In this document: positions 1-63,245 of the stretch, piece by piece | Layout of the letters: every line of letters starts with the position of its first letter | How positions within the stretch are numbered: position 1 is the first letter of the stretch | Assembly (NCBI GenBank): GCA_903862655.1 | Contig: CAIOZA010000046.1 | Coordinates: forward strand, 1-63,245 | Length of the DNA: 63,245 nt | Direction of reading: 5' to 3' | From: an uncultured Ignavibacteria bacterium | GTDB lineage: Bacteria > Bacteroidota > Ignavibacteria > Kapaibacteriales > UBA2268 | The notes under the pieces: model-generated | Told to the model about the DNA's origin: nothing | Seen by the model: the letters and a program-made list of their open reading frames with translations, nothing else | Databases searched by the model: none | Program-made: the position numbers and the translations under genes

Positions 1-67
1 ATATCATTTTTTTTATTTATTTGCATTGAATAAAAGCAAATAAATTAAGATTATACTTAGCAGCAAC

Positions 68-75
68 TAAATTTG
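68..75 (+). promoter_or_regulatory. Possible -7 element (TAnnTTTG type)
   Basis: The octamer TAAATTTG matches the Bacteroidota -7 consensus TAnnTTTG and lies about 80 nt before the porin start. No convincing -33 TTTG is seen at the usual distance, so this is a weak call. Confidence 0.3.
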
Positions 76-156
76 CTTTTTAAATATGTTATCAAGGTCA
101 TATAATATTGCTTAATAATCGATTTTTTCACATTTTTTACTAATAGGAGTTTTTCT

Positions 157-1401
157 ATGAAGAAACTGCTGACAGGAATACTTTTGGTTGTCGCGATGTG
201 TGGCAATCTTCTATCCGGTGGCTTTCAGATTAACGATCAATCAGCACGTTCGGTTGGTATGGGCTTTTCGACCATAGCCAATATATCTGACCCATCATCA
301 ATTTTCTACAATCCAGCTGCAATGGTTGACATTCCGTCCAACCTAGCAATATCAGTAGGAGCATGCTACATCATGCCGGGTGCTAAATTCACAGGTATTA
401 CATCTTTAAATCAGCAGAACACAACTGCAGCTGAATCGTGGAACTTCCTCATTCCAAATGTTTATATAGCATGGAAAACACCAATAAAAGGTTTATCCTT
501 AGGTGCCGGTGTGTTTGCTCCCTTCGGACTTGGTACTCGCTGGCCCAGCCAGTGGATGGGAAGATTTTCCGCACTTGAGACTTATCTTCAGACATTGGAA
601 ATAAATCCGAATGTTGCTTATGGTTTTGATCTTGCATCAATGCCCATATCCGTTTCTGCGGGCTTTGGTTATGTTATGGGAAATGTAGAGATGAAACAGG
701 CTATTTCCACCTTCACACCCGAGCCTTTGTTAGACCTAAAGGGTGACGGTACGGGAACAACGTACAATTTTGGTTTAAATATAGGACTAATGAAGAATCT
801 TAAACTTGGTGCTTCATACCGTCACAATATTGAAATTGAATATTCAGGCGATGTTACTTATCAAAACACAACAGGACTTGATGCACTCTTTGCACCAACA
901 ACAGGCGGAACAAAAATAAAATTCCCTAATGACCTCAGAATTGGAGTTGCTTATGAACTTCTTAATAATTTATGGATTGAAGCCGGAATCAATTCAGTCG
1001 GATGGTCCTCTTATGATTCGTTAAATATAACTTTCGATAAAATGCCGGGTAATCCCGCCGCTAGTTATACAAAAAAAACTGCTAGAGACTATAAGAATGC
1101 TATGATTTATCGCATTGGCGGTGAATACAAATACAGCGACAACCTAACATTGAGATTAGGCTGTTATTATGATCCACTTGCTGTAGATGTAGATAATATT
1201 GAACCGGTTCTTCCAGAAGGAAACCGTATCGGTTTATCTTTTGGATTTGGATACAATCTGAATAAGAATTTCTCTGTTGACTTCGGTTATCTTGGAATCA
1301 TGGGTTCTCAATCAGAAGTTAAAGCTAATCCAAACGGATTCAATGGTATATATAATACCTGGGCAAATGTCCTTTCACTTTCAGTTAACGTTCACCTATA
1401 A
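157..1401 (+). CDS. FadL/OMPP1-family outer-membrane transport protein
   Basis: Outer-membrane beta-barrel of the FadL/TodX family, which imports hydrophobic compounds such as long-chain fatty acids. After a signal peptide of about 20 residues, the mature N-terminus reads GGFQINDQSARSVGMG. It is followed by the family hallmark DPSSIFYNPAAM (about residues 45-56), the hatch region seen in FadL homologues. The rest alternates short beta strands and ends in a hydrophobic strand (SLSVNVHL) suited to barrel assembly. The 414-residue length fits the family. A clear AGGAG precedes the ATG by 9 nt. The next gene follows after 15 nt, so the two are probably co-transcribed. The substrate cannot be told from sequence. 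Confidence 0.9.
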   Translation: MKKLLTGILLVVAMCGNLLSGGFQINDQSARSVGMGFSTIANISDPSSIFYNPAAMVDIPSNLAISVGACYIMPGAKFTGITSLNQQNTTAAESWNFLIPNVYIAWKTPIKGLSLGAGVFAPFGLGTRWPSQWMGRFSALETYLQTLEINPNVAYGFDLASMPISVSAGFGYVMGNVEMKQAISTFTPEPLLDLKGDGTGTTYNFGLNIGLMKNLKLGASYRHNIEIEYSGDVTYQNTTGLDALFAPTTGGTKIKFPNDLRIGVAYELLNNLWIEAGINSVGWSSYDSLNITFDKMPGNPAASYTKKTARDYKNAMIYRIGGEYKYSDNLTLRLGCYYDPLAVDVDNIEPVLPEGNRIGLSFGFGYNLNKNFSVDFGYLGIMGSQSEVKANPNGFNGIYNTWANVLSLSVNVHL

Positions 1402-1416
1402 TCAAGAGATAATAAA

Positions 1417-2751
1417 ATGAAAAAATTACAAATATTCCTTGTCGCTTCTATTATATTCGCTCTGGTAGCTTGTGAACCGAAGATTAACACACCAATCGGT
1501 ACTAAGAGTTTAGGCACACTTGGGACGGATAACAAATCATTAGTTTACGTAGCTCTTGGAACTTCAATTTCTGCAGGTTCTCAGAGTTATGCAATCTTCC
1601 CAGAAGCAACCAAATACTGCTTCCCAAATTTACTTGCTACTCAAATGGGAGTATCGAACTTTGTTCAGCCTGATTATGCCGAACCAGGACTTGGACTCAA
1701 GTATGTTCTTAAGGGATTTACCTCGGCCGGACTTCCGATTTTGACAATGGTTAAACTCGATGGAGCCGTGAATAATGCCAATTATGCAAAACCATATAAT
1801 AATCTTGCCGTTTGGGGTGCTGTCGCTTACGATTTGATAGATACCTCAAGTTTTGCAGAAAGAGGAAGAACCAGAGATAATCCGTATTACGTTCCTGTCC
1901 TCCGCAATCCACAGTTAGGTGCATCGATGGTGGATCAGGCAATTGCATTGAATCCAAATCTAATTACATTAGAAATGGGTGCCAACGACGTGCTTGGCTT
2001 TGCAAAATCTGGTGGTGCTATGTCAACAACTTACGTAAACGGCGAAGCAATTCCTACACCCACAGCAGCAATGCAGCAAATAATCGGTGGAGCTTTAATG
2101 AAACTTACAAAAGCATTACCAAACACAAAGATCATTTTGTTTACCGTTCCCAATGTAATTGGAGTACCGTTCTTCAATACAGTACCATGGAATGCCCTTC
2201 TGATTGATGCAAAAACTGCAGCTTTACTTAATGGTGCTTATGCAAAAGCCGGTTTTACTTTCAATGCAGGAGCAAATGGTTTTGTAGCTATGTCACCAAA
2301 ATCACCGGGTGGCCTTCGTCAGCTTACGGCAGAAGATTATCTGCTTCTATCAGTTCCACAAGATTCATTAAAAGCGGGTTGGGGATCAATGAAGCCAATT
2401 CCCAATCAATACGTTCTGGATAAATTAGAAGCTGAGGTAGTAGCGAAAGCTGTTACAGATTACAATGCAATGATCAATGGCTTGAAATCTATTTCAAACA
2501 ATATCTATATATTTGACCTAGATCAAATGCTGAATAATGCCATAAAATATGGTTATGCTGTCCCTGGTGGTACAAAAATGTCAAGTAAATTCATATCAGG
2601 TGAAATGTTCAGTCTTGATGGATTCCATCCGACGTCGAGAGGTCAGGGAGCAGTTGCCAATGAATTAATAAAGTATATCAATCTTACATTCGGAGCCGAT
2701 ATTCCTTTGGTTAATATCCAGAGTTTACCTCCAAATTATGTAAATCCATAA
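1417..2751 (+). CDS. SGNH/GDSL-family hydrolase, lipoprotein
   Basis: Predicted lipid-anchored esterase/lipase of the SGNH superfamily. A short signal peptide ends in the lipobox LVAC with Cys19. Block I is ALGTSISAG (residues 46-54), in which the usual GDS is GTS but the nucleophilic Ser50 remains. Block III is GANDVL near residue 189. Block V is DGFHPT (Asp401, His404), supplying the catalytic Asp-His pair. At 444 residues it is longer than minimal SGNH enzymes. Placed 15 nt after the FadL-type porin, it may release fatty acids or similar hydrophobic products for that porin; this is inference from context. Start supported by AGAG 8 nt upstream. Confidence 0.85.
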   Translation: MKKLQIFLVASIIFALVACEPKINTPIGTKSLGTLGTDNKSLVYVALGTSISAGSQSYAIFPEATKYCFPNLLATQMGVSNFVQPDYAEPGLGLKYVLKGFTSAGLPILTMVKLDGAVNNANYAKPYNNLAVWGAVAYDLIDTSSFAERGRTRDNPYYVPVLRNPQLGASMVDQAIALNPNLITLEMGANDVLGFAKSGGAMSTTYVNGEAIPTPTAAMQQIIGGALMKLTKALPNTKIILFTVPNVIGVPFFNTVPWNALLIDAKTAALLNGAYAKAGFTFNAGANGFVAMSPKSPGGLRQLTAEDYLLLSVPQDSLKAGWGSMKPIPNQYVLDKLEAEVVAKAVTDYNAMINGLKSISNNIYIFDLDQMLNNAIKYGYAVPGGTKMSSKFISGEMFSLDGFHPTSRGQGAVANELIKYINLTFGADIPLVNIQSLPPNYVNP

Positions 2752-2773
2752 TATTTGCGAAAGTTGAAATAGA

Positions 2774-2804
2774 AGCTCTGATTTTACAATCAGGGCTTTT
2801 TTTT
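2774..2804 (+). terminator. Rho-independent terminator
   Basis: A 10-bp stem (AGCTCTGATT pairing with AATCAGGGCT, one G-U) with a TTAC loop is followed by eight T residues. It ends the porin-hydrolase operon. Confidence 0.88.
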
Positions 2805-2859
2805 ATTTCTTTAACATATTATTTATTAGTAATTATTTTTTTCACATTATTTTTTTGAA

Positions 2860-2867
2860 TATATTTG
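2860..2867 (+). promoter_or_regulatory. Possible -7 element
   Basis: TATATTTG matches TAnnTTTG about 40 nt before the first of the two paralogous genes. A -33 element is not clear. Confidence 0.4.
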
Positions 2868-2908
2868 TTATGAAAAATCATACAAGCAAAGATTATCGGG
2901 AGCCATGA

Positions 2909-4357
2909 ATGAAATTTATTCTAATTTGCCTCCTATTCATTGTCAATTTGTCTAAAGCTCAGATTGAAGACAAGTTCATTAATCTGAATAATGATTCTAG
3001 CTTCTCATTCAATAGTGCTTTCAATCAGAAATATCAGCTATTCCCAAAGCTTACTGATATTTATCAGGGATTTCTGGTTAAACCATACTTGAGGCAAGGC
3101 TACTACTCATGGCTTCAATTTAAGCAAGATGATTATTTGAAGGATACAATTATCTGGATTGATAAATCATCAGTTCAGTCAATCTTAAATAAAATTCCTG
3201 ATGGTAAAAGACTTCTTACAGATAGTACTAAGATAGACTATGTTCTTACCGGTAGAGCAAAAATGCTCTCATTCATGAATAAACGAAAAGAAATTGAAAT
3301 CGACACTAGTATATCTAAATCTAAAAAATTAACTGATTCTATTACTATATTCAATGATGATTTTGCCTGGGATTACACAAAATTTAACAGACTTATCAAG
3401 GATGAAGACTGGGAGATAGTTACTGATACTGCTAGTTTTAAAGATGTTGCTTTGAAAGGGAAAATCAGAAACAAACTAGTAATAACAAGAGATCTTAATT
3501 CCAGAATTCTTGAAATAAATAAGATTTCTTCAATAAAACACAAGGGAACAAATCTTTGGTTTCTGGGAACAATTCTTGGGATACCGGCAGGAGTTTTAGT
3601 CGGTGGTTTGATTGGAGCATTGTCTGCTGGGAATGATCACGGAGATTTTGCCGGATTGGTGGGATTTGTCACAGGTGGAGCAATTGGCGGTGTAGTAGGT
3701 GGAATAACAGGTGGTATCTTGTTCGATAAAATAAATACAGATACTGAAATAAAACTCAAATCATCGGATCCTTATGATAAATATTTTGAACTGGACAGAA
3801 AGACATATTTCACCCTTCAAGAATTAGCACCAGATTCTGGACTAAAAGTTTATAGTTATACTGATACCGTTTCAAGGCAATTAGCAAAACAAGAAGAGTT
3901 ACTCCTGACCGACAAGGAAGTTCGTAAACAAAACGAACTGAACAGACCGCAGTTCAGCTTGGGTGCAGGATTTTTTAAACCACTCAATTTTAATCTGAAT
4001 CTGTTATTCTATTTTAATGACTATCTAGGCTTTAGTTATACCGGTTTTCCTGTTGCCTTCGGTGCAAATGATAATGTCGATTGTTCACGGTTTGGTGCGT
4101 TCTACCGCATACATGCAAAGAAGAATTTCTTTGATAATGCCGGAATTCATTATAGCCAGAGAAGCGAGTATAGTTATTATTATCCAGAAACTAAAAAAAT
4201 AAAACGAAACTACAGTGAAGTTGGAGTATTTTACGATGCTTCATTGTATGGTGTATATATTATGATTGGGCTGAATTATATCACATCAAAAGATCAAAAC
4301 TATTATATTGAGAGACTCTCGGTCACTCTACAAATAGGCTATAGATATACGTTTTGA
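2909..4357 (+). CDS. Envelope protein of unknown function (paralogue A)
   Basis: Not recognised. It has a signal peptide of about 17 residues ending KAQ. The N-terminal domain is conserved with the next gene (KYQLFP, YQGF, KPYLRQGYY, WLQFKQD). A hydrophobic Gly/Ala-rich hairpin with glycine-zipper character follows (about residues 218-272), then the motif YFELDRKTYF. The C-terminal 130 residues have alternating aromatic strands and end in IGYRYTF, as in small outer-membrane barrels. The likely location is therefore the outer membrane, with a periplasmic N-terminal part. GGGAG lies 5 nt before the ATG. It is 22 nt from its paralogue, so the pair is probably one transcript. Function unknown. 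Confidence 0.75.
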   Translation: MKFILICLLFIVNLSKAQIEDKFINLNNDSSFSFNSAFNQKYQLFPKLTDIYQGFLVKPYLRQGYYSWLQFKQDDYLKDTIIWIDKSSVQSILNKIPDGKRLLTDSTKIDYVLTGRAKMLSFMNKRKEIEIDTSISKSKKLTDSITIFNDDFAWDYTKFNRLIKDEDWEIVTDTASFKDVALKGKIRNKLVITRDLNSRILEINKISSIKHKGTNLWFLGTILGIPAGVLVGGLIGALSAGNDHGDFAGLVGFVTGGAIGGVVGGITGGILFDKINTDTEIKLKSSDPYDKYFELDRKTYFTLQELAPDSGLKVYSYTDTVSRQLAKQEELLLTDKEVRKQNELNRPQFSLGAGFFKPLNFNLNLLFYFNDYLGFSYTGFPVAFGANDNVDCSRFGAFYRIHAKKNFFDNAGIHYSQRSEYSYYYPETKKIKRNYSEVGVFYDASLYGVYIMIGLNYITSKDQNYYIERLSVTLQIGYRYTF

Positions 4358-4379
4358 TAAATATTATCAGGAGCTATAA

Positions 4380-5855
4380 ATGAAAAAAATACTTCTTATT
4401 TGCTTAATAATCTCAGTCAATTTGCTCAATGCCCAAATTGATGATAAGTTCATTGTTTTGGACAAAGAATCCAATTACTCTTTTAAAGCTGGTTTCAATC
4501 AGAAGTATCAGCTTTTCCCACAGTTTAATAATCTTTATCAGGGATTCATAGTTAAACCTTTTGAGCGTCAGGGATATTATGCTTGGCTTCAACTGAAGCA
4601 GGATGGAGCACTGAGGGATACAATAGTCTGGTTGGGAGCAAATGATATTAATTCTATTTTTAAAGGTATTCCTGAAGCAATAAATAGGATTGATTCAAAC
4701 TTGGTTTATAATGACGTGATTAACAGGGCAAAATACTTGTCGGTGATGAATGCCAGAAGTAACAGAATATTAACCGATGAGTATAAGTCTACTAATGATG
4801 GCTATGCTCAGCATGATACAACGATAAGATATAACTTGGATTATTCTGATGAAAAGGAACTACGACAGAGGAATCTGATGGATCCACGCTGGACATTCAC
4901 AACAGATAAACTAATATTAGAAAAATTCTCTATCATTGGAAAAAGCGGTAATGAACTAATCATTCATAAGAATGACGATTACAGATCGATTAGAATAAAT
5001 GAAATCCAAAATATTAAATTCAAAGCTCCAAGCCAGGCATTGCTGGGGATTCTTGTTGGGATTCCAGTCGGAGGGATGGTCGGTTATGGTGTAGGAACTA
5101 TGATAATTAAAAGACCAACTAGTTCTTATCTTGATTTTACAGAGGTTGGATATGTGCTTTGCTCTATTGGAGGTGCTGCTTTATGTGCTACTGTTGGAGG
5201 GATAGTAGCCAATGTATTGTCTAAACGACCTGATATTGATATTGAAGGTGCCACCGAGTATGATCGTTACTTTGATTTTGACAGGAAAACATATTTTTCC
5301 ATTCCCGAAATCAAGGTTGATTCATCTGTAAAGGCAAAAATTCTTGTTGAATCTGGCATTAATGGGGTAACTAAAGACCAAGACTTATTCTTAAGGGATT
5401 CACCAAAACCAAAAGTCAGACCGGTTGACACAACTATAGTCAGCTTTGGAGTAGGTTTAGTCGATCCATTGTTGGTCAATTTTCATTTCCAGTTCTATCT
5501 TGACGAAAATGTCGGTGTATTATATACAGGATTACCTTTCGCTTTCTCGCTAAACGACAACGAGGAATCTTCGAGATTAGGGTTTTTCTATAGGATTTAT
5601 CATAACTATAAGTTCAGACATAATGTAGGTATAACATTGGGTTTTGGCAGATATAAGACCTATGGTTCCGATTATTATAATCTGGCATCCGATTTCGCTC
5701 CTTTTACAGAAGTCGGTGCATTCTATGAAATTTCATTTTATGGATTTTTTGGAATGGGTGGAATATACTACAGATTCCAAGGCAGCAATACCTATGGTCA
5801 GACGATAAATTATTCACCTATTAATCTGCAAATTGGTTATAGATTTACGATATGA
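4380..5855 (+). CDS. Envelope protein of unknown function (paralogue B)
   Basis: A tandem paralogue of the preceding gene with the same layout: signal peptide (LNAQ), an N-terminal domain with KYQLFP, YQGF and RQGYY, a central Gly-rich hydrophobic hairpin (about residues 218-280), the motif YFDFDRKTYFS and a C-terminal barrel-like region ending IGYRFTI. An AGGAG ribosome site lies 7 nt before the ATG. The middle part between the N-terminal domain and the hairpin is poorly conserved between the copies, while the ends match well, so the duplication is old. No known family was recognised. Confidence 0.75.
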   Translation: MKKILLICLIISVNLLNAQIDDKFIVLDKESNYSFKAGFNQKYQLFPQFNNLYQGFIVKPFERQGYYAWLQLKQDGALRDTIVWLGANDINSIFKGIPEAINRIDSNLVYNDVINRAKYLSVMNARSNRILTDEYKSTNDGYAQHDTTIRYNLDYSDEKELRQRNLMDPRWTFTTDKLILEKFSIIGKSGNELIIHKNDDYRSIRINEIQNIKFKAPSQALLGILVGIPVGGMVGYGVGTMIIKRPTSSYLDFTEVGYVLCSIGGAALCATVGGIVANVLSKRPDIDIEGATEYDRYFDFDRKTYFSIPEIKVDSSVKAKILVESGINGVTKDQDLFLRDSPKPKVRPVDTTIVSFGVGLVDPLLVNFHFQFYLDENVGVLYTGLPFAFSLNDNEESSRLGFFYRIYHNYKFRHNVGITLGFGRYKTYGSDYYNLASDFAPFTEVGAFYEISFYGFFGMGGIYYRFQGSNTYGQTINYSPINLQIGYRFTI

Positions 5856-5941
5856 TAATGCAGAAAAATTCTTACATTTTGATAATATAGTTTATTATTT
5901 TCTACTTAGCTCAATTTTGAAATCTCAAGCTGAAGAATGCA

Positions 5942-5974
5942 AAAGGACACGGAATCACTCGTGTCCTTTAAAAA
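5942..5974. terminator. Bidirectional terminator
   Basis: A perfect 10-bp stem (AAAGGACACG with CGTGTCCTTT) sits between converging genes, with A-rich and T-rich flanks on both sides. It can serve the paralogue pair on the plus strand and the kelch gene on the minus strand. Confidence 0.75.
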
Positions 5975-5994
5975 TTATTGAAATTTAGTGTTGT

Positions 5995-8900
5995 TTATTT
6001 AATTAATTTCAGATTCAATACTTTGCTTACTCCATTGCAAGTTAATACGCAAACATAATATCCGGATGAATTATCTTTGGGATAAAATGTATAATAATAT
6101 GTTCCTTTCGTATAACGTGATGAGATTGCATTTTCGATTAGTCTGCCGGCACCGTCATAGAAATTAAGAGCAACATCGGATTCCTGATTAAGAGTGTATT
6201 TTACAACTGTACCATCGGTGAATGGATTTGGATAATTCGGGAATAATTCAAATGCATCCAATTCGCTTTGCAGTCTATTATGCTCGGCATCTCCATTATT
6301 ATCGTTATTAACTGATTCATCCGAATTAACATCTTCAGCAGAGATAAGCTCTTTCATTGATGAACCCATAATACGCCAGGTTTCAATTTCTTTGTAATTT
6401 TCAGTAGCTTTAACCTCAATATATTTTATTTTGTCACCCGGTGATGTAATCAATGGAAGAATATCGCCTTCACTCCATCTGAAATAATAGAAATTCTTTG
6501 TGCTGCCACCGACAGTTACTTTATGTAATCTGCTCCATGATTTATTCACAGGTTCCTTTTCAGAATGAGGTGATCCATTGAACCACATGCGGACAGGAAA
6601 ATCCTTTCCATTTTTGTTTCTTTTGACTGAAATTTTACAATAAAGATAATCATTTGGTGCAAATGTTATATTCTTCAGATTAGGAAGAGGAATCGTATAT
6701 TGAGATGAATTCTTTTCACCTTCATGTCCATGTCCTTGTTGATTTAACAATTCACTTTCCATGATTTTATTGCGTTCACTCGTACCATTTTTGAAGAGTT
6801 CAACCTTAATATTGACTTTATGGTCACAGCTTCTATGGTGGGGTGAGCACTTTTTATAATGCTTTCCTTTTTTATCATCAGTCTGCGTACTTAGGCATAA
6901 TTCAACAGGACCAATTTCGTTAAGAACAAGCTTCATTTGCAAAGTAGCATCTCGAGAAGCAATCGATCCACAGGTATTTGTGAGCACTGCATGATACATT
7001 TCCATGTTTTGCTTGATAGACACATTTTTAATGGTTAATGTTGCTGCTGTGGCACCAGCAATATTCGACCAGTTTGCTCCCTTATCTGTGCTTTTTTGCC
7101 ACTGAATTGCCGGTGTTGGAATTCCTGACCCCTCAACAGTAAATGTAACATCTGATCCGATTAGAGCAATATTGAGTTCATTAGGTTCTTTTGTAACTTC
7201 AGGCATCGTATTTACATTCAATGAAGCTGGAGAGGAAGTTGCACTTTGACCGCAGAAATCTGTGACAACAACATCAAATATCCCGGCATCATCTGAAACG
7301 ACAGAAGGTATTGCAAATAAATTTGTAGTAGCACCGGTTAAATTTACTTTATTTCTCCTCCATTGGTATGCTAAACCATCACCGGATGCATTGACTTTGA
7401 ATGAAACCGATTGATCTTCGCATGTTGTAACATCGGAGGGATTATCAACAATAATAAGTGGAGAAGCACTTTGTACAGTAACGATAGCTTGACCTGTTAC
7501 AGAATTACCATTATTATCTGTCACGATTAAAGCCACAGTTTGTTCACCGATGGAGTTGCAGTCAAATGTGACTATATCTGATAATGGCGAAACAGATTTA
7601 CCAGTCGAAACCGGTTTTTCAGTCGATACAGAAATTGACTTAATGCCACAGGCATCATAGCTTCCATTATTTATATCTTTAGCTGTAATGGTTGCGTTAC
7701 CATTTGATAATGTTACGAGTATATTTTTGGTAATGACAGTCGGGAAAGTGATGTCGGTTACAGCTACGTTCTGTGAACAAGAATAAGTGTTGCCACTATT
7801 GTCAGTTAATGTCCATGCCACAACTGTCGTACCTACCGGGAATTCAGCAGGAGCATTATTAATGCTGGAGACAGGTGAATTATCCGATAATGAAGGAGTT
7901 CCTAAATCAACCTTAGAGGCGGTACAAGAGTTAATATCAGCATTGATACTAATATCAGCGGCACAAACAACAGTAGGTATAATACCGTTAGATTCTGTAG
8001 TAAAGGATATGATCTCTCCATAGGCAGTTCCTACAGAATTAGTTGCATAAGCACGAACATAATAAGTGGTACCAGCAATTAAATCAGTCATACCGCTTGG
8101 AAATTCGCCAATACCGGTTCCGTCACTCGTTAAATTGTCCTCAGTAGTAGGAGTACCGGAAGTATTCCAACAAACTCCTCGGACTGTAACTCCAGCTCCG
8201 CCATCATTTGTAACATTTCCACCGGATATAGCTGTGGTTGAAGTTATGTCTGAAATAGCTGTTGTTGTTACTGTTCCTAAAGTTGTCGGAAAATATAACC
8301 AGGTGTCATTAAGCGGAGCATAATTACCATCCAATCTACCCAATCCACCAAACATTACGACTTTTTTGTTGCCAATATATGCCATTGAATGATAATCCCG
8401 AGCAGATGGATTAGTTTCAGTTGCATTTTGAGTCCACGTCCCATCCGTACCACCACTTAAATCATAGACCCAGCTGTCATTCATTGGTGTGAATGATCCG
8501 TTACCACCAAATAATAAGACTTTATCATTTTCCAGATATGCCAAAGTATTATATGAGCGAGAAGAAGGACTAGTTCCGTTATTATCCTGTGACCAAGTGG
8601 CATCAGTACCATCAGTACCATAGTTATATATCCAAGTGTCATTAAATTCAGAATTTCCTAATCCACCAAACAGCAAGACTTTATAATTACCTATGTAAGC
8701 CATTGAGTGAGAAGACCTTGCAGCTGGGCTTGTACTCATAGATGATTTTGTCCATGTGCTATTGCTTAAATCGAAAATCCAAGTATCATTACAATTACCA
8801 TTCTCATCCCATCCACCAAACATTATAATTATATTGATACCAATATACGACACCGAATGAGAATATCGAGGAGAAGGAATCGTCGTTGAATTAATATTTG

Positions 8901-9273
8901 GCTCATACCAACTCATATCGCTCAAATCAAAAATCCATGTATCATTACAATAACCATTATCATCGAAACCACCAAACATCATCACTTTATCATCACCAAT
9001 ATAAGTCATTGAATGATAAGCCCTTGCTGATGGACTGGTCCCTGTGTTTGCTTGTGTCCACGTATTGGTGCTTGAATCAAATATCCATGTATCATTCAAA
9101 TTAGCCCCAGTTCTACTGCCACCAAACATTATGACGATATTGTCTGCAACATAAGACATAGCATGACCTGCTCGCTCATCAAGTGGCTGTTGACTCTTCC
9201 AATTCTGTGCGTCAGCGTTTAACGCATTAAACAGAATAATTGTAATAACTAATAAGTAAAGCAACTTTTTCAT
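5995..9273 (-). CDS. Secreted kelch/HYR/Ig-like protein with T9SS sorting domain
   Basis: Large surface or secreted protein. After the signal peptide come about six kelch-type repeats (roughly residues 30-330; recurring VIMFGG, NDTWIFD, SARxYHSMxYIG) forming a beta-propeller. Then follow a fibronectin-like segment (VRGVCWNTSG, YYVRAYATNSVGTAYGE), an HYR domain with paired cysteines, two Ig-like domains with YQWRRN and IQWQKS cores, and an unusual His/Cys/Lys-rich stretch (KHYKKCSPHHRSCDH). The end is a type A sorting domain (NYPNPFTDGT to LNLKLIK). The start is the ATG at 9271-9273 with GGGAG upstream; a TTG four codons earlier overlaps that site. The ligand is unknown. Confidence 0.88.
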   Translation of the reverse strand: MKKLLYLLVITIILFNALNADAQNWKSQQPLDERAGHAMSYVADNIVIMFGGSRTGANLNDTWIFDSSTNTWTQANTGTSPSARAYHSMTYIGDDKVMMFGGFDDNGYCNDTWIFDLSDMSWYEPNINSTTIPSPRYSHSVSYIGINIIIMFGGWDENGNCNDTWIFDLSNSTWTKSSMSTSPAARSSHSMAYIGNYKVLLFGGLGNSEFNDTWIYNYGTDGTDATWSQDNNGTSPSSRSYNTLAYLENDKVLLFGGNGSFTPMNDSWVYDLSGGTDGTWTQNATETNPSARDYHSMAYIGNKKVVMFGGLGRLDGNYAPLNDTWLYFPTTLGTVTTTAISDITSTTAISGGNVTNDGGAGVTVRGVCWNTSGTPTTEDNLTSDGTGIGEFPSGMTDLIAGTTYYVRAYATNSVGTAYGEIISFTTESNGIIPTVVCAADISINADINSCTASKVDLGTPSLSDNSPVSSINNAPAEFPVGTTVVAWTLTDNSGNTYSCSQNVAVTDITFPTVITKNILVTLSNGNATITAKDINNGSYDACGIKSISVSTEKPVSTGKSVSPLSDIVTFDCNSIGEQTVALIVTDNNGNSVTGQAIVTVQSASPLIIVDNPSDVTTCEDQSVSFKVNASGDGLAYQWRRNKVNLTGATTNLFAIPSVVSDDAGIFDVVVTDFCGQSATSSPASLNVNTMPEVTKEPNELNIALIGSDVTFTVEGSGIPTPAIQWQKSTDKGANWSNIAGATAATLTIKNVSIKQNMEMYHAVLTNTCGSIASRDATLQMKLVLNEIGPVELCLSTQTDDKKGKHYKKCSPHHRSCDHKVNIKVELFKNGTSERNKIMESELLNQQGHGHEGEKNSSQYTIPLPNLKNITFAPNDYLYCKISVKRNKNGKDFPVRMWFNGSPHSEKEPVNKSWSRLHKVTVGGSTKNFYYFRWSEGDILPLITSPGDKIKYIEVKATENYKEIETWRIMGSSMKELISAEDVNSDESVNNDNNGDAEHNRLQSELDAFELFPNYPNPFTDGTVVKYTLNQESDVALNFYDGAGRLIENAISSRYTKGTYYYTFYPKDNSSGYYVCVLTCNGVSKVLNLKLIK

Positions 9274-9405
9274 AAATACTCCCAATGTATAATTTATATT
9301 CTAATTTCTAATTTAAATTTGATTAATAATATTAAACTTATTATAAATTTAACTATCTACAATATCGGCAGCAATATCTAACAAATTAGTTAAAAAATTC
9401 AATAT

Positions 9406-9417
9406 AATTAGCTAATT
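9406..9417. promoter_or_regulatory. Palindrome 1 (AATTAGCTAATT)
   Basis: A perfect 12-bp palindrome in the 475-bp gap upstream of the kelch gene. It shares an AGCTA core with two further palindromes at about 130-bp intervals. This could be an operator, but that is inference. Confidence 0.35.
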
Positions 9418-9531
9418 GAGTCTTATTTTTGAATACTTTATATGAAATTTTTAAAATATAGGCTTATTACTTGCTATTCGAGCTAATAAAATTTAAGAAT
9501 TTATAAATTTAATACCTCTAAGGGAACATTA

Positions 9532-9545
9532 ATTAGCTAGCTAAT
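9532..9545. promoter_or_regulatory. Palindrome 2 (ATTAGCTAGCTAAT)
   Basis: A perfect 14-bp palindrome, 126 bp from palindrome 1 and on the upstream side of the kelch gene. It is the best copy of the motif. The rest of the gap from 9274 to 9693 is AT-rich and shows no gene. Confidence 0.4.
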
Positions 9546-9663
9546 ATAGACTGCATATCAATTCCTATGGTCTAACGTGGCATCTATTGCAATTATAAGT
9601 ATATTTGAAATATTTAAGGGATATTCAAATATTCAGCAAATAATTATAAATTTGCAAAATATA

Positions 9664-9676
9664 TTGGCTAGCTAAT
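9664..9676. promoter_or_regulatory. Palindrome 3 (TTGGCTAGCTAAT)
   Basis: A third copy of the GCTAGCTAA motif, with one mismatch in its left arm, lying between palindrome 2 and the glnA terminator. Confidence 0.35.
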
Positions 9677-9693
9677 CGTGATTTTGCCAAAAA

Positions 9694-9729
9694 AAAAGGA
9701 CATTGCTGCACATTTGGCAATGTCCTTTT
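9694..9729 (-). terminator. Terminator of glnA
   Basis: A perfect 13-bp stem (AAAAGGACATTGC with GCAATGTCCTTTT) lies 20 nt past the glnA stop, followed on the minus strand by a long T run (plus-strand A run 9689-9697). Confidence 0.88.
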
Positions 9730-9748
9730 CGCTTAGATATCTAATGCT

Positions 9749-11110
9749 TTAAATTGTTTCTATATATTCGTTAATTTCCCAATCTGAAACATGGAGACGG
9801 TATGAATCCCATTCCTTTTCTTTAGCGCGGATATACTTCTTGTATAGATCCTGACCTAAGACACTTTGAATAACTTCATTACGAGTTAGAGCCCTGATGG
9901 AATGCCAGAGTGAGTGTGGAAGGAATTCGATATTCTTTTCTTCAAGTTCGGAGAAAGTATATTCGAACACATTTCCTTCAACTGGCGGCGGAACTTCCAT
10001 TTTATTCTTAATTCCGTCCAGACCTGCTTTGAGAAGAACGGCAAATGACAGGTATGGATTAGAGCTTGGATCCGGATTGCGGATTTCAATTCTTGTGGCT
10101 TTATCCTTGCCTAATGTGTAGCGTGGCACTCTGATTAAAGCTGAACGGTTTGTCTGTGCCCAACAAATGTAAGTTGCGGCTTCATATCCCGGAACTAATC
10201 GTTTATAGGAATTGACAATAGGGTTTAGAATCGCTGCCATTGCTTTGATGTGGTGCATTTGACCAGCCATGAAATGATAAGCCGTGGTGGATAGATTGTA
10301 TTTATCATCTTTATCGAAAAAGAGGTTTTCGTCAGTATCCATTGAAAATAGGCTCTGGTGAACGTGCATTCCGCTTCCGTTTATGCCGCCGATTGGCTTT
10401 GGCATAAAAGTAGCATATAATCCATGCTTTTCAGCTATTACCTTGAGAGCTGTTTTCATTGTCATAACTCTGTCGGCTGTTGTAAGTGCAGTACCGTATT
10501 TGAAATCAATTTCATGCTGTCCAGGCGCAACTTCGTGATGGCTAGCTTCAACATCGATACCCATACTGATCAAAACTTTTGTCATTTCACGTCTGCAATC
10601 GAAACCGAGATCCAGTACCATATCGAAGTACTGGCCTTTGTCATGAGGTTCTATTAAGTGCTTGGAAGATGGGTTTATTTGACCATTGTCGCGGCGGAAG
10701 AGAAAAAATTCAAGTTCGGGACCTGTCATATATTTAAAGCCCATGTCTTCGCCTTCCTTAAGAACCTTTTGAAGAATGACTCTTGGATCTGAATCATAAG
10801 GATTACCATCGGGCATATAAACATCACAAATAAAGCGGGCTATGTTGCCATCGGGTGTGTTATACCACGGAATAACAGCGTAGGTCTCAAGATCGGGCTT
10901 AAGAAGCATATCGCTTTCAAAAATACGTGTGAATCCTTCTATTGAGGATCCATCGAACCAAAGATTATATTTTAATACATCAGAAAATTTGCTAACTGGA
11001 ATTGTAACGCTTTTAGCCATTCCCATCATATCTGAGAACTGTAGATTGAGCAGCTCTACATTGTCTGCTTTTAAACGGGCTAATATTTCTTCATGTGAAA
11101 TTGTGGACAT
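9749..11110 (-). CDS. glnA: Glutamine synthetase, type I
   Basis: ATP-dependent ligation of ammonia to glutamate, the main entry of nitrogen into glutamine; cytoplasmic dodecamer. The beta-grasp N-terminal domain includes the FDGSSIEGF loop (residues about 52-60). The catalytic domain shows PELEFFLF, the metal and substrate site GQHEIDF, NGSGMHVHQS, and the Arg-rich RIEIRNPDPSSNPYL segment. At 453 residues it matches the shorter GSI-alpha form. No adenylylation loop tyrosine motif was recognised, so feedback control rather than GlnE-type modification is expected. AAGGAG lies 7 nt before the ATG. It is 35 nt after the lipoprotein gene and may be transcribed with it. Confidence 0.97.
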   Translation of the reverse strand: MSTISHEEILARLKADNVELLNLQFSDMMGMAKSVTIPVSKFSDVLKYNLWFDGSSIEGFTRIFESDMLLKPDLETYAVIPWYNTPDGNIARFICDVYMPDGNPYDSDPRVILQKVLKEGEDMGFKYMTGPELEFFLFRRDNGQINPSSKHLIEPHDKGQYFDMVLDLGFDCRREMTKVLISMGIDVEASHHEVAPGQHEIDFKYGTALTTADRVMTMKTALKVIAEKHGLYATFMPKPIGGINGSGMHVHQSLFSMDTDENLFFDKDDKYNLSTTAYHFMAGQMHHIKAMAAILNPIVNSYKRLVPGYEAATYICWAQTNRSALIRVPRYTLGKDKATRIEIRNPDPSSNPYLSFAVLLKAGLDGIKNKMEVPPPVEGNVFEYTFSELEEKNIEFLPHSLWHSIRALTRNEVIQSVLGQDLYKKYIRAKEKEWDSYRLHVSDWEINEYIETI

Positions 11111-11145
11111 TGATACTCCTTCTATTAAGTAAAGATTATTGATAT

Positions 11146-11706
11146 TTATTTCTTATTCTTGTTTTTCCAGCTTCTGTAATCTTCAACCAAGGGAACAGTT
11201 TTTTCAAAATCAGTTTGAACATTAATTGTCCATTCCAAATTTTTCTCACCGCTTTTCCAGAAGATTATAGGCATATTTTCGCCACCCCAGACGCCATTGC
11301 ATGATTCAAACTTCTCATTATTAGTCCCATCTTTAATAAAAAGCATCATAGGTGATTTGTCATCCAAACGGAATAGTTTTGGGATCGATAGGCTATCGAA
11401 ATCAAAAGTAAATTCTGCACAAAGTTGTTCGTTTGCTTCGTAGAGTCTTTTTTTGAAATTAGTTGCATTAGGATAGTCATCTTCGACTTTTGGTCCTTCG
11501 ACATAATCAGTAACGAGCTCAGCAAAATCTTTCATTGAGACATCGCGGTCATTGTCCTTCTGGGAGACAATGTTAACAAAAGTTATGCTAGCATGACCTG
11601 AATTTGGTCCTGTCATTTGAATTTTATATATCTTCTTTTCCACAGATATACAGCCTGTAAGGAATAGCACAGACAAAGCAATGATAAGAATTGCAATTTT
11701 ATTCAT
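11146..11706 (-). CDS. Putative lipoprotein of unknown function
   Basis: A small predicted lipoprotein with signal peptide MNKIAILIIALSVLFLTGC, lipobox LTGC and Cys at residue 19. The mature part (about 165 residues) is soluble-looking, with a segment FTFDFDSLSIPKLFRL and an aromatic patch near WGGENMPIIFWKSGEKNLEW. No family was recognised. The start chosen is the ATG at 11704-11706 with AAAGGAT upstream. A longer frame reading back to 11778 would lack a signal peptide and overlap the methyltransferase gene. It lies between an O-methyltransferase and glnA in one orientation, with gaps of 28 and 35 nt. Confidence 0.8.
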   Translation of the reverse strand: MNKIAILIIALSVLFLTGCISVEKKIYKIQMTGPNSGHASITFVNIVSQKDNDRDVSMKDFAELVTDYVEGPKVEDDYPNATNFKKRLYEANEQLCAEFTFDFDSLSIPKLFRLDDKSPMMLFIKDGTNNEKFESCNGVWGGENMPIIFWKSGEKNLEWTINVQTDFEKTVPLVEDYRSWKNKNKK

Positions 11707-11734
11707 AAATTTATCCTTTAAAATTAGAAAGTAA

Positions 11735-12742
11735 TTATCTTTTTCCGAAAATAAGACTAGTTCCAAATTCGGTATCAACTCTCTTGAAATCTGAAAATAA
11801 AGTTTCTGTTAAAAGCATCCAAAGGTCATTTTCTGTCATGATATTTCCATTACTGGTATTAAGCAGCAAATTGAGCGAAAACAGGGCGTTGTAGTCAGGT
11901 GAAGTGCGTTTTTCGTCTAATATATACTCGTGCACTACCAGAGTACCGCCATGATTCATAGCACTGAAGACCTTGTTCAAAATTGTCAGATTGTCCCATA
12001 TTGAATAAGCATGTAATACCTGGGAGAGAAGAACAAGATCATATCCGGATCCAATGTTATCGTTAAGTAAATCGCCTTCGAGAGTCTTAACGATTCCGGA
12101 GAGGCTTTTTCTGTTTATATGATTCTTGGTTATTTTTATGACTTCGGGATAATCAAAAAGAGTTAGCTCAATATTTTGATTAACCTTTAACATTTCCATG
12201 CCTAATGCACCTGAACCACAACCGATATCAATAACGGTTTCAATATTCTGTAAGTCAATCATTTTAACAAGTTCCGGAGCAATCTTTGAGGCTCTCCAGT
12301 TCATTGCGGCAATAAATTTATTTAAATCTTCTTCAGAGATTTCAGTTGAAGCACTAATTCCGGCTGGTTTGCCTTCACGAACGGTTTCGGAAAGATTAGA
12401 CCAGCTTTGGAATAAATTATTAATGTGATCCAGACATGACATGTAATTGGGATTATCCCTGATCAGAAGAGAGTAGCTTGTTCTGGTATTTGAATATCTG
12501 TTGGTTGCTTTGTCAATTATGCCCATGGATACGAGTGCATTCAATAAACGTTCAATAGAATCTTTGTTAGCAGGAATTTCTTCTGAGATCTCCTTTGAAG
12601 ATTTCGATTGGTCGCCAAGAATTGTGAAAATGTTCAATTCATGAGCTGTAAGTAAGACGCGGCTCTTCTGAAAGCCATAAGCAATGTCGAGAATGTTGTT
12701 TATTTCGTTGTCGTACTTATAAATCGATGTTTCCTTTTTCAT
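11735..12742 (-). CDS. SAM-dependent O-methyltransferase (hydroxyindole/caffeate type)
   Basis: It belongs to the family of small-molecule O-methyltransferases that includes acetylserotonin and caffeate methyltransferases. The first about 95 residues form a winged-helix dimerisation domain (LLTAHELNIFTILGDQSKSS, LLNALVSMGII). The catalytic domain has the SAM-binding motif DIGCGSGALG (about residue 173) and FDYPEV, followed by the LLSQVLHAY segment and GGTLVVHEYIL. The 335-residue length is normal. The substrate is unknown; no biosynthetic cluster surrounds it. The ribosome site is weak. The order methyltransferase-lipoprotein-glnA suggests a shared transcript. Confidence 0.85.
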   Translation of the reverse strand: MKKETSIYKYDNEINNILDIAYGFQKSRVLLTAHELNIFTILGDQSKSSKEISEEIPANKDSIERLLNALVSMGIIDKATNRYSNTRTSYSLLIRDNPNYMSCLDHINNLFQSWSNLSETVREGKPAGISASTEISEEDLNKFIAAMNWRASKIAPELVKMIDLQNIETVIDIGCGSGALGMEMLKVNQNIELTLFDYPEVIKITKNHINRKSLSGIVKTLEGDLLNDNIGSGYDLVLLSQVLHAYSIWDNLTILNKVFSAMNHGGTLVVHEYILDEKRTSPDYNALFSLNLLLNTSNGNIMTENDLWMLLTETLFSDFKRVDTEFGTSLIFGKR

Positions 12743-12806
12743 ATCAAATCCATGATTATGTAAGAATAAATATGTGGTAAGTTTTTATTTGTTTTAAATT
12801 ACAAAA

Positions 12807-12814
12807 CAAACCTA
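12807..12814 (-). promoter_or_regulatory. Possible -7 element for the methyltransferase cluster
   Basis: The reverse complement reads TAGGTTTG, a match to TAnnTTTG, about 65 nt before the methyltransferase start. No clear -33 element is seen. Confidence 0.35.
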
Positions 12815-12852
12815 AATATTCAAATGATTATTATTATAAAAAAGTTTACTTT

Positions 12853-13665
12853 TTAATCCAATGGGTTCTTCAAATCAGTTATAATAACCAAATAATTATA
12901 ATCTAATTGAATTTCTGCTTTTAATCTTGAAAAATTAGGATCTGCTGCTGCTGTATAGTCTCCTGCCACAGTAATTCTCTCTAAATATTTAGACCAGTCC
13001 TTTATATAATTCTGTAATGTTGCTGTTCTTCTATCAACCAAATCCTTAAGAGCATTCATATCGGGGTCTTTAACGATAACAATTGGTTCCTGAGTAGTTT
13101 CTGGTTTCTTACTTTTCTTTTTGGTTGCTTTGGTCGGTGTTTGTACTGTCCTTGTCTGCTTATAAGTGTCATGACCATTGGTTCTGAGCTCAATTTTAAT
13201 GTTACGACTGAAAAGGAGCATGTCCTTCAGGCTATCAATTTTTGCCGGAGCATCAGCACTAAGGTTTGCAGAATTTGGTTCGAATAAATTGAAGCTGAAA
13301 ACTGAATTGCCCTGAACATACTTTTTAACATAAAAATTCTGATGTTGTTCGCAATATTTGGTGGTATCCTTAATGGATAGTTTATTGATTTTTCTGGTAA
13401 TGTTCCAATTTGTAAAGATTATTTCGACATTTTCTCCGGAATTAAAGATCTGTTCATAAGATCCATCGAGTGAGTTTGATTTTATTTTAAACTTTTTTCC
13501 AGACTCTGTCTTGAACTCAATATTAATTTCCATTGATTTACCTGTAAACTCATCAAAGATTTTCCCTTTGAGAAGAATCTGTACACCTTTGTTGATAGCG
13601 AATGCCGGAGTAGAGATAGCTATAATCAATAACACTAATGAGGCGGTATAAAGGATTTTCTTCAT
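12853..13665 (-). CDS. Periplasmic protein with degenerate OmpA-like C-terminal domain
   Basis: A signal peptide (STPAFA) is followed by an N-terminal beta-rich domain resembling carboxypeptidase-regulatory repeats (LLKGKIFDEFTGKSMEINI). The C-terminal half keeps the outline of an OmpA peptidoglycan-binding domain: FSFNLFEPNSANLS, then KIDSLKDMLLFSRNIKIELRT with NGHDT in place of the usual GHTD. A Lys/Thr/Pro-rich insertion follows, then LVDRRTATLQNYI, resembling the second helix. The usual second strand pair is not obvious, so peptidoglycan binding is uncertain. The start chosen is ATG 13663-13665, which gives a clean signal peptide; an upstream ATG at 13710 has no ribosome site. The gene is divergent from the PorE-like gene 170 bp away. 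Confidence 0.65.
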   Translation of the reverse strand: MKKILYTASLVLLIIAISTPAFAINKGVQILLKGKIFDEFTGKSMEINIEFKTESGKKFKIKSNSLDGSYEQIFNSGENVEIIFTNWNITRKINKLSIKDTTKYCEQHQNFYVKKYVQGNSVFSFNLFEPNSANLSADAPAKIDSLKDMLLFSRNIKIELRTNGHDTYKQTRTVQTPTKATKKKSKKPETTQEPIVIVKDPDMNALKDLVDRRTATLQNYIKDWSKYLERITVAGDYTAAADPNFSRLKAEIQLDYNYLVIITDLKNPLD

Positions 13666-13773
13666 TTTATTCCAAATTAAATAAAAAAAAATACTGAAGG
13701 GACTTTTCATCTAAAAAAAGTTTCAAGACGTTGATTTTCTTGTATTTATTGGGCATTGTGGATAATTTTTTAT

Positions 13774-13781
13774 TAAATTTG
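13774..13781 (+). promoter_or_regulatory. Possible -7 element of the PorE-like gene
   Basis: TAAATTTG matches TAnnTTTG. Transcription would begin near 13788, about 30 nt before the AGAGG ribosome site region and the gene start. Confidence 0.4.
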
Positions 13782-13834
13782 TAATAAATAAATGTATTGT
13801 CAATAAAGAGGAAATTAATATTATTCTAAAATTC

Positions 13835-15853
13835 TTGACAAAAATTGCATTAAGTCTCATTTTGATATTTGTGTTACCATTAGCAACACGAGGTCAATCA
13901 ATTCTTAAGGAGAATCTTACACAGGAATCATTCCCTGTATTTGACAAGTATATTAGAACTTATTCGCCGTCCGACAGCGCATTCAATGTTGTTCTCTGGC
14001 TTGCGGGCAGAAATTCTAACACGGGTCGTAATATAGTTGCACGCGAAGTGTTAAAAGCTTATTCAGGACTTTTTCCTAAAAATCGGGACATACTCAAAGA
14101 TAAAATCCATAATTCTGAAATATTGATGCTTTCTGAAACTGCTACACCAGATTTATTTTTTCTTTTTCAACAATATGCAAAGGATTCGGCTGACAGTGAA
14201 AACGGATATCTTGCGTTGCAAAGAGTAGCCGATCACTTTATTAATCATTCTCAATTTGATTCTGCCACAGCTTTATATAGAAAGTTCATCCCTTTGTATA
14301 CAAATCTTAAGGGGAAACTCGAAGGAACAATCGAAATATTAGAACGATCATCAGAAGGTCTCTGCATCCATAATCTTGGTCCGGTTGTCAATTCTAAGAC
14401 TCCTGAGTGGGATCCTAATCCGACTCCTGACGGAAAGTACCTTTATATGACGGCAGACAACAGACCCGGGGGGTTTGGGGGTGAAGATATTTGGGTTTCG
14501 GAATTTGCAAATGGGAAGTGGCAAACTCCAAAAAATATTGGTGGAGGGATTAATGGTCCAAACAACGAAACCATTGACAATATAAGCGTTGATGGTAACA
14601 CCATTCTACTTTCAGGTAACTTTGAGGGGACTTTCGGCAATTTTGATATTTATATTGTTAACCGCACCGATAGAGGATGGGGACCTCTGGAACATCTTCC
14701 CTATCCTATTAATACAAAATATCATGATGAAGGAGCTAATCTTACTAGCGACGGCAAGGCTATGCTCTTCACCTCAGACCGTCCCGGTGGAATTGGTCCC
14801 TATGTCCCAAGAGGTTTCTACTACCACGGTACTCAAAATGGCAATATGGATGTATATGTATGTGTGAAAACCGACTCCGGTTGGAGCAAACCAATTAATC
14901 TGGGCACAACAATCAATACCCCATTTTCTGAGCGGTCACCTTATCTGCATCCTGATGGTAAAACACTTTACTTCAGCTCTGACGGGCATCCGGGTCTTGG
15001 CAGAATGGATGTTTACAAATCCGTTCGTCTGAAGGATGACAGCTGGACTGAGTGGAGTGAACCTGTGAACCTCGGCAAGGAAATAAACACAATTCTCGAT
15101 GACTGGGGCTATAAAATTACAGCTAAAGGCGATAGTGCTTTCTTTGCAGGACAATGGCGCACAAACGGTTATGGCGATTGGGATTTGTACTCGGTTACTT
15201 TGCCTGAAAGTGCCCGGCCTGCTGAAGTTATCTCAATCAGTGGACGAGTGCTTGATTCGGAAGGAAAACCACTTTCTGCAGAGATCAAATGGGAAGACCT
15301 ATCAACAGGATTACCTATCGGAACACTTAAAAGTAATCCCGAAAATGGAACTTATATTATCATCTTGCCATTGGGCAAAAATTATGGCTATTATGCAGAA
15401 AAGCCAGGCTATTTTTCTGCTTCAGACAATCTTGATCTAAGGGATCCAAAGTCTCAGAAAGATATTAGCAGAGATATCCGGATGATGTCTATGAATGATT
15501 TAACCGAGAAGCAGGTGAAGGTTAGAATCAATAATGTATTCTTCGATTTTGATCAATTCAGCCTTAAGTCCGAGTCATTTCCTGAGCTGGACAGGCTTAT
15601 AAAGCTACTTAAGGAAAATCCCAAGAGAAAGATCCACCTTGAGGGGCACACAGACAACGAAGGCACTGTGGATTACAATCTCGAATTATCAAAAAAGCGA
15701 GCAGAATCCGTCAGGGACTATCTGGTAAGGAAAGGCACATCGAAGGACAGGATCTCAATACTTGGTTTTGGATCTTCCATGCCAGTAACATCCAACGATA
15801 CTGATGAAGGCAGAGCCACCAACCGCAGAGTAGAGCTGTGGTTTGTGAGATAA
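13835..15853 (+). CDS. PorE-like OmpA-family protein (TPR, PD40 propeller, CRD, OmpA)
   Basis: Its architecture matches PorE of the type IX secretion system. After the signal peptide, a helical TPR-like region covers about residues 25-175. A PD40/WD40-like propeller follows (about 185-465; repeats WDPNPTPDGKYLYMTAD, LTSDGKAMLFTSDRPGG, LHPDGKTLYFSSD). Next is a carboxypeptidase-regulatory fold (ISGRVLDSEGKPL) and a C-terminal OmpA domain (FFDFDQFSLK, LEGHTDNEG, NLELSKKRAESVRDYL). It would tie the T9SS outer-membrane ring to peptidoglycan. Unlike PorE of Porphyromonas there is no lipobox. The first conventional start is the TTG at 13835, but AGAGG at 13807-13811 is ideally placed for an in-frame ATT at 13820 or 13823. 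Confidence 0.85.
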   Translation: MTKIALSLILIFVLPLATRGQSILKENLTQESFPVFDKYIRTYSPSDSAFNVVLWLAGRNSNTGRNIVAREVLKAYSGLFPKNRDILKDKIHNSEILMLSETATPDLFFLFQQYAKDSADSENGYLALQRVADHFINHSQFDSATALYRKFIPLYTNLKGKLEGTIEILERSSEGLCIHNLGPVVNSKTPEWDPNPTPDGKYLYMTADNRPGGFGGEDIWVSEFANGKWQTPKNIGGGINGPNNETIDNISVDGNTILLSGNFEGTFGNFDIYIVNRTDRGWGPLEHLPYPINTKYHDEGANLTSDGKAMLFTSDRPGGIGPYVPRGFYYHGTQNGNMDVYVCVKTDSGWSKPINLGTTINTPFSERSPYLHPDGKTLYFSSDGHPGLGRMDVYKSVRLKDDSWTEWSEPVNLGKEINTILDDWGYKITAKGDSAFFAGQWRTNGYGDWDLYSVTLPESARPAEVISISGRVLDSEGKPLSAEIKWEDLSTGLPIGTLKSNPENGTYIIILPLGKNYGYYAEKPGYFSASDNLDLRDPKSQKDISRDIRMMSMNDLTEKQVKVRINNVFFDFDQFSLKSESFPELDRLIKLLKENPKRKIHLEGHTDNEGTVDYNLELSKKRAESVRDYLVRKGTSKDRISILGFGSSMPVTSNDTDEGRATNRRVELWFVR

Positions 15854-15885
15854 ATTTATTATAGTAGCCTTTCGTCTTAAAATAA

Positions 15886-16167
15886 ATGAAACAAATGATT
15901 GAATATATTGACCAGGAAGAAAAGGAACTTATTGAGTCCTTAAATACCGAAGATTGGGTGCCCAATCTTGATACTTCTTTAAATATGATCTATCAGGAAT
16001 ATGCCCTAAATAGCATTGAATTGACGAATAAAATTGAAATCAGCTTATCAGAAAGAGACATTCAAAAAATTAAGGTTAAAGCTATCCAAGAGGGAATTAC
16101 GTATCAGTCAATAATATCATTGTTAATACATAAATACAATGAAGGAAAAATAGCAATAAAAATTTAA
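15886..16167 (+). CDS. CopG/RHH-like antitoxin-type protein
   Basis: A 93-residue protein. Its C-terminal half (KIEISLSERDIQKIKVKAIQEG then ITYQSIISLLIHKY) looks like the ribbon-helix-helix DNA-binding segment of CopG-type antitoxins: one strand with alternating polar residues, then two helices. The N-terminal half is acidic. Antitoxins of this sort sit beside a toxin and repress their own operon, but no toxin was recognised next to it. The following gene is a DUF2283 protein 10 nt away. The ribosome site is poor. The antitoxin role is inferred from family resemblance only. Confidence 0.65.
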   Translation: MKQMIEYIDQEEKELIESLNTEDWVPNLDTSLNMIYQEYALNSIELTNKIEISLSERDIQKIKVKAIQEGITYQSIISLLIHKYNEGKIAIKI

Positions 16168-16177
16168 GCTTGATAAA

Positions 16178-16411
16178 ATGAAATTTAATTATGATAAAGA
16201 AACTGACTCACTATATATAAATTTTGTGGATATACCGGGAGTTGATTCTTTCGAGATATCGAAGGATTATATAGTTGATACTGATTCAAATGGAAATGTA
16301 ATTGGTTTGGAAGTTCTGAATGTCAAAGAAAAAGTTGACTTTAATCAGATGATATTCAATCATATTCCTGCCAAAGATATAACTTTCTTAAATCAACCTG
16401 CATTTGGGTAG
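16178..16411 (+). CDS. DUF2283 family protein
   Basis: A 77-residue cytoplasmic protein with the DUF2283 pattern: YDKETDSLYINF at the start, then DYIVDTDSNGNVIGLEVLNV. The family has no firm biochemical role and often lies near toxin-antitoxin genes. Here it is 10 nt after a CopG-like gene and 3 nt before a gene of unknown function, which makes a three-gene unit likely. Confidence 0.75.
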   Translation: MKFNYDKETDSLYINFVDIPGVDSFEISKDYIVDTDSNGNVIGLEVLNVKEKVDFNQMIFNHIPAKDITFLNQPAFG

Positions 16412-16414
16412 AAT

Positions 16415-16855
16415 ATGATAACTGATTTGACAAATAATGAAATTATTTTTATTGAGATTCAAAGGATATTTCATTATTTTTTTATGAGAAATTTGTATTT
16501 TGTTCGGCAATATTCATACAATGATAGAGATGGTGATTCTCTTACTTTTGTCAATGACAGAGTCAAACAGGAAATATTATTTAAATGGGTTAATGGCTTC
16601 GAAATAAGTATAATACAGAAAAGTTTATTTCAAAATTCTAATCAAGTAAACGAAAAAAATATTATCCAATTAACTATAATTAAAAAATATTTTAATGATT
16701 TTAAAGGTCTTCCAGAAAATCTACCAATTAATGAGTCCCTAAATATTTTAAAGAAGATTTCTATTTTTATACAAATCGAACTAATGCCGATTATCAAAGG
16801 TGAGATGTGGATTGATGAGCTTTTGAAAAGCAAAGAAATCTCTAATGCAGATTAA
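16415..16855 (+). CDS. Hypothetical protein, third gene of the CopG/DUF2283 unit
   Basis: A 146-residue protein rich in Ile, Phe, Asn and Lys, predicted mostly helical, with no signal peptide. It has an aromatic segment IFHYFFMRNLYFVRQYSY (about residues 20-37). No family was recognised. It begins 3 nt after the DUF2283 stop, so translation is probably coupled. Its position makes it a candidate partner of the CopG-like protein, but no toxin motif (PIN, RelE, BrnT) is visible. The 247 bp after it, to 17102, hold nothing recognised. Confidence 0.55.
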   Translation: MITDLTNNEIIFIEIQRIFHYFFMRNLYFVRQYSYNDRDGDSLTFVNDRVKQEILFKWVNGFEISIIQKSLFQNSNQVNEKNIIQLTIIKKYFNDFKGLPENLPINESLNILKKISIFIQIELMPIIKGEMWIDELLKSKEISNAD

Positions 16856-17102
16856 ATATTTTCAGGATACAGAAAAATCTTCGAATTCTCTTTTCAGCAA
16901 ATAGCCAAAGCCTAATCTAACATACTTCCTCATAAATACACTATAATCTGCGTAAGCCTCAATTTTGAAAATCTTGCTGAGAATTTGACTTTAAGACAAA
17001 TATCGATTTGATAGTAATAGTGATTTTAGTAAATTGAGAAGATTATCTGGAAAAAGTATGGAAACTGTTTCAGATTTTGATTAATCATTCGCTGAAAAGT
17101 TT

Positions 17103-18008
17103 TTGAAGATTGAAAGAAATATTGTTTTGAATTTATTGATGGCTTTAGTTATAATTCTCCTTTCTACCTCCAGGATCTCTTTTGACAGGAGTGCACATAA
17201 GGAAATTTATGCTAAGTATCTATTCTTTAAACCTGTGATTGACACTCTGATAGCCAGAGGTGCCGATAGTGCCTACATATATACTCTTGCTCTTTATCCG
17301 CGCACTCAGTTCAGCGAACGATATGTTAAAATCAACGTTACGGGTTACCTTAACAAACCCGACTACAGCCAAAATTTAAAAAGAGAAGCTGTCGTTACCA
17401 GCAAATTGTTCATTCAGAATAATCTGGAAATACTCGAGAAAAGTGAATACTACTATCACGTACCCAAAGAAATTGTTACTTCCATTCTCTGGATCGAAAC
17501 GAAACTTGGTGGCTACACAGGAAATAATCATATTGCTTCTGTTCTTTTCAGTACAGCAATGGTAAATAATCCCGAATTCATCTGGATGAATCTTGAGAAT
17601 CTGAAGGAATCTCAGATATCGGATTCGATTCAAATGGATTCTCTGAAAAAAAAGATAATCCTCAGATCGAAAACTAAATCTGAATGGGCGATAAACGAAC
17701 TCCTGAATTTAGAAAAAATCCGGAAAAAACTTCCGATTTCTACATTGGAGCTTCAAGGTTCATGGGCAGGAGCATTCGGATACTCGCAATTCCTTCCCTC
17801 AAGCTATAACAAATGGGCTGTTGACGGCAATGGAGACGGCATGGTTGATCTTTTTGACATCGACGATGCGATAAGCAGTATTTGCAATTACCTCAAGTCT
17901 AATGGCTGGAACGACGATATAACCTCAAAGCGTGCTGCCATATTTCATTACAACAACAGTAATGACTATGTTGATGCTGTTCTGGGGCTTGCCGGTAAGT
18001 TGAGATAG
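17103..18008 (+). CDS. Lytic murein transglycosylase, MltB-type
   Basis: Non-hydrolytic cleavage of the MurNAc-GlcNAc bond in peptidoglycan, on the periplasmic side. After an N-terminal hydrophobic segment (about residues 10-25), the protein carries the SLT_2/MltB fold. The presumed catalytic Glu is in SILWIETKLGGYTG (about residue 132). The hallmark GSWAGAFGYSQFLPSSYN is followed by AVDGNGDGMVDLFDIDDAI, and the domain ends CNYLKSNGWN. The 301-residue length fits a truncated MltB without extra modules. The start is uncertain: the TTG at 17103 is the first after an in-frame stop and has no ribosome site; an ATG at about 17139 is an alternative. Confidence 0.88.
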   Translation: MKIERNIVLNLLMALVIILLSTSRISFDRSAHKEIYAKYLFFKPVIDTLIARGADSAYIYTLALYPRTQFSERYVKINVTGYLNKPDYSQNLKREAVVTSKLFIQNNLEILEKSEYYYHVPKEIVTSILWIETKLGGYTGNNHIASVLFSTAMVNNPEFIWMNLENLKESQISDSIQMDSLKKKIILRSKTKSEWAINELLNLEKIRKKLPISTLELQGSWAGAFGYSQFLPSSYNKWAVDGNGDGMVDLFDIDDAISSICNYLKSNGWNDDITSKRAAIFHYNNSNDYVDAVLGLAGKLR

Positions 18009-18224
18009 GATGATCGAAACTCAGAATGTAAATGAATTATAAGCTCTATACCGCTGTAGGTGTGCAATTTTAATAGAAAACATACATAGATCACCGCATT
18101 TGCCTGATTGCCTGTAAAAAAATAAATAATAGCAGCGATGACAATTACTCTAATCACTAAAAAAGTTTAGACAAGACTAAAAATTGAATATTTTTTAATT
18201 TTTAATGTGAAAATTTCTTATTTT
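18009..18224. other. Gap with no recognised feature
   Basis: AT-rich sequence between the transglycosylase and the zapA promoter region. No open reading frame with a credible start, hairpin terminator or RNA gene was seen. Confidence 0.5.
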
Positions 18225-18232
18225 TACATTTG
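18225..18232 (+). promoter_or_regulatory. Possible -7 element of zapA
   Basis: TACATTTG matches TAnnTTTG about 76 nt before the zapA ATG. A -33 TTTG is not obvious. Confidence 0.4.
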
Positions 18233-18308
18233 ATAAAGGTAAAAAGGTCTATATTAAATTAATTTTTCGTTTAGTTCTTTAAATAATAACTACAAGACAA
18301 CGAATAAA

Positions 18309-18602
18309 ATGCAGAAAACGATAAAAGTTATCATAGGAGAAAGAGAATATTCACTGCGTGGTGAAGACATTGATCTTATTCAATCAGCGGCAACTGAAGT
18401 TAATAGTCAGCTCGAAGCCCTTAAAGGTAAATCTAATGAACCTGTAGCAAATTTGTCATTAATGGCGGCTCTTAACATAGCAGAAAAATATTACTCAGTC
18501 CAAAAGCAATCGGAAATTGATCTCAGCTTCCTCACTAGTGAACTAGCAAGTATGGCTGCGTACCTAAAGAAACCGATTGAACAAAATCCTAAGAATAACT
18601 AA
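18309..18602 (+). CDS. zapA: Cell division protein ZapA
   Basis: A small FtsZ-associated protein that bundles and stabilises Z-ring filaments at midcell. The 97 residues show the ZapA globular head (IKVIIGEREYSLRGEDIDLIQSAATEVNSQL) followed by a C-terminal helix (SLMAALNIAEKYYSVQKQ) for coiled-coil tetramerisation. The zapA-6S RNA-rny arrangement fits the wider pattern of zapA lying next to ssrS in many bacteria. The start is the only ATG that gives a full head domain. Confidence 0.9.
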   Translation: MQKTIKVIIGEREYSLRGEDIDLIQSAATEVNSQLEALKGKSNEPVANLSLMAALNIAEKYYSVQKQSEIDLSFLTSELASMAAYLKKPIEQNPKNN

Positions 18603-18638
18603 CTCCAGAAAGAATCGTCTTTTACATTGTGTTCGAAA

Positions 18639-18854
18639 AGCCTGAGGGCTTATTTATTACTATTTAAGCCACGCTGATTATCGTTGTCAATCGAGTGAAA
18701 GAACCGTTAAGTTTAAAAACTATAAGGTTTAGTCATTGTTGATAAATAGCAGGCCTCAACCAGCAATGGTAGCCGAAAGGCTCAGTGGAAGCTAAATATC
18801 TTCAGGCTGGCCTAAACGTGTTGAGTTGGGTTCTTTTCCAACTCGAGTTTTTTT
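18639..18854 (+). ncRNA. ssrS: Probable 6S RNA
   Basis: A 370-bp gap between zapA and rny holds a structured segment. AGCCTGAGGG at 18639-18648 pairs with TCTTCAGGCT at 18799-18808 (ten pairs, allowing G-U), giving a closing stem around about 150 nt of unpaired-looking sequence with an inner AGCC-GAAA-GGCT hairpin (18771-18782). A strong terminator follows: GAGTTGG (18823-18829) with CCAACTC (18838-18844), then a T run. 6S RNA binds housekeeping RNA polymerase and is often encoded beside zapA. The call rests on position and fold, not on a covariance search. Confidence 0.6.
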
Positions 18855-18971
18855 AAACACCAATGATATTTAGTGTGGCGCTTTTTTTATTAGAACTCAA
18901 TTGAAAAACATCTATTATTACACAGAAAGGTTTAAGAAGTTTTTGGAGCAAAAGCTTAGAAAGGTAAAGAA

Positions 18972-20546
18972 ATGAATGAAATGATGATAGTTCTGCTCAG
19001 TATTGTAGGACTTGTCGTAGGATTGGTAGCCGGTTTTGCTATAACGAATTTTGCTGGGAACAAGCAATCGGCAATGAAGGTGAAAGAAGCAGAATTAAGT
19101 GCACAGAATTTAATCAAGGAAGCAGAGAAGGAAGCCACCAATCTAAAAAAAGAAAAACTACTCGAAGTTAAAGAGGAATGGCATAAACGGAAACAAGAAT
19201 TTGAAAATGAAGTACAATCAAGAAAAGCTAAAATTCAGATTCTCGAAAAGCAGATAAAATCCCGCGAAGATGCAGTTGATCAGAAGCTTGAAACGATCAC
19301 AAAGAAAGAGAAACAGCTGCTGGGATATGAAGAAGAGTTGAAGAAAAAAGATGATGGAATTAAGCAGAAATATGCTGAAGCTCAGAAGGTAGTCGATCAG
19401 CAGTTATCTAAATTAGAATCCATAAGTGGTTTGACAAGGGATGAAGCTAAAAAAATACTGGTTGATAATCTGATTAATGAAGCAAAGTCCGAAGCTGCCG
19501 CCTATGTTAAACAGATTAGAGATGAAGCTAAACAAAACGCACAAAGGGAAGCTAAGAATCTGATAATTGACGCTATTCAAAGAACAGCCTCAGACCATAG
19601 TGTCGAAAGTACCGTGTCGGTGGTTAGTCTTGAAAGTGACGAAATGAAAGGAAGAATCATTGGTCGCGAAGGCAGAAACATCAGAGCCTTTGAAGCCGCC
19701 ACCGGAATAGATTTGATTATTGACGATACTCCTGAAGCAGTCGTAATTTCTGGATTCGATCCTTTCCGCAGGGAAGTTGCCAAAAAGGCACTTCAGAGAT
19801 TAATGGAAGATGGAAGAATTCATCCTACAAGAATTGAAGAAGTTGTTGAAAAAACTAAGAAGGAACTTGAAGAAGAAATATTCAGAGTTGGTGAAACTGC
19901 CATCATTGAATTGAACCTTCACAATTTTCATCCTGAATTAGTTCGCCACGTTGGTAAGATGAAATACAGATCAAGCTATGGTCAGAACTTGCTGAATCAT
20001 TCAATTGAAGTCGCAACTCTTTGCGGCATAATGGCTGTAGAATTAGATCTCGATCCAAACATTGCAAAGAGAGCAGGTATTCTGCATGATATCGGTAAAT
20101 GTGTTGATCAGAACACTGAAGGTCCACACGCTCTGATAGGGTTCGAACTTACTAAGAAATTCAAAGAGTCACAGACTGTCTGCAACGCAGTTGGAGCTCA
20201 CCATGAAGACATAGAGATGGAAACGCCTTATGCCGTTCTGGTTCAAGCTGCCGATAGCATCAGTGGTGCAAGACCCGGAGCAAGACGCGAATCTCTTGAG
20301 AATTATGTAAAGAGATTAGAAAAGCTCGAGACACTTGCCAACAGCTTCGAAGGTGTTCAGAAAACATTTGCTATCCAAGCCGGTAGAGAAGTTAGAGTTA
20401 TCGTCGAACCCGAAAGAGTTGATGATGTTTCAGCGGACAATATGGCGTCAGAAATTGCAAAGAAAATAGAAAATGAAATGGAATACCCAGGACAGATAAA
20501 AGTTACAGTCATTCGCGAGAGAAGAAGCGTTTCTTTAGCAAAGTAA
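18972..20546 (+). CDS. rny: Ribonuclease Y
   Basis: Membrane-anchored endoribonuclease that starts mRNA decay. An N-terminal transmembrane helix (residues about 5-27) is followed by a long charged coiled coil (30-200), a KH domain with GRIIGREGRNIRAFEAATGIDL (about 220-240), and an HD domain with NHSIEVATL and LHDIGK (about residue 370) and the downstream AHHEDIE that complete the metal site. The end, GQIKVTVIRERRSVSLAK, is the family's typical C-terminus. The 524-residue length is standard. GGTAAAG precedes the ATG. It lies downstream of the 6S RNA terminator, so it probably has its own promoter. Confidence 0.97.
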   Translation: MNEMMIVLLSIVGLVVGLVAGFAITNFAGNKQSAMKVKEAELSAQNLIKEAEKEATNLKKEKLLEVKEEWHKRKQEFENEVQSRKAKIQILEKQIKSREDAVDQKLETITKKEKQLLGYEEELKKKDDGIKQKYAEAQKVVDQQLSKLESISGLTRDEAKKILVDNLINEAKSEAAAYVKQIRDEAKQNAQREAKNLIIDAIQRTASDHSVESTVSVVSLESDEMKGRIIGREGRNIRAFEAATGIDLIIDDTPEAVVISGFDPFRREVAKKALQRLMEDGRIHPTRIEEVVEKTKKELEEEIFRVGETAIIELNLHNFHPELVRHVGKMKYRSSYGQNLLNHSIEVATLCGIMAVELDLDPNIAKRAGILHDIGKCVDQNTEGPHALIGFELTKKFKESQTVCNAVGAHHEDIEMETPYAVLVQAADSISGARPGARRESLENYVKRLEKLETLANSFEGVQKTFAIQAGREVRVIVEPERVDDVSADNMASEIAKKIENEMEYPGQIKVTVIRERRSVSLAK

Positions 20547-20570
20547 ACATTAGAAATATCGCAAATCAAG

Positions 20571-20594
20571 GGGAGGCTATGCCTCCCTTTTTTT
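20571..20594 (+). terminator. Terminator of rny
   Basis: A perfect 7-bp GC-rich stem (GGGAGGC with GCCTCCC), a three-base loop and a run of seven T residues. Confidence 0.92.
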
Positions 20595-20736
20595 ATGAAG
20601 GAAAGAAAGGTTATTCTTAGCTGAGTTCTGAATGATAATTTTTCACGAAATCTGTAACAAAATGGTTTTTAATGTTTTATTATTATTGTGTTTAATGTTA
20701 TTTTGCTTAAAAATTTTAAAGTTTTATTGAATTTGA

Positions 20737-23700
20737 ATGAAAACTACCCTAATATTTCTATTGCTTATAAGCATTACAAGTTTGTTTGCTCAGCCAACCG
20801 ATACACTGATCTCGTATAACATTACTAAGCTGGATAATCCCGATGCTGGTTATATTATGCTTGGGCCTCTGAATAAAGAAGGAATTTTGTGTCTTTTTGA
20901 TAACAATGGAGACCAGATCTATGTAAGAAAATTGCCAACAGCGAATGACGGACAAATGCTCAAGATGACGAATTTTAAATATTTCGGAAATGGTGTTTAC
21001 TCTTTCTTTTCTTCAAATTCTTCAACTGCCGGTCAATACTACATTTTAAATAATAATTTTAGTTTTATCGACAGTGTCTCCTGCAAAACACCTATTATTA
21101 CAGATTTCCACGATATGGCTATTAAACCCAATGGCAACTATATTGTTTATGGCAGAAAGTCCATAACAGTGGATATGAGTAAAAAGGTTAAGGATGGGAA
21201 TCCAAATGCTACAATAGGGAATATGATTATTCAGGAAATTGCGCCAGATAAATCACTGGTAGCTGAATGGAACATGTATGATCATGTAGACATTCTAGAA
21301 GCGACATCAGATGTTGATCTGACATTAAAAAGCATCGATCCTTTCCACATAAACTCAATATTTGTAGATATTGACGGAAATTTAATAGTTTCGGCAAGGC
21401 ATCTTGATCAGATAATCAAGATTGCATGGCCATCAGGTCAGATATTATGGAGAATCGGTGGCACTTCAGCTAAAGCAAATGATTTCAAAATCTTAAATGA
21501 CACTAAAGATGGCTTTACCGGATTTTCGCATCAGCATGATGTAAAAAGACTTGCAAATGGTAATTTATTGTTATTTGATAACGGACAATTGAAGGCTGAC
21601 TATTTCCCATCAAGGGTTGTAGAGTATATATTTAATGAATCTGCTAAAACAATTACCAAGACCTGGGAATTCTTTCATCCTGATTCAATTAACTCCCAAA
21701 GTATGGGAAATGCAGAAAGATTGCCTAACGGCAACACTTTTATTGGTTGGGGAGGCTCTTTCGGCGGTGATTATAAATCAATAGCGACTGAATGCCGCCC
21801 TGATGGATCAATTGCTTTCGAAATGGAGCACCAAACAAGGGGTAGTTACAGAGCTCTCAGATATGTGCTAAAGAATAATTCTGTTAGTTATGTCATTGCC
21901 AATGCTAATACTTATGACTTCAATAATTCAACAAATGTAACAGGTGTTACGTTACAATTGTCTGGCATAACCGGATCAGGCTATACTTCAGTAGAACGCC
22001 ACGATTATTCGCCGCACAACCTATCTTACAGTTCTTCGGTACCTTGTATCCTTTTGAATAGAAGATATGTAATTAATAGTAAGGGAATAGTATCTGTTCA
22101 GGGCAAAATCATTATTAAATTGCCGGAATTGAAAACTCTTGCTAATGCCTCAGATTTAGTTATATTCTACAGAAATAAAGAAAATACCGGAAGCTTTGCG
22201 CCACTAGCCACTACCTTAGATTCATCGCTATCGCAACTGGAAGCGAATATCTCTGGATTTGGTGAATTCATGGTTGCTTTCAATACATCAACTGAATATC
22301 CACCGCCTACTTTGACATTACCGATAAATAACGAGAACGGAGTTTCATCATCGCCTTTACTACACTGGACAAGAAATGGAAGTAATGAATTCTATCGTTT
22401 GCAAGTATCACAAACATCTAATTTTGATTCAATAATTTTAGATACAAACAATCTAAAAGAAAACAGATTTACCGTTTTGAATCTGTCAAATTACAAGAAA
22501 TATTATTGGCGGATTAGTGCCTTTACACAAAATTGTTCGAGTGCCTGGTCTTTACCTTATTGTTTCACAACATTTGTACCAGCTCCAAATCTTGAATTGC
22601 CATCAGACAAACAAAGTGATGTTCCTGTAAAATGTGCTTTCTCTTGGAAAGCAGTAACAGGAGCTACACAATATAGAATTCAGATCTCAGGTAATCAAAA
22701 TATGCTCGATACAATTAGGGATTCATCAGTAGTTTCAACTGAACTTAGTTTAACAATTGATAATTTAAAGTATTATAGTGCATATTATTGGAGAGTATCT
22801 GCTGCTGAAAATGGAAAATTTGGTCCATGGTCTGATGTCTGGAGCTTTACAACTGTTTCGCTTATACCGGTCTTGACATTCCCGGTTAACCAGGCCACCA
22901 GCCAACCAATCAATGGAGTGCTCCGGTGGGAAGACATTGGTCCGGGATTCATTTATAGAGTACAGGTTGCCTCGGACAGTATCTTCCGTAATATTGTGCT
23001 TGATGAATCTGGATTGAATTCAAATTATATCAATTATAAAGATTTTAATTATATAACGGATTATTACTGGAGAATTAAAGCAGAGACAATTGACTCTAAA
23101 AGTGACTGGTCGGAGCGTTGGAAGTTCAGAACTATTATCCACACACCTGAACTGCTTTCTCCAAAGAATCATGCAAAAAGTGTAAATACTAACGGATACT
23201 TAGCTTGCGCTATGATAAAAGGTGCAACAAAATACGAGGTAGAATTAGCCAAAGACAGTCTGTTTAAGAATATAATTTTAACAACAACAGACAGCACAGG
23301 CATTTTCAAGTATAATAATCTTGACACTGAAACCACATACTACTGGCATGTTCGTATGTATGACGAACAGTTGCCTGGCTCATGGTCGGCACTCTGGGCA
23401 TTTAAATCCCTGAAGAGCGGTCAAGTTGCCAGCCCGGATCCTGTCTATCCATTTATAAGAACTAATACTATTCCCGAGAAATTTGATTTCAAATGGGGAT
23501 CTGTCTCTGGTGCAGATTCTTATGATATTCAGCTATCCACAGACTCAATATTTGCAAGTATTATTTTTGAAAAATCTGACCAATCTGAAATATTCACTGG
23601 TTCACCTCTATTGGCACATAACATAAGGTACTTCTGGCGGGCTAAAAGCAAGAAAGCAACGGACAGCAGTGAATGGTCTGACTATGCTGATTTCTATGTA

Positions 23701-24258
23701 TGTCTTGATTCCGTTACTCTTTTTATTCCAGAAGATGGTGCAACTGATTTGCCAAATAATCCCTTTTTAGTGTGGGATAATGCTCCTGATGCTCAGCTGT
23801 ATCAGATTCAGATAGCCAGAGATTCAGCTTTTGCGGATATAGCTATGGATCTGAATAATCTGAAAAAAGCTCAGGCGAACGCTGAACAGCTGAATTATAA
23901 TACTGTTTTTTACTGGAAAGTACGATCCTTCAATCAGCAAAATGGAAGTTTATGGTCTTCTGTTCGATCTTTCAAGACACAGAAATCAACAGGAGTAGAG
24001 GAATATGTTAAGCATAACACTTTTGCTTATCCAAATCCCGCAGATGAATTTTTGATCCTGGATTTAAGAGAACTTAATGTTGAGGAAGGGTTGATTAAAA
24101 TCTACAATACAACCGGCATGATATTCAATGAAATAAAATTCAGTTCCACAGATAAATTGATGAAGATTCCCCTGATCGGAATTCCAGAGAATATGTATAT
24201 TATTGAACTGGTATCGGGCACAAATGTATATTTCGAAAAATTTATAATAGCCAGGTAG
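20737..24258 (+). CDS. Arylsulfotransferase-like propeller protein with Fn3 repeats and T9SS sorting domain (copy 1)
   Basis: A 1173-residue exported protein. After a signal peptide (SLFAQ), residues about 25-500 form an arylsulfate sulfotransferase (ASST)-type propeller with the His-containing motifs TDFHDMAIKPNG, DPFHINSIFVDIDG and FSHQHDVKRLANGNLLLFDNG. Six or so fibronectin-like modules follow (about 520-1090; recurring YRLQVSQ or YRIQISG, then YYWRISA and WSLPYCF-type ends). A type A sorting domain (AYPNPADEFLIL to KFIIAR) closes it. ASST enzymes move sulfate between phenols, but activity here is unproven. A paralogue with the same layout lies at 38988-42491. No ribosome site is visible, which is common in this group. 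Confidence 0.85.
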   Translation: MKTTLIFLLLISITSLFAQPTDTLISYNITKLDNPDAGYIMLGPLNKEGILCLFDNNGDQIYVRKLPTANDGQMLKMTNFKYFGNGVYSFFSSNSSTAGQYYILNNNFSFIDSVSCKTPIITDFHDMAIKPNGNYIVYGRKSITVDMSKKVKDGNPNATIGNMIIQEIAPDKSLVAEWNMYDHVDILEATSDVDLTLKSIDPFHINSIFVDIDGNLIVSARHLDQIIKIAWPSGQILWRIGGTSAKANDFKILNDTKDGFTGFSHQHDVKRLANGNLLLFDNGQLKADYFPSRVVEYIFNESAKTITKTWEFFHPDSINSQSMGNAERLPNGNTFIGWGGSFGGDYKSIATECRPDGSIAFEMEHQTRGSYRALRYVLKNNSVSYVIANANTYDFNNSTNVTGVTLQLSGITGSGYTSVERHDYSPHNLSYSSSVPCILLNRRYVINSKGIVSVQGKIIIKLPELKTLANASDLVIFYRNKENTGSFAPLATTLDSSLSQLEANISGFGEFMVAFNTSTEYPPPTLTLPINNENGVSSSPLLHWTRNGSNEFYRLQVSQTSNFDSIILDTNNLKENRFTVLNLSNYKKYYWRISAFTQNCSSAWSLPYCFTTFVPAPNLELPSDKQSDVPVKCAFSWKAVTGATQYRIQISGNQNMLDTIRDSSVVSTELSLTIDNLKYYSAYYWRVSAAENGKFGPWSDVWSFTTVSLIPVLTFPVNQATSQPINGVLRWEDIGPGFIYRVQVASDSIFRNIVLDESGLNSNYINYKDFNYITDYYWRIKAETIDSKSDWSERWKFRTIIHTPELLSPKNHAKSVNTNGYLACAMIKGATKYEVELAKDSLFKNIILTTTDSTGIFKYNNLDTETTYYWHVRMYDEQLPGSWSALWAFKSLKSGQVASPDPVYPFIRTNTIPEKFDFKWGSVSGADSYDIQLSTDSIFASIIFEKSDQSEIFTGSPLLAHNIRYFWRAKSKKATDSSEWSDYADFYVCLDSVTLFIPEDGATDLPNNPFLVWDNAPDAQLYQIQIARDSAFADIAMDLNNLKKAQANAEQLNYNTVFYWKVRSFNQQNGSLWSSVRSFKTQKSTGVEEYVKHNTFAYPNPADEFLILDLRELNVEEGLIKIYNTTGMIFNEIKFSSTDKLMKIPLIGIPENMYIIELVSGTNVYFEKFIIAR

Positions 24259-24291
24259 ACAAAACAATCACAAAAGCCTGGATACAGCAAA

Positions 24292-24311
24292 GGCACGGTG
24301 TGCCCCGTGCC
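24292..24311. other. GC-rich hairpin in short gap
   Basis: GGCACGG and CCGTGCC form a perfect 7-bp stem between converging genes. No T run follows on the plus strand, so it may act as a weak terminator or an RNA stabiliser. Confidence 0.4.
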
Positions 24312-24348
24312 CATACAGTATTGGAAGAGTAAATGAGTCCTGAGATTA

Positions 24349-25701
24349 TTATGGAACTATACGATAAATCATTCTTGGGAATGGAATAACTTCACGAATA
24401 TGCTGAGCTCCAGTGATCCATTTTACTGTTCTTTCCACTCCGAGACCGAAGCCACTATGAGTAACGGAACCATATTTACGCAGGTCGAGATACCATTGGA
24501 ACTCCTCTTCAGGTAGATTCTCGTGCTTGATTCTCTCTAACAGCAGATCATAATTATCTTCACGTTGACTTCCACCGATCAATTCACCGGCTTTCTCTGG
24601 TCCGAGCATATCCATAGCAAGAACAACCTTTTCATTATCGGGATCTCGTTTCATATAAAAAGCTTTGACTTCCGTTGGATATCTATGTATGATGCAGGGC
24701 TTGTCGAACTGTTCCATGATGGCTTCTTCCTGGGTTGAGCCAAAGTCTTCACCCCATGGGAATTCGGTTTCAACCTCTTTACCATCAACTTTAGTAATCA
24801 ATGGAATTTTATTTTTTTGCAACCATTCAACTGCTTCAGAATAACTCATTCTGTGGAATGGGCGTACAACTTTTTCAAGCATAGTCGTATCGCGTTCAAG
24901 TGTTTTTAACTCCTGCTGGCATGTTTTAAGGACGAACTTTACAATATACTCGACCAGATCTTCAGCAAGATCCATGTCGTCATTAAGGTCGAAAAAAGCC
25001 ATTTCCGGCTCAACCATCCAGAACTCTGTAAGATGCTTTCTGGTTTTAGAACGTTCAGCTCTAAATGTTGGGCCAAAAGTATAAACTCTGCCTAATGCCA
25101 TTGCCGAAGCTTCGGCATAAAGTTGCCCAGATTGAGAAAGATATGCTTTACCAAGATCGAAATATTGTGTTTCGAACAATGTGGATGTGCCTTCGCAGGC
25201 ATTTGGAGTTAGTATGGGTGAATCCATTAATTTGAATCCATTACCGTCAAAGAAATCACGGATAGCTTTAACAACTGCTGAGCGTACGCGCATGATAGCG
25301 TGCTGACGGGAAGAACGAAGCCATAAATGTCTGTGTTCGAGAAGGAAAGCATCGCCATGCTCTTTTGGGGTAATAGGATAATCCTTAGCTAAAGTAACTA
25401 TCTCGAGGTTTGTAACATCAATTTCAAAGCCACCGGGAGCTTTGTCGGTAGGTACAACTTTGCCAGTAATCATAACCGATGATTCCTGAGTTAACAATTT
25501 CCCATTCTGAAAGATTTCTTCACTAACGTTACTCTGGAATAAAACACATTGGCAAATGCCTGTTCCATCGCGAAGAATAATGAATTGGAGCTTACCTTTG
25601 CCTCTAAGATTATAAACCCATCCTCGTAAAGTAACTTCTTTCCCTTCTGATTCTTTCAACTGTTCTATGGTCGTATAACCTTTGTACCTGGATAGTGACA
25701 T
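24349..25701 (-). CDS. asnS: Asparagine-tRNA ligase
   Basis: Charges tRNA-Asn with asparagine in the cytoplasm. Class IIb synthetase: the N-terminal OB-fold ([24 protein letters not shown] split around residues 22-45) binds the anticodon. The catalytic core holds motif 2 ([21 protein letters not shown] near residue 213) and motif 3 ([12 protein letters not shown] near the end). The 450-residue size is typical. The start is the ATG at 25699-25701, with GAGAGG 6 nt upstream; a TTG one codon earlier is not needed. Its presence suggests that asparaginyl-tRNA is made directly rather than by the GatCAB route alone. Confidence 0.96.
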
Positions 25702-25871
25702 CAAAAACCTCTCGAATTTTGTATTTAACTAAAGAACAAAAATACGATTAATTTGTAAATTTATTTATATCAAACACAATTATGATTATTTATTCTTGAT
25801 TTGTAAGAATTTTATTTTTAAATTATTAATCTATCAAAGCACATGCTTGAAAAAGAAATCATAGGAGAGTC

Positions 25872-28394
25872 ATGTTTATAAATATAATATTCCGGAAGAT
25901 ATTTCCGGTTTCTTTGTTAGTCTGTTTTTTGGGCTTAACATATTATTCATTTGCTCACACGAGTGGGATAACTGCCCGCAATTCCACTACAACTTCGGGT
26001 TGCGGCAGCGGGTCATGCCACGGAGCGTCCTCAAGTTCACAGGTAACAGTGGGTATAACGAGTGGTTCCGGAAGTTTTACAGTTCCTATTAATTCAACAA
26101 CAACTTTTACTGTAACCGTGTCTAACGGCACTAAGGTTAATGCAGGTGTTAATATAGCAGTAAAAACATCACAGACTACCAGTCCCGGAACAAATGTTGG
26201 AACAATAATAGCAGGGACTAATCTTAAGACGACAGGATCACCCGTCGAACTGACTCATTCCGCACCAGTTCTTCTTTCGGGCGGATCTGCAAGTTTTTCT
26301 TTCAATTGGACTGCTCCTGCTACCCCCGGTACTTATTACATCAGAGCCTGCGGATTAGCCGGAAACGGGGATAACGGTAGCAATAATGATTTGTGGAACT
26401 GGATGCCTGTTCAGACAGTAACTGTAATAGCCGGACCATCTATCACTGTTACTGCACCCAATGGAGCTGAGGAAATCTGTGCCGGCAAAAATATATTAGT
26501 CCGATGGACATCGAGCTTGGTTACGTCGGTAAAAATTGAGCTTTCTTCCGATGGTGGAATAACATATCCTACATTACTAGCCGACAACATTAATGCTTCA
26601 ATAGGAAGCTGGACTTGGGCAGTGAGTGCTTCAATGGCCACCGGCACGACTTATAAAGTTAGAGTGTCCGACGTAAGCAGTTCAAATGTTAGAGACGAGA
26701 GCAACAATAATTTTACAATATATTCAAAAGCAAACATTACAGAACAGCCACTTCCTTTGACGATATGTACCTCATCTAGTGCTGTATTTACATGCAGAGC
26801 CAGCGGCTATAATATAACTTATCAGTGGCGCAAGAATGGGGCTGACATACAAAATGCAACTACACAGATGCTTACAATCAGCAACGCTCAGATGGCAGAT
26901 TCTGGCAAATATTCATGTATGATAACCGGTTTGTGTGATTCAGTAGGCAGTCAGGCGGTAGATTTGAAATTTAAAATAACTCCTGAAATTGCAGGTCAGC
27001 CAAAGAATGATACAACCTGTCTCGGAGGCAGCGTTACGTTCAGTGTTGATGCAATCGGCACAGCTTTGAGTTATTCATGGAGTCATGCCGGGAAGACAAT
27101 CCCAAGTTCAAATACTACATCCCTAATATTAAAAAACGTTACTATGGCAGATTCCGGAGCTTACCAATGTGTTGTATCAGGAGCATGTCTTCCAAAAATA
27201 ACGAGCAATTATGCTTATCTTAAAGTATATCAATCTGTCTCTATATCTGTTCATCCTGTTTTCAAAGCTGTTCTAGAGGGAGCAAATTACACTCTGAGCC
27301 TGACTGCAGGCGGAACAAATGTCAAATATCAGTGGCGAAAGAATGGTGACACAATACTAGGTGCAATTAAATATCAGCTGGATTTTAAAAACATCACCCT
27401 TACCGATTCTGGTAATTATGATTGTATTGTATCGAACAGATGTGGATTTATCACAAGTAAACCTGCAAAAATTTCTGTAATTCAGCCTGAGCAGCCAAAT
27501 CTTGTTTTGGCTTTGTTAAGTGTTGATTTTGGCAATCTGCCGGTTGGTACGACAAAGGATACAGTTCTTGCTAATGTAATTCACAATACTTCATCGACTG
27601 CATTAACAATAACGGCTATCGATATTGCCGGAAAAGATCCGGGCGAATTTACATTGCAAAATATTAATCTGCCAATGATAGTTCCCGGGGGTGAGTACAG
27701 GGATTTGAACATTAAAATTATGCCGAAGTCTACAGGAGTGAAATCCGCTGTGATTACATTTACATCCAACTCAAAGAGTGCTGCAACACTGAATTTAATA
27801 GGATTTGGAACTACTTCGGTCAAAAATTTATCGTTAACAGGTTATGATTTTGGTGGTGTCAGTATAGGACTATTAACTAATGGAGAACTTAAATTGGTCA
27901 ATACCGGCAATGTTGATGCTAAAGTCACAAAGATTACAATGGTTGGAGATACTGATGTCTTTCATATTGCGTCACCAGCTCTACCATTGATAATTGGGGC
28001 AAGCCAAACATTAACTTTACCGGTTTCATTTAAAGCCCAAAAAGCCGGGACATTTTCAGCGGATGTAACTGTTGAAGATAGTTATGGAGGTAATTATACA
28101 GCAAAAGTTATGGGTGTTAGTGTACCTTTAGATGTGAATGAATATGACAATACAGACATGATAAAGATTTCTCCTAATCCTGCATCAGATTTCATAGAAA
28201 TATCCGTAGGGGCGAAAGGCAGTTCTCTCTTACAAAGCGATTTGAGAATATTTAACATATATGGACAGAACTGCGACCTCATCCCAACCCTCTCCACGAG
28301 TGGAAAGGGAGTAAGAATCAATGTTTCCTGTTTGCCTCCGGGAATGTATTTCGTGCGGATTGGGGATAGAGTCGGGAAGTTTGTGAAGATATAA
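25872..28394 (+). CDS. Secreted Ig-domain protein with choice-of-anchor-like N-terminus and T9SS sorting domain
   Basis: An 840-residue exported protein. The signal peptide is followed by a Reeler/choice-of-anchor-type beta domain (about residues 30-185) that starts with a Cys-Cys-His cluster (Cys44, Cys49, His50; CX4CH) and ends GTYYIRACGLAGNGDNG. Next come an Ig-like/Fn3 segment (190-285), three Ig-like domains with YQWRKN and DSGKYSC or DSGAYQC signatures (about 290-540), and two ASPM/Hydin-like beta modules (FGNLPVGTTKDT, FGGVSIGLLTNG). The end is a type A sorting domain (ISPNPASDFIEIS to KFVKI). AGGAG lies 6 nt before the ATG. The role is unknown; heme or metal binding by the CX4CH cluster is only a possibility. 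Confidence 0.82.
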   Translation: MFINIIFRKIFPVSLLVCFLGLTYYSFAHTSGITARNSTTTSGCGSGSCHGASSSSQVTVGITSGSGSFTVPINSTTTFTVTVSNGTKVNAGVNIAVKTSQTTSPGTNVGTIIAGTNLKTTGSPVELTHSAPVLLSGGSASFSFNWTAPATPGTYYIRACGLAGNGDNGSNNDLWNWMPVQTVTVIAGPSITVTAPNGAEEICAGKNILVRWTSSLVTSVKIELSSDGGITYPTLLADNINASIGSWTWAVSASMATGTTYKVRVSDVSSSNVRDESNNNFTIYSKANITEQPLPLTICTSSSAVFTCRASGYNITYQWRKNGADIQNATTQMLTISNAQMADSGKYSCMITGLCDSVGSQAVDLKFKITPEIAGQPKNDTTCLGGSVTFSVDAIGTALSYSWSHAGKTIPSSNTTSLILKNVTMADSGAYQCVVSGACLPKITSNYAYLKVYQSVSISVHPVFKAVLEGANYTLSLTAGGTNVKYQWRKNGDTILGAIKYQLDFKNITLTDSGNYDCIVSNRCGFITSKPAKISVIQPEQPNLVLALLSVDFGNLPVGTTKDTVLANVIHNTSSTALTITAIDIAGKDPGEFTLQNINLPMIVPGGEYRDLNIKIMPKSTGVKSAVITFTSNSKSAATLNLIGFGTTSVKNLSLTGYDFGGVSIGLLTNGELKLVNTGNVDAKVTKITMVGDTDVFHIASPALPLIIGASQTLTLPVSFKAQKAGTFSADVTVEDSYGGNYTAKVMGVSVPLDVNEYDNTDMIKISPNPASDFIEISVGAKGSSLLQSDLRIFNIYGQNCDLIPTLSTSGKGVRINVSCLPPGMYFVRIGDRVGKFVKI

Positions 28395-28583
28395 AATTTA
28401 AGATCAGTACCCGAAATTGCATTTTTTGTAATGGTGGTATTTCATCAGTTCAGATCGACAGTAGAATCTATATTCATACGGCTCCTAGCTTTCTTTTTGG
28501 GGTTTATTTCGAAGAAAAACGATCATTTATGAAATCAGAATTTCGTACTAAATGCATTAAAATCAGCTAAAATGAAAAATTAT

Positions 28584-28615
28584 TTTGTTTATTATTTCGA
28601 TTATCTTTATTTTTG
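28584..28615 (+). promoter_or_regulatory. Promoter of rpsD (Bacteroidota type)
   Basis: TTTG at 28584-28587 and TATTTTTG at 28608-28615 are separated by 20 nt, matching the -33/-7 promoter of the primary sigma factor of this group. Transcription would start near 28622, giving a leader of about 45 nt. The rest of the gap from 28395 shows no gene. Confidence 0.6.
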
Positions 28616-28668
28616 TAGTTCTGTAAATTAAATAAAGCAAAAATAAGAATTTTGAGAAGAGAGGAACA

Positions 28669-29271
28669 ATGAATTATACCGGTCCAAAAGTTAAAATTTC
28701 CAGGAAATTGGGGCTGGAACTTACTCCAAAATCAAGAAAAGTAACTGTTAAGAAACCTTATCCTCCGGGTCAGCACGGTGCTACTAAAAAGCGTGCTAAG
28801 ATGTCTGATTATGGACGTCAGCTGCTCGAAAAACAGCGTTTAAGATTGCAGTTTAATATATCTGAAAAACAGATGCGTAATTTTTATAAGAAAGCAGCCC
28901 AGATGACAGGTAATACTGGCGACTTGCTTGTTTTACTTATGGAATCACGTCTGGATGCTATGGTATACAGAGCAGGTTTTGCTGCCACTATCTACGCTGC
29001 CCGTCAGTATGTTGGCCATGGTCATATTTTGGTTAATGGCAAAAAAGTTGACATCCCTTCGTATCAGGTTAAGCATAATGATGTTGTTTCTGTTAAAGAA
29101 ACCAGCCGTAAATTGGATTGTTTCCAGGATTCAATTCGTAATGCCGGAACACCACCATACCTAGCGTTGTCAAAAGCTGATTTCACAGTAAAATATTTAT
29201 ATCTTCCACCAAGAGAGGAAATCCCGGTAATATGCGAGATACCTCTTGTTGTTGAATTCTATTCAAGATAA
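28669..29271 (+). CDS. rpsD: 30S ribosomal protein S4
   Basis: Binds 16S rRNA early in small-subunit assembly. The 200-residue protein shows the S4 N-terminal domain (GPKVKISRKLGLEL, PYPPGQHG, QLLEKQRLRLQFNISEKQM) and the S4 RNA-binding domain (ESRLDAMVYRAGFAATIYAARQYVGHGHILVNGKKVDIPSY, in pieces about residues 92-135). It is a zinc-free form: the N-terminal Cys cluster is absent. It is a single-gene unit with its own promoter and terminator, not in the usual rpsM-rpsK-rpsD-rpoA operon. AGAGGAAC precedes the ATG. Confidence 0.97.
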   Translation: MNYTGPKVKISRKLGLELTPKSRKVTVKKPYPPGQHGATKKRAKMSDYGRQLLEKQRLRLQFNISEKQMRNFYKKAAQMTGNTGDLLVLLMESRLDAMVYRAGFAATIYAARQYVGHGHILVNGKKVDIPSYQVKHNDVVSVKETSRKLDCFQDSIRNAGTPPYLALSKADFTVKYLYLPPREEIPVICEIPLVVEFYSR

Positions 29272-29289
29272 TAAGTAATTTCTCTTTTA

Positions 29290-29328
29290 AAAAAAACCTT
29301 TCGGTGATTTATCCGGAAGGTTTTTTTA
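29290..29328 (+). terminator. Terminator of rpsD
   Basis: A long stem (AAAAACCTTTCGG with CCGGAAGGTTTTT, one G-U) and a 7-nt loop, followed by a T run, 20 nt after the stop. Confidence 0.9.
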
Positions 29329-29356
29329 TTTTTGTATAAAGTATTCAGAGGAATTA

Positions 29357-30253
29357 ATGAACAGAAGAAATTTTTTACTTGTATCGGGGATATCGTTAGC
29401 TGTTAGCTCAATCAATCCACTTAGGTTATTGGCCCAGACAGAACCAAAGCTTGGAAGCAGTAAATTCGATAAGATTATTGCTGTTGCAGAAAAAGAAAAA
29501 TGGTCGAAACTTCCTTTGAATGAGGTGATAATGAAAGTAGCACTTCAATTCATTGGCACACCTTATGTTGGCGGCACGCTTGAAGTGAATGACGTTGAGC
29601 AGTGTGTGATTAATTTTAATGAGCTTGACTGTGTTACCTTTTTTGAGCTTTCGCTTTGCCTCGGACGTAATATTAAACGGAATAGACTCGCAATTGAGGA
29701 TCTTTATAACGAAGTAACATTCACCCGTTACAGGCATGGGAAATTGGCAGGATACGAATCAAGGCTGCACTACACTTCTGACTGGGCTTACGATAATGTC
29801 CAGAAGGAAGTTGTTGTTGATTTTACTAAAACAATTGAAGGCATCCAATTCCCGGTAACTGTTAATTTTATGTCAACAAATCCAAAATATTACAAACAGT
29901 TAAAAGCCAATCCAGGCTTGATTAAGAAAATTTCTTTCTTAGAAAGTGAGATCAATAAACGAAAGAAATTCTATATACCAAAATCAAAAATCAGCTCAAT
30001 CCAATCAGAGATTCAAACAGGGGATATAATCGCAATCACAACTAATAAAAAGGGTATAGATTATTCACATACCGGTCTTGCTTATGTTAAGTCTGAGAAC
30101 AGACATCTGGATTGTTCTTTTATACATGCATCCTCGAAAAGAAAGAAAGTAAGTATCGAAGCTTCACTTATTGATTATCTTAATGGGGTTGATTCCGATA
30201 CAGGAATCACTGTCCTTCGTCCAATCGAAGTATCCTCAATAGAAAGTAAATGA
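29357..30253 (+). CDS. DUF1460 family NlpC/P60-like amidase
   Basis: An exported papain-fold protein of the DUF1460 (N-acetylmuramoyl-L-alanine amidase-like) family. The N-terminus is an RR-containing signal (NRRNFLLVSGISLAVSS), possibly a Tat signal. The motif QFIGTPYVGGTLE opens the domain. The likely catalytic Cys is in NELDCVTFFE (about residue 95), and the likely His is in DYSHTGLAY (about residue 237). Family members act on cell-wall peptides or similar amides. AGAGGAAT precedes the ATG. Its last 4 nt overlap the start of the MFS gene, so the two are translationally coupled. An amidase with a transporter suggests recovery of muropeptides or peptides, by inference. Confidence 0.82.
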   Translation: MNRRNFLLVSGISLAVSSINPLRLLAQTEPKLGSSKFDKIIAVAEKEKWSKLPLNEVIMKVALQFIGTPYVGGTLEVNDVEQCVINFNELDCVTFFELSLCLGRNIKRNRLAIEDLYNEVTFTRYRHGKLAGYESRLHYTSDWAYDNVQKEVVVDFTKTIEGIQFPVTVNFMSTNPKYYKQLKANPGLIKKISFLESEINKRKKFYIPKSKISSIQSEIQTGDIIAITTNKKGIDYSHTGLAYVKSENRHLDCSFIHASSKRKKVSIEASLIDYLNGVDSDTGITVLRPIEVSSIESK

Positions 30254-31668
30254 TAGGATTTAAAGAAACGATAATATCGATCAGAACTTTCCCAAAAGAG
30301 TTCTGGCTGCTGAACATTATTCAAATGCTCGAAAAACTCGCATACTGGGCCGTTTTGCTCCAGATGCCAATTTATACGGCTCAGAAGGGAATCGATGGCG
30401 GGTTGAACTGGGAGCAGTATATTAAGGGTATTGTGTTCTTCGTGTGGGCGATGATACAAAATATCACACCAGTTTTTACGGGAGGAATAGCTGATAAATT
30501 TGGCAGAAGGAAATTGCTGGCGATTTCTGTTGTGATAATTTTTCTAAGCTATACTATTCTGGCTACTCAAAGAGATTTCTATCTGATAATTGCCGGTGTG
30601 ATTTTGCTGGGAATCGGTTCCGGGGTATTTAAACCGGCTCTTCAGGGAGCATTGGCTGCCACTATGCCAAAAGAGAGATCTTCTACTGGCTGGGGGCTCT
30701 ATTTCATGCTGATGAATTTTGCAATTATTGCGGCACCACCCTTATCCAAGTATCTACGAGAACTTAGCTGGAGTACAGTTTTCTGGGGAAGTGCAGTTAT
30801 AATATTTGCTAACCTTATATTTATTTTCACTCTTAAGACCGACACTAGCAATTCTGAACATAGTGAAGAATCCAGTTTTTATTATAAGAAAGTATTCTCT
30901 GATCTTAAAAAGCCAGAAATTTTTTTATTCCTGATTTGCATGTCAGGTTTTGCAATTATCTATATGCAGTTTTACGAAACACTTCCAAATTTTATATATG
31001 ACTGGAGCGACACTTCAAAACTGGCTTCTGAATTGTCATTCCCACGTTTTATGCTAATGGAAACTCCCAGAGGTTTGATGATATCTTATGAATGGCTTTA
31101 TAACCTGAACACAATATTAGTGACTATGTTTGTATTAGTTGCAGCATGGCTCATGGGGTTAATAGACAGGATTAAAGCTATAACTATCGGGATTATTCTC
31201 TCGATTGCCGGATTAGCTTTGACAAGCATTTCGATGAGTGGAAGCTGGCTTGTTGCAGGCATTATTGTTTATACTTTTGGTGAGATGATTACTAATCCTA
31301 AATTCAATGACTATCTTTCTTCGATTGCGCCTGGGGGTTTAGAATCATCCTACATGAGCTATCTTAATATTTCAATGGCGATTGGTTTGGGCGGAGGTTC
31401 ACTTTTAGGCGGGTTTTTCTATGGAAGAATCGCAGAGAAATCGTCGCTGGCTTTGGACTACATGCAGTCTCACGGTATGCATTATAATGGAGATATGGCT
31501 TCAGCTTTTGATTTTTTAACCAAGAGTTTAGGCTCTAATCCTGAGCAGGCCACAAGGCTTTTATGGCAAACTTATAGTCCAAATTTAATCTGGTTACCGT
31601 TTATAATAATTGGTATAGCTTCAGTTGTTGGATTGATTTTATACAGGAAGAAGTATATTGCTAATTAA
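30250..31668 (+). CDS. Major facilitator superfamily transporter
   Basis: An inner-membrane secondary transporter with about 12 hydrophobic segments over 472 residues. The loop between helices 2 and 3 has GGIADKFGRRKLL, the MFS motif A. IGSGVFKPALQGALAATMPKERSS recalls the POT/peptide-transporter subgroup, though the POT signature is not complete. A loop insert at about residues 195-215 is charged. The start overlaps the DUF1460 stop (ATGA). The substrate may be a cell-wall or dietary peptide, inferred only from the neighbour. The last 8 nt overlap a converging lipoprotein gene. Confidence 0.85.
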   Translation: MIGFKETIISIRTFPKEFWLLNIIQMLEKLAYWAVLLQMPIYTAQKGIDGGLNWEQYIKGIVFFVWAMIQNITPVFTGGIADKFGRRKLLAISVVIIFLSYTILATQRDFYLIIAGVILLGIGSGVFKPALQGALAATMPKERSSTGWGLYFMLMNFAIIAAPPLSKYLRELSWSTVFWGSAVIIFANLIFIFTLKTDTSNSEHSEESSFYYKKVFSDLKKPEIFLFLICMSGFAIIYMQFYETLPNFIYDWSDTSKLASELSFPRFMLMETPRGLMISYEWLYNLNTILVTMFVLVAAWLMGLIDRIKAITIGIILSIAGLALTSISMSGSWLVAGIIVYTFGEMITNPKFNDYLSSIAPGGLESSYMSYLNISMAIGLGGGSLLGGFFYGRIAEKSSLALDYMQSHGMHYNGDMASAFDFLTKSLGSNPEQATRLLWQTYSPNLIWLPFIIIGIASVVGLILYRKKYIAN

Positions 31669-32404
31669 AGTAAGTATATTCGAAAGAGTATTTCTTTATA
31701 ATATTGCCGGATTTGTCTGTTTGAATCTCTTTACTTACTTTTCCGTCCGGATTGTACATGTACGTGAAAATGATCTCAAGAAAACCCGATGAGTCGTATT
31801 TAATCCGCTCCACCAAGCGTTGATCCATTTTGTAGATTATTGTGTCGCGGGATTGATTCAAGCCACCAATACCATCGTTAATCCTGGTGCCGATGACGAA
31901 ACCCTGGTTATTGAAATTATATTCAAATTTTGTTTTGGTCTTTAGAGTGCCGAATTTATCAAAAGTGTTTTCTTCGACTAGATTGCCCTTGAGGTCATAA
32001 TCGAATTTATTAATTGATAATGTATCCCCTTTTGAATCCTTAGAAAGCTTCTCAACAATCAATCCTTTGATATCGGTTGTGTATGAATTGATAACAAAAT
32101 CGGTAGTGCCAGTGTTATTGAATGTCTTAATTTCTTCAATTGTAAGATTGGAGGAATAAGTGATGACCGTTTGGGATAAAAGTAAACCGGAATCGTTGTA
32201 TAAGTCAGATTTGAGGAGTTGACCACTGTTGTCGTATTGTTTATGTGACACAACCATTAGTTTCTGATCGGTAGAATTTGCAAGAAGCCATTTGGTCTCA
32301 GATTTGATCTGATTTCCAGTTTTAGGATCAACAGACATATCCTGTGTGCATGAACCAAGCATCACTAGAGTGAAAAGAATCAGTATATGTCGTATGTTTG
32401 TCAT
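31661..32404 (-). CDS. Lipoprotein with YD-like repeats
   Basis: A predicted lipoprotein: signal peptide MTNIRHILILFTLVMLGSC with lipobox LGSC (Cys19). The rest is a series of beta-strand repeats of about 20 residues with a Y-[DN]-x-x-G-x-L/V-x-x-E pattern (YDNSGQLLKSDLY, FDYDLKGNLVEEN, YNPDGKVSKEIQ, DKSGNIIKKYSFEY). They resemble the YD/RHS-type or MORN-like repeats of Bacteroidota lipoproteins. No enzymatic motif is seen. It converges on the MFS gene with an 8-nt overlap. The 284-bp gap upstream to 32688 is very AT-rich and shows no gene. Confidence 0.75.
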   Translation of the reverse strand: MTNIRHILILFTLVMLGSCTQDMSVDPKTGNQIKSETKWLLANSTDQKLMVVSHKQYDNSGQLLKSDLYNDSGLLLSQTVITYSSNLTIEEIKTFNNTGTTDFVINSYTTDIKGLIVEKLSKDSKGDTLSINKFDYDLKGNLVEENTFDKFGTLKTKTKFEYNFNNQGFVIGTRINDGIGGLNQSRDTIIYKMDQRLVERIKYDSSGFLEIIFTYMYNPDGKVSKEIQTDKSGNIIKKYSFEYTYFN

Positions 32405-32688
32405 TTGGTATTTAAGTTAGTACACAGATTGTAATTTATACTATTTTTTAATAAAATCAAAAATAAAACATTTGATTACAAAGATAATAACACTATTGAA
32501 AGTAAAAAGTTACTTAAAAAAATAAAAATAAAAAAATTGTTATAAATTTTATCTTTTAATGTTAATTTGCAAAGCGTTTGTTGATGAATTGCAGAAATCA
32601 ATATAATAATAAATCAAAAATTCAATTTTGTCATGAAAGAAGCATTATTTAATTTTAATGTAAACGTCATCTCAATAACTGAGGTAAT

Positions 32689-33573
32689 ATGAAAAATATT
32701 GCACTATATGAAAACGCTGACAAACCGGAATCGGCTAAATATGCCGAGATGTCAGCAAAAATACTTTTAAATCTTGGTGTATCTATTTATGCTAAACCGG
32801 AGCTTTTAAAGCATTTTACACCTGAAATAGCCAAAGAAATTAAGCCTATTCAAGCTGATGAATTCGAAAAATTTGCTGATGTTGTAATTTCATTTGGTGG
32901 CGATGGGACTATGCTCTCAGCGGCTCATTTGCTGATCAACTCTAATATACCTATTATGGGGATTAATGTTGGGAAGCTCGGATTCCTTGCTGAATACTCA
33001 GTTGCAAATCTTAATCGGGCAATAAACGATCTGATGGAAGGAAATTACAGGGTGGTGGACAGGTTCGTAATTGAGACACTGTGGAATGGTGAAAAATTAT
33101 ATGCCTTGAATGATATTGTTGTCGAAAAGAGGCAATCGTCCAGAATGATTACAATCACAACTTATGCAAATGATCATCATATTGCTGATTACAGGTCGGA
33201 CGGATTGATAATTACTACTCCAACTGGTTCAACAGCATACTCATTGTCATGCAATGGACCGGTGATTGCACCCTCGACACATGTGCTCTGCCTTACACCT
33301 ATATCGCCTCATTCTCTTAATCTCAGACCATTGATTATCCCAGATACGAATGAGGTTAAGCTAAGAGTAACATCTCCAACGGGGGATGTAAATCTGGTGA
33401 TTGATGGTCAGGTTTCTAAGGTTGTACCAAATGATATTGACATAGTAATTAAGCGTTCTGATGCAATAGTAAAACTTATCAAGCCTCTTCAAAGTTCGTA
33501 TTATGATTTGCTAAGACGCAAACTGCTTTGGGCAGCTCAAACAACGGACGTTGGTCCACATGGAAATGATTAA
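32689..33573 (+). CDS. nadK: NAD kinase
   Basis: Phosphorylates NAD to NADP using ATP or polyphosphate; cytoplasmic. The family signature GGDGTMLSAAH is at about residues 70-80, followed by GINVGKLGFLAE, LNDIVVEK, and the NAD-binding segment RSDGLIITTPTGSTAYSLSCNGPVIAP. The C-terminal beta domain contains NLRPLIIP. The 294-residue length is standard. GAGG is 5 nt before the ATG. lgt follows after 19 nt, so they are probably co-transcribed. Confidence 0.96.
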   Translation: MKNIALYENADKPESAKYAEMSAKILLNLGVSIYAKPELLKHFTPEIAKEIKPIQADEFEKFADVVISFGGDGTMLSAAHLLINSNIPIMGINVGKLGFLAEYSVANLNRAINDLMEGNYRVVDRFVIETLWNGEKLYALNDIVVEKRQSSRMITITTYANDHHIADYRSDGLIITTPTGSTAYSLSCNGPVIAPSTHVLCLTPISPHSLNLRPLIIPDTNEVKLRVTSPTGDVNLVIDGQVSKVVPNDIDIVIKRSDAIVKLIKPLQSSYYDLLRRKLLWAAQTTDVGPHGND

Positions 33574-33592
33574 TTTTTAGTAGAGAAACTAA

Positions 33593-34393
33593 ATGCATAC
33601 ATTAGGATACTTGAACTGGAGTGTGTCTCAGGAGATTTTCAGAGTCGGACCAATAGCTATCCGCTGGTATGGTCTGCTCTTCGCCCTGAGTTTCGTAATT
33701 GGTTACTGGATAATGGATAAGATTTTTAGGATCGAAAAGAGAAGTCAACACGATCTTGAAGCTTTGACCATCACTATGATAATCGGAACTGTGTTGGGCG
33801 CCCGTGTTGGACATTGTTTGTTCTACGATCCAGTTTATTACCTTTCTAATCCTCTCCTCATACTTAAAGTTTGGGAGGGTGGGCTTGCGAGCCATGGCGC
33901 AGCGATAGGTATATTGTTGGCTTTGTGGTATTACGTTAAGAAGCGGCCAAAATATACTTTCCTTTGGGTAATAGACAGAGTTGTGATAGTCGTCGCTCTT
34001 TCTGGTTTTCTTATAAGACTGGGAAATTTTTTCAATTCAGAAATTTTGGGATCACAGACTGACGTAGCTTGGGCAGTCGTATTCACCAGGATCGATAATA
34101 TACCAAGGCATGCCGCCCAGCTTTACGAGGCTGTTACTTATCTTGCCATTTTTATCTATCTTTACTATTCCTACATGAAATTGAATGCAGGAGCTGCAGC
34201 CGGTCGAATCTTCGGACAATTTCTTGTTTTTGTATTCGGTGCCAGGTTTATTGTCGAATTCTTCAAAGAGGTTCAATCTCCCTTTGAAAAAGGACTACCT
34301 CTTGATATGGGTCAGATTCTGAGTATTCCTTTCATCATAGCCGGTATTTATCTATGGATAAGATCCAGCAGAAAGCTGAAAGTTATAAAGTAG
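33593..34393 (+). CDS. lgt: Prolipoprotein diacylglyceryl transferase
   Basis: An inner-membrane enzyme that moves diacylglycerol from phosphatidylglycerol to the lipobox Cys, the first step in lipoprotein maturation. It is needed for the many LxxC lipoproteins in this window. Seven or so transmembrane segments are seen. Family motifs include IRWYGLLFALSF, ARVGHCLFY, the essential SHGAAIGILLA, and the Lgt signature LIRLGNFFNSEILG, in which Arg and Asn are conserved. The C-terminus has FGARFIVEFFKE and MGQILSIPF. The 266-residue length is normal. Confidence 0.96.
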   Translation: MHTLGYLNWSVSQEIFRVGPIAIRWYGLLFALSFVIGYWIMDKIFRIEKRSQHDLEALTITMIIGTVLGARVGHCLFYDPVYYLSNPLLILKVWEGGLASHGAAIGILLALWYYVKKRPKYTFLWVIDRVVIVVALSGFLIRLGNFFNSEILGSQTDVAWAVVFTRIDNIPRHAAQLYEAVTYLAIFIYLYYSYMKLNAGAAAGRIFGQFLVFVFGARFIVEFFKEVQSPFEKGLPLDMGQILSIPFIIAGIYLWIRSSRKLKVIK

Positions 34394-34445
34394 AAATTTT
34401 TGTGATTTCCTTCAAAAATTTATAGTATTTCCAGAAGTTTGTTAT

Positions 34446-37400
34446 CTACAACTTTACAAACTTCTGAACTAAATCTCCGAACCGGACAAAATACATACCA
34501 GGTGATAATCCCGAGACGTCGATTCTCAGTCTTCCGCTAGTGGATGTGGCTGCGGAGCAGATGGGTGTGGACACGATCTGACCATAAATATTGAAGATTT
34601 TTATCTCGCTTTGGACTGATACTTCACGCTTTGACACAACAGAGATTTCTATTAAATCAGTAGCAGGATTGGGATAAATCATCATTCTATCTGAATTTGT
34701 TAAATTATCTATGACACTTGTTGTTGTTGACTTAAAATCCAGATATCCGGCTGATAGTTCATTATTCTCCAGCATTACATATTTATCTTTGTTGTTGAAT
34801 TTCTGAAACACAGCAAGAACTTTATCATCATTTGTTGCCGAAATACTATTTAACATGTTACTATAATCGAATTCTTTTGTTTTGAGGAGCTCAGACCATT
34901 TTCCATTATTATCAAGTGTTAGAGAATAAAATCCCCTTGCTCCAGACCATATTATGCTAGTTCCATTGGAAGAATTAATCATTTTGGCATGAGAGAAGTT
35001 CATTCCAGGTGCATTACTTGATATTTTAGTTGATTGGTCTGGCAGACCTCCAAGATTGTAATAAATGCCATCAGAGTTTGCAAAAGCTATTTGAGGCTGA
35101 TTACTGCCATTGGTGGAAATAACCGGGAACATATCGGAAATACTATTATTTGTTAACTTAATCGTTTCTTTTACATCTGAATTTAAAGTAAACAGATAGA
35201 TTTCTCTATCGTCAGCAGTCAAAAGATCATTATCACCATCTTTCTCGTAAACAATATATAGTTTGCCTTCTCCGGCAATAGCTGAAGACCATTGTAGCAA
35301 ACCACTTTCTGAAGTAATTTCCTTTGGCTGATTAAAATTATCTGAAATGAACTCCGCACTATATATTGATGCTTTTGTTGAAGCATTGCCTGCGATTGTT
35401 GAGCCATCGGTTGATTGAAACAATAAACGGCATGTTCCATCATTCTGTCTTAAAAGCTTAGGCGAGAAATCTAATTTATTTGGTAGGTCAACGTCTCCTC
35501 GCGAAGAAACTATATTGTTATCAACATTAACAATAGCGAACTTAAGCTTAGCCGCAGATAAATACTGTTTGACATTAATGTCTTTCAAACTGCCAGATGG
35601 AAGATCATTTTGTTCCCAAACCACTAAAACCTGACTTGCAGATAGAGCTATAATCTGTGGGTTTCTATTATTTTTTCCATCATCAATGACCTTTAGAGAA
35701 TTCTCAAGCTTATTATTTCTGAAATTACCAAGAATAATATTTCTTCCTGATGCTTCTGGTGTAGTAGCGGCTTCTGTCCAAACAACTGCATAGTTGCTTC
35801 CGTTTACATTGCAAATACTTGCTGAAGCATCAAATGGTGCTTTAGCTGATAACATTATAGACGTTGAATCAATTGGTAGAGATTCTGTTAAGAACTGTGG
35901 TATATCATCATTCTGTTTAGCAATCCCGCTTCCAATCGTCCAGGTTTGTTCTCCGCTGATTGATCCTACTCCGGCAATTTGTCCATAAGCACGAAATGTA
36001 AGAGATCCACTGGCAGTGGGAGCCCAACTTGGTATGGGGATAGTAAGTGTTCCGGAGCCTCTGCCTTCGACAAAGAATCCGGCAATACTTCCAATACCTG
36101 CTGATCCAACTACCGAAGCTGTAAGTGTGCTTTTAATTTCTCCACTTTGCCAAAACAGTTCATCGCCTTCATTTTTGAAATTAGCATTTCCATTTAGATC
36201 GAGTGTAATTGAAGTGCGTATTCCGGCATTTAATAAACTTGTCAGGTATGAACAAACCTCTCCGGCAACCGGTATGTCGCAGAAAGAACTTACTCCTGGG
36301 ATAACTGTTAGCAGGTTTTGTTCCTTTTCATAGAGTTTGATTGGCAGGTTTGCGGTAATGTCACCAGTAGTTTCTAAACCTGAAGGTTTCAATGTATGAT
36401 GAGCTGTTCCATCCCCAGTCAAATCAAATTGTTTGTCCCCGAGTCCGATACCTCCTTGAACAGTTATCGTCTTATCAAATGTTGTTCCCAGTGATGATAC
36501 TTCTAGTGGGAATTTCAAACCAGTTTCTTTCAAACCCCAGGTCCCTCCAATATATGGTGTAATTGCAGGTATTGTAATTGAAGCATTTACATTAGGTTTT
36601 GGCCATTCAACAAGTGAATTCTTAATATATCTTAATTCCGGATCATTTCTCTGTACTCTATAATCTGACACAGTCCCTGCATAATTGCGCATGTGGACTA
36701 CATAAGGTTCAAAAATAAGTGTATCAACAAAACCATTGCAACCTATTGATTTAAAATATATCTTATTCTGAATATCAGCCATAAAATCTTTTCCCATTTC
36801 TACTTCAAACCAGGCAGTGTTTCCAGTGATATTCGCATCTTTCACAGGAGTATTGTTAACTTGATACTTTACAGATGTAGGCATGCGATCGGGAAGATAT
36901 GTAATTACATGCTTATTTTTATCACTAAGATTAATTTTATCAAAGAAGGTCATTTCCAATTGCTTTGTAACAGATTGATGTAAAGGGACGTTACACGAAA
37001 ATTCAGAAGTCGATCCATTAGTTGTTGTCAATGTTGCAGTAATTCCATTTTCTGGTAGAGTTCCGATATCAATTTGGTAAAAGCTAGGGTTATTAACAAT
37101 GAACTTTTTAATCCATTTCTTGCCTTCACCGCTACCGGATTCGTCTTTGTCTGTCTCGTAAATATCAATTCTTGAGCCTGACGGAGCATTGCTACCATAA
37201 AGTTTTCCTTTAACCAGACTATCTAGTTTTGGTGGCTTTACATTTTCCTGTGTATTCTCAGCATTCTTTATCCCAAGCTTTGCATTTGTATGAATTATAT
37301 TTTTTATATAAGTGTTTTTGGTTGGCATAATGCCAGCTATTATTTCTGTGGAAATACCATGTCCTTGATTATTTACAATGAAATTTGGTGCATAATCAGT

Positions 37401-38546
37401 ATTAAGATCAGATCCGATGACATTATCCTCTACAGCTCCCTGAAGGCAAACTCCATTCCAGCTGTTCGGCATTGGTGTATCCTTACCTTCGATACCACCG
37501 ATGCTATTTCCGAATACTTTATTACCTATTGGAGTACCTATCTCGGTTGAATCAATTGACTGAATTAATACTCCGTTTTGCTGATTCCAAACAATAATAT
37601 TACTAGATATGGTATTATTCGAACTAACAACTACGATACCGTTTCCGTTAGGTGCTGGAGACAAATCTCTATTGCAACCAATAAAATTGTTCTTTATAGT
37701 ATTTCCATCAGCAGGCACATCCTTAGTCGCACCAACCTGAATCCCCATTTGTCCGTTGCCAATAATTACGTTTCCATCCGATGGAATATCACCACCAACT
37801 GTAGAGTTAGCTGCAACTAACATAATCCCCATTCTAGGTGCAGAATTGTTATCTCCTATAGCATTTTTTCGGATTATTTGGTTTGTTGTTCCACCTGGAA
37901 TATCAATTCCCGAATGAGTATAATATTGAATTTTATTATTCTCAATCAAATTATTATCCCCATCAACTCCGATCCCCGCAAGGTAAGTACTACCAGGCTG
38001 ACCAATAACACAATGAGTTACCTTGCAGTTTGATCCAACAGCAATTCCAAAGGCACCACCAGTAGACTTGAATAATACACTGTCGATAATTACGTTATCG
38101 GCAGCACCAATACCTACCTTCATAGCTGGAACATCTACCGTTAAATATTTTATCGTACAATTATTGCCTGTGGCAATAACACCTTTAATGATTACATTCT
38201 TATCTTTCCCTGGTATTAAAGTACAATTTTCCGGTAAATATACTTCTCCTATTTCATCATCTAGAACAATTGTTCCGGAAATATTAATAGTTATTGTAAA
38301 TCCATCAGTATTTCCATTAACGTCCTGCATATTTTGAATTTCTTCTAATGCTGAACGAAGAGTCTTTTCATTATTGTAATCCCTATGTTTTCCATCACTT
38401 GCTTCATCCTCTTCCGTATCGGGATCATCCCATGCATGTGCATCTTTCGAGTCGTTAAGCGATGTAACCGTCCATTGTGAGTATGTGTGTGTTGGTAGTA
38501 ATAATGAAATTACTAATAGCATTATATAAAGTATGAATGTTTTCAT
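34446..38546 (-). CDS. Giant right-handed beta-helix protein with T9SS sorting domain
   Basis: A 1366-residue exported protein. After the signal peptide, residues about 80-440 carry parallel beta-helix repeats of the pectate-lyase/NosD kind (NLIENNKIQYYTHSGIDIPGG, IIRKNAIGDN, NTISSNIIVWNQQNGVLI). A long beta-rich middle region (about 470-890) has no clear family. A set of propeller-like repeats follows (about 900-1260: YAVVWTEAAT, QVLVVWEQND, RLLFQSTDG, KLYIVYEKDGD, TSIIWSGARG). The type A sorting domain (IYPNPATDLIEISV to LVQKFVKL) ends it. The fold is common in surface polysaccharide-binding or adhesive proteins; no catalytic residues can be assigned. No strong ribosome site is seen before the ATG. 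Confidence 0.8.
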   Translation of the reverse strand: MKTFILYIMLLVISLLLPTHTYSQWTVTSLNDSKDAHAWDDPDTEEDEASDGKHRDYNNEKTLRSALEEIQNMQDVNGNTDGFTITINISGTIVLDDEIGEVYLPENCTLIPGKDKNVIIKGVIATGNNCTIKYLTVDVPAMKVGIGAADNVIIDSVLFKSTGGAFGIAVGSNCKVTHCVIGQPGSTYLAGIGVDGDNNLIENNKIQYYTHSGIDIPGGTTNQIIRKNAIGDNNSAPRMGIMLVAANSTVGGDIPSDGNVIIGNGQMGIQVGATKDVPADGNTIKNNFIGCNRDLSPAPNGNGIVVVSSNNTISSNIIVWNQQNGVLIQSIDSTEIGTPIGNKVFGNSIGGIEGKDTPMPNSWNGVCLQGAVEDNVIGSDLNTDYAPNFIVNNQGHGISTEIIAGIMPTKNTYIKNIIHTNAKLGIKNAENTQENVKPPKLDSLVKGKLYGSNAPSGSRIDIYETDKDESGSGEGKKWIKKFIVNNPSFYQIDIGTLPENGITATLTTTNGSTSEFSCNVPLHQSVTKQLEMTFFDKINLSDKNKHVITYLPDRMPTSVKYQVNNTPVKDANITGNTAWFEVEMGKDFMADIQNKIYFKSIGCNGFVDTLIFEPYVVHMRNYAGTVSDYRVQRNDPELRYIKNSLVEWPKPNVNASITIPAITPYIGGTWGLKETGLKFPLEVSSLGTTFDKTITVQGGIGLGDKQFDLTGDGTAHHTLKPSGLETTGDITANLPIKLYEKEQNLLTVIPGVSSFCDIPVAGEVCSYLTSLLNAGIRTSITLDLNGNANFKNEGDELFWQSGEIKSTLTASVVGSAGIGSIAGFFVEGRGSGTLTIPIPSWAPTASGSLTFRAYGQIAGVGSISGEQTWTIGSGIAKQNDDIPQFLTESLPIDSTSIMLSAKAPFDASASICNVNGSNYAVVWTEAATTPEASGRNIILGNFRNNKLENSLKVIDDGKNNRNPQIIALSASQVLVVWEQNDLPSGSLKDINVKQYLSAAKLKFAIVNVDNNIVSSRGDVDLPNKLDFSPKLLRQNDGTCRLLFQSTDGSTIAGNASTKASIYSAEFISDNFNQPKEITSESGLLQWSSAIAGEGKLYIVYEKDGDNDLLTADDREIYLFTLNSDVKETIKLTNNSISDMFPVISTNGSNQPQIAFANSDGIYYNLGGLPDQSTKISSNAPGMNFSHAKMINSSNGTSIIWSGARGFYSLTLDNNGKWSELLKTKEFDYSNMLNSISATNDDKVLAVFQKFNNKDKYVMLENNELSAGYLDFKSTTTSVIDNLTNSDRMMIYPNPATDLIEISVVSKREVSVQSEIKIFNIYGQIVSTPICSAATSTSGRLRIDVSGLSPGMYFVRFGDLVQKFVKL

Positions 38547-38779
38547 AGTATAATAGTAAAAAATAGGTAAATAATAATTTATTTTTTTTGGGAAATCTGA
38601 ATTTGATATCAGATTAAACTACAATTTCACAAATGTTGATATAATAATTATTCGAGTTTCTTCTTCAACTTTACAACGGAATAATATTATTTTCAAATTT
38701 ATAATATATTCACGAATAAAACAATCAATTATTCTCAAATATCATAATTTTATCAACAAGCATTATAAAATAACCACCT

Positions 38780-38845
38780 GAAGGTATGGAAGTTAGGGAG
38801 ACAGGTAAGATAGTGGCTTTCCGAACCTGTAAACTTAATACCTTC
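38780..38845. other. Nested-stem structured element
   Basis: Three stems nest in order within 66 bp: GAAGGTAT (38780-38787) with ATACCTTC (38838-38845), AAGTT (38790-38794) with AACTT (38832-38836), and ACAGGT (38801-38806) with ACCTGT (38825-38830). It lies in the 441-bp gap between two minus-strand genes and could be a leader or trailer RNA structure. The rest of the gap to 38547 is AT-rich with nothing recognised. Confidence 0.4.
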
Positions 38846-38920
38846 GATAGAAATTCAATAGATGGAATTTTTTTTTCATTATAAATAGTTATTGTTTTGA
38901 TCTCAGCTGACTATACAAAA

Positions 38921-38959
38921 AAAGATCAGATAATCATAAAACTTTATTATCTGATCTTT
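38921..38959 (-). terminator. Terminator of arylsulfotransferase-like copy 2
   Basis: A perfect 14-bp stem (AAAGATCAGATAAT with ATTATCTGATCTTT) lies 28 nt after the stop on the minus strand, extended by a T run (plus-strand A run 38917-38923). Confidence 0.88.
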
Positions 38960-38987
38960 CTTATTAATATACTACCAGCTGATGGAT

Positions 38988-41900
38988 TTATTTAACAACC
39001 TGGAATTTCTTAATCATCGACCCTTTGTCTGTAATCAATCGGCAATAGTATATCCCTGAAGACAAATTATCCGTAGGCAAATCATAAATATACTCTCCAC
39101 TGTCCAATTGCTGACTCATTAAAGAGTAGATGACTTCTCCGATTTCATTGATTACATCAATCGAAACAAATTGAGGTAATGATACCTTGAGAGTTACCTT
39201 AGAACCCGAAGAAACAGGTATTGGGTAAATTCCAAACGTATCGATGCTCTCAATATTCTCCTGGACGCTAACATTAAGAAGCATTTTTATTTTTATGGTT
39301 GGAGTCCAGTCGCTTTCATTCAAGTTGTTCAATGCAGCTACATGCCAGTAATAATAAATACCGTCGAGCATGCCGGTGAAATCATACTGAGTGGATACAA
39401 GGTTGTTCTTATCAATAACTAAATCTTCAAATTCGGGATCTTTTGCCAACTGCAAAGAATAGTACTTAGCATCAGGACTTTGTTCCCATCTTAAAATATT
39501 TGTAATAACATTGTTGGTATCATTTTCTAGTGGATAAATAATAATTGGACTTTTCAGCCAGGTTGTGAACCTGATGGGCTTTGACCAACTGCTAGTTACT
39601 TTCGCATTCTTTGATCTGATCTTGATATAGTAAAATATGTTATAATCCAAATCTGTGATTTGATATTTATTTAATGTAATGTCATTTATTGATTTTATAA
39701 CAGAGTTAAATGCAGGATCTGTTGCAATCTGTATGTCATAAGCATCGGCACGATAAGCTTCATGCCATGTAACTTCAGGGTTTATTGGAATTTTGAATTC
39801 TTCATTCTTTGGATAAGTAATAATTGGGCTTACTAATAAATCCTTAGGTTGAGAGCTGAAAGTGAATATGTCGGACCAATCACTCTGAAGAACACCATTA
39901 GTTGCCATCACACGCCAATAATATGGCTTGTCAAATTCAAGTCCGGAATATTTCAGGGTAGGGTAATATGTCTCCTGATTTAGAATTACATTAATAAAAT
40001 CGCTATCACTTGACAATTGAACCTTATAGGTTGAAGCAGTTGGAACAGGTTCCCAGATCAGCTGCCCATTAATTGACGCATTAACTGATTTATTCTCAGG
40101 TGATTGAAGATTAGGCTGAGGGAAGATTGTCCAGAACCTCCAAATATTTGACCATTCACTCTTCGAAGTATTGTCGGTTGCCATCACCCGCCAGAAGTAC
40201 TGAGTGGATTTTTCCAGATTGCTGTAGTTGAAGGTTGTAGTTAGAATATTTTCAACATCCGCAATGTTGTTATCAAAGATTGTATCTTTGCACAACTGAA
40301 TTCTATATGATTTAGCAACAGGAAGTGAATTCCATTCGAGTGCACCATCAACCGGTGTTCCAATGTCCTGATTGACAGGAAGTTTGAGAGTAACTTTCCC
40401 TAAGTATGTTGAGAACATCCAAATGTCTGACCATGCGTCATATTTGCCATAAGAGCCGGCTGCAACTCTCCAATAGTATTTTGAATTATATTTGAAATCA
40501 GAATAATCATAATAAGTATAATTTGCTATAACTGTATCGACAACTGAATTTTTAAAAGTAGAATCAAGTGATATCTGAACCTTATATTTGTCTGCATACT
40601 TGACTGCAATCCATCGGATTTTACCCTTTAATGGCTGGTCAGTATATCTGTTTGCAGGGAAAATCTGACTAGGAATTCCAATAGTAGTTCTAAACCAGCT
40701 GGAATAAGACCAGTTGCTTTCGCATAAAGAGCTATAAGCTTTCAATCGCCAGTAATAAATTGTGAAATGCTCTAGATTGGAAAGTTCATACTGGTTAGTC
40801 GTAATGCCAGTGGTATCAATCAATGTGGTTGAAAAATTCCCTGAGGTAGATACCTGCAAACGATATTTTTCTGTAGGGATATTCTGAGTCCATTTAAGCA
40901 GTGTTGTCAATGGAACCTGAGTAGTGTCATATCTTGGATAAGTAAGTGATGGATTAAAAATCGAATTATAGCCCAATATAAACTCACCAAATTTTGTAAT
41001 GTCTGCTTCCAGCTTATTTGTTGATGAATTATACCGAGTTGTTAACGGAGAGAAATTGCCTTTGTTTTCGGTTTCTCTCCAATATATCTTCAAATTGGAA
41101 CTATACTTAAGATTTGGAATTATACTTAAATCCAAAGACAGTTTTCCGTTGAAGCTGGTAATGCCAGTATTATTAATAACCCATCTATTAGGAAAAGTAT
41201 AGCATGGCGTTGAGTATGTATAAGTAATATTATAAGGTTCATAAGCATGTTTTTCGACAGAAGTAAAACCTGATCCGGTAAGCGAACTAAAGTTAATACT
41301 AATGCCAGTTGTGTTCTTTGCATCATTGAATGATTTGTTCCCTGAAGAATTAATATTCAGGAGAACTGCATCCATTTTGTATACATTTCTCAGAGTCTGG
41401 TAGCAAACGGCCCTGGTTGACCTCATTTCAAACACTACATTTCCATTAGGAGTAACTTCAGTTGTAACAACATCATAAGGGGTTGTTCTGTGAGCAGCTC
41501 CCCATCCAATTATGGTGTTACCATTCGGAAGACGCTGTGCATTACCCATGAATTCTGCAAGCATCCTTGTAGGATAATGAAATTCCCATACTTTGCTTAC
41601 TGTTTTATTTGTTTCGTCTATTGAATACTCCACAGCTCTGGAGTTACCGTTGAGTTTAAGTACTCCATTGTCGAAAAGAAGAATATGCCCGTTGCTAAGC
41701 CGCTTTGGATCGTGCTGATGAGAAAATCCAAAAAAATTGTTTACTGTGTCATTAACGAAAGTGAATTCATTCCTGCGGGATTTACTGCCACCCATAATCC
41801 AAATTACATTTCCGGTTGAACGGTTTATCTTATAGATTGCATCTTGATTTCTGAAATTAACAAGAATATTGCCATCGGTGTCGTAAATTACCTGATTGAT

Positions 41901-42491
41901 GTGGTATGGATCGATATAAGGTGTTGTTAAATTTACGTCTTCTGTAGCATCACGCAAATCTATATGATCGAGACAATCCCAGTTAAATACTAACTTCTTA
42001 TTTTCATCAAATTCCTGAATGACAAGATCCTCGATCAAAGCATCGGCTCTACCACCAGGAACAATCCCTGAGATGTCTACTGCAGTATCCTTATACGCGA
42101 GTAACAGATAGTGACCTTGTGGTGACATGTGAAAAGTATGAAAATTTGTTCTATACGGAGATGTAACAGCAATACTATCTATCAAATTCAGATCTTTATC
42201 TACCATGTACCACTTCGAATTATTGTTCCCAAAAAATGCAAATATGCCATTTTCAAGTATTCTTAATGCAGTAAATTCAAGGTCAAGATTAGAGAAATCC
42301 TTTGAATAAGCAAAGTGACCTGAGTTGTCATATATCGATACCGTACTGCTGTTCAGCGGACCTAGAAAAATATAACCGGGTGCCGGATTGTTTAGAACAG
42401 GGATATCAAATTCCGTTAAAGTCTGAGTTCTACACTCAAAAATTGAAAGGAATAGAATAAATAAAATTATAAGTGGTTTAAATATTTTCAT
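38988..42491 (-). CDS. Arylsulfotransferase-like propeller protein with Fn3 repeats and T9SS sorting domain (copy 2)
   Basis: Paralogue of the gene at 20737-24258 with the same plan at 1167 residues. A signal peptide leads to an ASST-type propeller (about 25-500) with TNFHTFHMSPQGHYLL, DPYHINQVIYDTDGN and FSHQHDPKRLSNGHILLFDNG. About seven fibronectin-like modules follow, with YRLQVST, YKVQLSSD or YDIQIATD starts and FxxYYWRLKA-type centres. A C-terminal sorting domain (GIYPIPVSSGSKVT to MIKKFQVVK) ends it. AGGAG lies 6 nt before the ATG. The paired His residues of the family are kept in both copies. Substrate and activity are unknown. Confidence 0.85.
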   Translation of the reverse strand: MKIFKPLIILFILFLSIFECRTQTLTEFDIPVLNNPAPGYIFLGPLNSSTVSIYDNSGHFAYSKDFSNLDLEFTALRILENGIFAFFGNNNSKWYMVDKDLNLIDSIAVTSPYRTNFHTFHMSPQGHYLLLAYKDTAVDISGIVPGGRADALIEDLVIQEFDENKKLVFNWDCLDHIDLRDATEDVNLTTPYIDPYHINQVIYDTDGNILVNFRNQDAIYKINRSTGNVIWIMGGSKSRRNEFTFVNDTVNNFFGFSHQHDPKRLSNGHILLFDNGVLKLNGNSRAVEYSIDETNKTVSKVWEFHYPTRMLAEFMGNAQRLPNGNTIIGWGAAHRTTPYDVVTTEVTPNGNVVFEMRSTRAVCYQTLRNVYKMDAVLLNINSSGNKSFNDAKNTTGISINFSSLTGSGFTSVEKHAYEPYNITYTYSTPCYTFPNRWVINNTGITSFNGKLSLDLSIIPNLKYSSNLKIYWRETENKGNFSPLTTRYNSSTNKLEADITKFGEFILGYNSIFNPSLTYPRYDTTQVPLTTLLKWTQNIPTEKYRLQVSTSGNFSTTLIDTTGITTNQYELSNLEHFTIYYWRLKAYSSLCESNWSYSSWFRTTIGIPSQIFPANRYTDQPLKGKIRWIAVKYADKYKVQISLDSTFKNSVVDTVIANYTYYDYSDFKYNSKYYWRVAAGSYGKYDAWSDIWMFSTYLGKVTLKLPVNQDIGTPVDGALEWNSLPVAKSYRIQLCKDTIFDNNIADVENILTTTFNYSNLEKSTQYFWRVMATDNTSKSEWSNIWRFWTIFPQPNLQSPENKSVNASINGQLIWEPVPTASTYKVQLSSDSDFINVILNQETYYPTLKYSGLEFDKPYYWRVMATNGVLQSDWSDIFTFSSQPKDLLVSPIITYPKNEEFKIPINPEVTWHEAYRADAYDIQIATDPAFNSVIKSINDITLNKYQITDLDYNIFYYIKIRSKNAKVTSSWSKPIRFTTWLKSPIIIYPLENDTNNVITNILRWEQSPDAKYYSLQLAKDPEFEDLVIDKNNLVSTQYDFTGMLDGIYYYWHVAALNNLNESDWTPTIKIKMLLNVSVQENIESIDTFGIYPIPVSSGSKVTLKVSLPQFVSIDVINEIGEVIYSLMSQQLDSGEYIYDLPTDNLSSGIYYCRLITDKGSMIKKFQVVK

Positions 42492-42916
42492 AGATTTCTC
42501 CTAATTTGACTTGTGAAAATGCACAGCCAATTTGATAAACAATTAAATGCTGACAAAGTATAAATGAACAGATCAAGTACATATTAAATGAGAAAATTAA
42601 TTATGTTTAACTACACTGTACTAGTTATGACATATTATTTATAGAATAAAAACTTTATACTCGAACAGCATTAATTTTTATTTTAAAAATATTATAGGAA
42701 TACCTTCAAACAACTCCTACTAATTTATTTATTTTTCTTGACTTATAATAATTTTTCGATTTACAATTATATCATTTTTTATTAGTAATCGACATATTTT
42801 CCCAAAAATGGAGATTTGTTCGTCATTTGAGATTGGATTATAGAATTAACAATTTTTTAATTGTTAATTTTGTAAATATTTTTTTTAAGAAATTCGAAAT
42901 ATACACAGGAAAATAA
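42492..42916. other. AT-rich divergent intergenic region
   Basis: Between two divergent T9SS-cargo genes. It holds a possible -7 element TAATTTTG at 42865-42872 for the rightward gene, without a clear -33. No open reading frame, RNA or repeat was recognised. Confidence 0.4.
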
Positions 42917-45703
42917 ATGAAGAAGTCAGTTGTAATATTTTTTCTAATGAGCTTTTTAACAAATTTTGCTAGTTCAGGCGAGAACAAACAGTCACCTTAT
43001 CAATCAAGAAAAATCCTGGATAAAACCCAAAGACTGATATATAATGCGGAATATGAATTTGAAAGAACAAAAGATCCCGCAACCGGTAAACTTCCTCCAA
43101 ACATAAAAGAAAAGGAAATGAAGTTTACTTCAACGATTCCTACTGTTGAACAGGCAAGAGCTTTGAGTAAACTTAGCGGCAATCCAGCGGTTATACAGGC
43201 TCAGAACTGGAAACCACGCGGTCCTTGGAATACAGGCGGAAGATTCAACTGCATAGTATTTGATTTAAATAATGAGAATATCATACTCGCTGGTTCAGCA
43301 TCCGGTGGCATCTGGCGTTCAATTGACAAAGGAAGTTCCTGGCTGAAGGTTACTCCTTCCGATGCTGTGCAAAGTGCCTATTGTATTGTTCAGGATCCAC
43401 GACCCGGCAAAAACAGTATATGGTATTGCGGAACCGGAGAAATGCTAAGTACAACCGAAAGACAGTTTAGTCTGGACAGCCGTACATTTTTATCGGGTAA
43501 TGGAATATATAAATCAACAGATAACGGCGTTACATGGAAAGTTCTTAGTTCCACTCAGGGTAACGCTACCGACAATCTTACCGACACATTCCAGGGAATA
43601 TGGAATATCTCCCTCGATAAAACAAATACAAATCAGGATGTGGTACTAGCTGCCTGTTATGGCGGGATAATGCGTTCAACCGATGGCGGCACTAGCTGGA
43701 CATCCGTACTGGGCGATCAGGTGAATAAATCATTTGGTACCGCAGTCATCCAATCTGGCAATGGTGTTTTCTTTGCCGGATTGTCAAGGATAACTCTTAA
43801 TAACGTCAAACCCACTCAAATGGGTATCTACCGTTCGGTTGACGGCATTAATTGGTCTAAAATAAATCCAGCAGGATTCCCTGATACTACAAGAGTTATA
43901 AAGTTTGATGTAACAAAAGCTAACGATAATGTTCTCTATATTCTCACCGAAAAGCCACAGGTTGGGCTTTATCCCTGGTATTTTGGTACAACGAGACGCT
44001 ACCATTCTCTTTTCAAATATGTTGATGAGCCAATAAGTGGGAATGGAACCTCACAGGATCGTTCTGAATTTGTACCAAATACTGCACACGGAGTACAGGC
44101 TTTTAGTTCTTTAGGTGGTTATGCCCTTGCGCTAAAAGTTTCTCCCGCAGATGAGAACTTCGTTGCTATCGGCGGTACAAGTCTTTACGTTTCATCCACA
44201 GGTTTTGCTAATGCAACAATGAATCACATCGGCGGATATTATCCTCAGGGTGGATATGATATGGGGAATCAATACTGTCATCCCGATATTCATGGTTTGG
44301 CATTTCTGCCGTCAAATCCCAATTCACTATACGTAGCCGATGACGGCGGTATTCACATGACCTCAAATGCAAAAGCAAATCAGCCGGAATGGGTGTCTCT
44401 CAATAATGGGTTGATGGCATCGCAGTTCTACTCAATCGCTCTTGATCATGCTGTTCCGGGAGATAATCTGATATTCGGCGGGCTTCAGGATAATTTTTCT
44501 CAATATACTTACACAGAAAATCTAAACGATATTTGGGCAGCCGTTATCGGAGCTGACGGTATGGATGCTCTTATAGCTGACAATAAAACATTTTTGATAG
44601 GCTCATGGTACAATGGCTCAATTGAAACATTCAGATTCAATTCTCAAAAGGAAGTGTTTGACGAAATGTATCAGAGACCAGACAATATCAAAGATAATAT
44701 GGTAGATTTTTATACTCGTTTTGTTCTTGACCCCAATAACCAGAAAACGCTCTATCTTCCTGCCAAAACCCGTTTGTTCCGTAAGGACGATATGGAAGCA
44801 GCATCCAGAGATACCTCTCTTAGAAATTCGGGCTGGTTTGAGATCAAGAATCTGGGAATCCCTACTACAGAATCGATAACTGCTATAAGCGTTTGCAAAG
44901 CTAATCCTAACAGAGTTTATATTGGCACAAGCAGAGGTGTTTTCTACAAAATTGATGAGGCTCAGAGTGCAACCCCGACTATTACCAAGCTGACGTTTGT
45001 TTTCCCGAAGGATGCATTTACTTCTTCTATTGACATCGATCCTAAAAATTCAAATAATATCATTGTAAGTTTTTCAAACTATAATATTCAAAGTATTTAC
45101 TCTACTACTGATGGTGGTACAATTTGGAATCCTATAAGCGGCAATCTTGAAGAAAAGCCTGACGGTAAGGGTGCCGGACCTTCTGTGCGTTGGATAAAAT
45201 CAGCGTTTACAAAGGATGGTACGATTGTTTTTGCAGGAACAAGTGCAGGACTTTACTCTACTTTTCTACTAGCCGGAATGAGCACAGAATGGAGAAAAGA
45301 AGGCTCCACAACAATCGGTAATCTTATAGTTGATAAAATAGATTTCCGCGAGAGTGATGGGAAAGTTCTTATTGCCACTCAGGGTGGTGGTGTTTACAGC
45401 ACAAACGTTAAATATTCAGGTGTGCAAGAACAAACCGATTTTGGTTTCTATCTGGAGAAATGCTTGCCAAATCCTGTCAATCAGGGTGCCGAAATTTCAT
45501 TCACTCTTGATAAGCAATCATCAATCGAACTGATACTATTCAGCTCCAACGGTCAAAGGCTTGACATGATTAGTGGCGGAGTTTATTCAGCTGGCAGGCA
45601 CACTATTAGCTATAATACTTCAAAGCTTCCGAGTGGAGTCTATTTCTACACATTAATCAACGGTAGAGAAAGGCTGACTCAAAGCTTAGTGATTGAGAGA
45701 TAA
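42917..45703 (+). CDS. VPS10/BNR-repeat propeller protein with T9SS sorting domain
   Basis: A 928-residue exported protein of the sortilin-like (VPS10/WD40-YVTN-BNR) propeller group. The N-terminal propart contains KEKEMKFTSTIPTVEQA. From about residue 100 there are BNR-type repeats with S-x-D-x-G-x-x-W cores (RSIDKGSSWLKV, KSTDNGVTWKVL, RSTDGGTSWTSV, RSVDGINWSKI, STTDGGTIWNPI), building one or two propellers to about residue 830. The end is a sorting domain (CLPNPVNQGAEISF to LTQSLVIER). Relatives include secreted glycosidase-like and peptidase-associated proteins; catalytic residues cannot be named. AGGAAAA is placed well before the ATG. Confidence 0.83.
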   Translation: MKKSVVIFFLMSFLTNFASSGENKQSPYQSRKILDKTQRLIYNAEYEFERTKDPATGKLPPNIKEKEMKFTSTIPTVEQARALSKLSGNPAVIQAQNWKPRGPWNTGGRFNCIVFDLNNENIILAGSASGGIWRSIDKGSSWLKVTPSDAVQSAYCIVQDPRPGKNSIWYCGTGEMLSTTERQFSLDSRTFLSGNGIYKSTDNGVTWKVLSSTQGNATDNLTDTFQGIWNISLDKTNTNQDVVLAACYGGIMRSTDGGTSWTSVLGDQVNKSFGTAVIQSGNGVFFAGLSRITLNNVKPTQMGIYRSVDGINWSKINPAGFPDTTRVIKFDVTKANDNVLYILTEKPQVGLYPWYFGTTRRYHSLFKYVDEPISGNGTSQDRSEFVPNTAHGVQAFSSLGGYALALKVSPADENFVAIGGTSLYVSSTGFANATMNHIGGYYPQGGYDMGNQYCHPDIHGLAFLPSNPNSLYVADDGGIHMTSNAKANQPEWVSLNNGLMASQFYSIALDHAVPGDNLIFGGLQDNFSQYTYTENLNDIWAAVIGADGMDALIADNKTFLIGSWYNGSIETFRFNSQKEVFDEMYQRPDNIKDNMVDFYTRFVLDPNNQKTLYLPAKTRLFRKDDMEAASRDTSLRNSGWFEIKNLGIPTTESITAISVCKANPNRVYIGTSRGVFYKIDEAQSATPTITKLTFVFPKDAFTSSIDIDPKNSNNIIVSFSNYNIQSIYSTTDGGTIWNPISGNLEEKPDGKGAGPSVRWIKSAFTKDGTIVFAGTSAGLYSTFLLAGMSTEWRKEGSTTIGNLIVDKIDFRESDGKVLIATQGGGVYSTNVKYSGVQEQTDFGFYLEKCLPNPVNQGAEISFTLDKQSSIELILFSSNGQRLDMISGGVYSAGRHTISYNTSKLPSGVYFYTLINGRERLTQSLVIER

Positions 45704-45909
45704 GAACAATTATAAAATTTTTGGTGATTATGATTATCGTTATTTAGTGTGATCTGAAGAATTTTCCGAATAAGATGCTTATATGACTGTATGTTTTTCC
45801 AGATCATATCTCACATCTGACGGGGTTAAATATCAATATCATAGATTTGATTTTTCCCATAGGGAAAAGATATTAATAGCAACAATATTCCCCAGACCAC
45901 CAAAGCTCC

Positions 45910-46173
45910 TTAGGAGCGAAATAGATTTGAGTCGCCTTTGCGGGCAGGAATAAGATTATGGTCTGATAAAAAATTATTTCCATCACTCCTGTAACTTTTT
46001 CCGGTTTTTATGTGTTTTAGTATTATATTTGTATACAAATATTCAATTTTAGAAGCATAAAGTATGGAGAAGCTCATCATCACTATATTCATTATAACAT
46101 TCTTCCCTATTCTTTGCTTTGCTGTCTGGATTTTGAAGTCTTTGTCGAATATTCGCTTATTTCGCCTATCCAT
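45910..46173 (-). CDS. Possible small protein, doubtful
   Basis: An 87-codon frame in the 558-bp gap 45704-46261. It is listed because its ATG at 46173 has a strong AAAGGAG ribosome site 6 nt upstream. The product is basic at the N-terminus (MDRRNKRIFDKDFK) with a short hydrophobic stretch (VIMNIVMMSFSILY). No family was recognised. The last third runs into a palindrome (GCTCC-TTA-GGAGC at 45905-45917) of the sort found in dispersed repeats, so the true 3' end may have been altered. The remainder of the gap shows a weak hairpin at 45852-45868 and nothing else. Confidence 0.3.
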   Translation of the reverse strand: MDRRNKRIFDKDFKIQTAKQRIGKNVIMNIVMMSFSILYASKIEYLYTNIILKHIKTGKSYRSDGNNFLSDHNLIPARKGDSNLFRS

Positions 46174-46261
46174 CTTGATCTCCTTTCATTGCTAAATATT
46201 AAATTTAACAATTTTTCCTCTCTCTTCCTACTGTATCTCATACTGGTTCAAGATCATATGA

Positions 46262-46936
46262 TTACTCTTTTGTTGCAATAATCCTATAAAAAGGGATGTT
46301 CATTTTTCGGCAGAATGTTTCTTTGTTGGTTATGGGTAATCCCCATTCATCGTCACTTTCTATCAATTTTGCGGTTAGAGATTTCAAATCTTTCAGCATT
46401 TCCAGATGATATTCGTGTACTTCTTCGACATCAGTTGCGAGGAACAATCTGCCACCAGGCTTTAATACTCTGATGAATTCGAGCAAAACAGGATTATTGA
46501 AAGCTCTGCGTTTGTGGTGCTTCTTCTTGGGCCATGGATCTGGGAAAAGATAATATATCTCTTCGATAGAATCACTAGTAATAAATCCTATACCATTGAC
46601 AACGCTATACCACAGAATGCCGCAGTTGGGTATGCTTTCGCCCGAAATCACTGCCTTCAGCCAATCAACAGCACCTTTGCGGACTTCGATGCCCAATATG
46701 TTAATTTCCGGATATGCCTCGGCAGTATCTAGCAGAAGTCTGCCCTTGCCGCAACCTACATCGAGTCTGGATGGCGGGAGTGAATTGCTGTAAACATCTT
46801 TCCACTCGATTGATTCAATCAATGGTGGATAGAAGTTCGGCACTTCCTTCAGCTCACTCAATGGCAGATAAAGGTTAGGCGATGTGTGATGCCTCATCCT
46901 GTTAGGAAGAGGATATTTTTCTGAATCTATTTTCAA
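46262..46936 (-). CDS. trmB: tRNA (guanine-N7-)-methyltransferase
   Basis: Makes m7G46 in the variable loop of tRNAs using SAM. The Rossmann core has LDVGCGKGRLLLDTAEAYP (about residues 58-76) and GIEVRKGAV. The family signature is YLFPDPWPKKKHHKRR (about 128-143), with a C-terminal FLATDVEEVHEY. The 224-residue length is standard. The start is a TTG, 9 nt after the pheT stop and without a strong ribosome site, so translation is likely coupled to pheT. Confidence 0.94.
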   Translation of the reverse strand: MKIDSEKYPLPNRMRHHTSPNLYLPLSELKEVPNFYPPLIESIEWKDVYSNSLPPSRLDVGCGKGRLLLDTAEAYPEINILGIEVRKGAVDWLKAVISGESIPNCGILWYSVVNGIGFITSDSIEEIYYLFPDPWPKKKHHKRRAFNNPVLLEFIRVLKPGGRLFLATDVEEVHEYHLEMLKDLKSLTAKLIESDDEWGLPITNKETFCRKMNIPFYRIIATKE

Positions 46937-46945
46937 TTTGTTGTT

Positions 46946-49366
46946 CTAAAACTTTCTTAATTCTGCATTAAATTTTGTTTCAAGGAATTTCACGATCTGA
47001 GTAACAGAATTATCTACTTCGGTGTCGGTCAAAGTTCTGTCATTAGCTGAATAACTAACCGAGAAAGCAATACTTTTCTTGCCTTCTGCCAGGTTTTTGC
47101 CCTTGTAAACATCGAATATGTCGACGGATTTGCAAATATTTCCGGCGTTCTTTTGGATAGCCTGACGAAGATCCTCTGAAGGGATAGCGTCATCAACAAG
47201 CAAAGCCAGATCACGTGTTACAGTTGGGAATGGTGAAACGGAACTAAACTTCCATTGCTTGCGATCAATTTTATAGAGCTTATGCAAATGCAGATTAGCT
47301 GCGAAAACCGGATAATTTATGTCGAATTGTTTTAGTATTTTTTGGTTGACTTCACCGATATAGCCAACAATCTGATTGCCAAGATTGATGCTGACTGTAT
47401 TCTTCGAAAGAACAGGATGATCCTCGCTTATGGGAAGTAAGCGGACTTTCTTGATTTTCATAGAAGTCAATAAATCCTCGATGATGCCGCGGATATCATA
47501 GAAATCAGATTGTCTGTCGGTTGAACCCCACTGAGTCGGCAAAGATTTTCCAGTAATAACAATCAGCAATTCCTCATTTTCATAAATACCCGGAATAAAG
47601 GTAGCAACATCGGCACCGACTTTTTTGAATGTCTTGCCAACTTCAAATAACTGCAGATCAAGATTTCTAAGTCTGTGATTTCTCTCAATCGTCTTTAACA
47701 TTGATGGAAAAAGAGATGATCTCAAAATGGATAATTCTTCTCCCAATGGATTGGCAATAACAACGGGATCTTCTGTGAAAACTGCTGATGATTTTGGATC
47801 GATCATGTTTTGTGTCAAAGCTTCGTTGTATCCGTTTGCAACGAGATATTCTCTTATCACTGCACGGAGCTCCGGAACTTTCAATTCATCAATTGAACCT
47901 GTACCGGAACTGTCAATAGATACTGAGAAGTCCGGCTGAATATTGTCGTAATTATACAATCTGGCAATCTCTTCGATCAGATCTATCTCCATAGAAATGT
48001 CAACTCTATAAGTTGGTACTTTTAATGTTATCGTATCAGAATTTTCGCTTATTATTTCGAAATCAAGAGCAAGAAGCATTTCTCTAATTTCTTCGGTACT
48101 AAGATCAGTACCGATCACGTTATTTGCTCTTTTATATCTTAAAGTAACTTCCTTAGCACCAATTTTAACCGGATAAGCGTCGATAATTCCTTGGCAAACT
48201 GTTCCTCCTGTGATCTCTGCGATTAGAGTTGCAGCTCTGTCCGAAGCATAAGCGACATTTTCCCAATCAATTCCGCGTTCAAATCTATAAGATGATTCGC
48301 TCTGAAGCGCTAATCGTTTTGATGTTCTTCTGATAGATGCAGGGCTGAAGTAAGCAGATTCTAGAAGAATATCAACTGTATCATTCTTAACTTCACTGTT
48401 TTCTCCACCCATTACACCTCCGACGGCAACAGGACGCTCAGCATCACATATCATAAGCATCGATGAATCGAGTATTCTTTCTTTACTGTCGAGTGTGGTG
48501 AACTTCTGCTCATTTTCGGCAGTCTTTACAATTATCTTGTTGCCTTTTAAATCTCTCAGATCGAAAGCATGAAGCGGTTGACCACATTCGAGAAGGATAT
48601 AATTGGTAACATCAACTACTGCATTGACAGGTCTCTGTCCGAGCATGATAAGTCTTTGTTTGAGCCACTGAGGAGATTCCTGCATTTTTATGTTTTTAAT
48701 AACTCTGCCTGTATATCTTGGGCATTTATCTGCATCCAGGATTTCAACTGAAACAAAATCAGATGACTTCTCGCTGCCTTCAGTGAATTTGACTTCCGGT
48801 TTTCTGATCTTTTGTCTGGAATATGCAGCAATTTCGCGGGCAATGCCAAGATGACTCAGGCAATCCGATCTATTAGGTGTGATACCAATTTCATAAATAA
48901 CATCATTCAAATTCAAATAATCGAGAAGAGTCATGCCCATCTCTGCAGATTCTGGAAGGATCCAGATTCCATCGTGATCTTCACCGAGCTCGAGTTCAAC
49001 CTGTGCGCAGATCATTCCTTCGGACTCTACATTGCGTACTTTACGCTTTTCAAGTATTATCTTTGAGTTTGGGACGCAAGCTCCGGGGATACCCACAACA
49101 ACTTTCTGTCCTTGAGCTACATTAGGAGCACCGCAGACGATAGTTTTTTCACCGTCACCATAGTCAACAAGACATACGGAGAGTTTATCGGCATTCGGAT
49201 GTTTATCATGATGAAGAACATGACCGATAAAGAAATTCTTGTACTTTTCGGTATAATCAACAATGTGTTCAACCTCAATCCCCAGCCCTGTCAATATACT
49301 GTCTATTTCGGATGGAGAATAATCAAAGTCAACAAACTCTTTCAGCCAATTGTGAGATATATACAT
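46946..49366 (-). CDS. pheT: Phenylalanine-tRNA ligase beta subunit
   Basis: The large subunit of the heterotetrameric PheRS; with PheS it charges tRNA-Phe. The 806 residues show the whole bacterial layout: an EMAP-type tRNA-binding domain (about 40-150, HPNADKLSVCLVDYGDG), the B3/B4 editing domain (about 215-390; LLESAYFSPASIRRTSKRL), the B5 domain (DLSTEEIREMLLALDFEI), a catalytic-like core, and the C-terminal anticodon-binding FDX-ACB domain (VSPFPTVTRDLALLVDD). The usual partner pheS is not in this window. trmB follows 9 nt downstream. Confidence 0.96.
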   Translation of the reverse strand: MYISHNWLKEFVDFDYSPSEIDSILTGLGIEVEHIVDYTEKYKNFFIGHVLHHDKHPNADKLSVCLVDYGDGEKTIVCGAPNVAQGQKVVVGIPGACVPNSKIILEKRKVRNVESEGMICAQVELELGEDHDGIWILPESAEMGMTLLDYLNLNDVIYEIGITPNRSDCLSHLGIAREIAAYSRQKIRKPEVKFTEGSEKSSDFVSVEILDADKCPRYTGRVIKNIKMQESPQWLKQRLIMLGQRPVNAVVDVTNYILLECGQPLHAFDLRDLKGNKIIVKTAENEQKFTTLDSKERILDSSMLMICDAERPVAVGGVMGGENSEVKNDTVDILLESAYFSPASIRRTSKRLALQSESSYRFERGIDWENVAYASDRAATLIAEITGGTVCQGIIDAYPVKIGAKEVTLRYKRANNVIGTDLSTEEIREMLLALDFEIISENSDTITLKVPTYRVDISMEIDLIEEIARLYNYDNIQPDFSVSIDSSGTGSIDELKVPELRAVIREYLVANGYNEALTQNMIDPKSSAVFTEDPVVIANPLGEELSILRSSLFPSMLKTIERNHRLRNLDLQLFEVGKTFKKVGADVATFIPGIYENEELLIVITGKSLPTQWGSTDRQSDFYDIRGIIEDLLTSMKIKKVRLLPISEDHPVLSKNTVSINLGNQIVGYIGEVNQKILKQFDINYPVFAANLHLHKLYKIDRKQWKFSSVSPFPTVTRDLALLVDDAIPSEDLRQAIQKNAGNICKSVDIFDVYKGKNLAEGKKSIAFSVSYSANDRTLTDTEVDNSVTQIVKFLETKFNAELRKF

Positions 49367-49561
49367 AAAATCTGCTTAATTAATTGATAATTATTGAAAT
49401 TAAAAGATACGCAATTTACGGAAATAAGATTATTTATAAAAATAAGCTGGTGAAGTGACTATAAATTTCTGTTTGAATTACATATATTCAGGAGCTGTTT
49501 AAAATAGCAATTTAGGGGATATTTGTACCTAGACTAATATTTTGAATCATGTGCCTGGAAC

Positions 49562-49967
49562 TTATTTATTTATTGATATGTGATTTTTGTAATTAAATAC
49601 TTGCAAGTCATTTAATACCGATTGAATCTGATGAATATGCTTATCATTAGTCCAAACCATCAATGAGTTTTCAATTGCGATAGTTGCTATAATGACATCT
49701 TGAAATGGGACAGTTACTCCACTAACCCTTAGTTTAAACAAATTCTTGCCAAGAGTTTCCAATATTCTTTCAGCAATATCAACTTCCGGGAATGATTTTA
49801 AAAGATTTTAATATTGAGTCCAAATCCTTTTCATTTCTAGCACCATGGCACAATTCAGCTTTAACAACGCCACAAATATATACCGGAAAATTTAATATTA
49901 CAGATTTAATATTTTCATCTCCTGTTTTCCAAAAATCGATAATTATATTTGTGTCAATCAATATCAT
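49562..49967 (-). pseudogene. vapC: VapC-like PIN-domain toxin, frameshifted
   Basis: PIN-domain ribonucleases cleave tRNA or other RNA, and the antitoxin blocks them. Frame 1 (49779-49967) gives MILIDTNIIIDFWK with the first Asp (D5) and VVKAELCHGA with Glu38, then stops after KSFKIIPGS. The next frame continues the fold: EVDIAERILETLGKN, VPFQDVIIATIA and VWTNDKHI, with the last two acidic residues. A single extra base in the CCGGG run at 49786-49790 explains the break: without it ATT-CCC-GAA-GTT-GAT reads through. Joined, the protein has about 134 residues, the usual VapC length. All four acidic sites survive, so the break is recent, a sequencing error, or phase variation. Confidence 0.8.
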
Positions 49968-50179
49968 ATCAAGCTAATTTCTCGTAGCTTATTAATGCTT
50001 TCTTCATCGATTGTAATTTTACCGGCTAGATTGAAAAAATCTGAAAATGATTCTAATTTTTCTGAGTGATTTTGTTCTTCTGTAATTGTTATTATTACAT
50101 TTTTTCCTATAAATGGTTTCAACTCTGAGAAATTGATATTATTTGAGTTTATTTGTTTTCTAATTGCAACTGATAACAT
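49964..50179 (-). CDS. vapB: VapB-like antitoxin
   Basis: A 71-residue protein directly before the PIN-domain toxin; its stop overlaps the toxin ATG (ATGA), the classic vapBC arrangement. The N-terminal part may form the DNA-binding fold (KPFIGKNVIITITEE). The C-terminal tail DFFNLAGKITIDEESINKLRE is the typical toxin-neutralising segment. AAAGGTG precedes the ATG. With the toxin broken it may persist as an orphan regulator. The 266-bp gap after it to 50445 is AT-rich. Confidence 0.78.
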   Translation of the reverse strand: MLSVAIRKQINSNNINFSELKPFIGKNVIITITEEQNHSEKLESFSDFFNLAGKITIDEESINKLREISLI

Positions 50180-50406
50180 TTAACACCTTTTAATTTATAT
50201 AACCAAAATTAACAAATAAATTATAAGAAAAAAAATTATTAACTCTTCCTGTCAGTAAAAGCACAAATAATTTATAATTCCGTACTTACTGATATGATCT
50301 ATCTTAATATCTATTAACGAATCACACATTAATTAAATCTATTTTTGAACCGATAATTATAATTCATTTGTTACGTCAATTTCTATTAAATTATTGTTAT
50401 TTTTTG

Positions 50407-50414
50407 TAAGTTTG
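50407..50414 (+). promoter_or_regulatory. Possible -7 element of the metal locus
   Basis: TAAGTTTG matches TAnnTTTG, 31 nt before the TTG start of the Cys-rich protein. No -33 element is clear. Confidence 0.4.
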
Positions 50415-50445
50415 TAGTGTCGCCTAATAAAAATTTTTAATTAAA

Positions 50446-51120
50446 TTGAAAAAAAGACTAATATATATAATATCATTGTTTCTATTGCTGATATTCCCCA
50501 TCACTGCAATCGGTATGGATATTTCTGTGCACAAATGCAAACACTCAGGCAACCTTCATTTCTCTTTTTATCAGTTAGATTCAAAAAATCAGTTCGATGA
50601 CTGCTGCTGCAAATCTGAAACAAAAGAGGTTGAAGCACAGAAAGTTAAGTCCTGCTGCGAAAGTGAAAACAACGAAACAGCAAAACCATTGCATAAAGCC
50701 ATAGAAAAGAAACAGGAATCAACAGAAATTCATTCATGTTGCTCGAAAGCAAAAAAAGCCGTCAAGAAGAAACCAACTCTTGAACTATCTGTTAAAACTA
50801 ATATTTCGCAATCTACAAAGACAATAACTAAAGTAATTAACTGCGAAAATGGAATATCGAAGCCAACTACATGCTGTGATATTTCAAAAGTAGCTTTTTC
50901 TTTAACTTCAGCACAGGTTCCAGTTATCAATACTGAGAAAACAATCAAAGAAAGTGTTTACATTCCGAACTTATCTTTGATAACGTTCATCGGCTATCAG
51001 ACATCAGACAAATCAACCAGCTTAAAAATTGACTATCCTCTAAAGGAACCGGTTAATAAGATTATAGCATTCATATCGCTTCAATCCAATCAAAAGGATG
51101 ATTCTGACAGTCATTCCTAA
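50446..51120 (+). CDS. Cys-rich exported protein, HYC_CC_PP-like
   Basis: A 224-residue protein with a signal peptide (KKRLIYIISLFLLLIFPITAIG). The mature start DISVHKCKHSGNLHFSFY resembles the HYC_CC_PP family of Bacteroidota, small proteins often found before TonB-dependent metal receptors. Cysteine clusters follow: Cys31, CCC at 53-55, CC at 70-71, CC at 98-99, and a later TTCC. Lys/Glu-rich linkers separate them. Such clusters would bind thiophilic metals such as copper in the periplasm. The start is a TTG with no good ribosome site. It is the first gene of a metal-handling locus on this strand. The metal is not proven. Confidence 0.7.
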   Translation: MKKRLIYIISLFLLLIFPITAIGMDISVHKCKHSGNLHFSFYQLDSKNQFDDCCCKSETKEVEAQKVKSCCESENNETAKPLHKAIEKKQESTEIHSCCSKAKKAVKKKPTLELSVKTNISQSTKTITKVINCENGISKPTTCCDISKVAFSLTSAQVPVINTEKTIKESVYIPNLSLITFIGYQTSDKSTSLKIDYPLKEPVNKIIAFISLQSNQKDDSDSHS

Positions 51121-51262
51121 TTTTTCTATCATTATTTATGGTAGAAACTTCCAATAATAATAAAATCAAATAAAGAAAATATCATTCTGATAGTAACGAA
51201 GTATTTCAGGTAACTATAATACGGATTCGTTAGTCAGAATAGAAAAAACAAAAATAGATTTC

Positions 51263-51426
51263 TGCATGAGAGATTATGTGAAAAGTCTGATTTAGATGTC
51301 ATTCCGAACGAAGTGAGGTGCCGTAGGCCTGGCGTAGCGAATCTAGTCCGCATGAAAACTAGATTCTCACGGTCGCTGCGCTCCCTCAGAATGACAAATT
51401 CGTAGTTTTTACACAGCCGCATGTAC
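51263..51426. repeat. Dispersed hairpin repeat, copy 1
   Basis: An inverted-repeat element in the 348-bp gap before the TonB receptor gene. The core runs from GTCATTCCGAACGAAG (51298) to CTCAGAATGAC (51395); its ends are complementary (GTCATTC with GAATGAC), and AATCTAG (51340) pairs with CTAGATT (51359). Outer arms at about 51263-51290 and 51400-51426 are also roughly complementary. The 37 bp at 51359-51395 match copy 2 at 55233-55269 with two differences. It resembles REP/MITE-like hairpin elements. Confidence 0.75.
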
Positions 51427-51468
51427 AGAAGCGACAATAATTAATAAAAAAAACCTTATGGAAAAAAA

Positions 51469-53718
51469 ATGAAATACAATAGAAGAAAAATAATAATCTT
51501 CAATATTTGTTTGTTTATTCTTGGATTTTCATCCTATGGACTTTCTAAAGAGCTTAACGGAATTGTATCCGGTCTCGGTGCGGACAATAAATCTGTTCCA
51601 CTGATAAAAGCTTCAGTCCATTGGATAGGAACTGGTATCGGTGCAATTACCGATAAATCAGGAAAATTCCAGATAGCATCAACAAATAAATCAAACAAAC
51701 TTGAAGTATCATATATTGGATACAAGAAAGACACATTAGAAGTGTCAGATTATTCTAAACCGATTGATGTCGTTTTAAAAACCGATCTGACTCTGGACGC
51801 AATCACAGTCAATGCAGTTCAGCCTTCAAGACTTTTGTCAAACAGCACTATTAAAACTGAATCAACAACATTGCGTGGCTTGCAGAAAGCAGCCTGCTGT
51901 AATTTATCCGAGAGCTTCCAGACGAATCCTTCGGTTGACGTATCCTTTACTAATGCCGTTACAGGCGCTAAACAGATTCAACTGCTCGGATTGCAGGGAG
52001 TATATATTCAGGCTCTTAATGAACAAGTGCCATCAATGAGGGGTTTATCCGCCAATCTCGGACTAGAGTATGTGCCAGGTCCTTGGATGGAATCAATTCA
52101 GATATCCAAGGGTTTGGCATCCGTTACAACAGGTTATGAATCCATCAGTGGACAAATGAATATCGAATATAAAAAACCTGAAAATGAGCCACCCTTATTT
52201 TTGAATGCTTATATTAATAATATAGGCAGAGGTGAAGTCAATCTTACTTCTGCAATGAAACTCAGCGATAATGTAAGTACGATGTTCTTTGGTCACACCA
52301 GCTTCAATCAGGTTAAGATCGATGAGAACAAAGATTCATTCCTGGATCGTCCTTTATCCAAGCAGTTCAATTTTATGAACAGATGGAACATAAGCGATGG
52401 TATCTGGGAATCAAGAACTATTCTAAAGGGACTTTATGATGAGCGTAACGGAGGACAGGCAGGGTATTGGCCTAATAAGGACAGTAACTATTATGGCATG
52501 CAGATGAAGTCGCAGAAATTCGAATTCTTAACCAAGAATGGTTTTATTTTCCCAAGTTCATCATACAGCAGCCTTGGTACTGTTTTGTCATTGACTCACT
52601 ACAAGGTTGATTCATATTTTGACCAAGTGCTATATAATGGCGAACAAAACTCAATTTATGCCAAGATAATGTATCAGTCACAGCTGTTTGATTCAACTCA
52701 TAAATACATGGTTGGACTGAGCTATACTTCCGATAACTTTATCGAAAATCTTCAATCATTGGGCAAAACTCAACTTAAGTATTCACCCAAACTCGAATCT
52801 ATACCGGGAGCTTTTTTGGAATATACTTATTCAGGTATTCAGGATCTTACGCTGATGGCAGGTTTCAGAGCTGACTTTCCGAATAAATTCGCTAGATTTC
52901 TTACTCCTAGATTCCATGCACAATACAGATTCAACGAGAATACATCATTAAGAGCTTCTGTTGGAAAAGGTTACAGAATCGCCAATATTCATGCTGAGGA
53001 TATCGGAATTTTCGCCAGTTCCCGTAAGTTGTTCATGGATGGGAAGCAATTTCCTGAAGAAGCATGGAATTATGGTATGAACGGAACAACAATTATTCCT
53101 TTGTTTGGTATCGATTTTACAGTGAATGCTGAATTCTATAGAACTGAGTTTAAGAATCAGATTATAGTCGATATGGAACAGAAGCAAACCGAAATGCACA
53201 TCTACAATCTAAAAGGTCAGTCATATTCGAACAGTTTCCAGATAGATGTTAGTGCAGAACCTATAAATGGTTTTATAGTTACAGCAGCTTACAGATTAAA
53301 TGATGTCAAGATGACAATCAATGGTTCACTCTTGGATAAGCCATTACAGAGCCGTGAAAAGGGATTTCTTAATCTTGCTTACTCAACTTTCGGAGATGAA
53401 TGGACTTTCGACTTTACAGCTGAATACAATGGTAGCGGGAGATTGTTATCACTTGGATTTCTTGATACTACAATTTCAAAAGAACCATCAAATTGGATTG
53501 GAAGTTCTCCGTCATTTATGCTTTATCATGCTCAGATAACAAAGAAATTCAAGAACTTTGATTTATATTTGGGCGGAGAAAATCTTTCGAACTTTACGCA
53601 GAAAGAAGTTATTCTTTCGCCGGATAATCCCAGAGGCCCATACTTCGATGGAGCATTGGTTTGGGGACCTGTTATCGGTCGCATCATTTATTTAGGTATG
53701 AGATTAAGCATCTATTAA
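51469..53718 (+). CDS. TonB-dependent receptor, heavy-metal type
   Basis: An outer-membrane receptor of 749 residues. A signal peptide is followed by a carboxypeptidase-regulatory-like domain (about 28-105; GIGAITDKSGKFQI, VSYIGYKKDTLEV). The plug (about 110-245) includes KAACCNLSESFQTNPSVDVSF with Cys143-Cys144, TGAKQIQLLGLQGVYIQALNE and SISKGLASVTTGYESISGQMNI-type sequence. A 22-strand barrel follows, ending in IGRIIYLGMRLSIY. The ACCNLSESF plug motif is found in Bacteroidota receptors that sit with HMA-domain and CC-motif proteins, pointing to copper or another soft metal. The substrate is inferred from context. The ribosome site is weak. Confidence 0.88.
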   Translation: MKYNRRKIIIFNICLFILGFSSYGLSKELNGIVSGLGADNKSVPLIKASVHWIGTGIGAITDKSGKFQIASTNKSNKLEVSYIGYKKDTLEVSDYSKPIDVVLKTDLTLDAITVNAVQPSRLLSNSTIKTESTTLRGLQKAACCNLSESFQTNPSVDVSFTNAVTGAKQIQLLGLQGVYIQALNEQVPSMRGLSANLGLEYVPGPWMESIQISKGLASVTTGYESISGQMNIEYKKPENEPPLFLNAYINNIGRGEVNLTSAMKLSDNVSTMFFGHTSFNQVKIDENKDSFLDRPLSKQFNFMNRWNISDGIWESRTILKGLYDERNGGQAGYWPNKDSNYYGMQMKSQKFEFLTKNGFIFPSSSYSSLGTVLSLTHYKVDSYFDQVLYNGEQNSIYAKIMYQSQLFDSTHKYMVGLSYTSDNFIENLQSLGKTQLKYSPKLESIPGAFLEYTYSGIQDLTLMAGFRADFPNKFARFLTPRFHAQYRFNENTSLRASVGKGYRIANIHAEDIGIFASSRKLFMDGKQFPEEAWNYGMNGTTIIPLFGIDFTVNAEFYRTEFKNQIIVDMEQKQTEMHIYNLKGQSYSNSFQIDVSAEPINGFIVTAAYRLNDVKMTINGSLLDKPLQSREKGFLNLAYSTFGDEWTFDFTAEYNGSGRLLSLGFLDTTISKEPSNWIGSSPSFMLYHAQITKKFKNFDLYLGGENLSNFTQKEVILSPDNPRGPYFDGALVWGPVIGRIIYLGMRLSIY

Positions 53719-53749
53719 TTCTATTCACATTCAAATAAAGAGGTATATA

Positions 53750-54463
53750 ATGAAAATAAATATAAGCAATTCCGGTTTATTCCTTACAGTCTTAGCTATG
53801 GCTATGCTCGGAATAATGTCATTATCGCAGGCACAAGTTGTAACTCAGCCACTTTCGGGGGTATCTACAACAGCAAAAGTTTACACATATATTCACATGC
53901 TTTCTCAAACTCAGAAAAAAGACATCAGATACATTATCATTAAAGCCTCGAATGGTGATGTAAAATCCTGTTTCGATGCTTGTGATGTTTGTTATCTTGC
54001 AAACAAAGGATATGCACAGTCCGGGAGTCAACTCAGATGCAACAACTGTGGCAAAACTTTTGTGATAGATGAACTGGGCACTCAGGGTGTCGGTGGCTGT
54101 TGGCCAGGCCTCCTTCCTCATACTACCGATGCACAGAATGTTATAATTAACATTTCTGATCTTATCGGCGGAGATAAATACTATCCCACAAAAGCAGTTA
54201 CAGCTGTTCAGGATGAGCCGGTAAGAGAAATGGCTTTAAGTTTCAATTGGTTTATTAAGTCCGATCTTCTTACTATCACGATGGATAATGCGAGTGAAAG
54301 AAATATATTAATATTCAATATTTCAGGAAAACTCTTTAAGACGCTGGCATCATCGGCTAATCAGGTTTCAGTAGATGTTTCTGATTTGACAGCAGGTGTT
54401 TACTTGCTTTCAGTAGAAGACCATGGCAGAACAGCCAGCCAGACAATTGTTATTAACAGATAA
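53750..54463 (+). CDS. DUF2318 metal/Fe-S domain fused to a T9SS sorting domain
   Basis: A 237-residue exported protein. After a signal peptide (LSQAQ) comes a DUF2318 domain (about 55-125): RYIIIKASNGDVKSCFDACDVCY, then LRCNNCGKTFVIDELG and GVGGCWPGLLPH. The family's five cysteines are Cys78, Cys81, Cys97, Cys100 and Cys117, with an extra Cys74. Residues about 165-237 form a T9SS sorting domain (LTITMDNASERNILIFNISGK, LTAGVYLLSVEDHG, QTIVINR). DUF2318 normally occurs in membrane proteins of iron/copper uptake (FTR1/P19-type) systems, so a T9SS-exported form is unusual. AGAGG precedes the ATG, 31 nt after the receptor gene, so one operon is likely. Confidence 0.82.
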   Translation: MKINISNSGLFLTVLAMAMLGIMSLSQAQVVTQPLSGVSTTAKVYTYIHMLSQTQKKDIRYIIIKASNGDVKSCFDACDVCYLANKGYAQSGSQLRCNNCGKTFVIDELGTQGVGGCWPGLLPHTTDAQNVIINISDLIGGDKYYPTKAVTAVQDEPVREMALSFNWFIKSDLLTITMDNASERNILIFNISGKLFKTLASSANQVSVDVSDLTAGVYLLSVEDHGRTASQTIVINR

Positions 54464-54497
54464 AATTTAACTAAGTCTAAAATTTGAAAGAAAAATA

Positions 54498-55154
54498 ATG
54501 AAAAAGATATATTTATACATATCTATATTTGCTTTAGCATTAACTATGCTATTATCCGGTTGTAAAAAGGACAGTACACCTATTGATCCTAACGTTGTTA
54601 CAACAGTTCCTGTAATTAATACTATTACAGCAGATAAAACAACCATTATGTATGGCAATGAGGATCACGCAATAATCACATGTAATGCTTCTGGTGGAAA
54701 TCTTAAATACACATGGGAAGTTGATCTGGGGGATATTATACCCCAAAATACTGATCGTTCTAAAGTCAGCTTTACAGGGGCAGCCTGCTGTGTCGGCGAA
54801 AAGACAATAAAGTGTACAGTCTCTAACGATAAAGGCAGTGTCAGCAAGAATATTATAATTACAATACTGGAAAACGTAACTGTTCCCGATATTATTTCGA
54901 TTGGTGTTGACAATACTCAGATCAAAGCTGATGGCATAGATGCAGCAAATTTGGTTTGCTATGCAATTGGCGGAAAACTCAATTATAAATGGGAAACAGA
55001 TTGCGGGAAATTAACTCCGGTGCCGAGCGACAGTACAAGAATTACTTATACTGCAACAACAGAATGCATTGGTGATAAAACAATCAAATGCACAGTCAGC
55101 AATGAGAAGGGGACTATTTCTAAAACACAGGTTATAACTGTGGTTGCTAAATAA
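54498..55154 (+). CDS. Ig-like two-repeat lipoprotein
   Basis: A 218-residue predicted lipoprotein (lipobox LSGC, Cys22). The mature part is two homologous Ig-like repeats of about 85 residues. Each has an ITCNASGGNLKYTWE or LVCYAIGGKLNYKWE opening and an IGDKTIKCTVSNEKG ending, so each repeat carries a disulfide-type Cys pair plus an extra Cys (CC in AACCVGEK; ECIGDK). The repeats are clearly internal duplicates. It begins 34 nt after the DUF2318 gene. It may be a surface or periplasmic partner of the receptor; no direct family assignment was made. Confidence 0.75.
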   Translation: MKKIYLYISIFALALTMLLSGCKKDSTPIDPNVVTTVPVINTITADKTTIMYGNEDHAIITCNASGGNLKYTWEVDLGDIIPQNTDRSKVSFTGAACCVGEKTIKCTVSNDKGSVSKNIIITILENVTVPDIISIGVDNTQIKADGIDAANLVCYAIGGKLNYKWETDCGKLTPVPSDSTRITYTATTECIGDKTIKCTVSNEKGTISKTQVITVVAK

Positions 55155-55192
55155 TACTTTGTGAGCGTTCTAACGTTGAGCAATGTAAATGA

Positions 55193-55300
55193 GTCATTCT
55201 GAACGCAGTGAAGAATCCAGACCGCATTAATACTGGATTCTCACGGTCGCTTCGCTCCCTCAGAATGACAGACTCATCGTTTTCGCATATTCTCATGCAT
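55193..55300. repeat. Dispersed hairpin repeat, copy 2
   Basis: A second copy of the inverted-repeat element. The core runs from GTCATTCTGAACGCAG (55193) to CTCAGAATGAC (55269). GAATCCAG pairs with CTGGATTC, and the ends GTCATTCTGA and TCAGAATGAC are complementary. A downstream arm (about 55270-55300) resembles the reverse complement of the left outer arm of copy 1. It lies between the lipoprotein and barrel-HMA genes. Confidence 0.75.
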
Positions 55301-55372
55301 TGGAATGACAAAAAATAAACTAAGCACATACTAAATTAACAAAAATTTGAAATATCAAAAGTACTCAATATC

Positions 55373-56641
55373 ATGAAATCAAAATTAAGGATTCTGTCCT
55401 TTCTATTATTTGTTTTTGCATCAATCCTAATAACAACAACTGAATCCGATGCTCAGTGCTGTGCCGCTGGAAATCCATCCAGCACAAATTGTTCTATCGA
55501 TCAGGGTGGCAAGAATAGTCTTCAGATAAGCTATTTCCACATGTACTCTTCGTCGGACATATATTACGAAGGTGTAAATCAATCAAACTATAAATACGCC
55601 ACAAGCGATTTCAATTTCTCATCTCTTGCTTTATCCTATGGAATATCGAATGATCTTAGATTGACTGCTGATCTGGGTTACTTCTTGAATAAAAGCCAGA
55701 CTTTCACCAATGGATACAATCGCCAGACTTCAGGATTGTCCGATGCGACTTTTGGAATAAGTTACCAAACTTACAAAAGTACAGACAAATTATTCGATAT
55801 AACCCAGTCATTAAGATTTACTGTACCTGTCGGACAGTTCAATCAGGAATATGAAGGAGTAACTCTGCCAATAGATTTTCAGCCATCATCGGGAAATTTC
55901 AAATATAATCTTGGATTAGTTCTATCCAAAAGATTTAACGGAAGTCCATTTTCACTAGTTTCTGTTAATTCGATGGAAGTTTCGCAATTCATAGAGACAG
56001 AAAATTCCAGATATAAATATGGAAATCTTTATAACGTATCATTGATTGGAAGGTATGCTTTTGAGTTTGGACTTACTGCCTCTCTACAGATGCGTTGTGA
56101 GGTAAGAGAGAAAGCACTGAATGGACCGAAATCTCAGGACAATACATTCAATTACATCAATGCTTCCGGAGGATTGGTAGCGTTTATATCTCCACAATTA
56201 TCATATAATTTCTACAAGGATTTTGGTTTCACACTTCAGTACAATCATCCCCTTTATAAAAATGTGAACGGACTACAGCTTACAAATAAATATTCTATAT
56301 CCGCAGGTCTGACCAAGAGCTTCAACTTTTCTTCAGATGAAAAGCCAATCGCTGAGATCGACCGTGATGCATCATTGTCAAAGATGTCGATCAAAGTCAG
56401 CGGTAACTGCGAAATGTGCAAAGCCAGAATTGAGGAAACTGTCAACGAAATCAGCAATGTAGCCTCATCAGACTGGAGCCCCGAAACTAAGGAATTAATA
56501 GTATATTACAAAGATAATAAGCCCGATGTCGATGGGATTGAGCAGGCTCTAGCCGCAGTCGGTCACGATACAGACAAGTACAAAGCCAAGCTGGATGTTT
56601 ATGACAAGCTCCCTAAATGCTGTCTATATAGGAACAAATAA
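55373..56641 (+). CDS. Outer-membrane barrel with C-terminal heavy-metal-associated domain
   Basis: A 422-residue exported protein. The signal peptide is followed by a Cys-rich N-terminus (Cys29, Cys30, Cys40), then a beta-barrel-like domain (about 48-320) with repeated amphipathic strands (LRLTADLGYF, FDITQSLRFTVPVG, SLIGRYAFEFGL). After a linker comes a complete HMA domain (about 335-405): MSIKVSGNCEMCKARIEETV with metal-binding Cys346 and Cys349, then DWSPETKELIVYY and ALAAVGHDTDKYKA, ending LPKCCLYR (Cys416-417). HMA domains bind Cu(I) and similar ions. A barrel-HMA fusion would hold the metal site at the periplasmic face of the outer membrane. No ribosome site is seen. Confidence 0.8.
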   Translation: MKSKLRILSFLLFVFASILITTTESDAQCCAAGNPSSTNCSIDQGGKNSLQISYFHMYSSSDIYYEGVNQSNYKYATSDFNFSSLALSYGISNDLRLTADLGYFLNKSQTFTNGYNRQTSGLSDATFGISYQTYKSTDKLFDITQSLRFTVPVGQFNQEYEGVTLPIDFQPSSGNFKYNLGLVLSKRFNGSPFSLVSVNSMEVSQFIETENSRYKYGNLYNVSLIGRYAFEFGLTASLQMRCEVREKALNGPKSQDNTFNYINASGGLVAFISPQLSYNFYKDFGFTLQYNHPLYKNVNGLQLTNKYSISAGLTKSFNFSSDEKPIAEIDRDASLSKMSIKVSGNCEMCKARIEETVNEISNVASSDWSPETKELIVYYKDNKPDVDGIEQALAAVGHDTDKYKAKLDVYDKLPKCCLYRNK

Positions 56642-56677
56642 CAGAATAAATTTATACCAGGCACTATAGAATCATAG

Positions 56678-56703
56678 AGGCAGGATGTCCTGCCTTTTTT
56701 TAT
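56678..56703 (+). terminator. Terminator of the metal locus
   Basis: A perfect 8-bp stem (AGGCAGGA with TCCTGCCT) with a two-base loop and a run of T, 37 nt after the barrel-HMA stop. Confidence 0.9.
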
Positions 56704-56742
56704 GATGACCTCAGCGCTTACTCAAGATTCCAGAAAGAATTT

Positions 56743-59700
56743 CTATTTCTTAGCCATCTCAAATTTCTTCTTCATTTCTAATATCATACTTCTTAGCTCA
56801 ACTATTTCTTTCTGCTGCTTTTGTACCTCATTCAGAAGCATGGCATTCACACGGTTGTAGTAAACAGTTAAGAGGTTTCCATCCTTATCGTAAGCAACAA
56901 GATTTGGTGCGACTTTAGCCACTTCCTCAGCGATTAAGCCGTACTGGGTTGACTTATCGCCATCAGCGAATTCATCTTTATATTTGAATGTAACAGGTCT
57001 TAATTTCATCAGTACGTTGCTGGCGTCTCCCATGTCGTTAATATCTTCTTTGAATCTGGCGGATGAAGTTAATGTTCCTAACTTGCCTGAGGCATTAACG
57101 TAAACGGCAACACCGCTGGCGCTTGTTTGACCAGAGATACCTGCTAAATATGTTGCGGTTTGAGAAGATCCAATTTTAATAACATCTGACTCAGCTGCGG
57201 TGCCAGTATTGGCTATGTAAATATTATTTCCGCCAGTTGTTTGATTTGTTCCTGCATTTGAACCCAATGCAGTGTTCCAGGTTCCTGTAGATTGATTTAA
57301 TGCGTGGTAGCCAATACCGGTATTGTCATCACCAGCTTGATTTAATTTCATAGCTTCCAATCCAAAAGAAGAATTTGCTTTACCGGTAGTATTAGTAAAT
57401 AATGCCTTAGAACCAACAGCTGTATTCCATTTAGACTGATCACCTGTTAGTGTTCCTTTACCATTGTTATATAAAGCAGAATCACCAACTGCGACAAGAT
57501 TACCAGATGTTGTATTGTAAAATAGAGCATTGGTTCCAACTGCAACATTAGACCAACCTGTAGTGTTGCAATAAAGTGATTGAAATCCATTTGCAGTGTT
57601 AAGAGATCCTGTTGTATTGGAACCTAATGCGTCACAACCAACAGCTGTGTTAATAGCGCCAATTGTGTTGTAAAAGAGTGCACCAGATCCATTTGCTGTG
57701 TTAAAATAGCCGGTTGTATTGAATTTGAGAGACTGAAATCCATTTGCAGTGTTAGAAATGCCACCTGTGTTGGAATAGAGGGACTTATATCCATTCGCGG
57801 TGTTATAATTGCCTGTAGTATTGAAATAAAGAACCTGATTTCCATTCGCTGTGTTAGAACTGCCGGTTGTGTTGGAGTAAAGAGCTTTTGAACCTACCGC
57901 TGTATTTCCAATACCAGTATTGTTGTATAAAGCAGAATCACCGATTGCAACCAGATTGCCGGAAGTAGTATTCTTATAGAGAGAATAGGTTCCAACTGCT
58001 ACATTGCTCCATCCAGTAGTGTTGAAGTTTAGGGCACCAGTTCCATTTGCTGTGTTATATGCACCCGTTGTATTGTAATAGAGTGCAGATACACCAATAG
58101 CTGTGTTACCATTGCCTGTCGTGTTGTTCATTAGGGAAAAATTTCCATTCGCAGTGTTAATAACGCCTGTTGTATTGGAAGAGAGAGATGAAGATCCATT
58201 CGCAGTGTTATTAAATCCCGTTGTGTTGAGACTGAGGGCGCCAGAGCCATTAGCTGTGTTACCATTACCTATAGTGTTGGAGTATAGGGCACCAGTTCCA
58301 TTTGCTGTGTTCTCCCTGCCAGTTGTGTTGGAATGAAGAGCCTGATATCCATTCGCTATGTTATAATAACCTGTTGTGTTAGAATAGAGGGCACCAGAAC
58401 CATTTGCTATGTTACTATAGCCAGTCGTGTTAGAGAAGAGTGCAGAGTCACCTGTTGCCGTATTTAGGAATCCAGTTATATTTTTATAAAGAGTAGCATT
58501 CCCAGTTGCAACATTTGACCTACCTGTTGTATTTGAATAAAGTGCTTGAAATCCATTTGCAGTATTGTTGGAACCTGTCGTGTTAGAGAAAAGAGCTTTA
58601 GAACCTACAGCTGTAATTCTTGTGCCAGTATTATTATATAAAGCAGAATCACCAATAGCTACCAGATTGCTACTTGATGTATTCTTATAGAGAGAATTGG
58701 TTCCAACTGCTACATTGCTCCATCCAGTAGTGTTCGAAGAAAGTGCATAAGCTCCATTTGCTGTGTTATATGCACCCGTTGTATTGTAATAGAGGGTAGT
58801 AAGACCAATTGCTGTGTTACCATTGCCTGTTGTGTTGGAAGTGAGAGACCTAAATCCATTGGCAGTGTTTTCAAAGCCGGATGTATTGTAATAGAGGGTC
58901 TGGTACCCACTCGCAGTGTTTTGCCCCCCCGTTGTATTGGAAAAGAGGGAATGCAATCCATTGGCAGTGTTTTCACCTCCTATTGTGTTTGAATAGAGGG
59001 AAGCAAAACCAATTGCTGTGTTACCACCGCCTGTTGTATTGGTTAAAAGTGATTTGGATCCAATTGCTAAATTTCTTGACCCAGTATTGTTGTATAAAGC
59101 TGAGTCACCAACAGCAACTAGATCGGACCCGGATGTATTTCTATAGAGAGAATTGGTTCCAAATGCTACATTTGACCAACCTGTTATGTTAGAATAAAGT
59201 GCATTACTGCCTATTGCATCATTATTGGAACCAGAGGAATTTGAGAAAAGTGATTTGGATCCAATAGCTAAATTTCTTGAACCAGTATTGTTGTATAAAG
59301 CTGAGTCGCCTATAGCAACCAGATTGCTTGCAGATGTATTTCTATAGAGAGAATTGGTTCCAACTGCTACATTTGACCTGCCTGTTGTATTTGCATATAA
59401 TGATTTAATTCCTACTGCAGTATTGCTATTATCGCCATCATCGCTATTGCCGGATCCACTGCCTAAAAATACATTTGAATTGTCTGATTTCCCATCTGTT
59501 AGTTCATCTATTGATTTTGCACCAAGAGAAGGAACTCCGGTTATTTTTGTCCATGCAACATCTGTAACTTTTAGATTAGTAATTGCACCATCTGCAACTT
59601 TTGCTGTTGTTACTTTTCCATCTCCAATAGTAGGATTTGGATAGGTTCCTGCTAGGTCACCACCTGCATTACCTGATGGTGGAATACTGAATGTCTTTGA

Positions 59701-60321
59701 TATATTAATAGTTGCTACGGGTCCATTCGGATTGGTTATAGCAATATTGTTGTCAGTATTCATTACACCCTGTATGCCTGTTCCACTGCCACCTGACGAG
59801 CTGATTGTTATAGTCTCACCCTTTCGGTTTATAGTTGTTCCACCGCCTCCTTCAAGTATAATATCTCCTTCGGCACCATTGAGACTCCTTACTACTCCTC
59901 TAGCTGAATTTGTTAATCCCTCTGCTATTGAAGCTGTATCTGTATATTTTGCTTTTTGCGCATAGGGTACTGATGTTAGCTCAGTTCTTGGAACAAACTC
60001 ATTGCCTGCTCCAACAGAAACACCTAACCAATAAACTTTATCAAAAGGCAGATTGAGAGCCGAATTTTTTCCAATAACAAGATTGAAATATCCACCTTTA
60101 GATAGGACATTGGTGATTGTTTCAGAGTATATCGGTGTTCCACCTGTGGATGTATTGTAAATCCTAACTGAAACAGTATGCTGAGCATCTGCAACAGCCA
60201 GTCCTTTATCGTCGGAAAGATAGCCTTGATAATTCATTGTATTTGGAAGTTCGGCTTGTAATATCCAGGTTGACATTAATAGACAAACGATTAAGCTGAT
60301 ATAGGTTCTGAAATTAGACAT
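56743..60321 (-). CDS. Fibre-like protein with 17-residue head repeats and S74 chaperone domain (copy 1)
   Basis: An 1192-residue exported protein. The signal peptide leads to a conserved N-terminal domain (LPNTMNYQGYLSDDKG, PIYSETITNVLSKGGYFNLVIG; about 25-135) and a linker with a GGGGTTINRKGETITISS turn. Residues about 295-1010 are around forty 17-residue repeats of the form NTANGxxxLxxNTTGxx, akin to YadA/Hep_Hag head repeats. A larger unit (WSNVAVGTNSLYKN, LVAIGDSALYNNTG) recurs inside them. The C-terminus has the S74 intramolecular chaperone domain with SSARFKEDI (catalytic Ser/Lys dyad) and YGLIAEEVAKVAPNLV, then a coiled coil. It probably trimerises and cleaves itself. AGGA lies before the ATG. 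Confidence 0.82.
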   Translation of the reverse strand: MSNFRTYISLIVCLLMSTWILQAELPNTMNYQGYLSDDKGLAVADAQHTVSVRIYNTSTGGTPIYSETITNVLSKGGYFNLVIGKNSALNLPFDKVYWLGVSVGAGNEFVPRTELTSVPYAQKAKYTDTASIAEGLTNSARGVVRSLNGAEGDIILEGGGGTTINRKGETITISSSGGSGTGIQGVMNTDNNIAITNPNGPVATINISKTFSIPPSGNAGGDLAGTYPNPTIGDGKVTTAKVADGAITNLKVTDVAWTKITGVPSLGAKSIDELTDGKSDNSNVFLGSGSGNSDDGDNSNTAVGIKSLYANTTGRSNVAVGTNSLYRNTSASNLVAIGDSALYNNTGSRNLAIGSKSLFSNSSGSNNDAIGSNALYSNITGWSNVAFGTNSLYRNTSGSDLVAVGDSALYNNTGSRNLAIGSKSLLTNTTGGGNTAIGFASLYSNTIGGENTANGLHSLFSNTTGGQNTASGYQTLYYNTSGFENTANGFRSLTSNTTGNGNTAIGLTTLYYNTTGAYNTANGAYALSSNTTGWSNVAVGTNSLYKNTSSSNLVAIGDSALYNNTGTRITAVGSKALFSNTTGSNNTANGFQALYSNTTGRSNVATGNATLYKNITGFLNTATGDSALFSNTTGYSNIANGSGALYSNTTGYYNIANGYQALHSNTTGRENTANGTGALYSNTIGNGNTANGSGALSLNTTGFNNTANGSSSLSSNTTGVINTANGNFSLMNNTTGNGNTAIGVSALYYNTTGAYNTANGTGALNFNTTGWSNVAVGTYSLYKNTTSGNLVAIGDSALYNNTGIGNTAVGSKALYSNTTGSSNTANGNQVLYFNTTGNYNTANGYKSLYSNTGGISNTANGFQSLKFNTTGYFNTANGSGALFYNTIGAINTAVGCDALGSNTTGSLNTANGFQSLYCNTTGWSNVAVGTNALFYNTTSGNLVAVGDSALYNNGKGTLTGDQSKWNTAVGSKALFTNTTGKANSSFGLEAMKLNQAGDDNTGIGYHALNQSTGTWNTALGSNAGTNQTTGGNNIYIANTGTAAESDVIKIGSSQTATYLAGISGQTSASGVAVYVNASGKLGTLTSSARFKEDINDMGDASNVLMKLRPVTFKYKDEFADGDKSTQYGLIAEEVAKVAPNLVAYDKDGNLLTVYYNRVNAMLLNEVQKQQKEIVELRSMILEMKKKFEMAKK

Positions 60322-60510
60322 AGTCTTTCCTATGAAGATATTTAATAAAATATGTTTCGTTAGTTGAAAAAACGATAAGCTCAGGTTAAATACACTTATC
60401 GAGATAATAATAAGGTGCGGACTAACAATCAGGATAAGCTAAATAAATAATTAATCATTGTTATTAATTGACTTTAGCAATATAGCAAAAAAATTTCGGA
60501 TTTTAATAAA

Positions 60511-60534
60511 AAAAGCAGGTTTTTACCTGCTTTT
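60511..60534 (-). terminator. Terminator of fibre-like copy 2
   Basis: A perfect 10-bp stem (AAAAGCAGGT with ACCTGCTTTT) with a TTTT loop and an A-rich plus-strand flank giving a T run on the minus strand. It is 36 nt past the stop. Confidence 0.85.
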
Positions 60535-60570
60535 TAAAGATTAGAACTTATCAAAAGATATGAATTAAAT

Positions 60571-63243
60571 TTATTTCTTAGCCATCTCAAATTGCACTTT
60601 CATTTCTAATATCATACTTCGGAGTTCATCAATTTCTTTCTGCTGTTTTTGTACCTCGTTCAGAAGCATGGCATTCACGCGGTTATAGTAAACAGTTAAA
60701 AGCTTTCCGTCTTTGTCGTAAGCAACAAGATTTGGAGCAACTTGAGCTACTTCCTCAGCGATTAAACCATACTGGGTTGACTTATCGCCATCAGCGAATT
60801 CATCTTTATATTTGAATGTAACTGGTCTTAATTTCATCAGTACGCTGCTAGCGTCTCCCATATCGGTTATATCCTCTTTGAATCTGGCAGAAGAAGTTAA
60901 TGTACCTAATTTACCGGCACTATTAACGTAAACAGCAACACCGCCGGCACTTGATTGAACATAGATTCCTGCTATATATGTTGCTGTTTGATTAGATCCT
61001 ATTTTAATAACATCTGACTCAGCTGCGATGCCTGAATTGGCTATGTAAATATTGTTTCCACCTGTTGTTTGATTAGTTCCTGCATTTGATCCCAATGCTG
61101 TGTTCCAGGTACCTGTGGATTGATTTAATGCGTGGTAGCCAATACCGGTATTGTCATCACCAGCTTGATTTAATTTTAAAGCTTCCAAACCAAAAGAAGA
61201 ATTTGCTTTACCGGTTGTATTAGTAAATAATGCCTTAGAGCCAACTGCTGTATTCCATTTAGACTGGTCACCCGTTAATGTACCGCTGCCATTGTTATAT
61301 AAAGCAGAATCGCCGATAGCAACCAGATTAGCGCTAGTTTTGTTTTGATAAAGAGAATTCACTCCCACTGCTACATTTGACCAACCTGTTTTGTTGGAAG
61401 CGAGTGCACCTAATCCAATCGCAATGCTATAATTGCCGGTTGAGTTGGAGCTTAGAGCCCCTCCTCCATTTGCCGTGTTTCCAAACCCAGTGGTGTTTTG
61501 GTTTAGAGCGTAGTAACCCTCTGCTGTGTTATACGAGCCCGTTGAGTTGGAGCTGAGGGCATAAGAACCCTCTGCTGTGTTACGAGATCCTGTTGTATTG
61601 AATTTGAGAGACTGATACCCATTTGCTGTGTTAGAACTGCCACTTGTGTTGGAGAAGAGGGAAGAATAACCATTCGCTGTGTTACCCTCTCCAACTGTGT
61701 TGGAGAAGAGGGAAGAATAACCATTCGCTGTGTTACCCTCTCCACCTGTGTTGGAGAAAAGAGCTTTAGAGCCCACAGCTGTATTTCCAGTACCATAATA
61801 ATTATTATATAAAGCAGAATCACCGATCGCAACCAGATTGGACGCAATTATATTCTTGTATAATGCTTTTGTTCCTACTGCAACATTGGACCAGCCTGTT
61901 GTGTTAGTATTAAGAGCTTGATTTCCAATTGCTGTGTTATTAGAACCCGTTGTATTGGAAGAAAGTGAAGAAGCACCGTTAGCCGTGTTGTAGGAGCCAG
62001 AAGAATTTAGAAAAAGAACATTACTTCCGTTAGCTGTATTGAAATTTCCAATTGTATTGGACACTAAGACCTCTGCACCAATGGCTGTATTTCTAAGTCC
62101 TGATGTATTGGAAGATAAGGCGTAATCACCATTAGCTACGTTGAGAGATCCGGTTGTATTCGCAGAAAGGGCAAAAGCACCATTTGCGGTGTTTCTATAT
62201 CCGATCGTGTTCGATGCAAGCGCACTATCACCACAAGCTGAGTTATTGTACCCGGATGTGTTTGAGTATAGAGCTTTCAGACCATTAGCGGTATTGTTGG
62301 CACCTGTTGTATTGGAATATAACGATTTAATTCCAACGGCAGTATTGCTATTATCACCGTCATCACTATTGCCGGATCCAGTCCCTAAGAATACGCTTGA
62401 AATGTCAGATTTTCCATCAGTCAATTCATCTATTGATTTTGCTCCAAGAGAAGGAACTCCGGTTATTTTTGTCCATGCAACATCTGTAACTTTTAGATTA
62501 GTGATTGCACCGTCTGCAACTTTTGCTGTTGTTACTCTTCCATCTCCAATAGTAGGATTTGGATAGGTTCCTGCCAGGTCACCTCCGGCAGCACCTGATG
62601 GTGGAATGCTGAATGTCTTTGATATATTAATAGTTGCTACGGGTCCATTCGGATTGGTTATAGCAATATTGTTGTCAGTATTCATTACGCCCTGAATGCC
62701 GGTTCCTCCGCCACCTGACGAGCTAATTGTTATTGTCTCACCCTTTCGGTTTATAGTTGTTCCTCCGCCACCTTCAAGAATAATATTGCCATCGGTTCCA
62801 TTAATGCTCCTTACTACTCCTCTTACTGAATTTGTTAATCCCTCTGCTATGGAAGCTGTATCAGAATATTTTGCTTTCTGCGCATAGGGGACTGAAGTCA
62901 GCTCGGTTCTTGGAACAAACTCATTGCCTGTACCAACAGAAACACCTAACCAGTAAACTTTATCAAAAGGTAAATTGAGAGCCGAATTTTTTCCAATAAC
63001 AAGATTGAAATATCCACCTTTAGATAGGACATTGGTGATTGTTTCAGAGTATATCGGTGTTCCACCTGTGGATGTATTGTAAATCCTAACTGTAACAGTA
63101 TGCTGAGCATCTGCAACAGCCAGTCCTTTATCGTCGGAAAGATAGCCTTGATAATTCATTGTATTTGGAAGTTCGGCCTTTAATATCCAGGTGGATATTA
63201 AAAGACACATGAGTAGGCGGATATAGGTTTTGATAGTAAACAT
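60571..63243 (-). CDS. Fibre-like protein with 17-residue head repeats and S74 chaperone domain (copy 2)
   Basis: A tandem paralogue of the preceding fibre gene, 890 residues. The N-terminal 290 residues and C-terminal 200 residues are nearly identical to copy 1, including the S74 motif SSARFKEDI and YGLIAEEVAQVAPNLV. The middle has only about two dozen 17-residue repeats. One local duplication is exact over a repeat unit (GYSSLFSNT appears in consecutive units near 61650-61750). The ATG is the last codon in the window, so its ribosome site and promoter lie outside. As a pair they look like surface fibres or adhesins that diversify by repeat gain and loss; this is inference. Confidence 0.82.
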   Translation of the reverse strand: MFTIKTYIRLLMCLLISTWILKAELPNTMNYQGYLSDDKGLAVADAQHTVTVRIYNTSTGGTPIYSETITNVLSKGGYFNLVIGKNSALNLPFDKVYWLGVSVGTGNEFVPRTELTSVPYAQKAKYSDTASIAEGLTNSVRGVVRSINGTDGNIILEGGGGTTINRKGETITISSSGGGGTGIQGVMNTDNNIAITNPNGPVATINISKTFSIPPSGAAGGDLAGTYPNPTIGDGRVTTAKVADGAITNLKVTDVAWTKITGVPSLGAKSIDELTDGKSDISSVFLGTGSGNSDDGDNSNTAVGIKSLYSNTTGANNTANGLKALYSNTSGYNNSACGDSALASNTIGYRNTANGAFALSANTTGSLNVANGDYALSSNTSGLRNTAIGAEVLVSNTIGNFNTANGSNVLFLNSSGSYNTANGASSLSSNTTGSNNTAIGNQALNTNTTGWSNVAVGTKALYKNIIASNLVAIGDSALYNNYYGTGNTAVGSKALFSNTGGEGNTANGYSSLFSNTVGEGNTANGYSSLFSNTSGSSNTANGYQSLKFNTTGSRNTAEGSYALSSNSTGSYNTAEGYYALNQNTTGFGNTANGGGALSSNSTGNYSIAIGLGALASNKTGWSNVAVGVNSLYQNKTSANLVAIGDSALYNNGSGTLTGDQSKWNTAVGSKALFTNTTGKANSSFGLEALKLNQAGDDNTGIGYHALNQSTGTWNTALGSNAGTNQTTGGNNIYIANSGIAAESDVIKIGSNQTATYIAGIYVQSSAGGVAVYVNSAGKLGTLTSSARFKEDITDMGDASSVLMKLRPVTFKYKDEFADGDKSTQYGLIAEEVAQVAPNLVAYDKDGKLLTVYYNRVNAMLLNEVQKQQKEIDELRSMILEMKVQFEMAKK

Positions 63244-63245
63244 AG

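Follow-up and report, generated by a model that had tools for sequence, protein, structure and literature searches.

The window, a stretch of 63,245 nucleotides on contig CAIOZA010000046.1 of an uncultured Ignavibacteria bacterium, carries five consecutive open reading frames on the plus strand, separated by gaps of 348, 31, 34 and 218 nt. The sequence-only reading had placed these five frames on one strand, and its coordinates prove exact. The first two genes are referred to below as module A and the last three as module B. The features of the locus are as follows.

50407..50414, plus strand: weak candidate Bacteroidota -7 box TAnnTTTG (regular-expression match to the consensus only)
50446..51120, plus strand: Cys-rich exported leader of the HYC_CC_PP type, with a TTG start, 11 Cys and the C-terminal sequence ...PLKEPVNKIIAFI... 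(ORF, leave-one-out HMM and HYC_CC_PP matches of relatives)
51290..51402, no strand: dispersed palindromic repeat in the leader-receptor gap (55 genome matches, itself included)
51469..53718, plus strand: TonB-dependent receptor with a CarboxypepD_reg-like N domain and plug Cys143-Cys144 (Pfam/NCBIfam, alignment)
53750..54463, plus strand: T9SS-exported FtrD-like protein, with the FtrD-like domain at 53906-54184 and the sorting tail at 54260-54454 (PF10080, PF18962, TIGR04183)
54498..55154, plus strand: Ig/PKD-like lipoprotein with two repeats and a CC-x7-C signature (Pfam, family alignment of 19)
55194..55270, no strand: partial second copy of the dispersed repeat in the lipoprotein-barrel gap (repeat matches; genome match 55213-55270)
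55373..56641, plus strand: barrel-HMA protein, with a predicted mature N terminus QCCAAGNP, a 12-strand COG4313-like channel and an HMA-like domain at about 56381-56602 (AlphaFold, fold search, alignment of 25)
56676..56697, plus strand: terminator-like hairpin and T run 3' of the last gene (terminator scan)

Every part of the locus has conserved relatives, and the five genes are thus confirmed as real and not a product of chance. The motif TAnnTTTG is the -7 box of Bacteroidota; upstream of the leader gene a second regular-expression match begins at 50340, and no -33 box is seen there by eye. The terminator scan that reports the hairpin returns 5 terminator-like sites in the region against a mean of 3.4 in shuffled sequences, and an Rfam scan of the locus gives no match.

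The leader gene and the TonB receptor

The description of the first protein as an exported protein with a Cys cluster holds, its 11 Cys following a signal peptide or hydrophobic N terminus that was judged by eye. The protein has no Pfam or NCBIfam match, and an HMM of the group from which both this protein and its nearest relative (L065|0) were left out recovers it at E = 2.3e-13. Among ten members of the group scanned with the NCBIfam model HYC_CC_PP (NF047658, cut-off 28 bits), six match, one above the cut-off (L070, 44.2 bits) and five below, while four give no match. HYC_CC_PP is not matched in the window genome at E ≤ 0.001, and DUF2946 is not matched at E ≤ 0.1 by the window leader or by six relatives. 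Across the phylum, HYC_CC_PP is matched in 117 of 395 sampled genomes. The gene following the HYC_CC_PP leader encodes a CC-plug receptor in 21 of the 29 parsable loci, a CusA-like RND pump in 7 and a MerT/HMA-like protein in 1, the last two labels being read from sequence; since 21 of the 30 loci fetched belong to genus g110, the counts from this phylum set are not independent. The window leader is the first gene of its run, and its relatives head receptor or CusA-like operons. A PP motif is present in 26 of 29 phylum leaders, with a CC-to-PP spacing of 54-61 in these 26, and in 12 of 29 order-level leaders, where the spacing is 56-65 in ten and 26 and 80 in the remaining two. The window leader lacks the motif and displays KEP instead.

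Among 49 leader junctions whose gaps measure 33-150 nt, 34 show mRNA pairing between the leader stop and the next start at p ≤ 0.05, compared with 21 of 234 control junctions taken from our own ORF calls and not from curated genes. The order-level set alone, a fairer test though it too holds same-genus pairs, gives 11 of 20 junctions (Fisher 1.8e-6), and the first run, with any gap under 420 nt, gave 32 of 54 at p ≤ 0.05. Pairing was searched in stretches of at most 55 and 52 nt, and the closeness of the duplexes to stop and start is therefore partly by construction. No stem is found at the window leader-receptor junction (z = +0.98), nor in L065 (z = +1.77) and L090 (z = +0.64), whose leaders also head operons of module B.

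Judged from the operon place, PP spacing and stem of its relatives, the leader is probably a regulatory element of the CutF type, a likelier role than the metal-capture part for which it had been taken. The absence of both PP and stem from the window leader counts against this part of the explanation. Membership of the first gene in a Bacteroidota family of metal-sensing nascent leaders forms part of a joint reading, set out below, that we regard as doubtful; for a family whose name does no more than list its motifs, it would yield a rule open to testing, namely that HYC_CC_PP marks a translational metal-sensing leader. A literature search for HYC_CC_PP by name found no paper.

The second protein matches the TonB-dependent receptor family (PF00593, 69.5 bits, cut-off 27), with Plug at 22.1 bits, just below its cut-off of 23.9. 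The CC motif previously noted in the plug corresponds to Cys143-Cys144, which is invariant in 34 of 34 aligned receptors, the window's included. Two family His residues, H276 and H483, are found in 91 % and 88 % of this alignment, respectively. In two of the 34 loci (L050 and L066) CusA is no more than three genes away from the receptor. A PDB sequence search with the window receptor returns nothing at E ≤ 0.001.

The surface protein, the lipoprotein and the channel

The third protein is the proposed fusion of DUF2318, the present-day Pfam family PF10080 (FtrD-like; 74.6 bits, cut-off 26.3), with a sorting domain. The tail is matched above cut-off by PF18962 (40.4, cut-off 27) and TIGR04183 (37.5, cut-off 23), and the genome encodes SprA, one T9SS component (881.5 bits, cut-off 200), both in line with the suggested T9SS delivery of the binding protein, as a type A cargo. 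Its Cys residues occupy positions 74, 78, 81, 97, 100 and 117, the last five forming the CxxC, CxxC and C motifs. The AlphaFold model is poor (pLDDT 60), and the four best matches of a PDB search with the FtrD alignment (E ≤ 0.02) cover the sorting tail only, the others being unspecific. In relatives, HMA proteins occupy the same operon slot; all nine match Por_Secre_tail at E ≤ 1.7e-4, six of them over the cut-off, and Pfam HMA is over its cut-off in only two of the nine. An apparent association of FtrD-T9SS with RND pumps in genus g21 (L059) was rejected, the 1123- and 573-aa neighbours being a helicase-like protein and RecJ and not CusA and CusB.

The fourth protein is an Ig-like lipoprotein with paired cysteines, as first described, displaying a lipobox Cys, two PKD/Ig-like repeats (PF00801, 24.0 bits, cut-off 23.5) and the CC-x7-C signature. 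The fifth is predicted to form a 12-strand outer-membrane barrel (AlphaFold, pLDDT 84). The barrel model aligns with PDB 4RL8 at Z 29.0 and rmsd 2.0 over 258 aligned positions and with FapF at Z 25.9, sharing 13-14 % identity with the COG4313 channel and FapF structures, while PF13557 (Phenol_MetA_deg) reaches 17.5 bits, below its cut-off of 22. The CxxC HMA domain claimed for this barrel is recovered as an HMA-like domain with CxxC at 346-349, modelled as a separate beta-alpha-beta-beta-alpha unit whose last strand is unassigned; it scores 19.9 bits against PF00403, below the cut-off of 24.8.

In all 25 loci the barrel gene is preceded, at a distance of no more than 1.2 kb, by the lipoprotein gene, which is its called neighbour in 21. 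These loci were found with the pattern QCC[AT]AGNP and one other, and conservation of the QCC[AT]AGNP motif is thus partly by construction. Within this close subfamily, the barrel or the exported protein bears an HMA-like domain in 13 of the 25 loci; the remaining 12 carry an ArsG-like or SO_0444-like permease or arsenic gene homologues. This content argues against a thiol or redox function in place of metal transport, which we consider very unlikely, in which the Cys-Cys barrel, the Cys lipoprotein and thioredoxin-like or DUF3179 partners would act on small thiols or disulfides of the outer membrane, moving or repairing them, with metals as only one client. Such a function would fit the neighbours of the more distant barrels, where 9 of 13 loci encode DUF3179 no more than nine genes away (the family being identified in L176) and thioredoxin-like genes are seen by eye, as well as the thioredoxin/ArsF-like, CcdA/ArsG-like and rhodanese homologues in the same gene run at arsenic-type loci.

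Two joined modules and their genomic contexts

The cluster is two separately conserved modules joined together. Module A comprises leader and receptor. Module B comprises a protein of the FtrD-like or HMA kind that T9SS exports, an Ig-like lipoprotein with a Cys-Cys pair, and a 12-strand channel that likewise has Cys-Cys and may or may not carry HMA. Conserved co-occurrence of the five families, named as a check in the sequence-only reading, is found within each module but not for the five genes as a set. The leader precedes the receptor at 26 of 34 loci, and 4 of 100 genomes, among them that of the window, combine FtrD-T9SS, lipoprotein and barrel-HMA. G014 and G009, the latter with short contigs, carry the receptor on one contig and module B on another, and G008 has module B and no receptor match.

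The separate contigs in G009 and G014, together with the dispersed repeat in two of the four intergenic gaps, which makes rearrangement plausible, would suit an adjacency of the two modules that arose by chance in this MAG and has no joint function. This is improbable, as L089 joins both modules independently, in reverse order and on one strand, in a run of CusA, CusB-like, two HMA, Crp, HMA-T9SS, lipoprotein, barrel, leader, receptor and HMA genes (the CusA gene is truncated where the contig ends and scores 679 bits against a cut-off of 701). In addition, leaders of the same type stand ahead of module B without the receptor in L090 and, further upstream, in L065, and just 31 nt separate the receptor gene from the FtrD gene in the window.

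The claim of a metal locus is borne out: metal handling is well supported by the gene content and by the neighbours of relatives, and the neighbour genes suggest that the metal is probably copper-like or similarly thiophilic. In L080 (genome G014) the FtrD gene is immediately preceded by CusA, CusC-like and CusB-like genes, and in G007 NosL is near the lipoprotein-barrel pair. In G008 the genes that separate the leader from module B include a COX2-like one (21.7 bits, cut-off 22) and a Copper-bind-like one (20.6, cut-off 21.2). ArsF/ArsG-type gene sets accompany the lipoprotein-barrel pair in 12 of 25 loci, six with ArsC, ArsM or Acr3 homologues and six with none of these within nine genes, the arsenic families having been identified in L091 and traced elsewhere as homologues. 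No efflux gene lies beside the window locus; the best CusA match of the window genome lies on a separate contig and is interrupted by an in-frame stop, and among the matches listed CusA shares a contig with FtrD-T9SS in one of eight genomes.

The position of module B or of the lipoprotein-barrel pair beside CusCBA-type genes (L080, L089) and in ArsF/ArsG-type sets points to detoxification or export, at least there. The complete capture-import-handoff route put forward earlier assumed its direction, and the contexts of module B lean the other way. An import route, in which the surface FtrD-like protein and the lipoprotein would capture a scarce metal, the receptor and/or the barrel would import it and the periplasmic HMA tail would receive it, is opposed by three observations: arsenic import would be senseless in those 12 of 25 loci, six with ArsC, ArsM or Acr3; CusCBA-type genes adjoin module B; and module B and receptor are on separate contigs in two other genomes. 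We regard this route as rather unlikely, although TonB receptors normally import, T9SS places the FtrD-like domain outside, and barrel C termini face the periplasm in the COG4313-type fold. It is also favoured by the part of FtrD in Fe2+ uptake systems elsewhere and by copper-importing TonB receptors headed by a CruR leader, as presented in PMC11966278 and PMC6083913 and in PMC12914433, respectively.

The reading that we tentatively prefer is a metal-homeostasis operon, with copper or a similar thiophilic metal as the most likely substrate, built by joining modules A and B. Gene content, domains, the predicted fold, the conservation of both modules, their neighbours and the stem of relatives are what the analysis shows; the identity of the metal, its direction and every hand-over step are what we infer here. 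The leader would be of the CutF/CruR type, its nascent exported chain sensing metal through the Cys motifs and pausing near the C-terminal proline motif, which in relatives would open the mRNA stem masking the start of the gene that follows. The Cys-Cys-plug receptor would take up metal or a metal chelate. T9SS would put the five-Cys FtrD-like domain on the cell surface and the Ig-like lipoprotein would sit in the outer membrane, both flanking the COG4313-type channel with its Cys-Cys mature N terminus, while the C-terminal HMA-like domain of the channel would lie in the periplasm. Module B would mainly buffer metal at the outer membrane and pass it outward, alongside adjoining efflux systems. 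Ferrous-iron uptake is the setting in which the FtrD-like domain is best known (PMC6083913, PMC11966278), and this counts against the reading.

A broader possibility, which we hold as doubtful, is that module B represents an undescribed Bacteroidota outer-membrane relay for metals or metalloids, in which a lineage-exchanged surface domain (FtrD-like or HMA, T9SS-delivered), lipoprotein and channel would act as one unit passing copper-like metals or arsenic species, joined by a leader family that would gate the next start codon through a stop-to-start stem. No description of module B was found in the literature, as judged by titles and the opening lines of abstracts. How metals cross the Bacteroidota outer membrane or are held there is poorly known, and the locus suggests a three-part unit that recurs in copper as well as arsenic contexts and in which T9SS delivers interchangeable metal domains.

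Comparison with known metal systems

CusCBA-type efflux and ArsF/ArsG/Acr3 resistance clusters adjoin module B or the lipoprotein-barrel pair in relatives. To our knowledge, neither the lipoprotein-barrel pair nor a T9SS metal protein is part of such clusters.

PMC9973294 and PMC9426467 present experiments on CutF and CruR (DUF2946-type), nascent copper-sensing leaders of R. capsulatus cutFOG and B. pertussis cruR-bfrG. Bacteroidota CutF-like proteins, with TonB-like and RND genes as frequent neighbours, are also reported in PMC9973294, and the leader idea is thus partly in print. Like CutF and CruR, the leader family is short, exported and first in place, with a Cys motif and a TonB receptor or Cus-type RND gene next, and its relatives share a C-terminal proline motif at a near-fixed distance from the Cys motif. 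Similarly to cutF-cutO (PMC9973294), in relatives of the window leader the region around the leader stop forms a stem with the start that follows. In contrast to CutF/CruR, it belongs to the Bacteroidota HYC_CC_PP family with no detectable DUF2946 homology and carries HxC and CC motifs in place of CxxC or CxxxC, while the window leader has neither PP nor stem.

The receptor resembles CrtA (PMC12914433) and OprC (PMC8610252) in lying behind a leader gene in a metal context. CrtA is described in PMC12914433 as having two conserved His and no conserved Cys, whereas the Cys-Cys plug is invariant in the window family. For OprC, PMC11213822 gives the motif CxxxM-HxM; the window receptor has neither CxxxM nor HxM, and CxxxM is absent from residues 60-400 of the 34 receptor relatives.

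The CxxC ... CxxC ... C domain of FtrD is shared with FtrABCD and Campylobacter p19-type ferrous-iron uptake, but the window protein is a soluble T9SS cargo with no FtrA/B/C-like protein among the other four genes. Its Cys spacing is CxxC-x15-CxxC-x16-C, compared with CxxC-x13-CxxC-x14/15-C in PMC6083913. The window barrel, as modelled, shares the 12-strand fold of the COG4313 channels (PDB 4RL8) and FapF, and differs from both in its Cys-Cys mature N terminus, its HMA-like tail and its lipoprotein partner.

Composition and surroundings of the locus

The window corresponds to contig C46; its genome, 4.07 Mb in size and 98 % complete, also encodes SprA. All five open reading frames described by the sequence-only reading are present, with a hairpin and T run 3' of the last.

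50446-56641, + strand, five-gene locus:
Gene 1, Cys-rich exported protein (leader)
Gene 2, TonB-dependent receptor
Gene 3, FtrD-like domain (PF10080, formerly DUF2318) fused to a T9SS sorting tail, both above cut-off
Gene 4, lipoprotein with two PKD/Ig-like repeats
Gene 5, barrel with HMA-like tail (barrel-HMA)
51290-51402 and 55194-55270, dispersed palindromic repeat, one copy within each of the two long gaps of the locus
49560-50200, - strand, upstream of the locus: antitoxin-like piece, then PIN-like C-terminal piece, with stops inside (by eye)
56743-60321, - strand: 1192-residue protein with many TANGxxALxxNTTG-type repeats and a self-cleaving-chaperone-like C-terminal end (by eye)

The first repeat copy has 55 matches in the genome, its own included. 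Region 49560-50200 looks like the remains of a broken toxin-antitoxin pair.

Two modules and their joinings

The five genes had been read as one capture-import-handoff route for a thiophilic metal; their co-occurrence supports two modules, A (leader and receptor) and B (exported metal-domain protein, lipoprotein and barrel), and not a single five-gene set. PF10080 occurs in 8 of the 100 genomes searched, the window's own counted, and is followed by the lipoprotein and barrel-HMA in four of them (window, G008, G009 and G014). The pair does not follow the PF10080 gene in the four genomes of genus g21; in the three of these loci read by eye, an OmpA-like protein bearing Cys-Cys close to its N-terminus adjoins it, and in L061 the adjoining gene is cut. 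The receptor lies on a different contig from module B in G009 and G014, and G008 has no receptor match; the two G009 contigs being only 5-7 kb, the case for separation rests mainly on G014. G015 carries lipoprotein and barrel-HMA and has no PF10080 match.

A receptor match (E <= 0.001) is found in 58/60 genomes, distant receptors included. Among 34 close receptor loci (window excluded), some cut by contig ends and 30 with 700 nt available upstream, 26 have a leader upstream in the same orientation, no more than three genes away, and a three-frame search adds L066 as the 27th. Within three genes of the receptor, a small HMA gene is present in nine of these loci and CusA in two.

The modules also meet in L089, from an uncultured Bacteroidetes bacterium, where one strand encodes CusA (cut by the contig end), CusB-like, two HMA, Crp, HMA-T9SS, lipoprotein, barrel, leader, receptor and HMA proteins, the module order being the reverse of the window's. 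Since they were joined separately in the window and in L089, we infer that modules A and B work together.

In G014, CusA, CusC-like and CusB-like genes stand directly upstream of the FtrD-T9SS gene; among the matches listed, none of the other seven FtrD-T9SS genomes has CusA on the contig of its FtrD-T9SS gene. TIGR00914 gives 0 to 17 matches per genome (27 genomes), so a chance match within 20 kb of a ~4-Mb genome is estimated at a few per cent. The best CusA match of the window's genome (G000:C140:4968-8072) is interrupted by one in-frame stop, so that it is either a pseudogene or wrongly assembled. A different subfamily of FtrD-like proteins, built from a zinc ribbon, a membrane helix and FtrD and used as context only, neighbours CusA in 11 of the 20 phylum loci that were fetched. 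Such proteins next to CusA, from further families of the class (L155-L165), appear to form another conserved metal system; L155, the one locus annotated, includes MacB-type ABC and heavy-metal-binding-domain genes.

Module B across relatives and its predicted role

Pattern searching based on the barrel alignment yielded 25 named loci, the nearest of which (L079-L082) are the contigs of G015, G014, G008 and G009, counted once. In all 25 the lipoprotein gene lies no more than 1.2 kb upstream of the barrel gene, and in 21 it is the called neighbour. Three types are distinguished. Type (i) comprises four loci from the window's family that encode barrel-HMA, preceded by FtrD-T9SS in three. In type (ii) (nine loci, L083-L090 and L102) the second gene upstream of the barrel gene encodes an HMA-like protein; each of the nine matches Por_Secre_tail (six above cut-off), and two exceed the Pfam HMA cut-off, the HMA label of the remainder coming from an HMM built in this analysis. 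Ahead of it stands a Crp-like gene in eight loci and a leader in L090. With FtrD-T9SS in type (i) and HMA-T9SS in type (ii), the exported metal domain of the first slot is exchangeable. Type (iii) (twelve loci, L091-L101 and L103) holds varying sets of thioredoxin/ArsF-like, CcdA/ArsG-like, permease and rhodanese homologues, six of them also having ArsC, ArsM or Acr3 homologues at most nine genes away (L091, L092, L094, L098, L099, L100); the families were identified in L091 and assigned elsewhere as homologues of its genes. These contents indicate that the lipoprotein-barrel pair also occurs in arsenic clusters.

In the window's family, 11/54 genomes have the lipoprotein, always adjoined by the barrel (11/11), and in G007 NosL lies near the pair. 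Thirteen more distant barrel loci have the lipoprotein only in L183 and a DUF3179 gene within nine genes in nine.

Barrel relatives in other phylum members (L176-L186) have a Cys-rich N-terminus (QTCSCAGAP, QACCSAGSP) and often stand beside DUF3179 lipoproteins. The Crp-like regulators directly upstream of HMA-T9SS (L083-L089, L102) carry an N-terminal Cys cluster (CSMKSPLF) where read, and are possibly metal or redox sensors. L065 (308-7161) encodes a leader, then cupredoxin-, cytochrome c-, Fer4_5- and COX2-like proteins, several matching just below their cut-offs, then module B, possibly a copper-respiration cluster.

The barrel-HMA model (pLDDT 84) displays a 12-strand barrel joined by a linker of low confidence to a separate HMA-like domain. 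Its best solved match is the COG4313 channel 4RL8 (Z 29.0, rmsd 2.0, 258 aligned), followed by FapF. Q28-C29-C30 and G33-N34-P35 are invariant in 25/25 barrels, partly by construction as the loci were found by pattern; the Cys-Cys would stand at the mature N-terminus, the cleavage site being judged by eye.

The locus is assigned with confidence to metal homeostasis, and the metal is likely copper-like. For module B, buffering or outward transport is rated somewhat more likely than the import of the sequence-only reading; against this stand FtrD, known from iron uptake, and the importing function of TonB receptors. The most sensible joint picture would be regulated uptake by module A beside outer-membrane buffering and disposal by module B.

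The leader family and its stop-to-start stem

NCBIfam HYC_CC_PP matches 117/395 phylum genomes and has no match in the window's own (both at E <= 0.001); the window's leader belongs to the group of HYC_CC_PP-type relatives. Of 30 loci fetched, 29 were parsable, and the leader is followed by a CC-plug receptor in 21, a CusA-like gene in 7 and a MerT/HMA-like gene in 1. PP is present in 26/29 phylum leaders, 54-61 residues after the last CC, and is less frequent among the order-level leaders around the window (12/29).

Pairing between mRNA around the leader stop and the next gene's start was compared with dinucleotide shuffles at junctions of 33-150 nt. The duplex exceeds shuffles (p <= 0.05) at 34/49 leader junctions (phylum 23/29, order level 11/20) against 21/234 control junctions of the same loci (Mann-Whitney 2e-15). 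None of these 34 duplexes begins more than 3 nt past the stop codon, and each reaches to within 20 nt of the start or extends past it. The arms vary among lineages: L040/L041 pair TTTAGTTCTCCTT with AAGGAGAACTAAA, L045 CTTTCCTAATAATT with AATTATTAGGAGAG and L194 GATTTTAATGTT with AACATTAAAATC. The consensus stem of one genus has 16 pairs, 2 changed on both sides; because the covariation term (+0.48) is not favourable, the stem case rests on the between-lineage comparison. The window's leader lacks the PP motif, and no stop-to-start stem was found at its receptor junction, a 348-nt gap holding the dispersed repeat, which, at a guess, disturbed the layout.

The ...ANAPPLFKLY... ending of many phylum leaders resembles the RAPP motif of CruR, as given in PMC9426467. 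In CutF, according to PMC9973294, experiment established that the stem masking the next start opens when the nascent protein binds copper, and the stop-to-start stem of the window's relatives has the layout described there.
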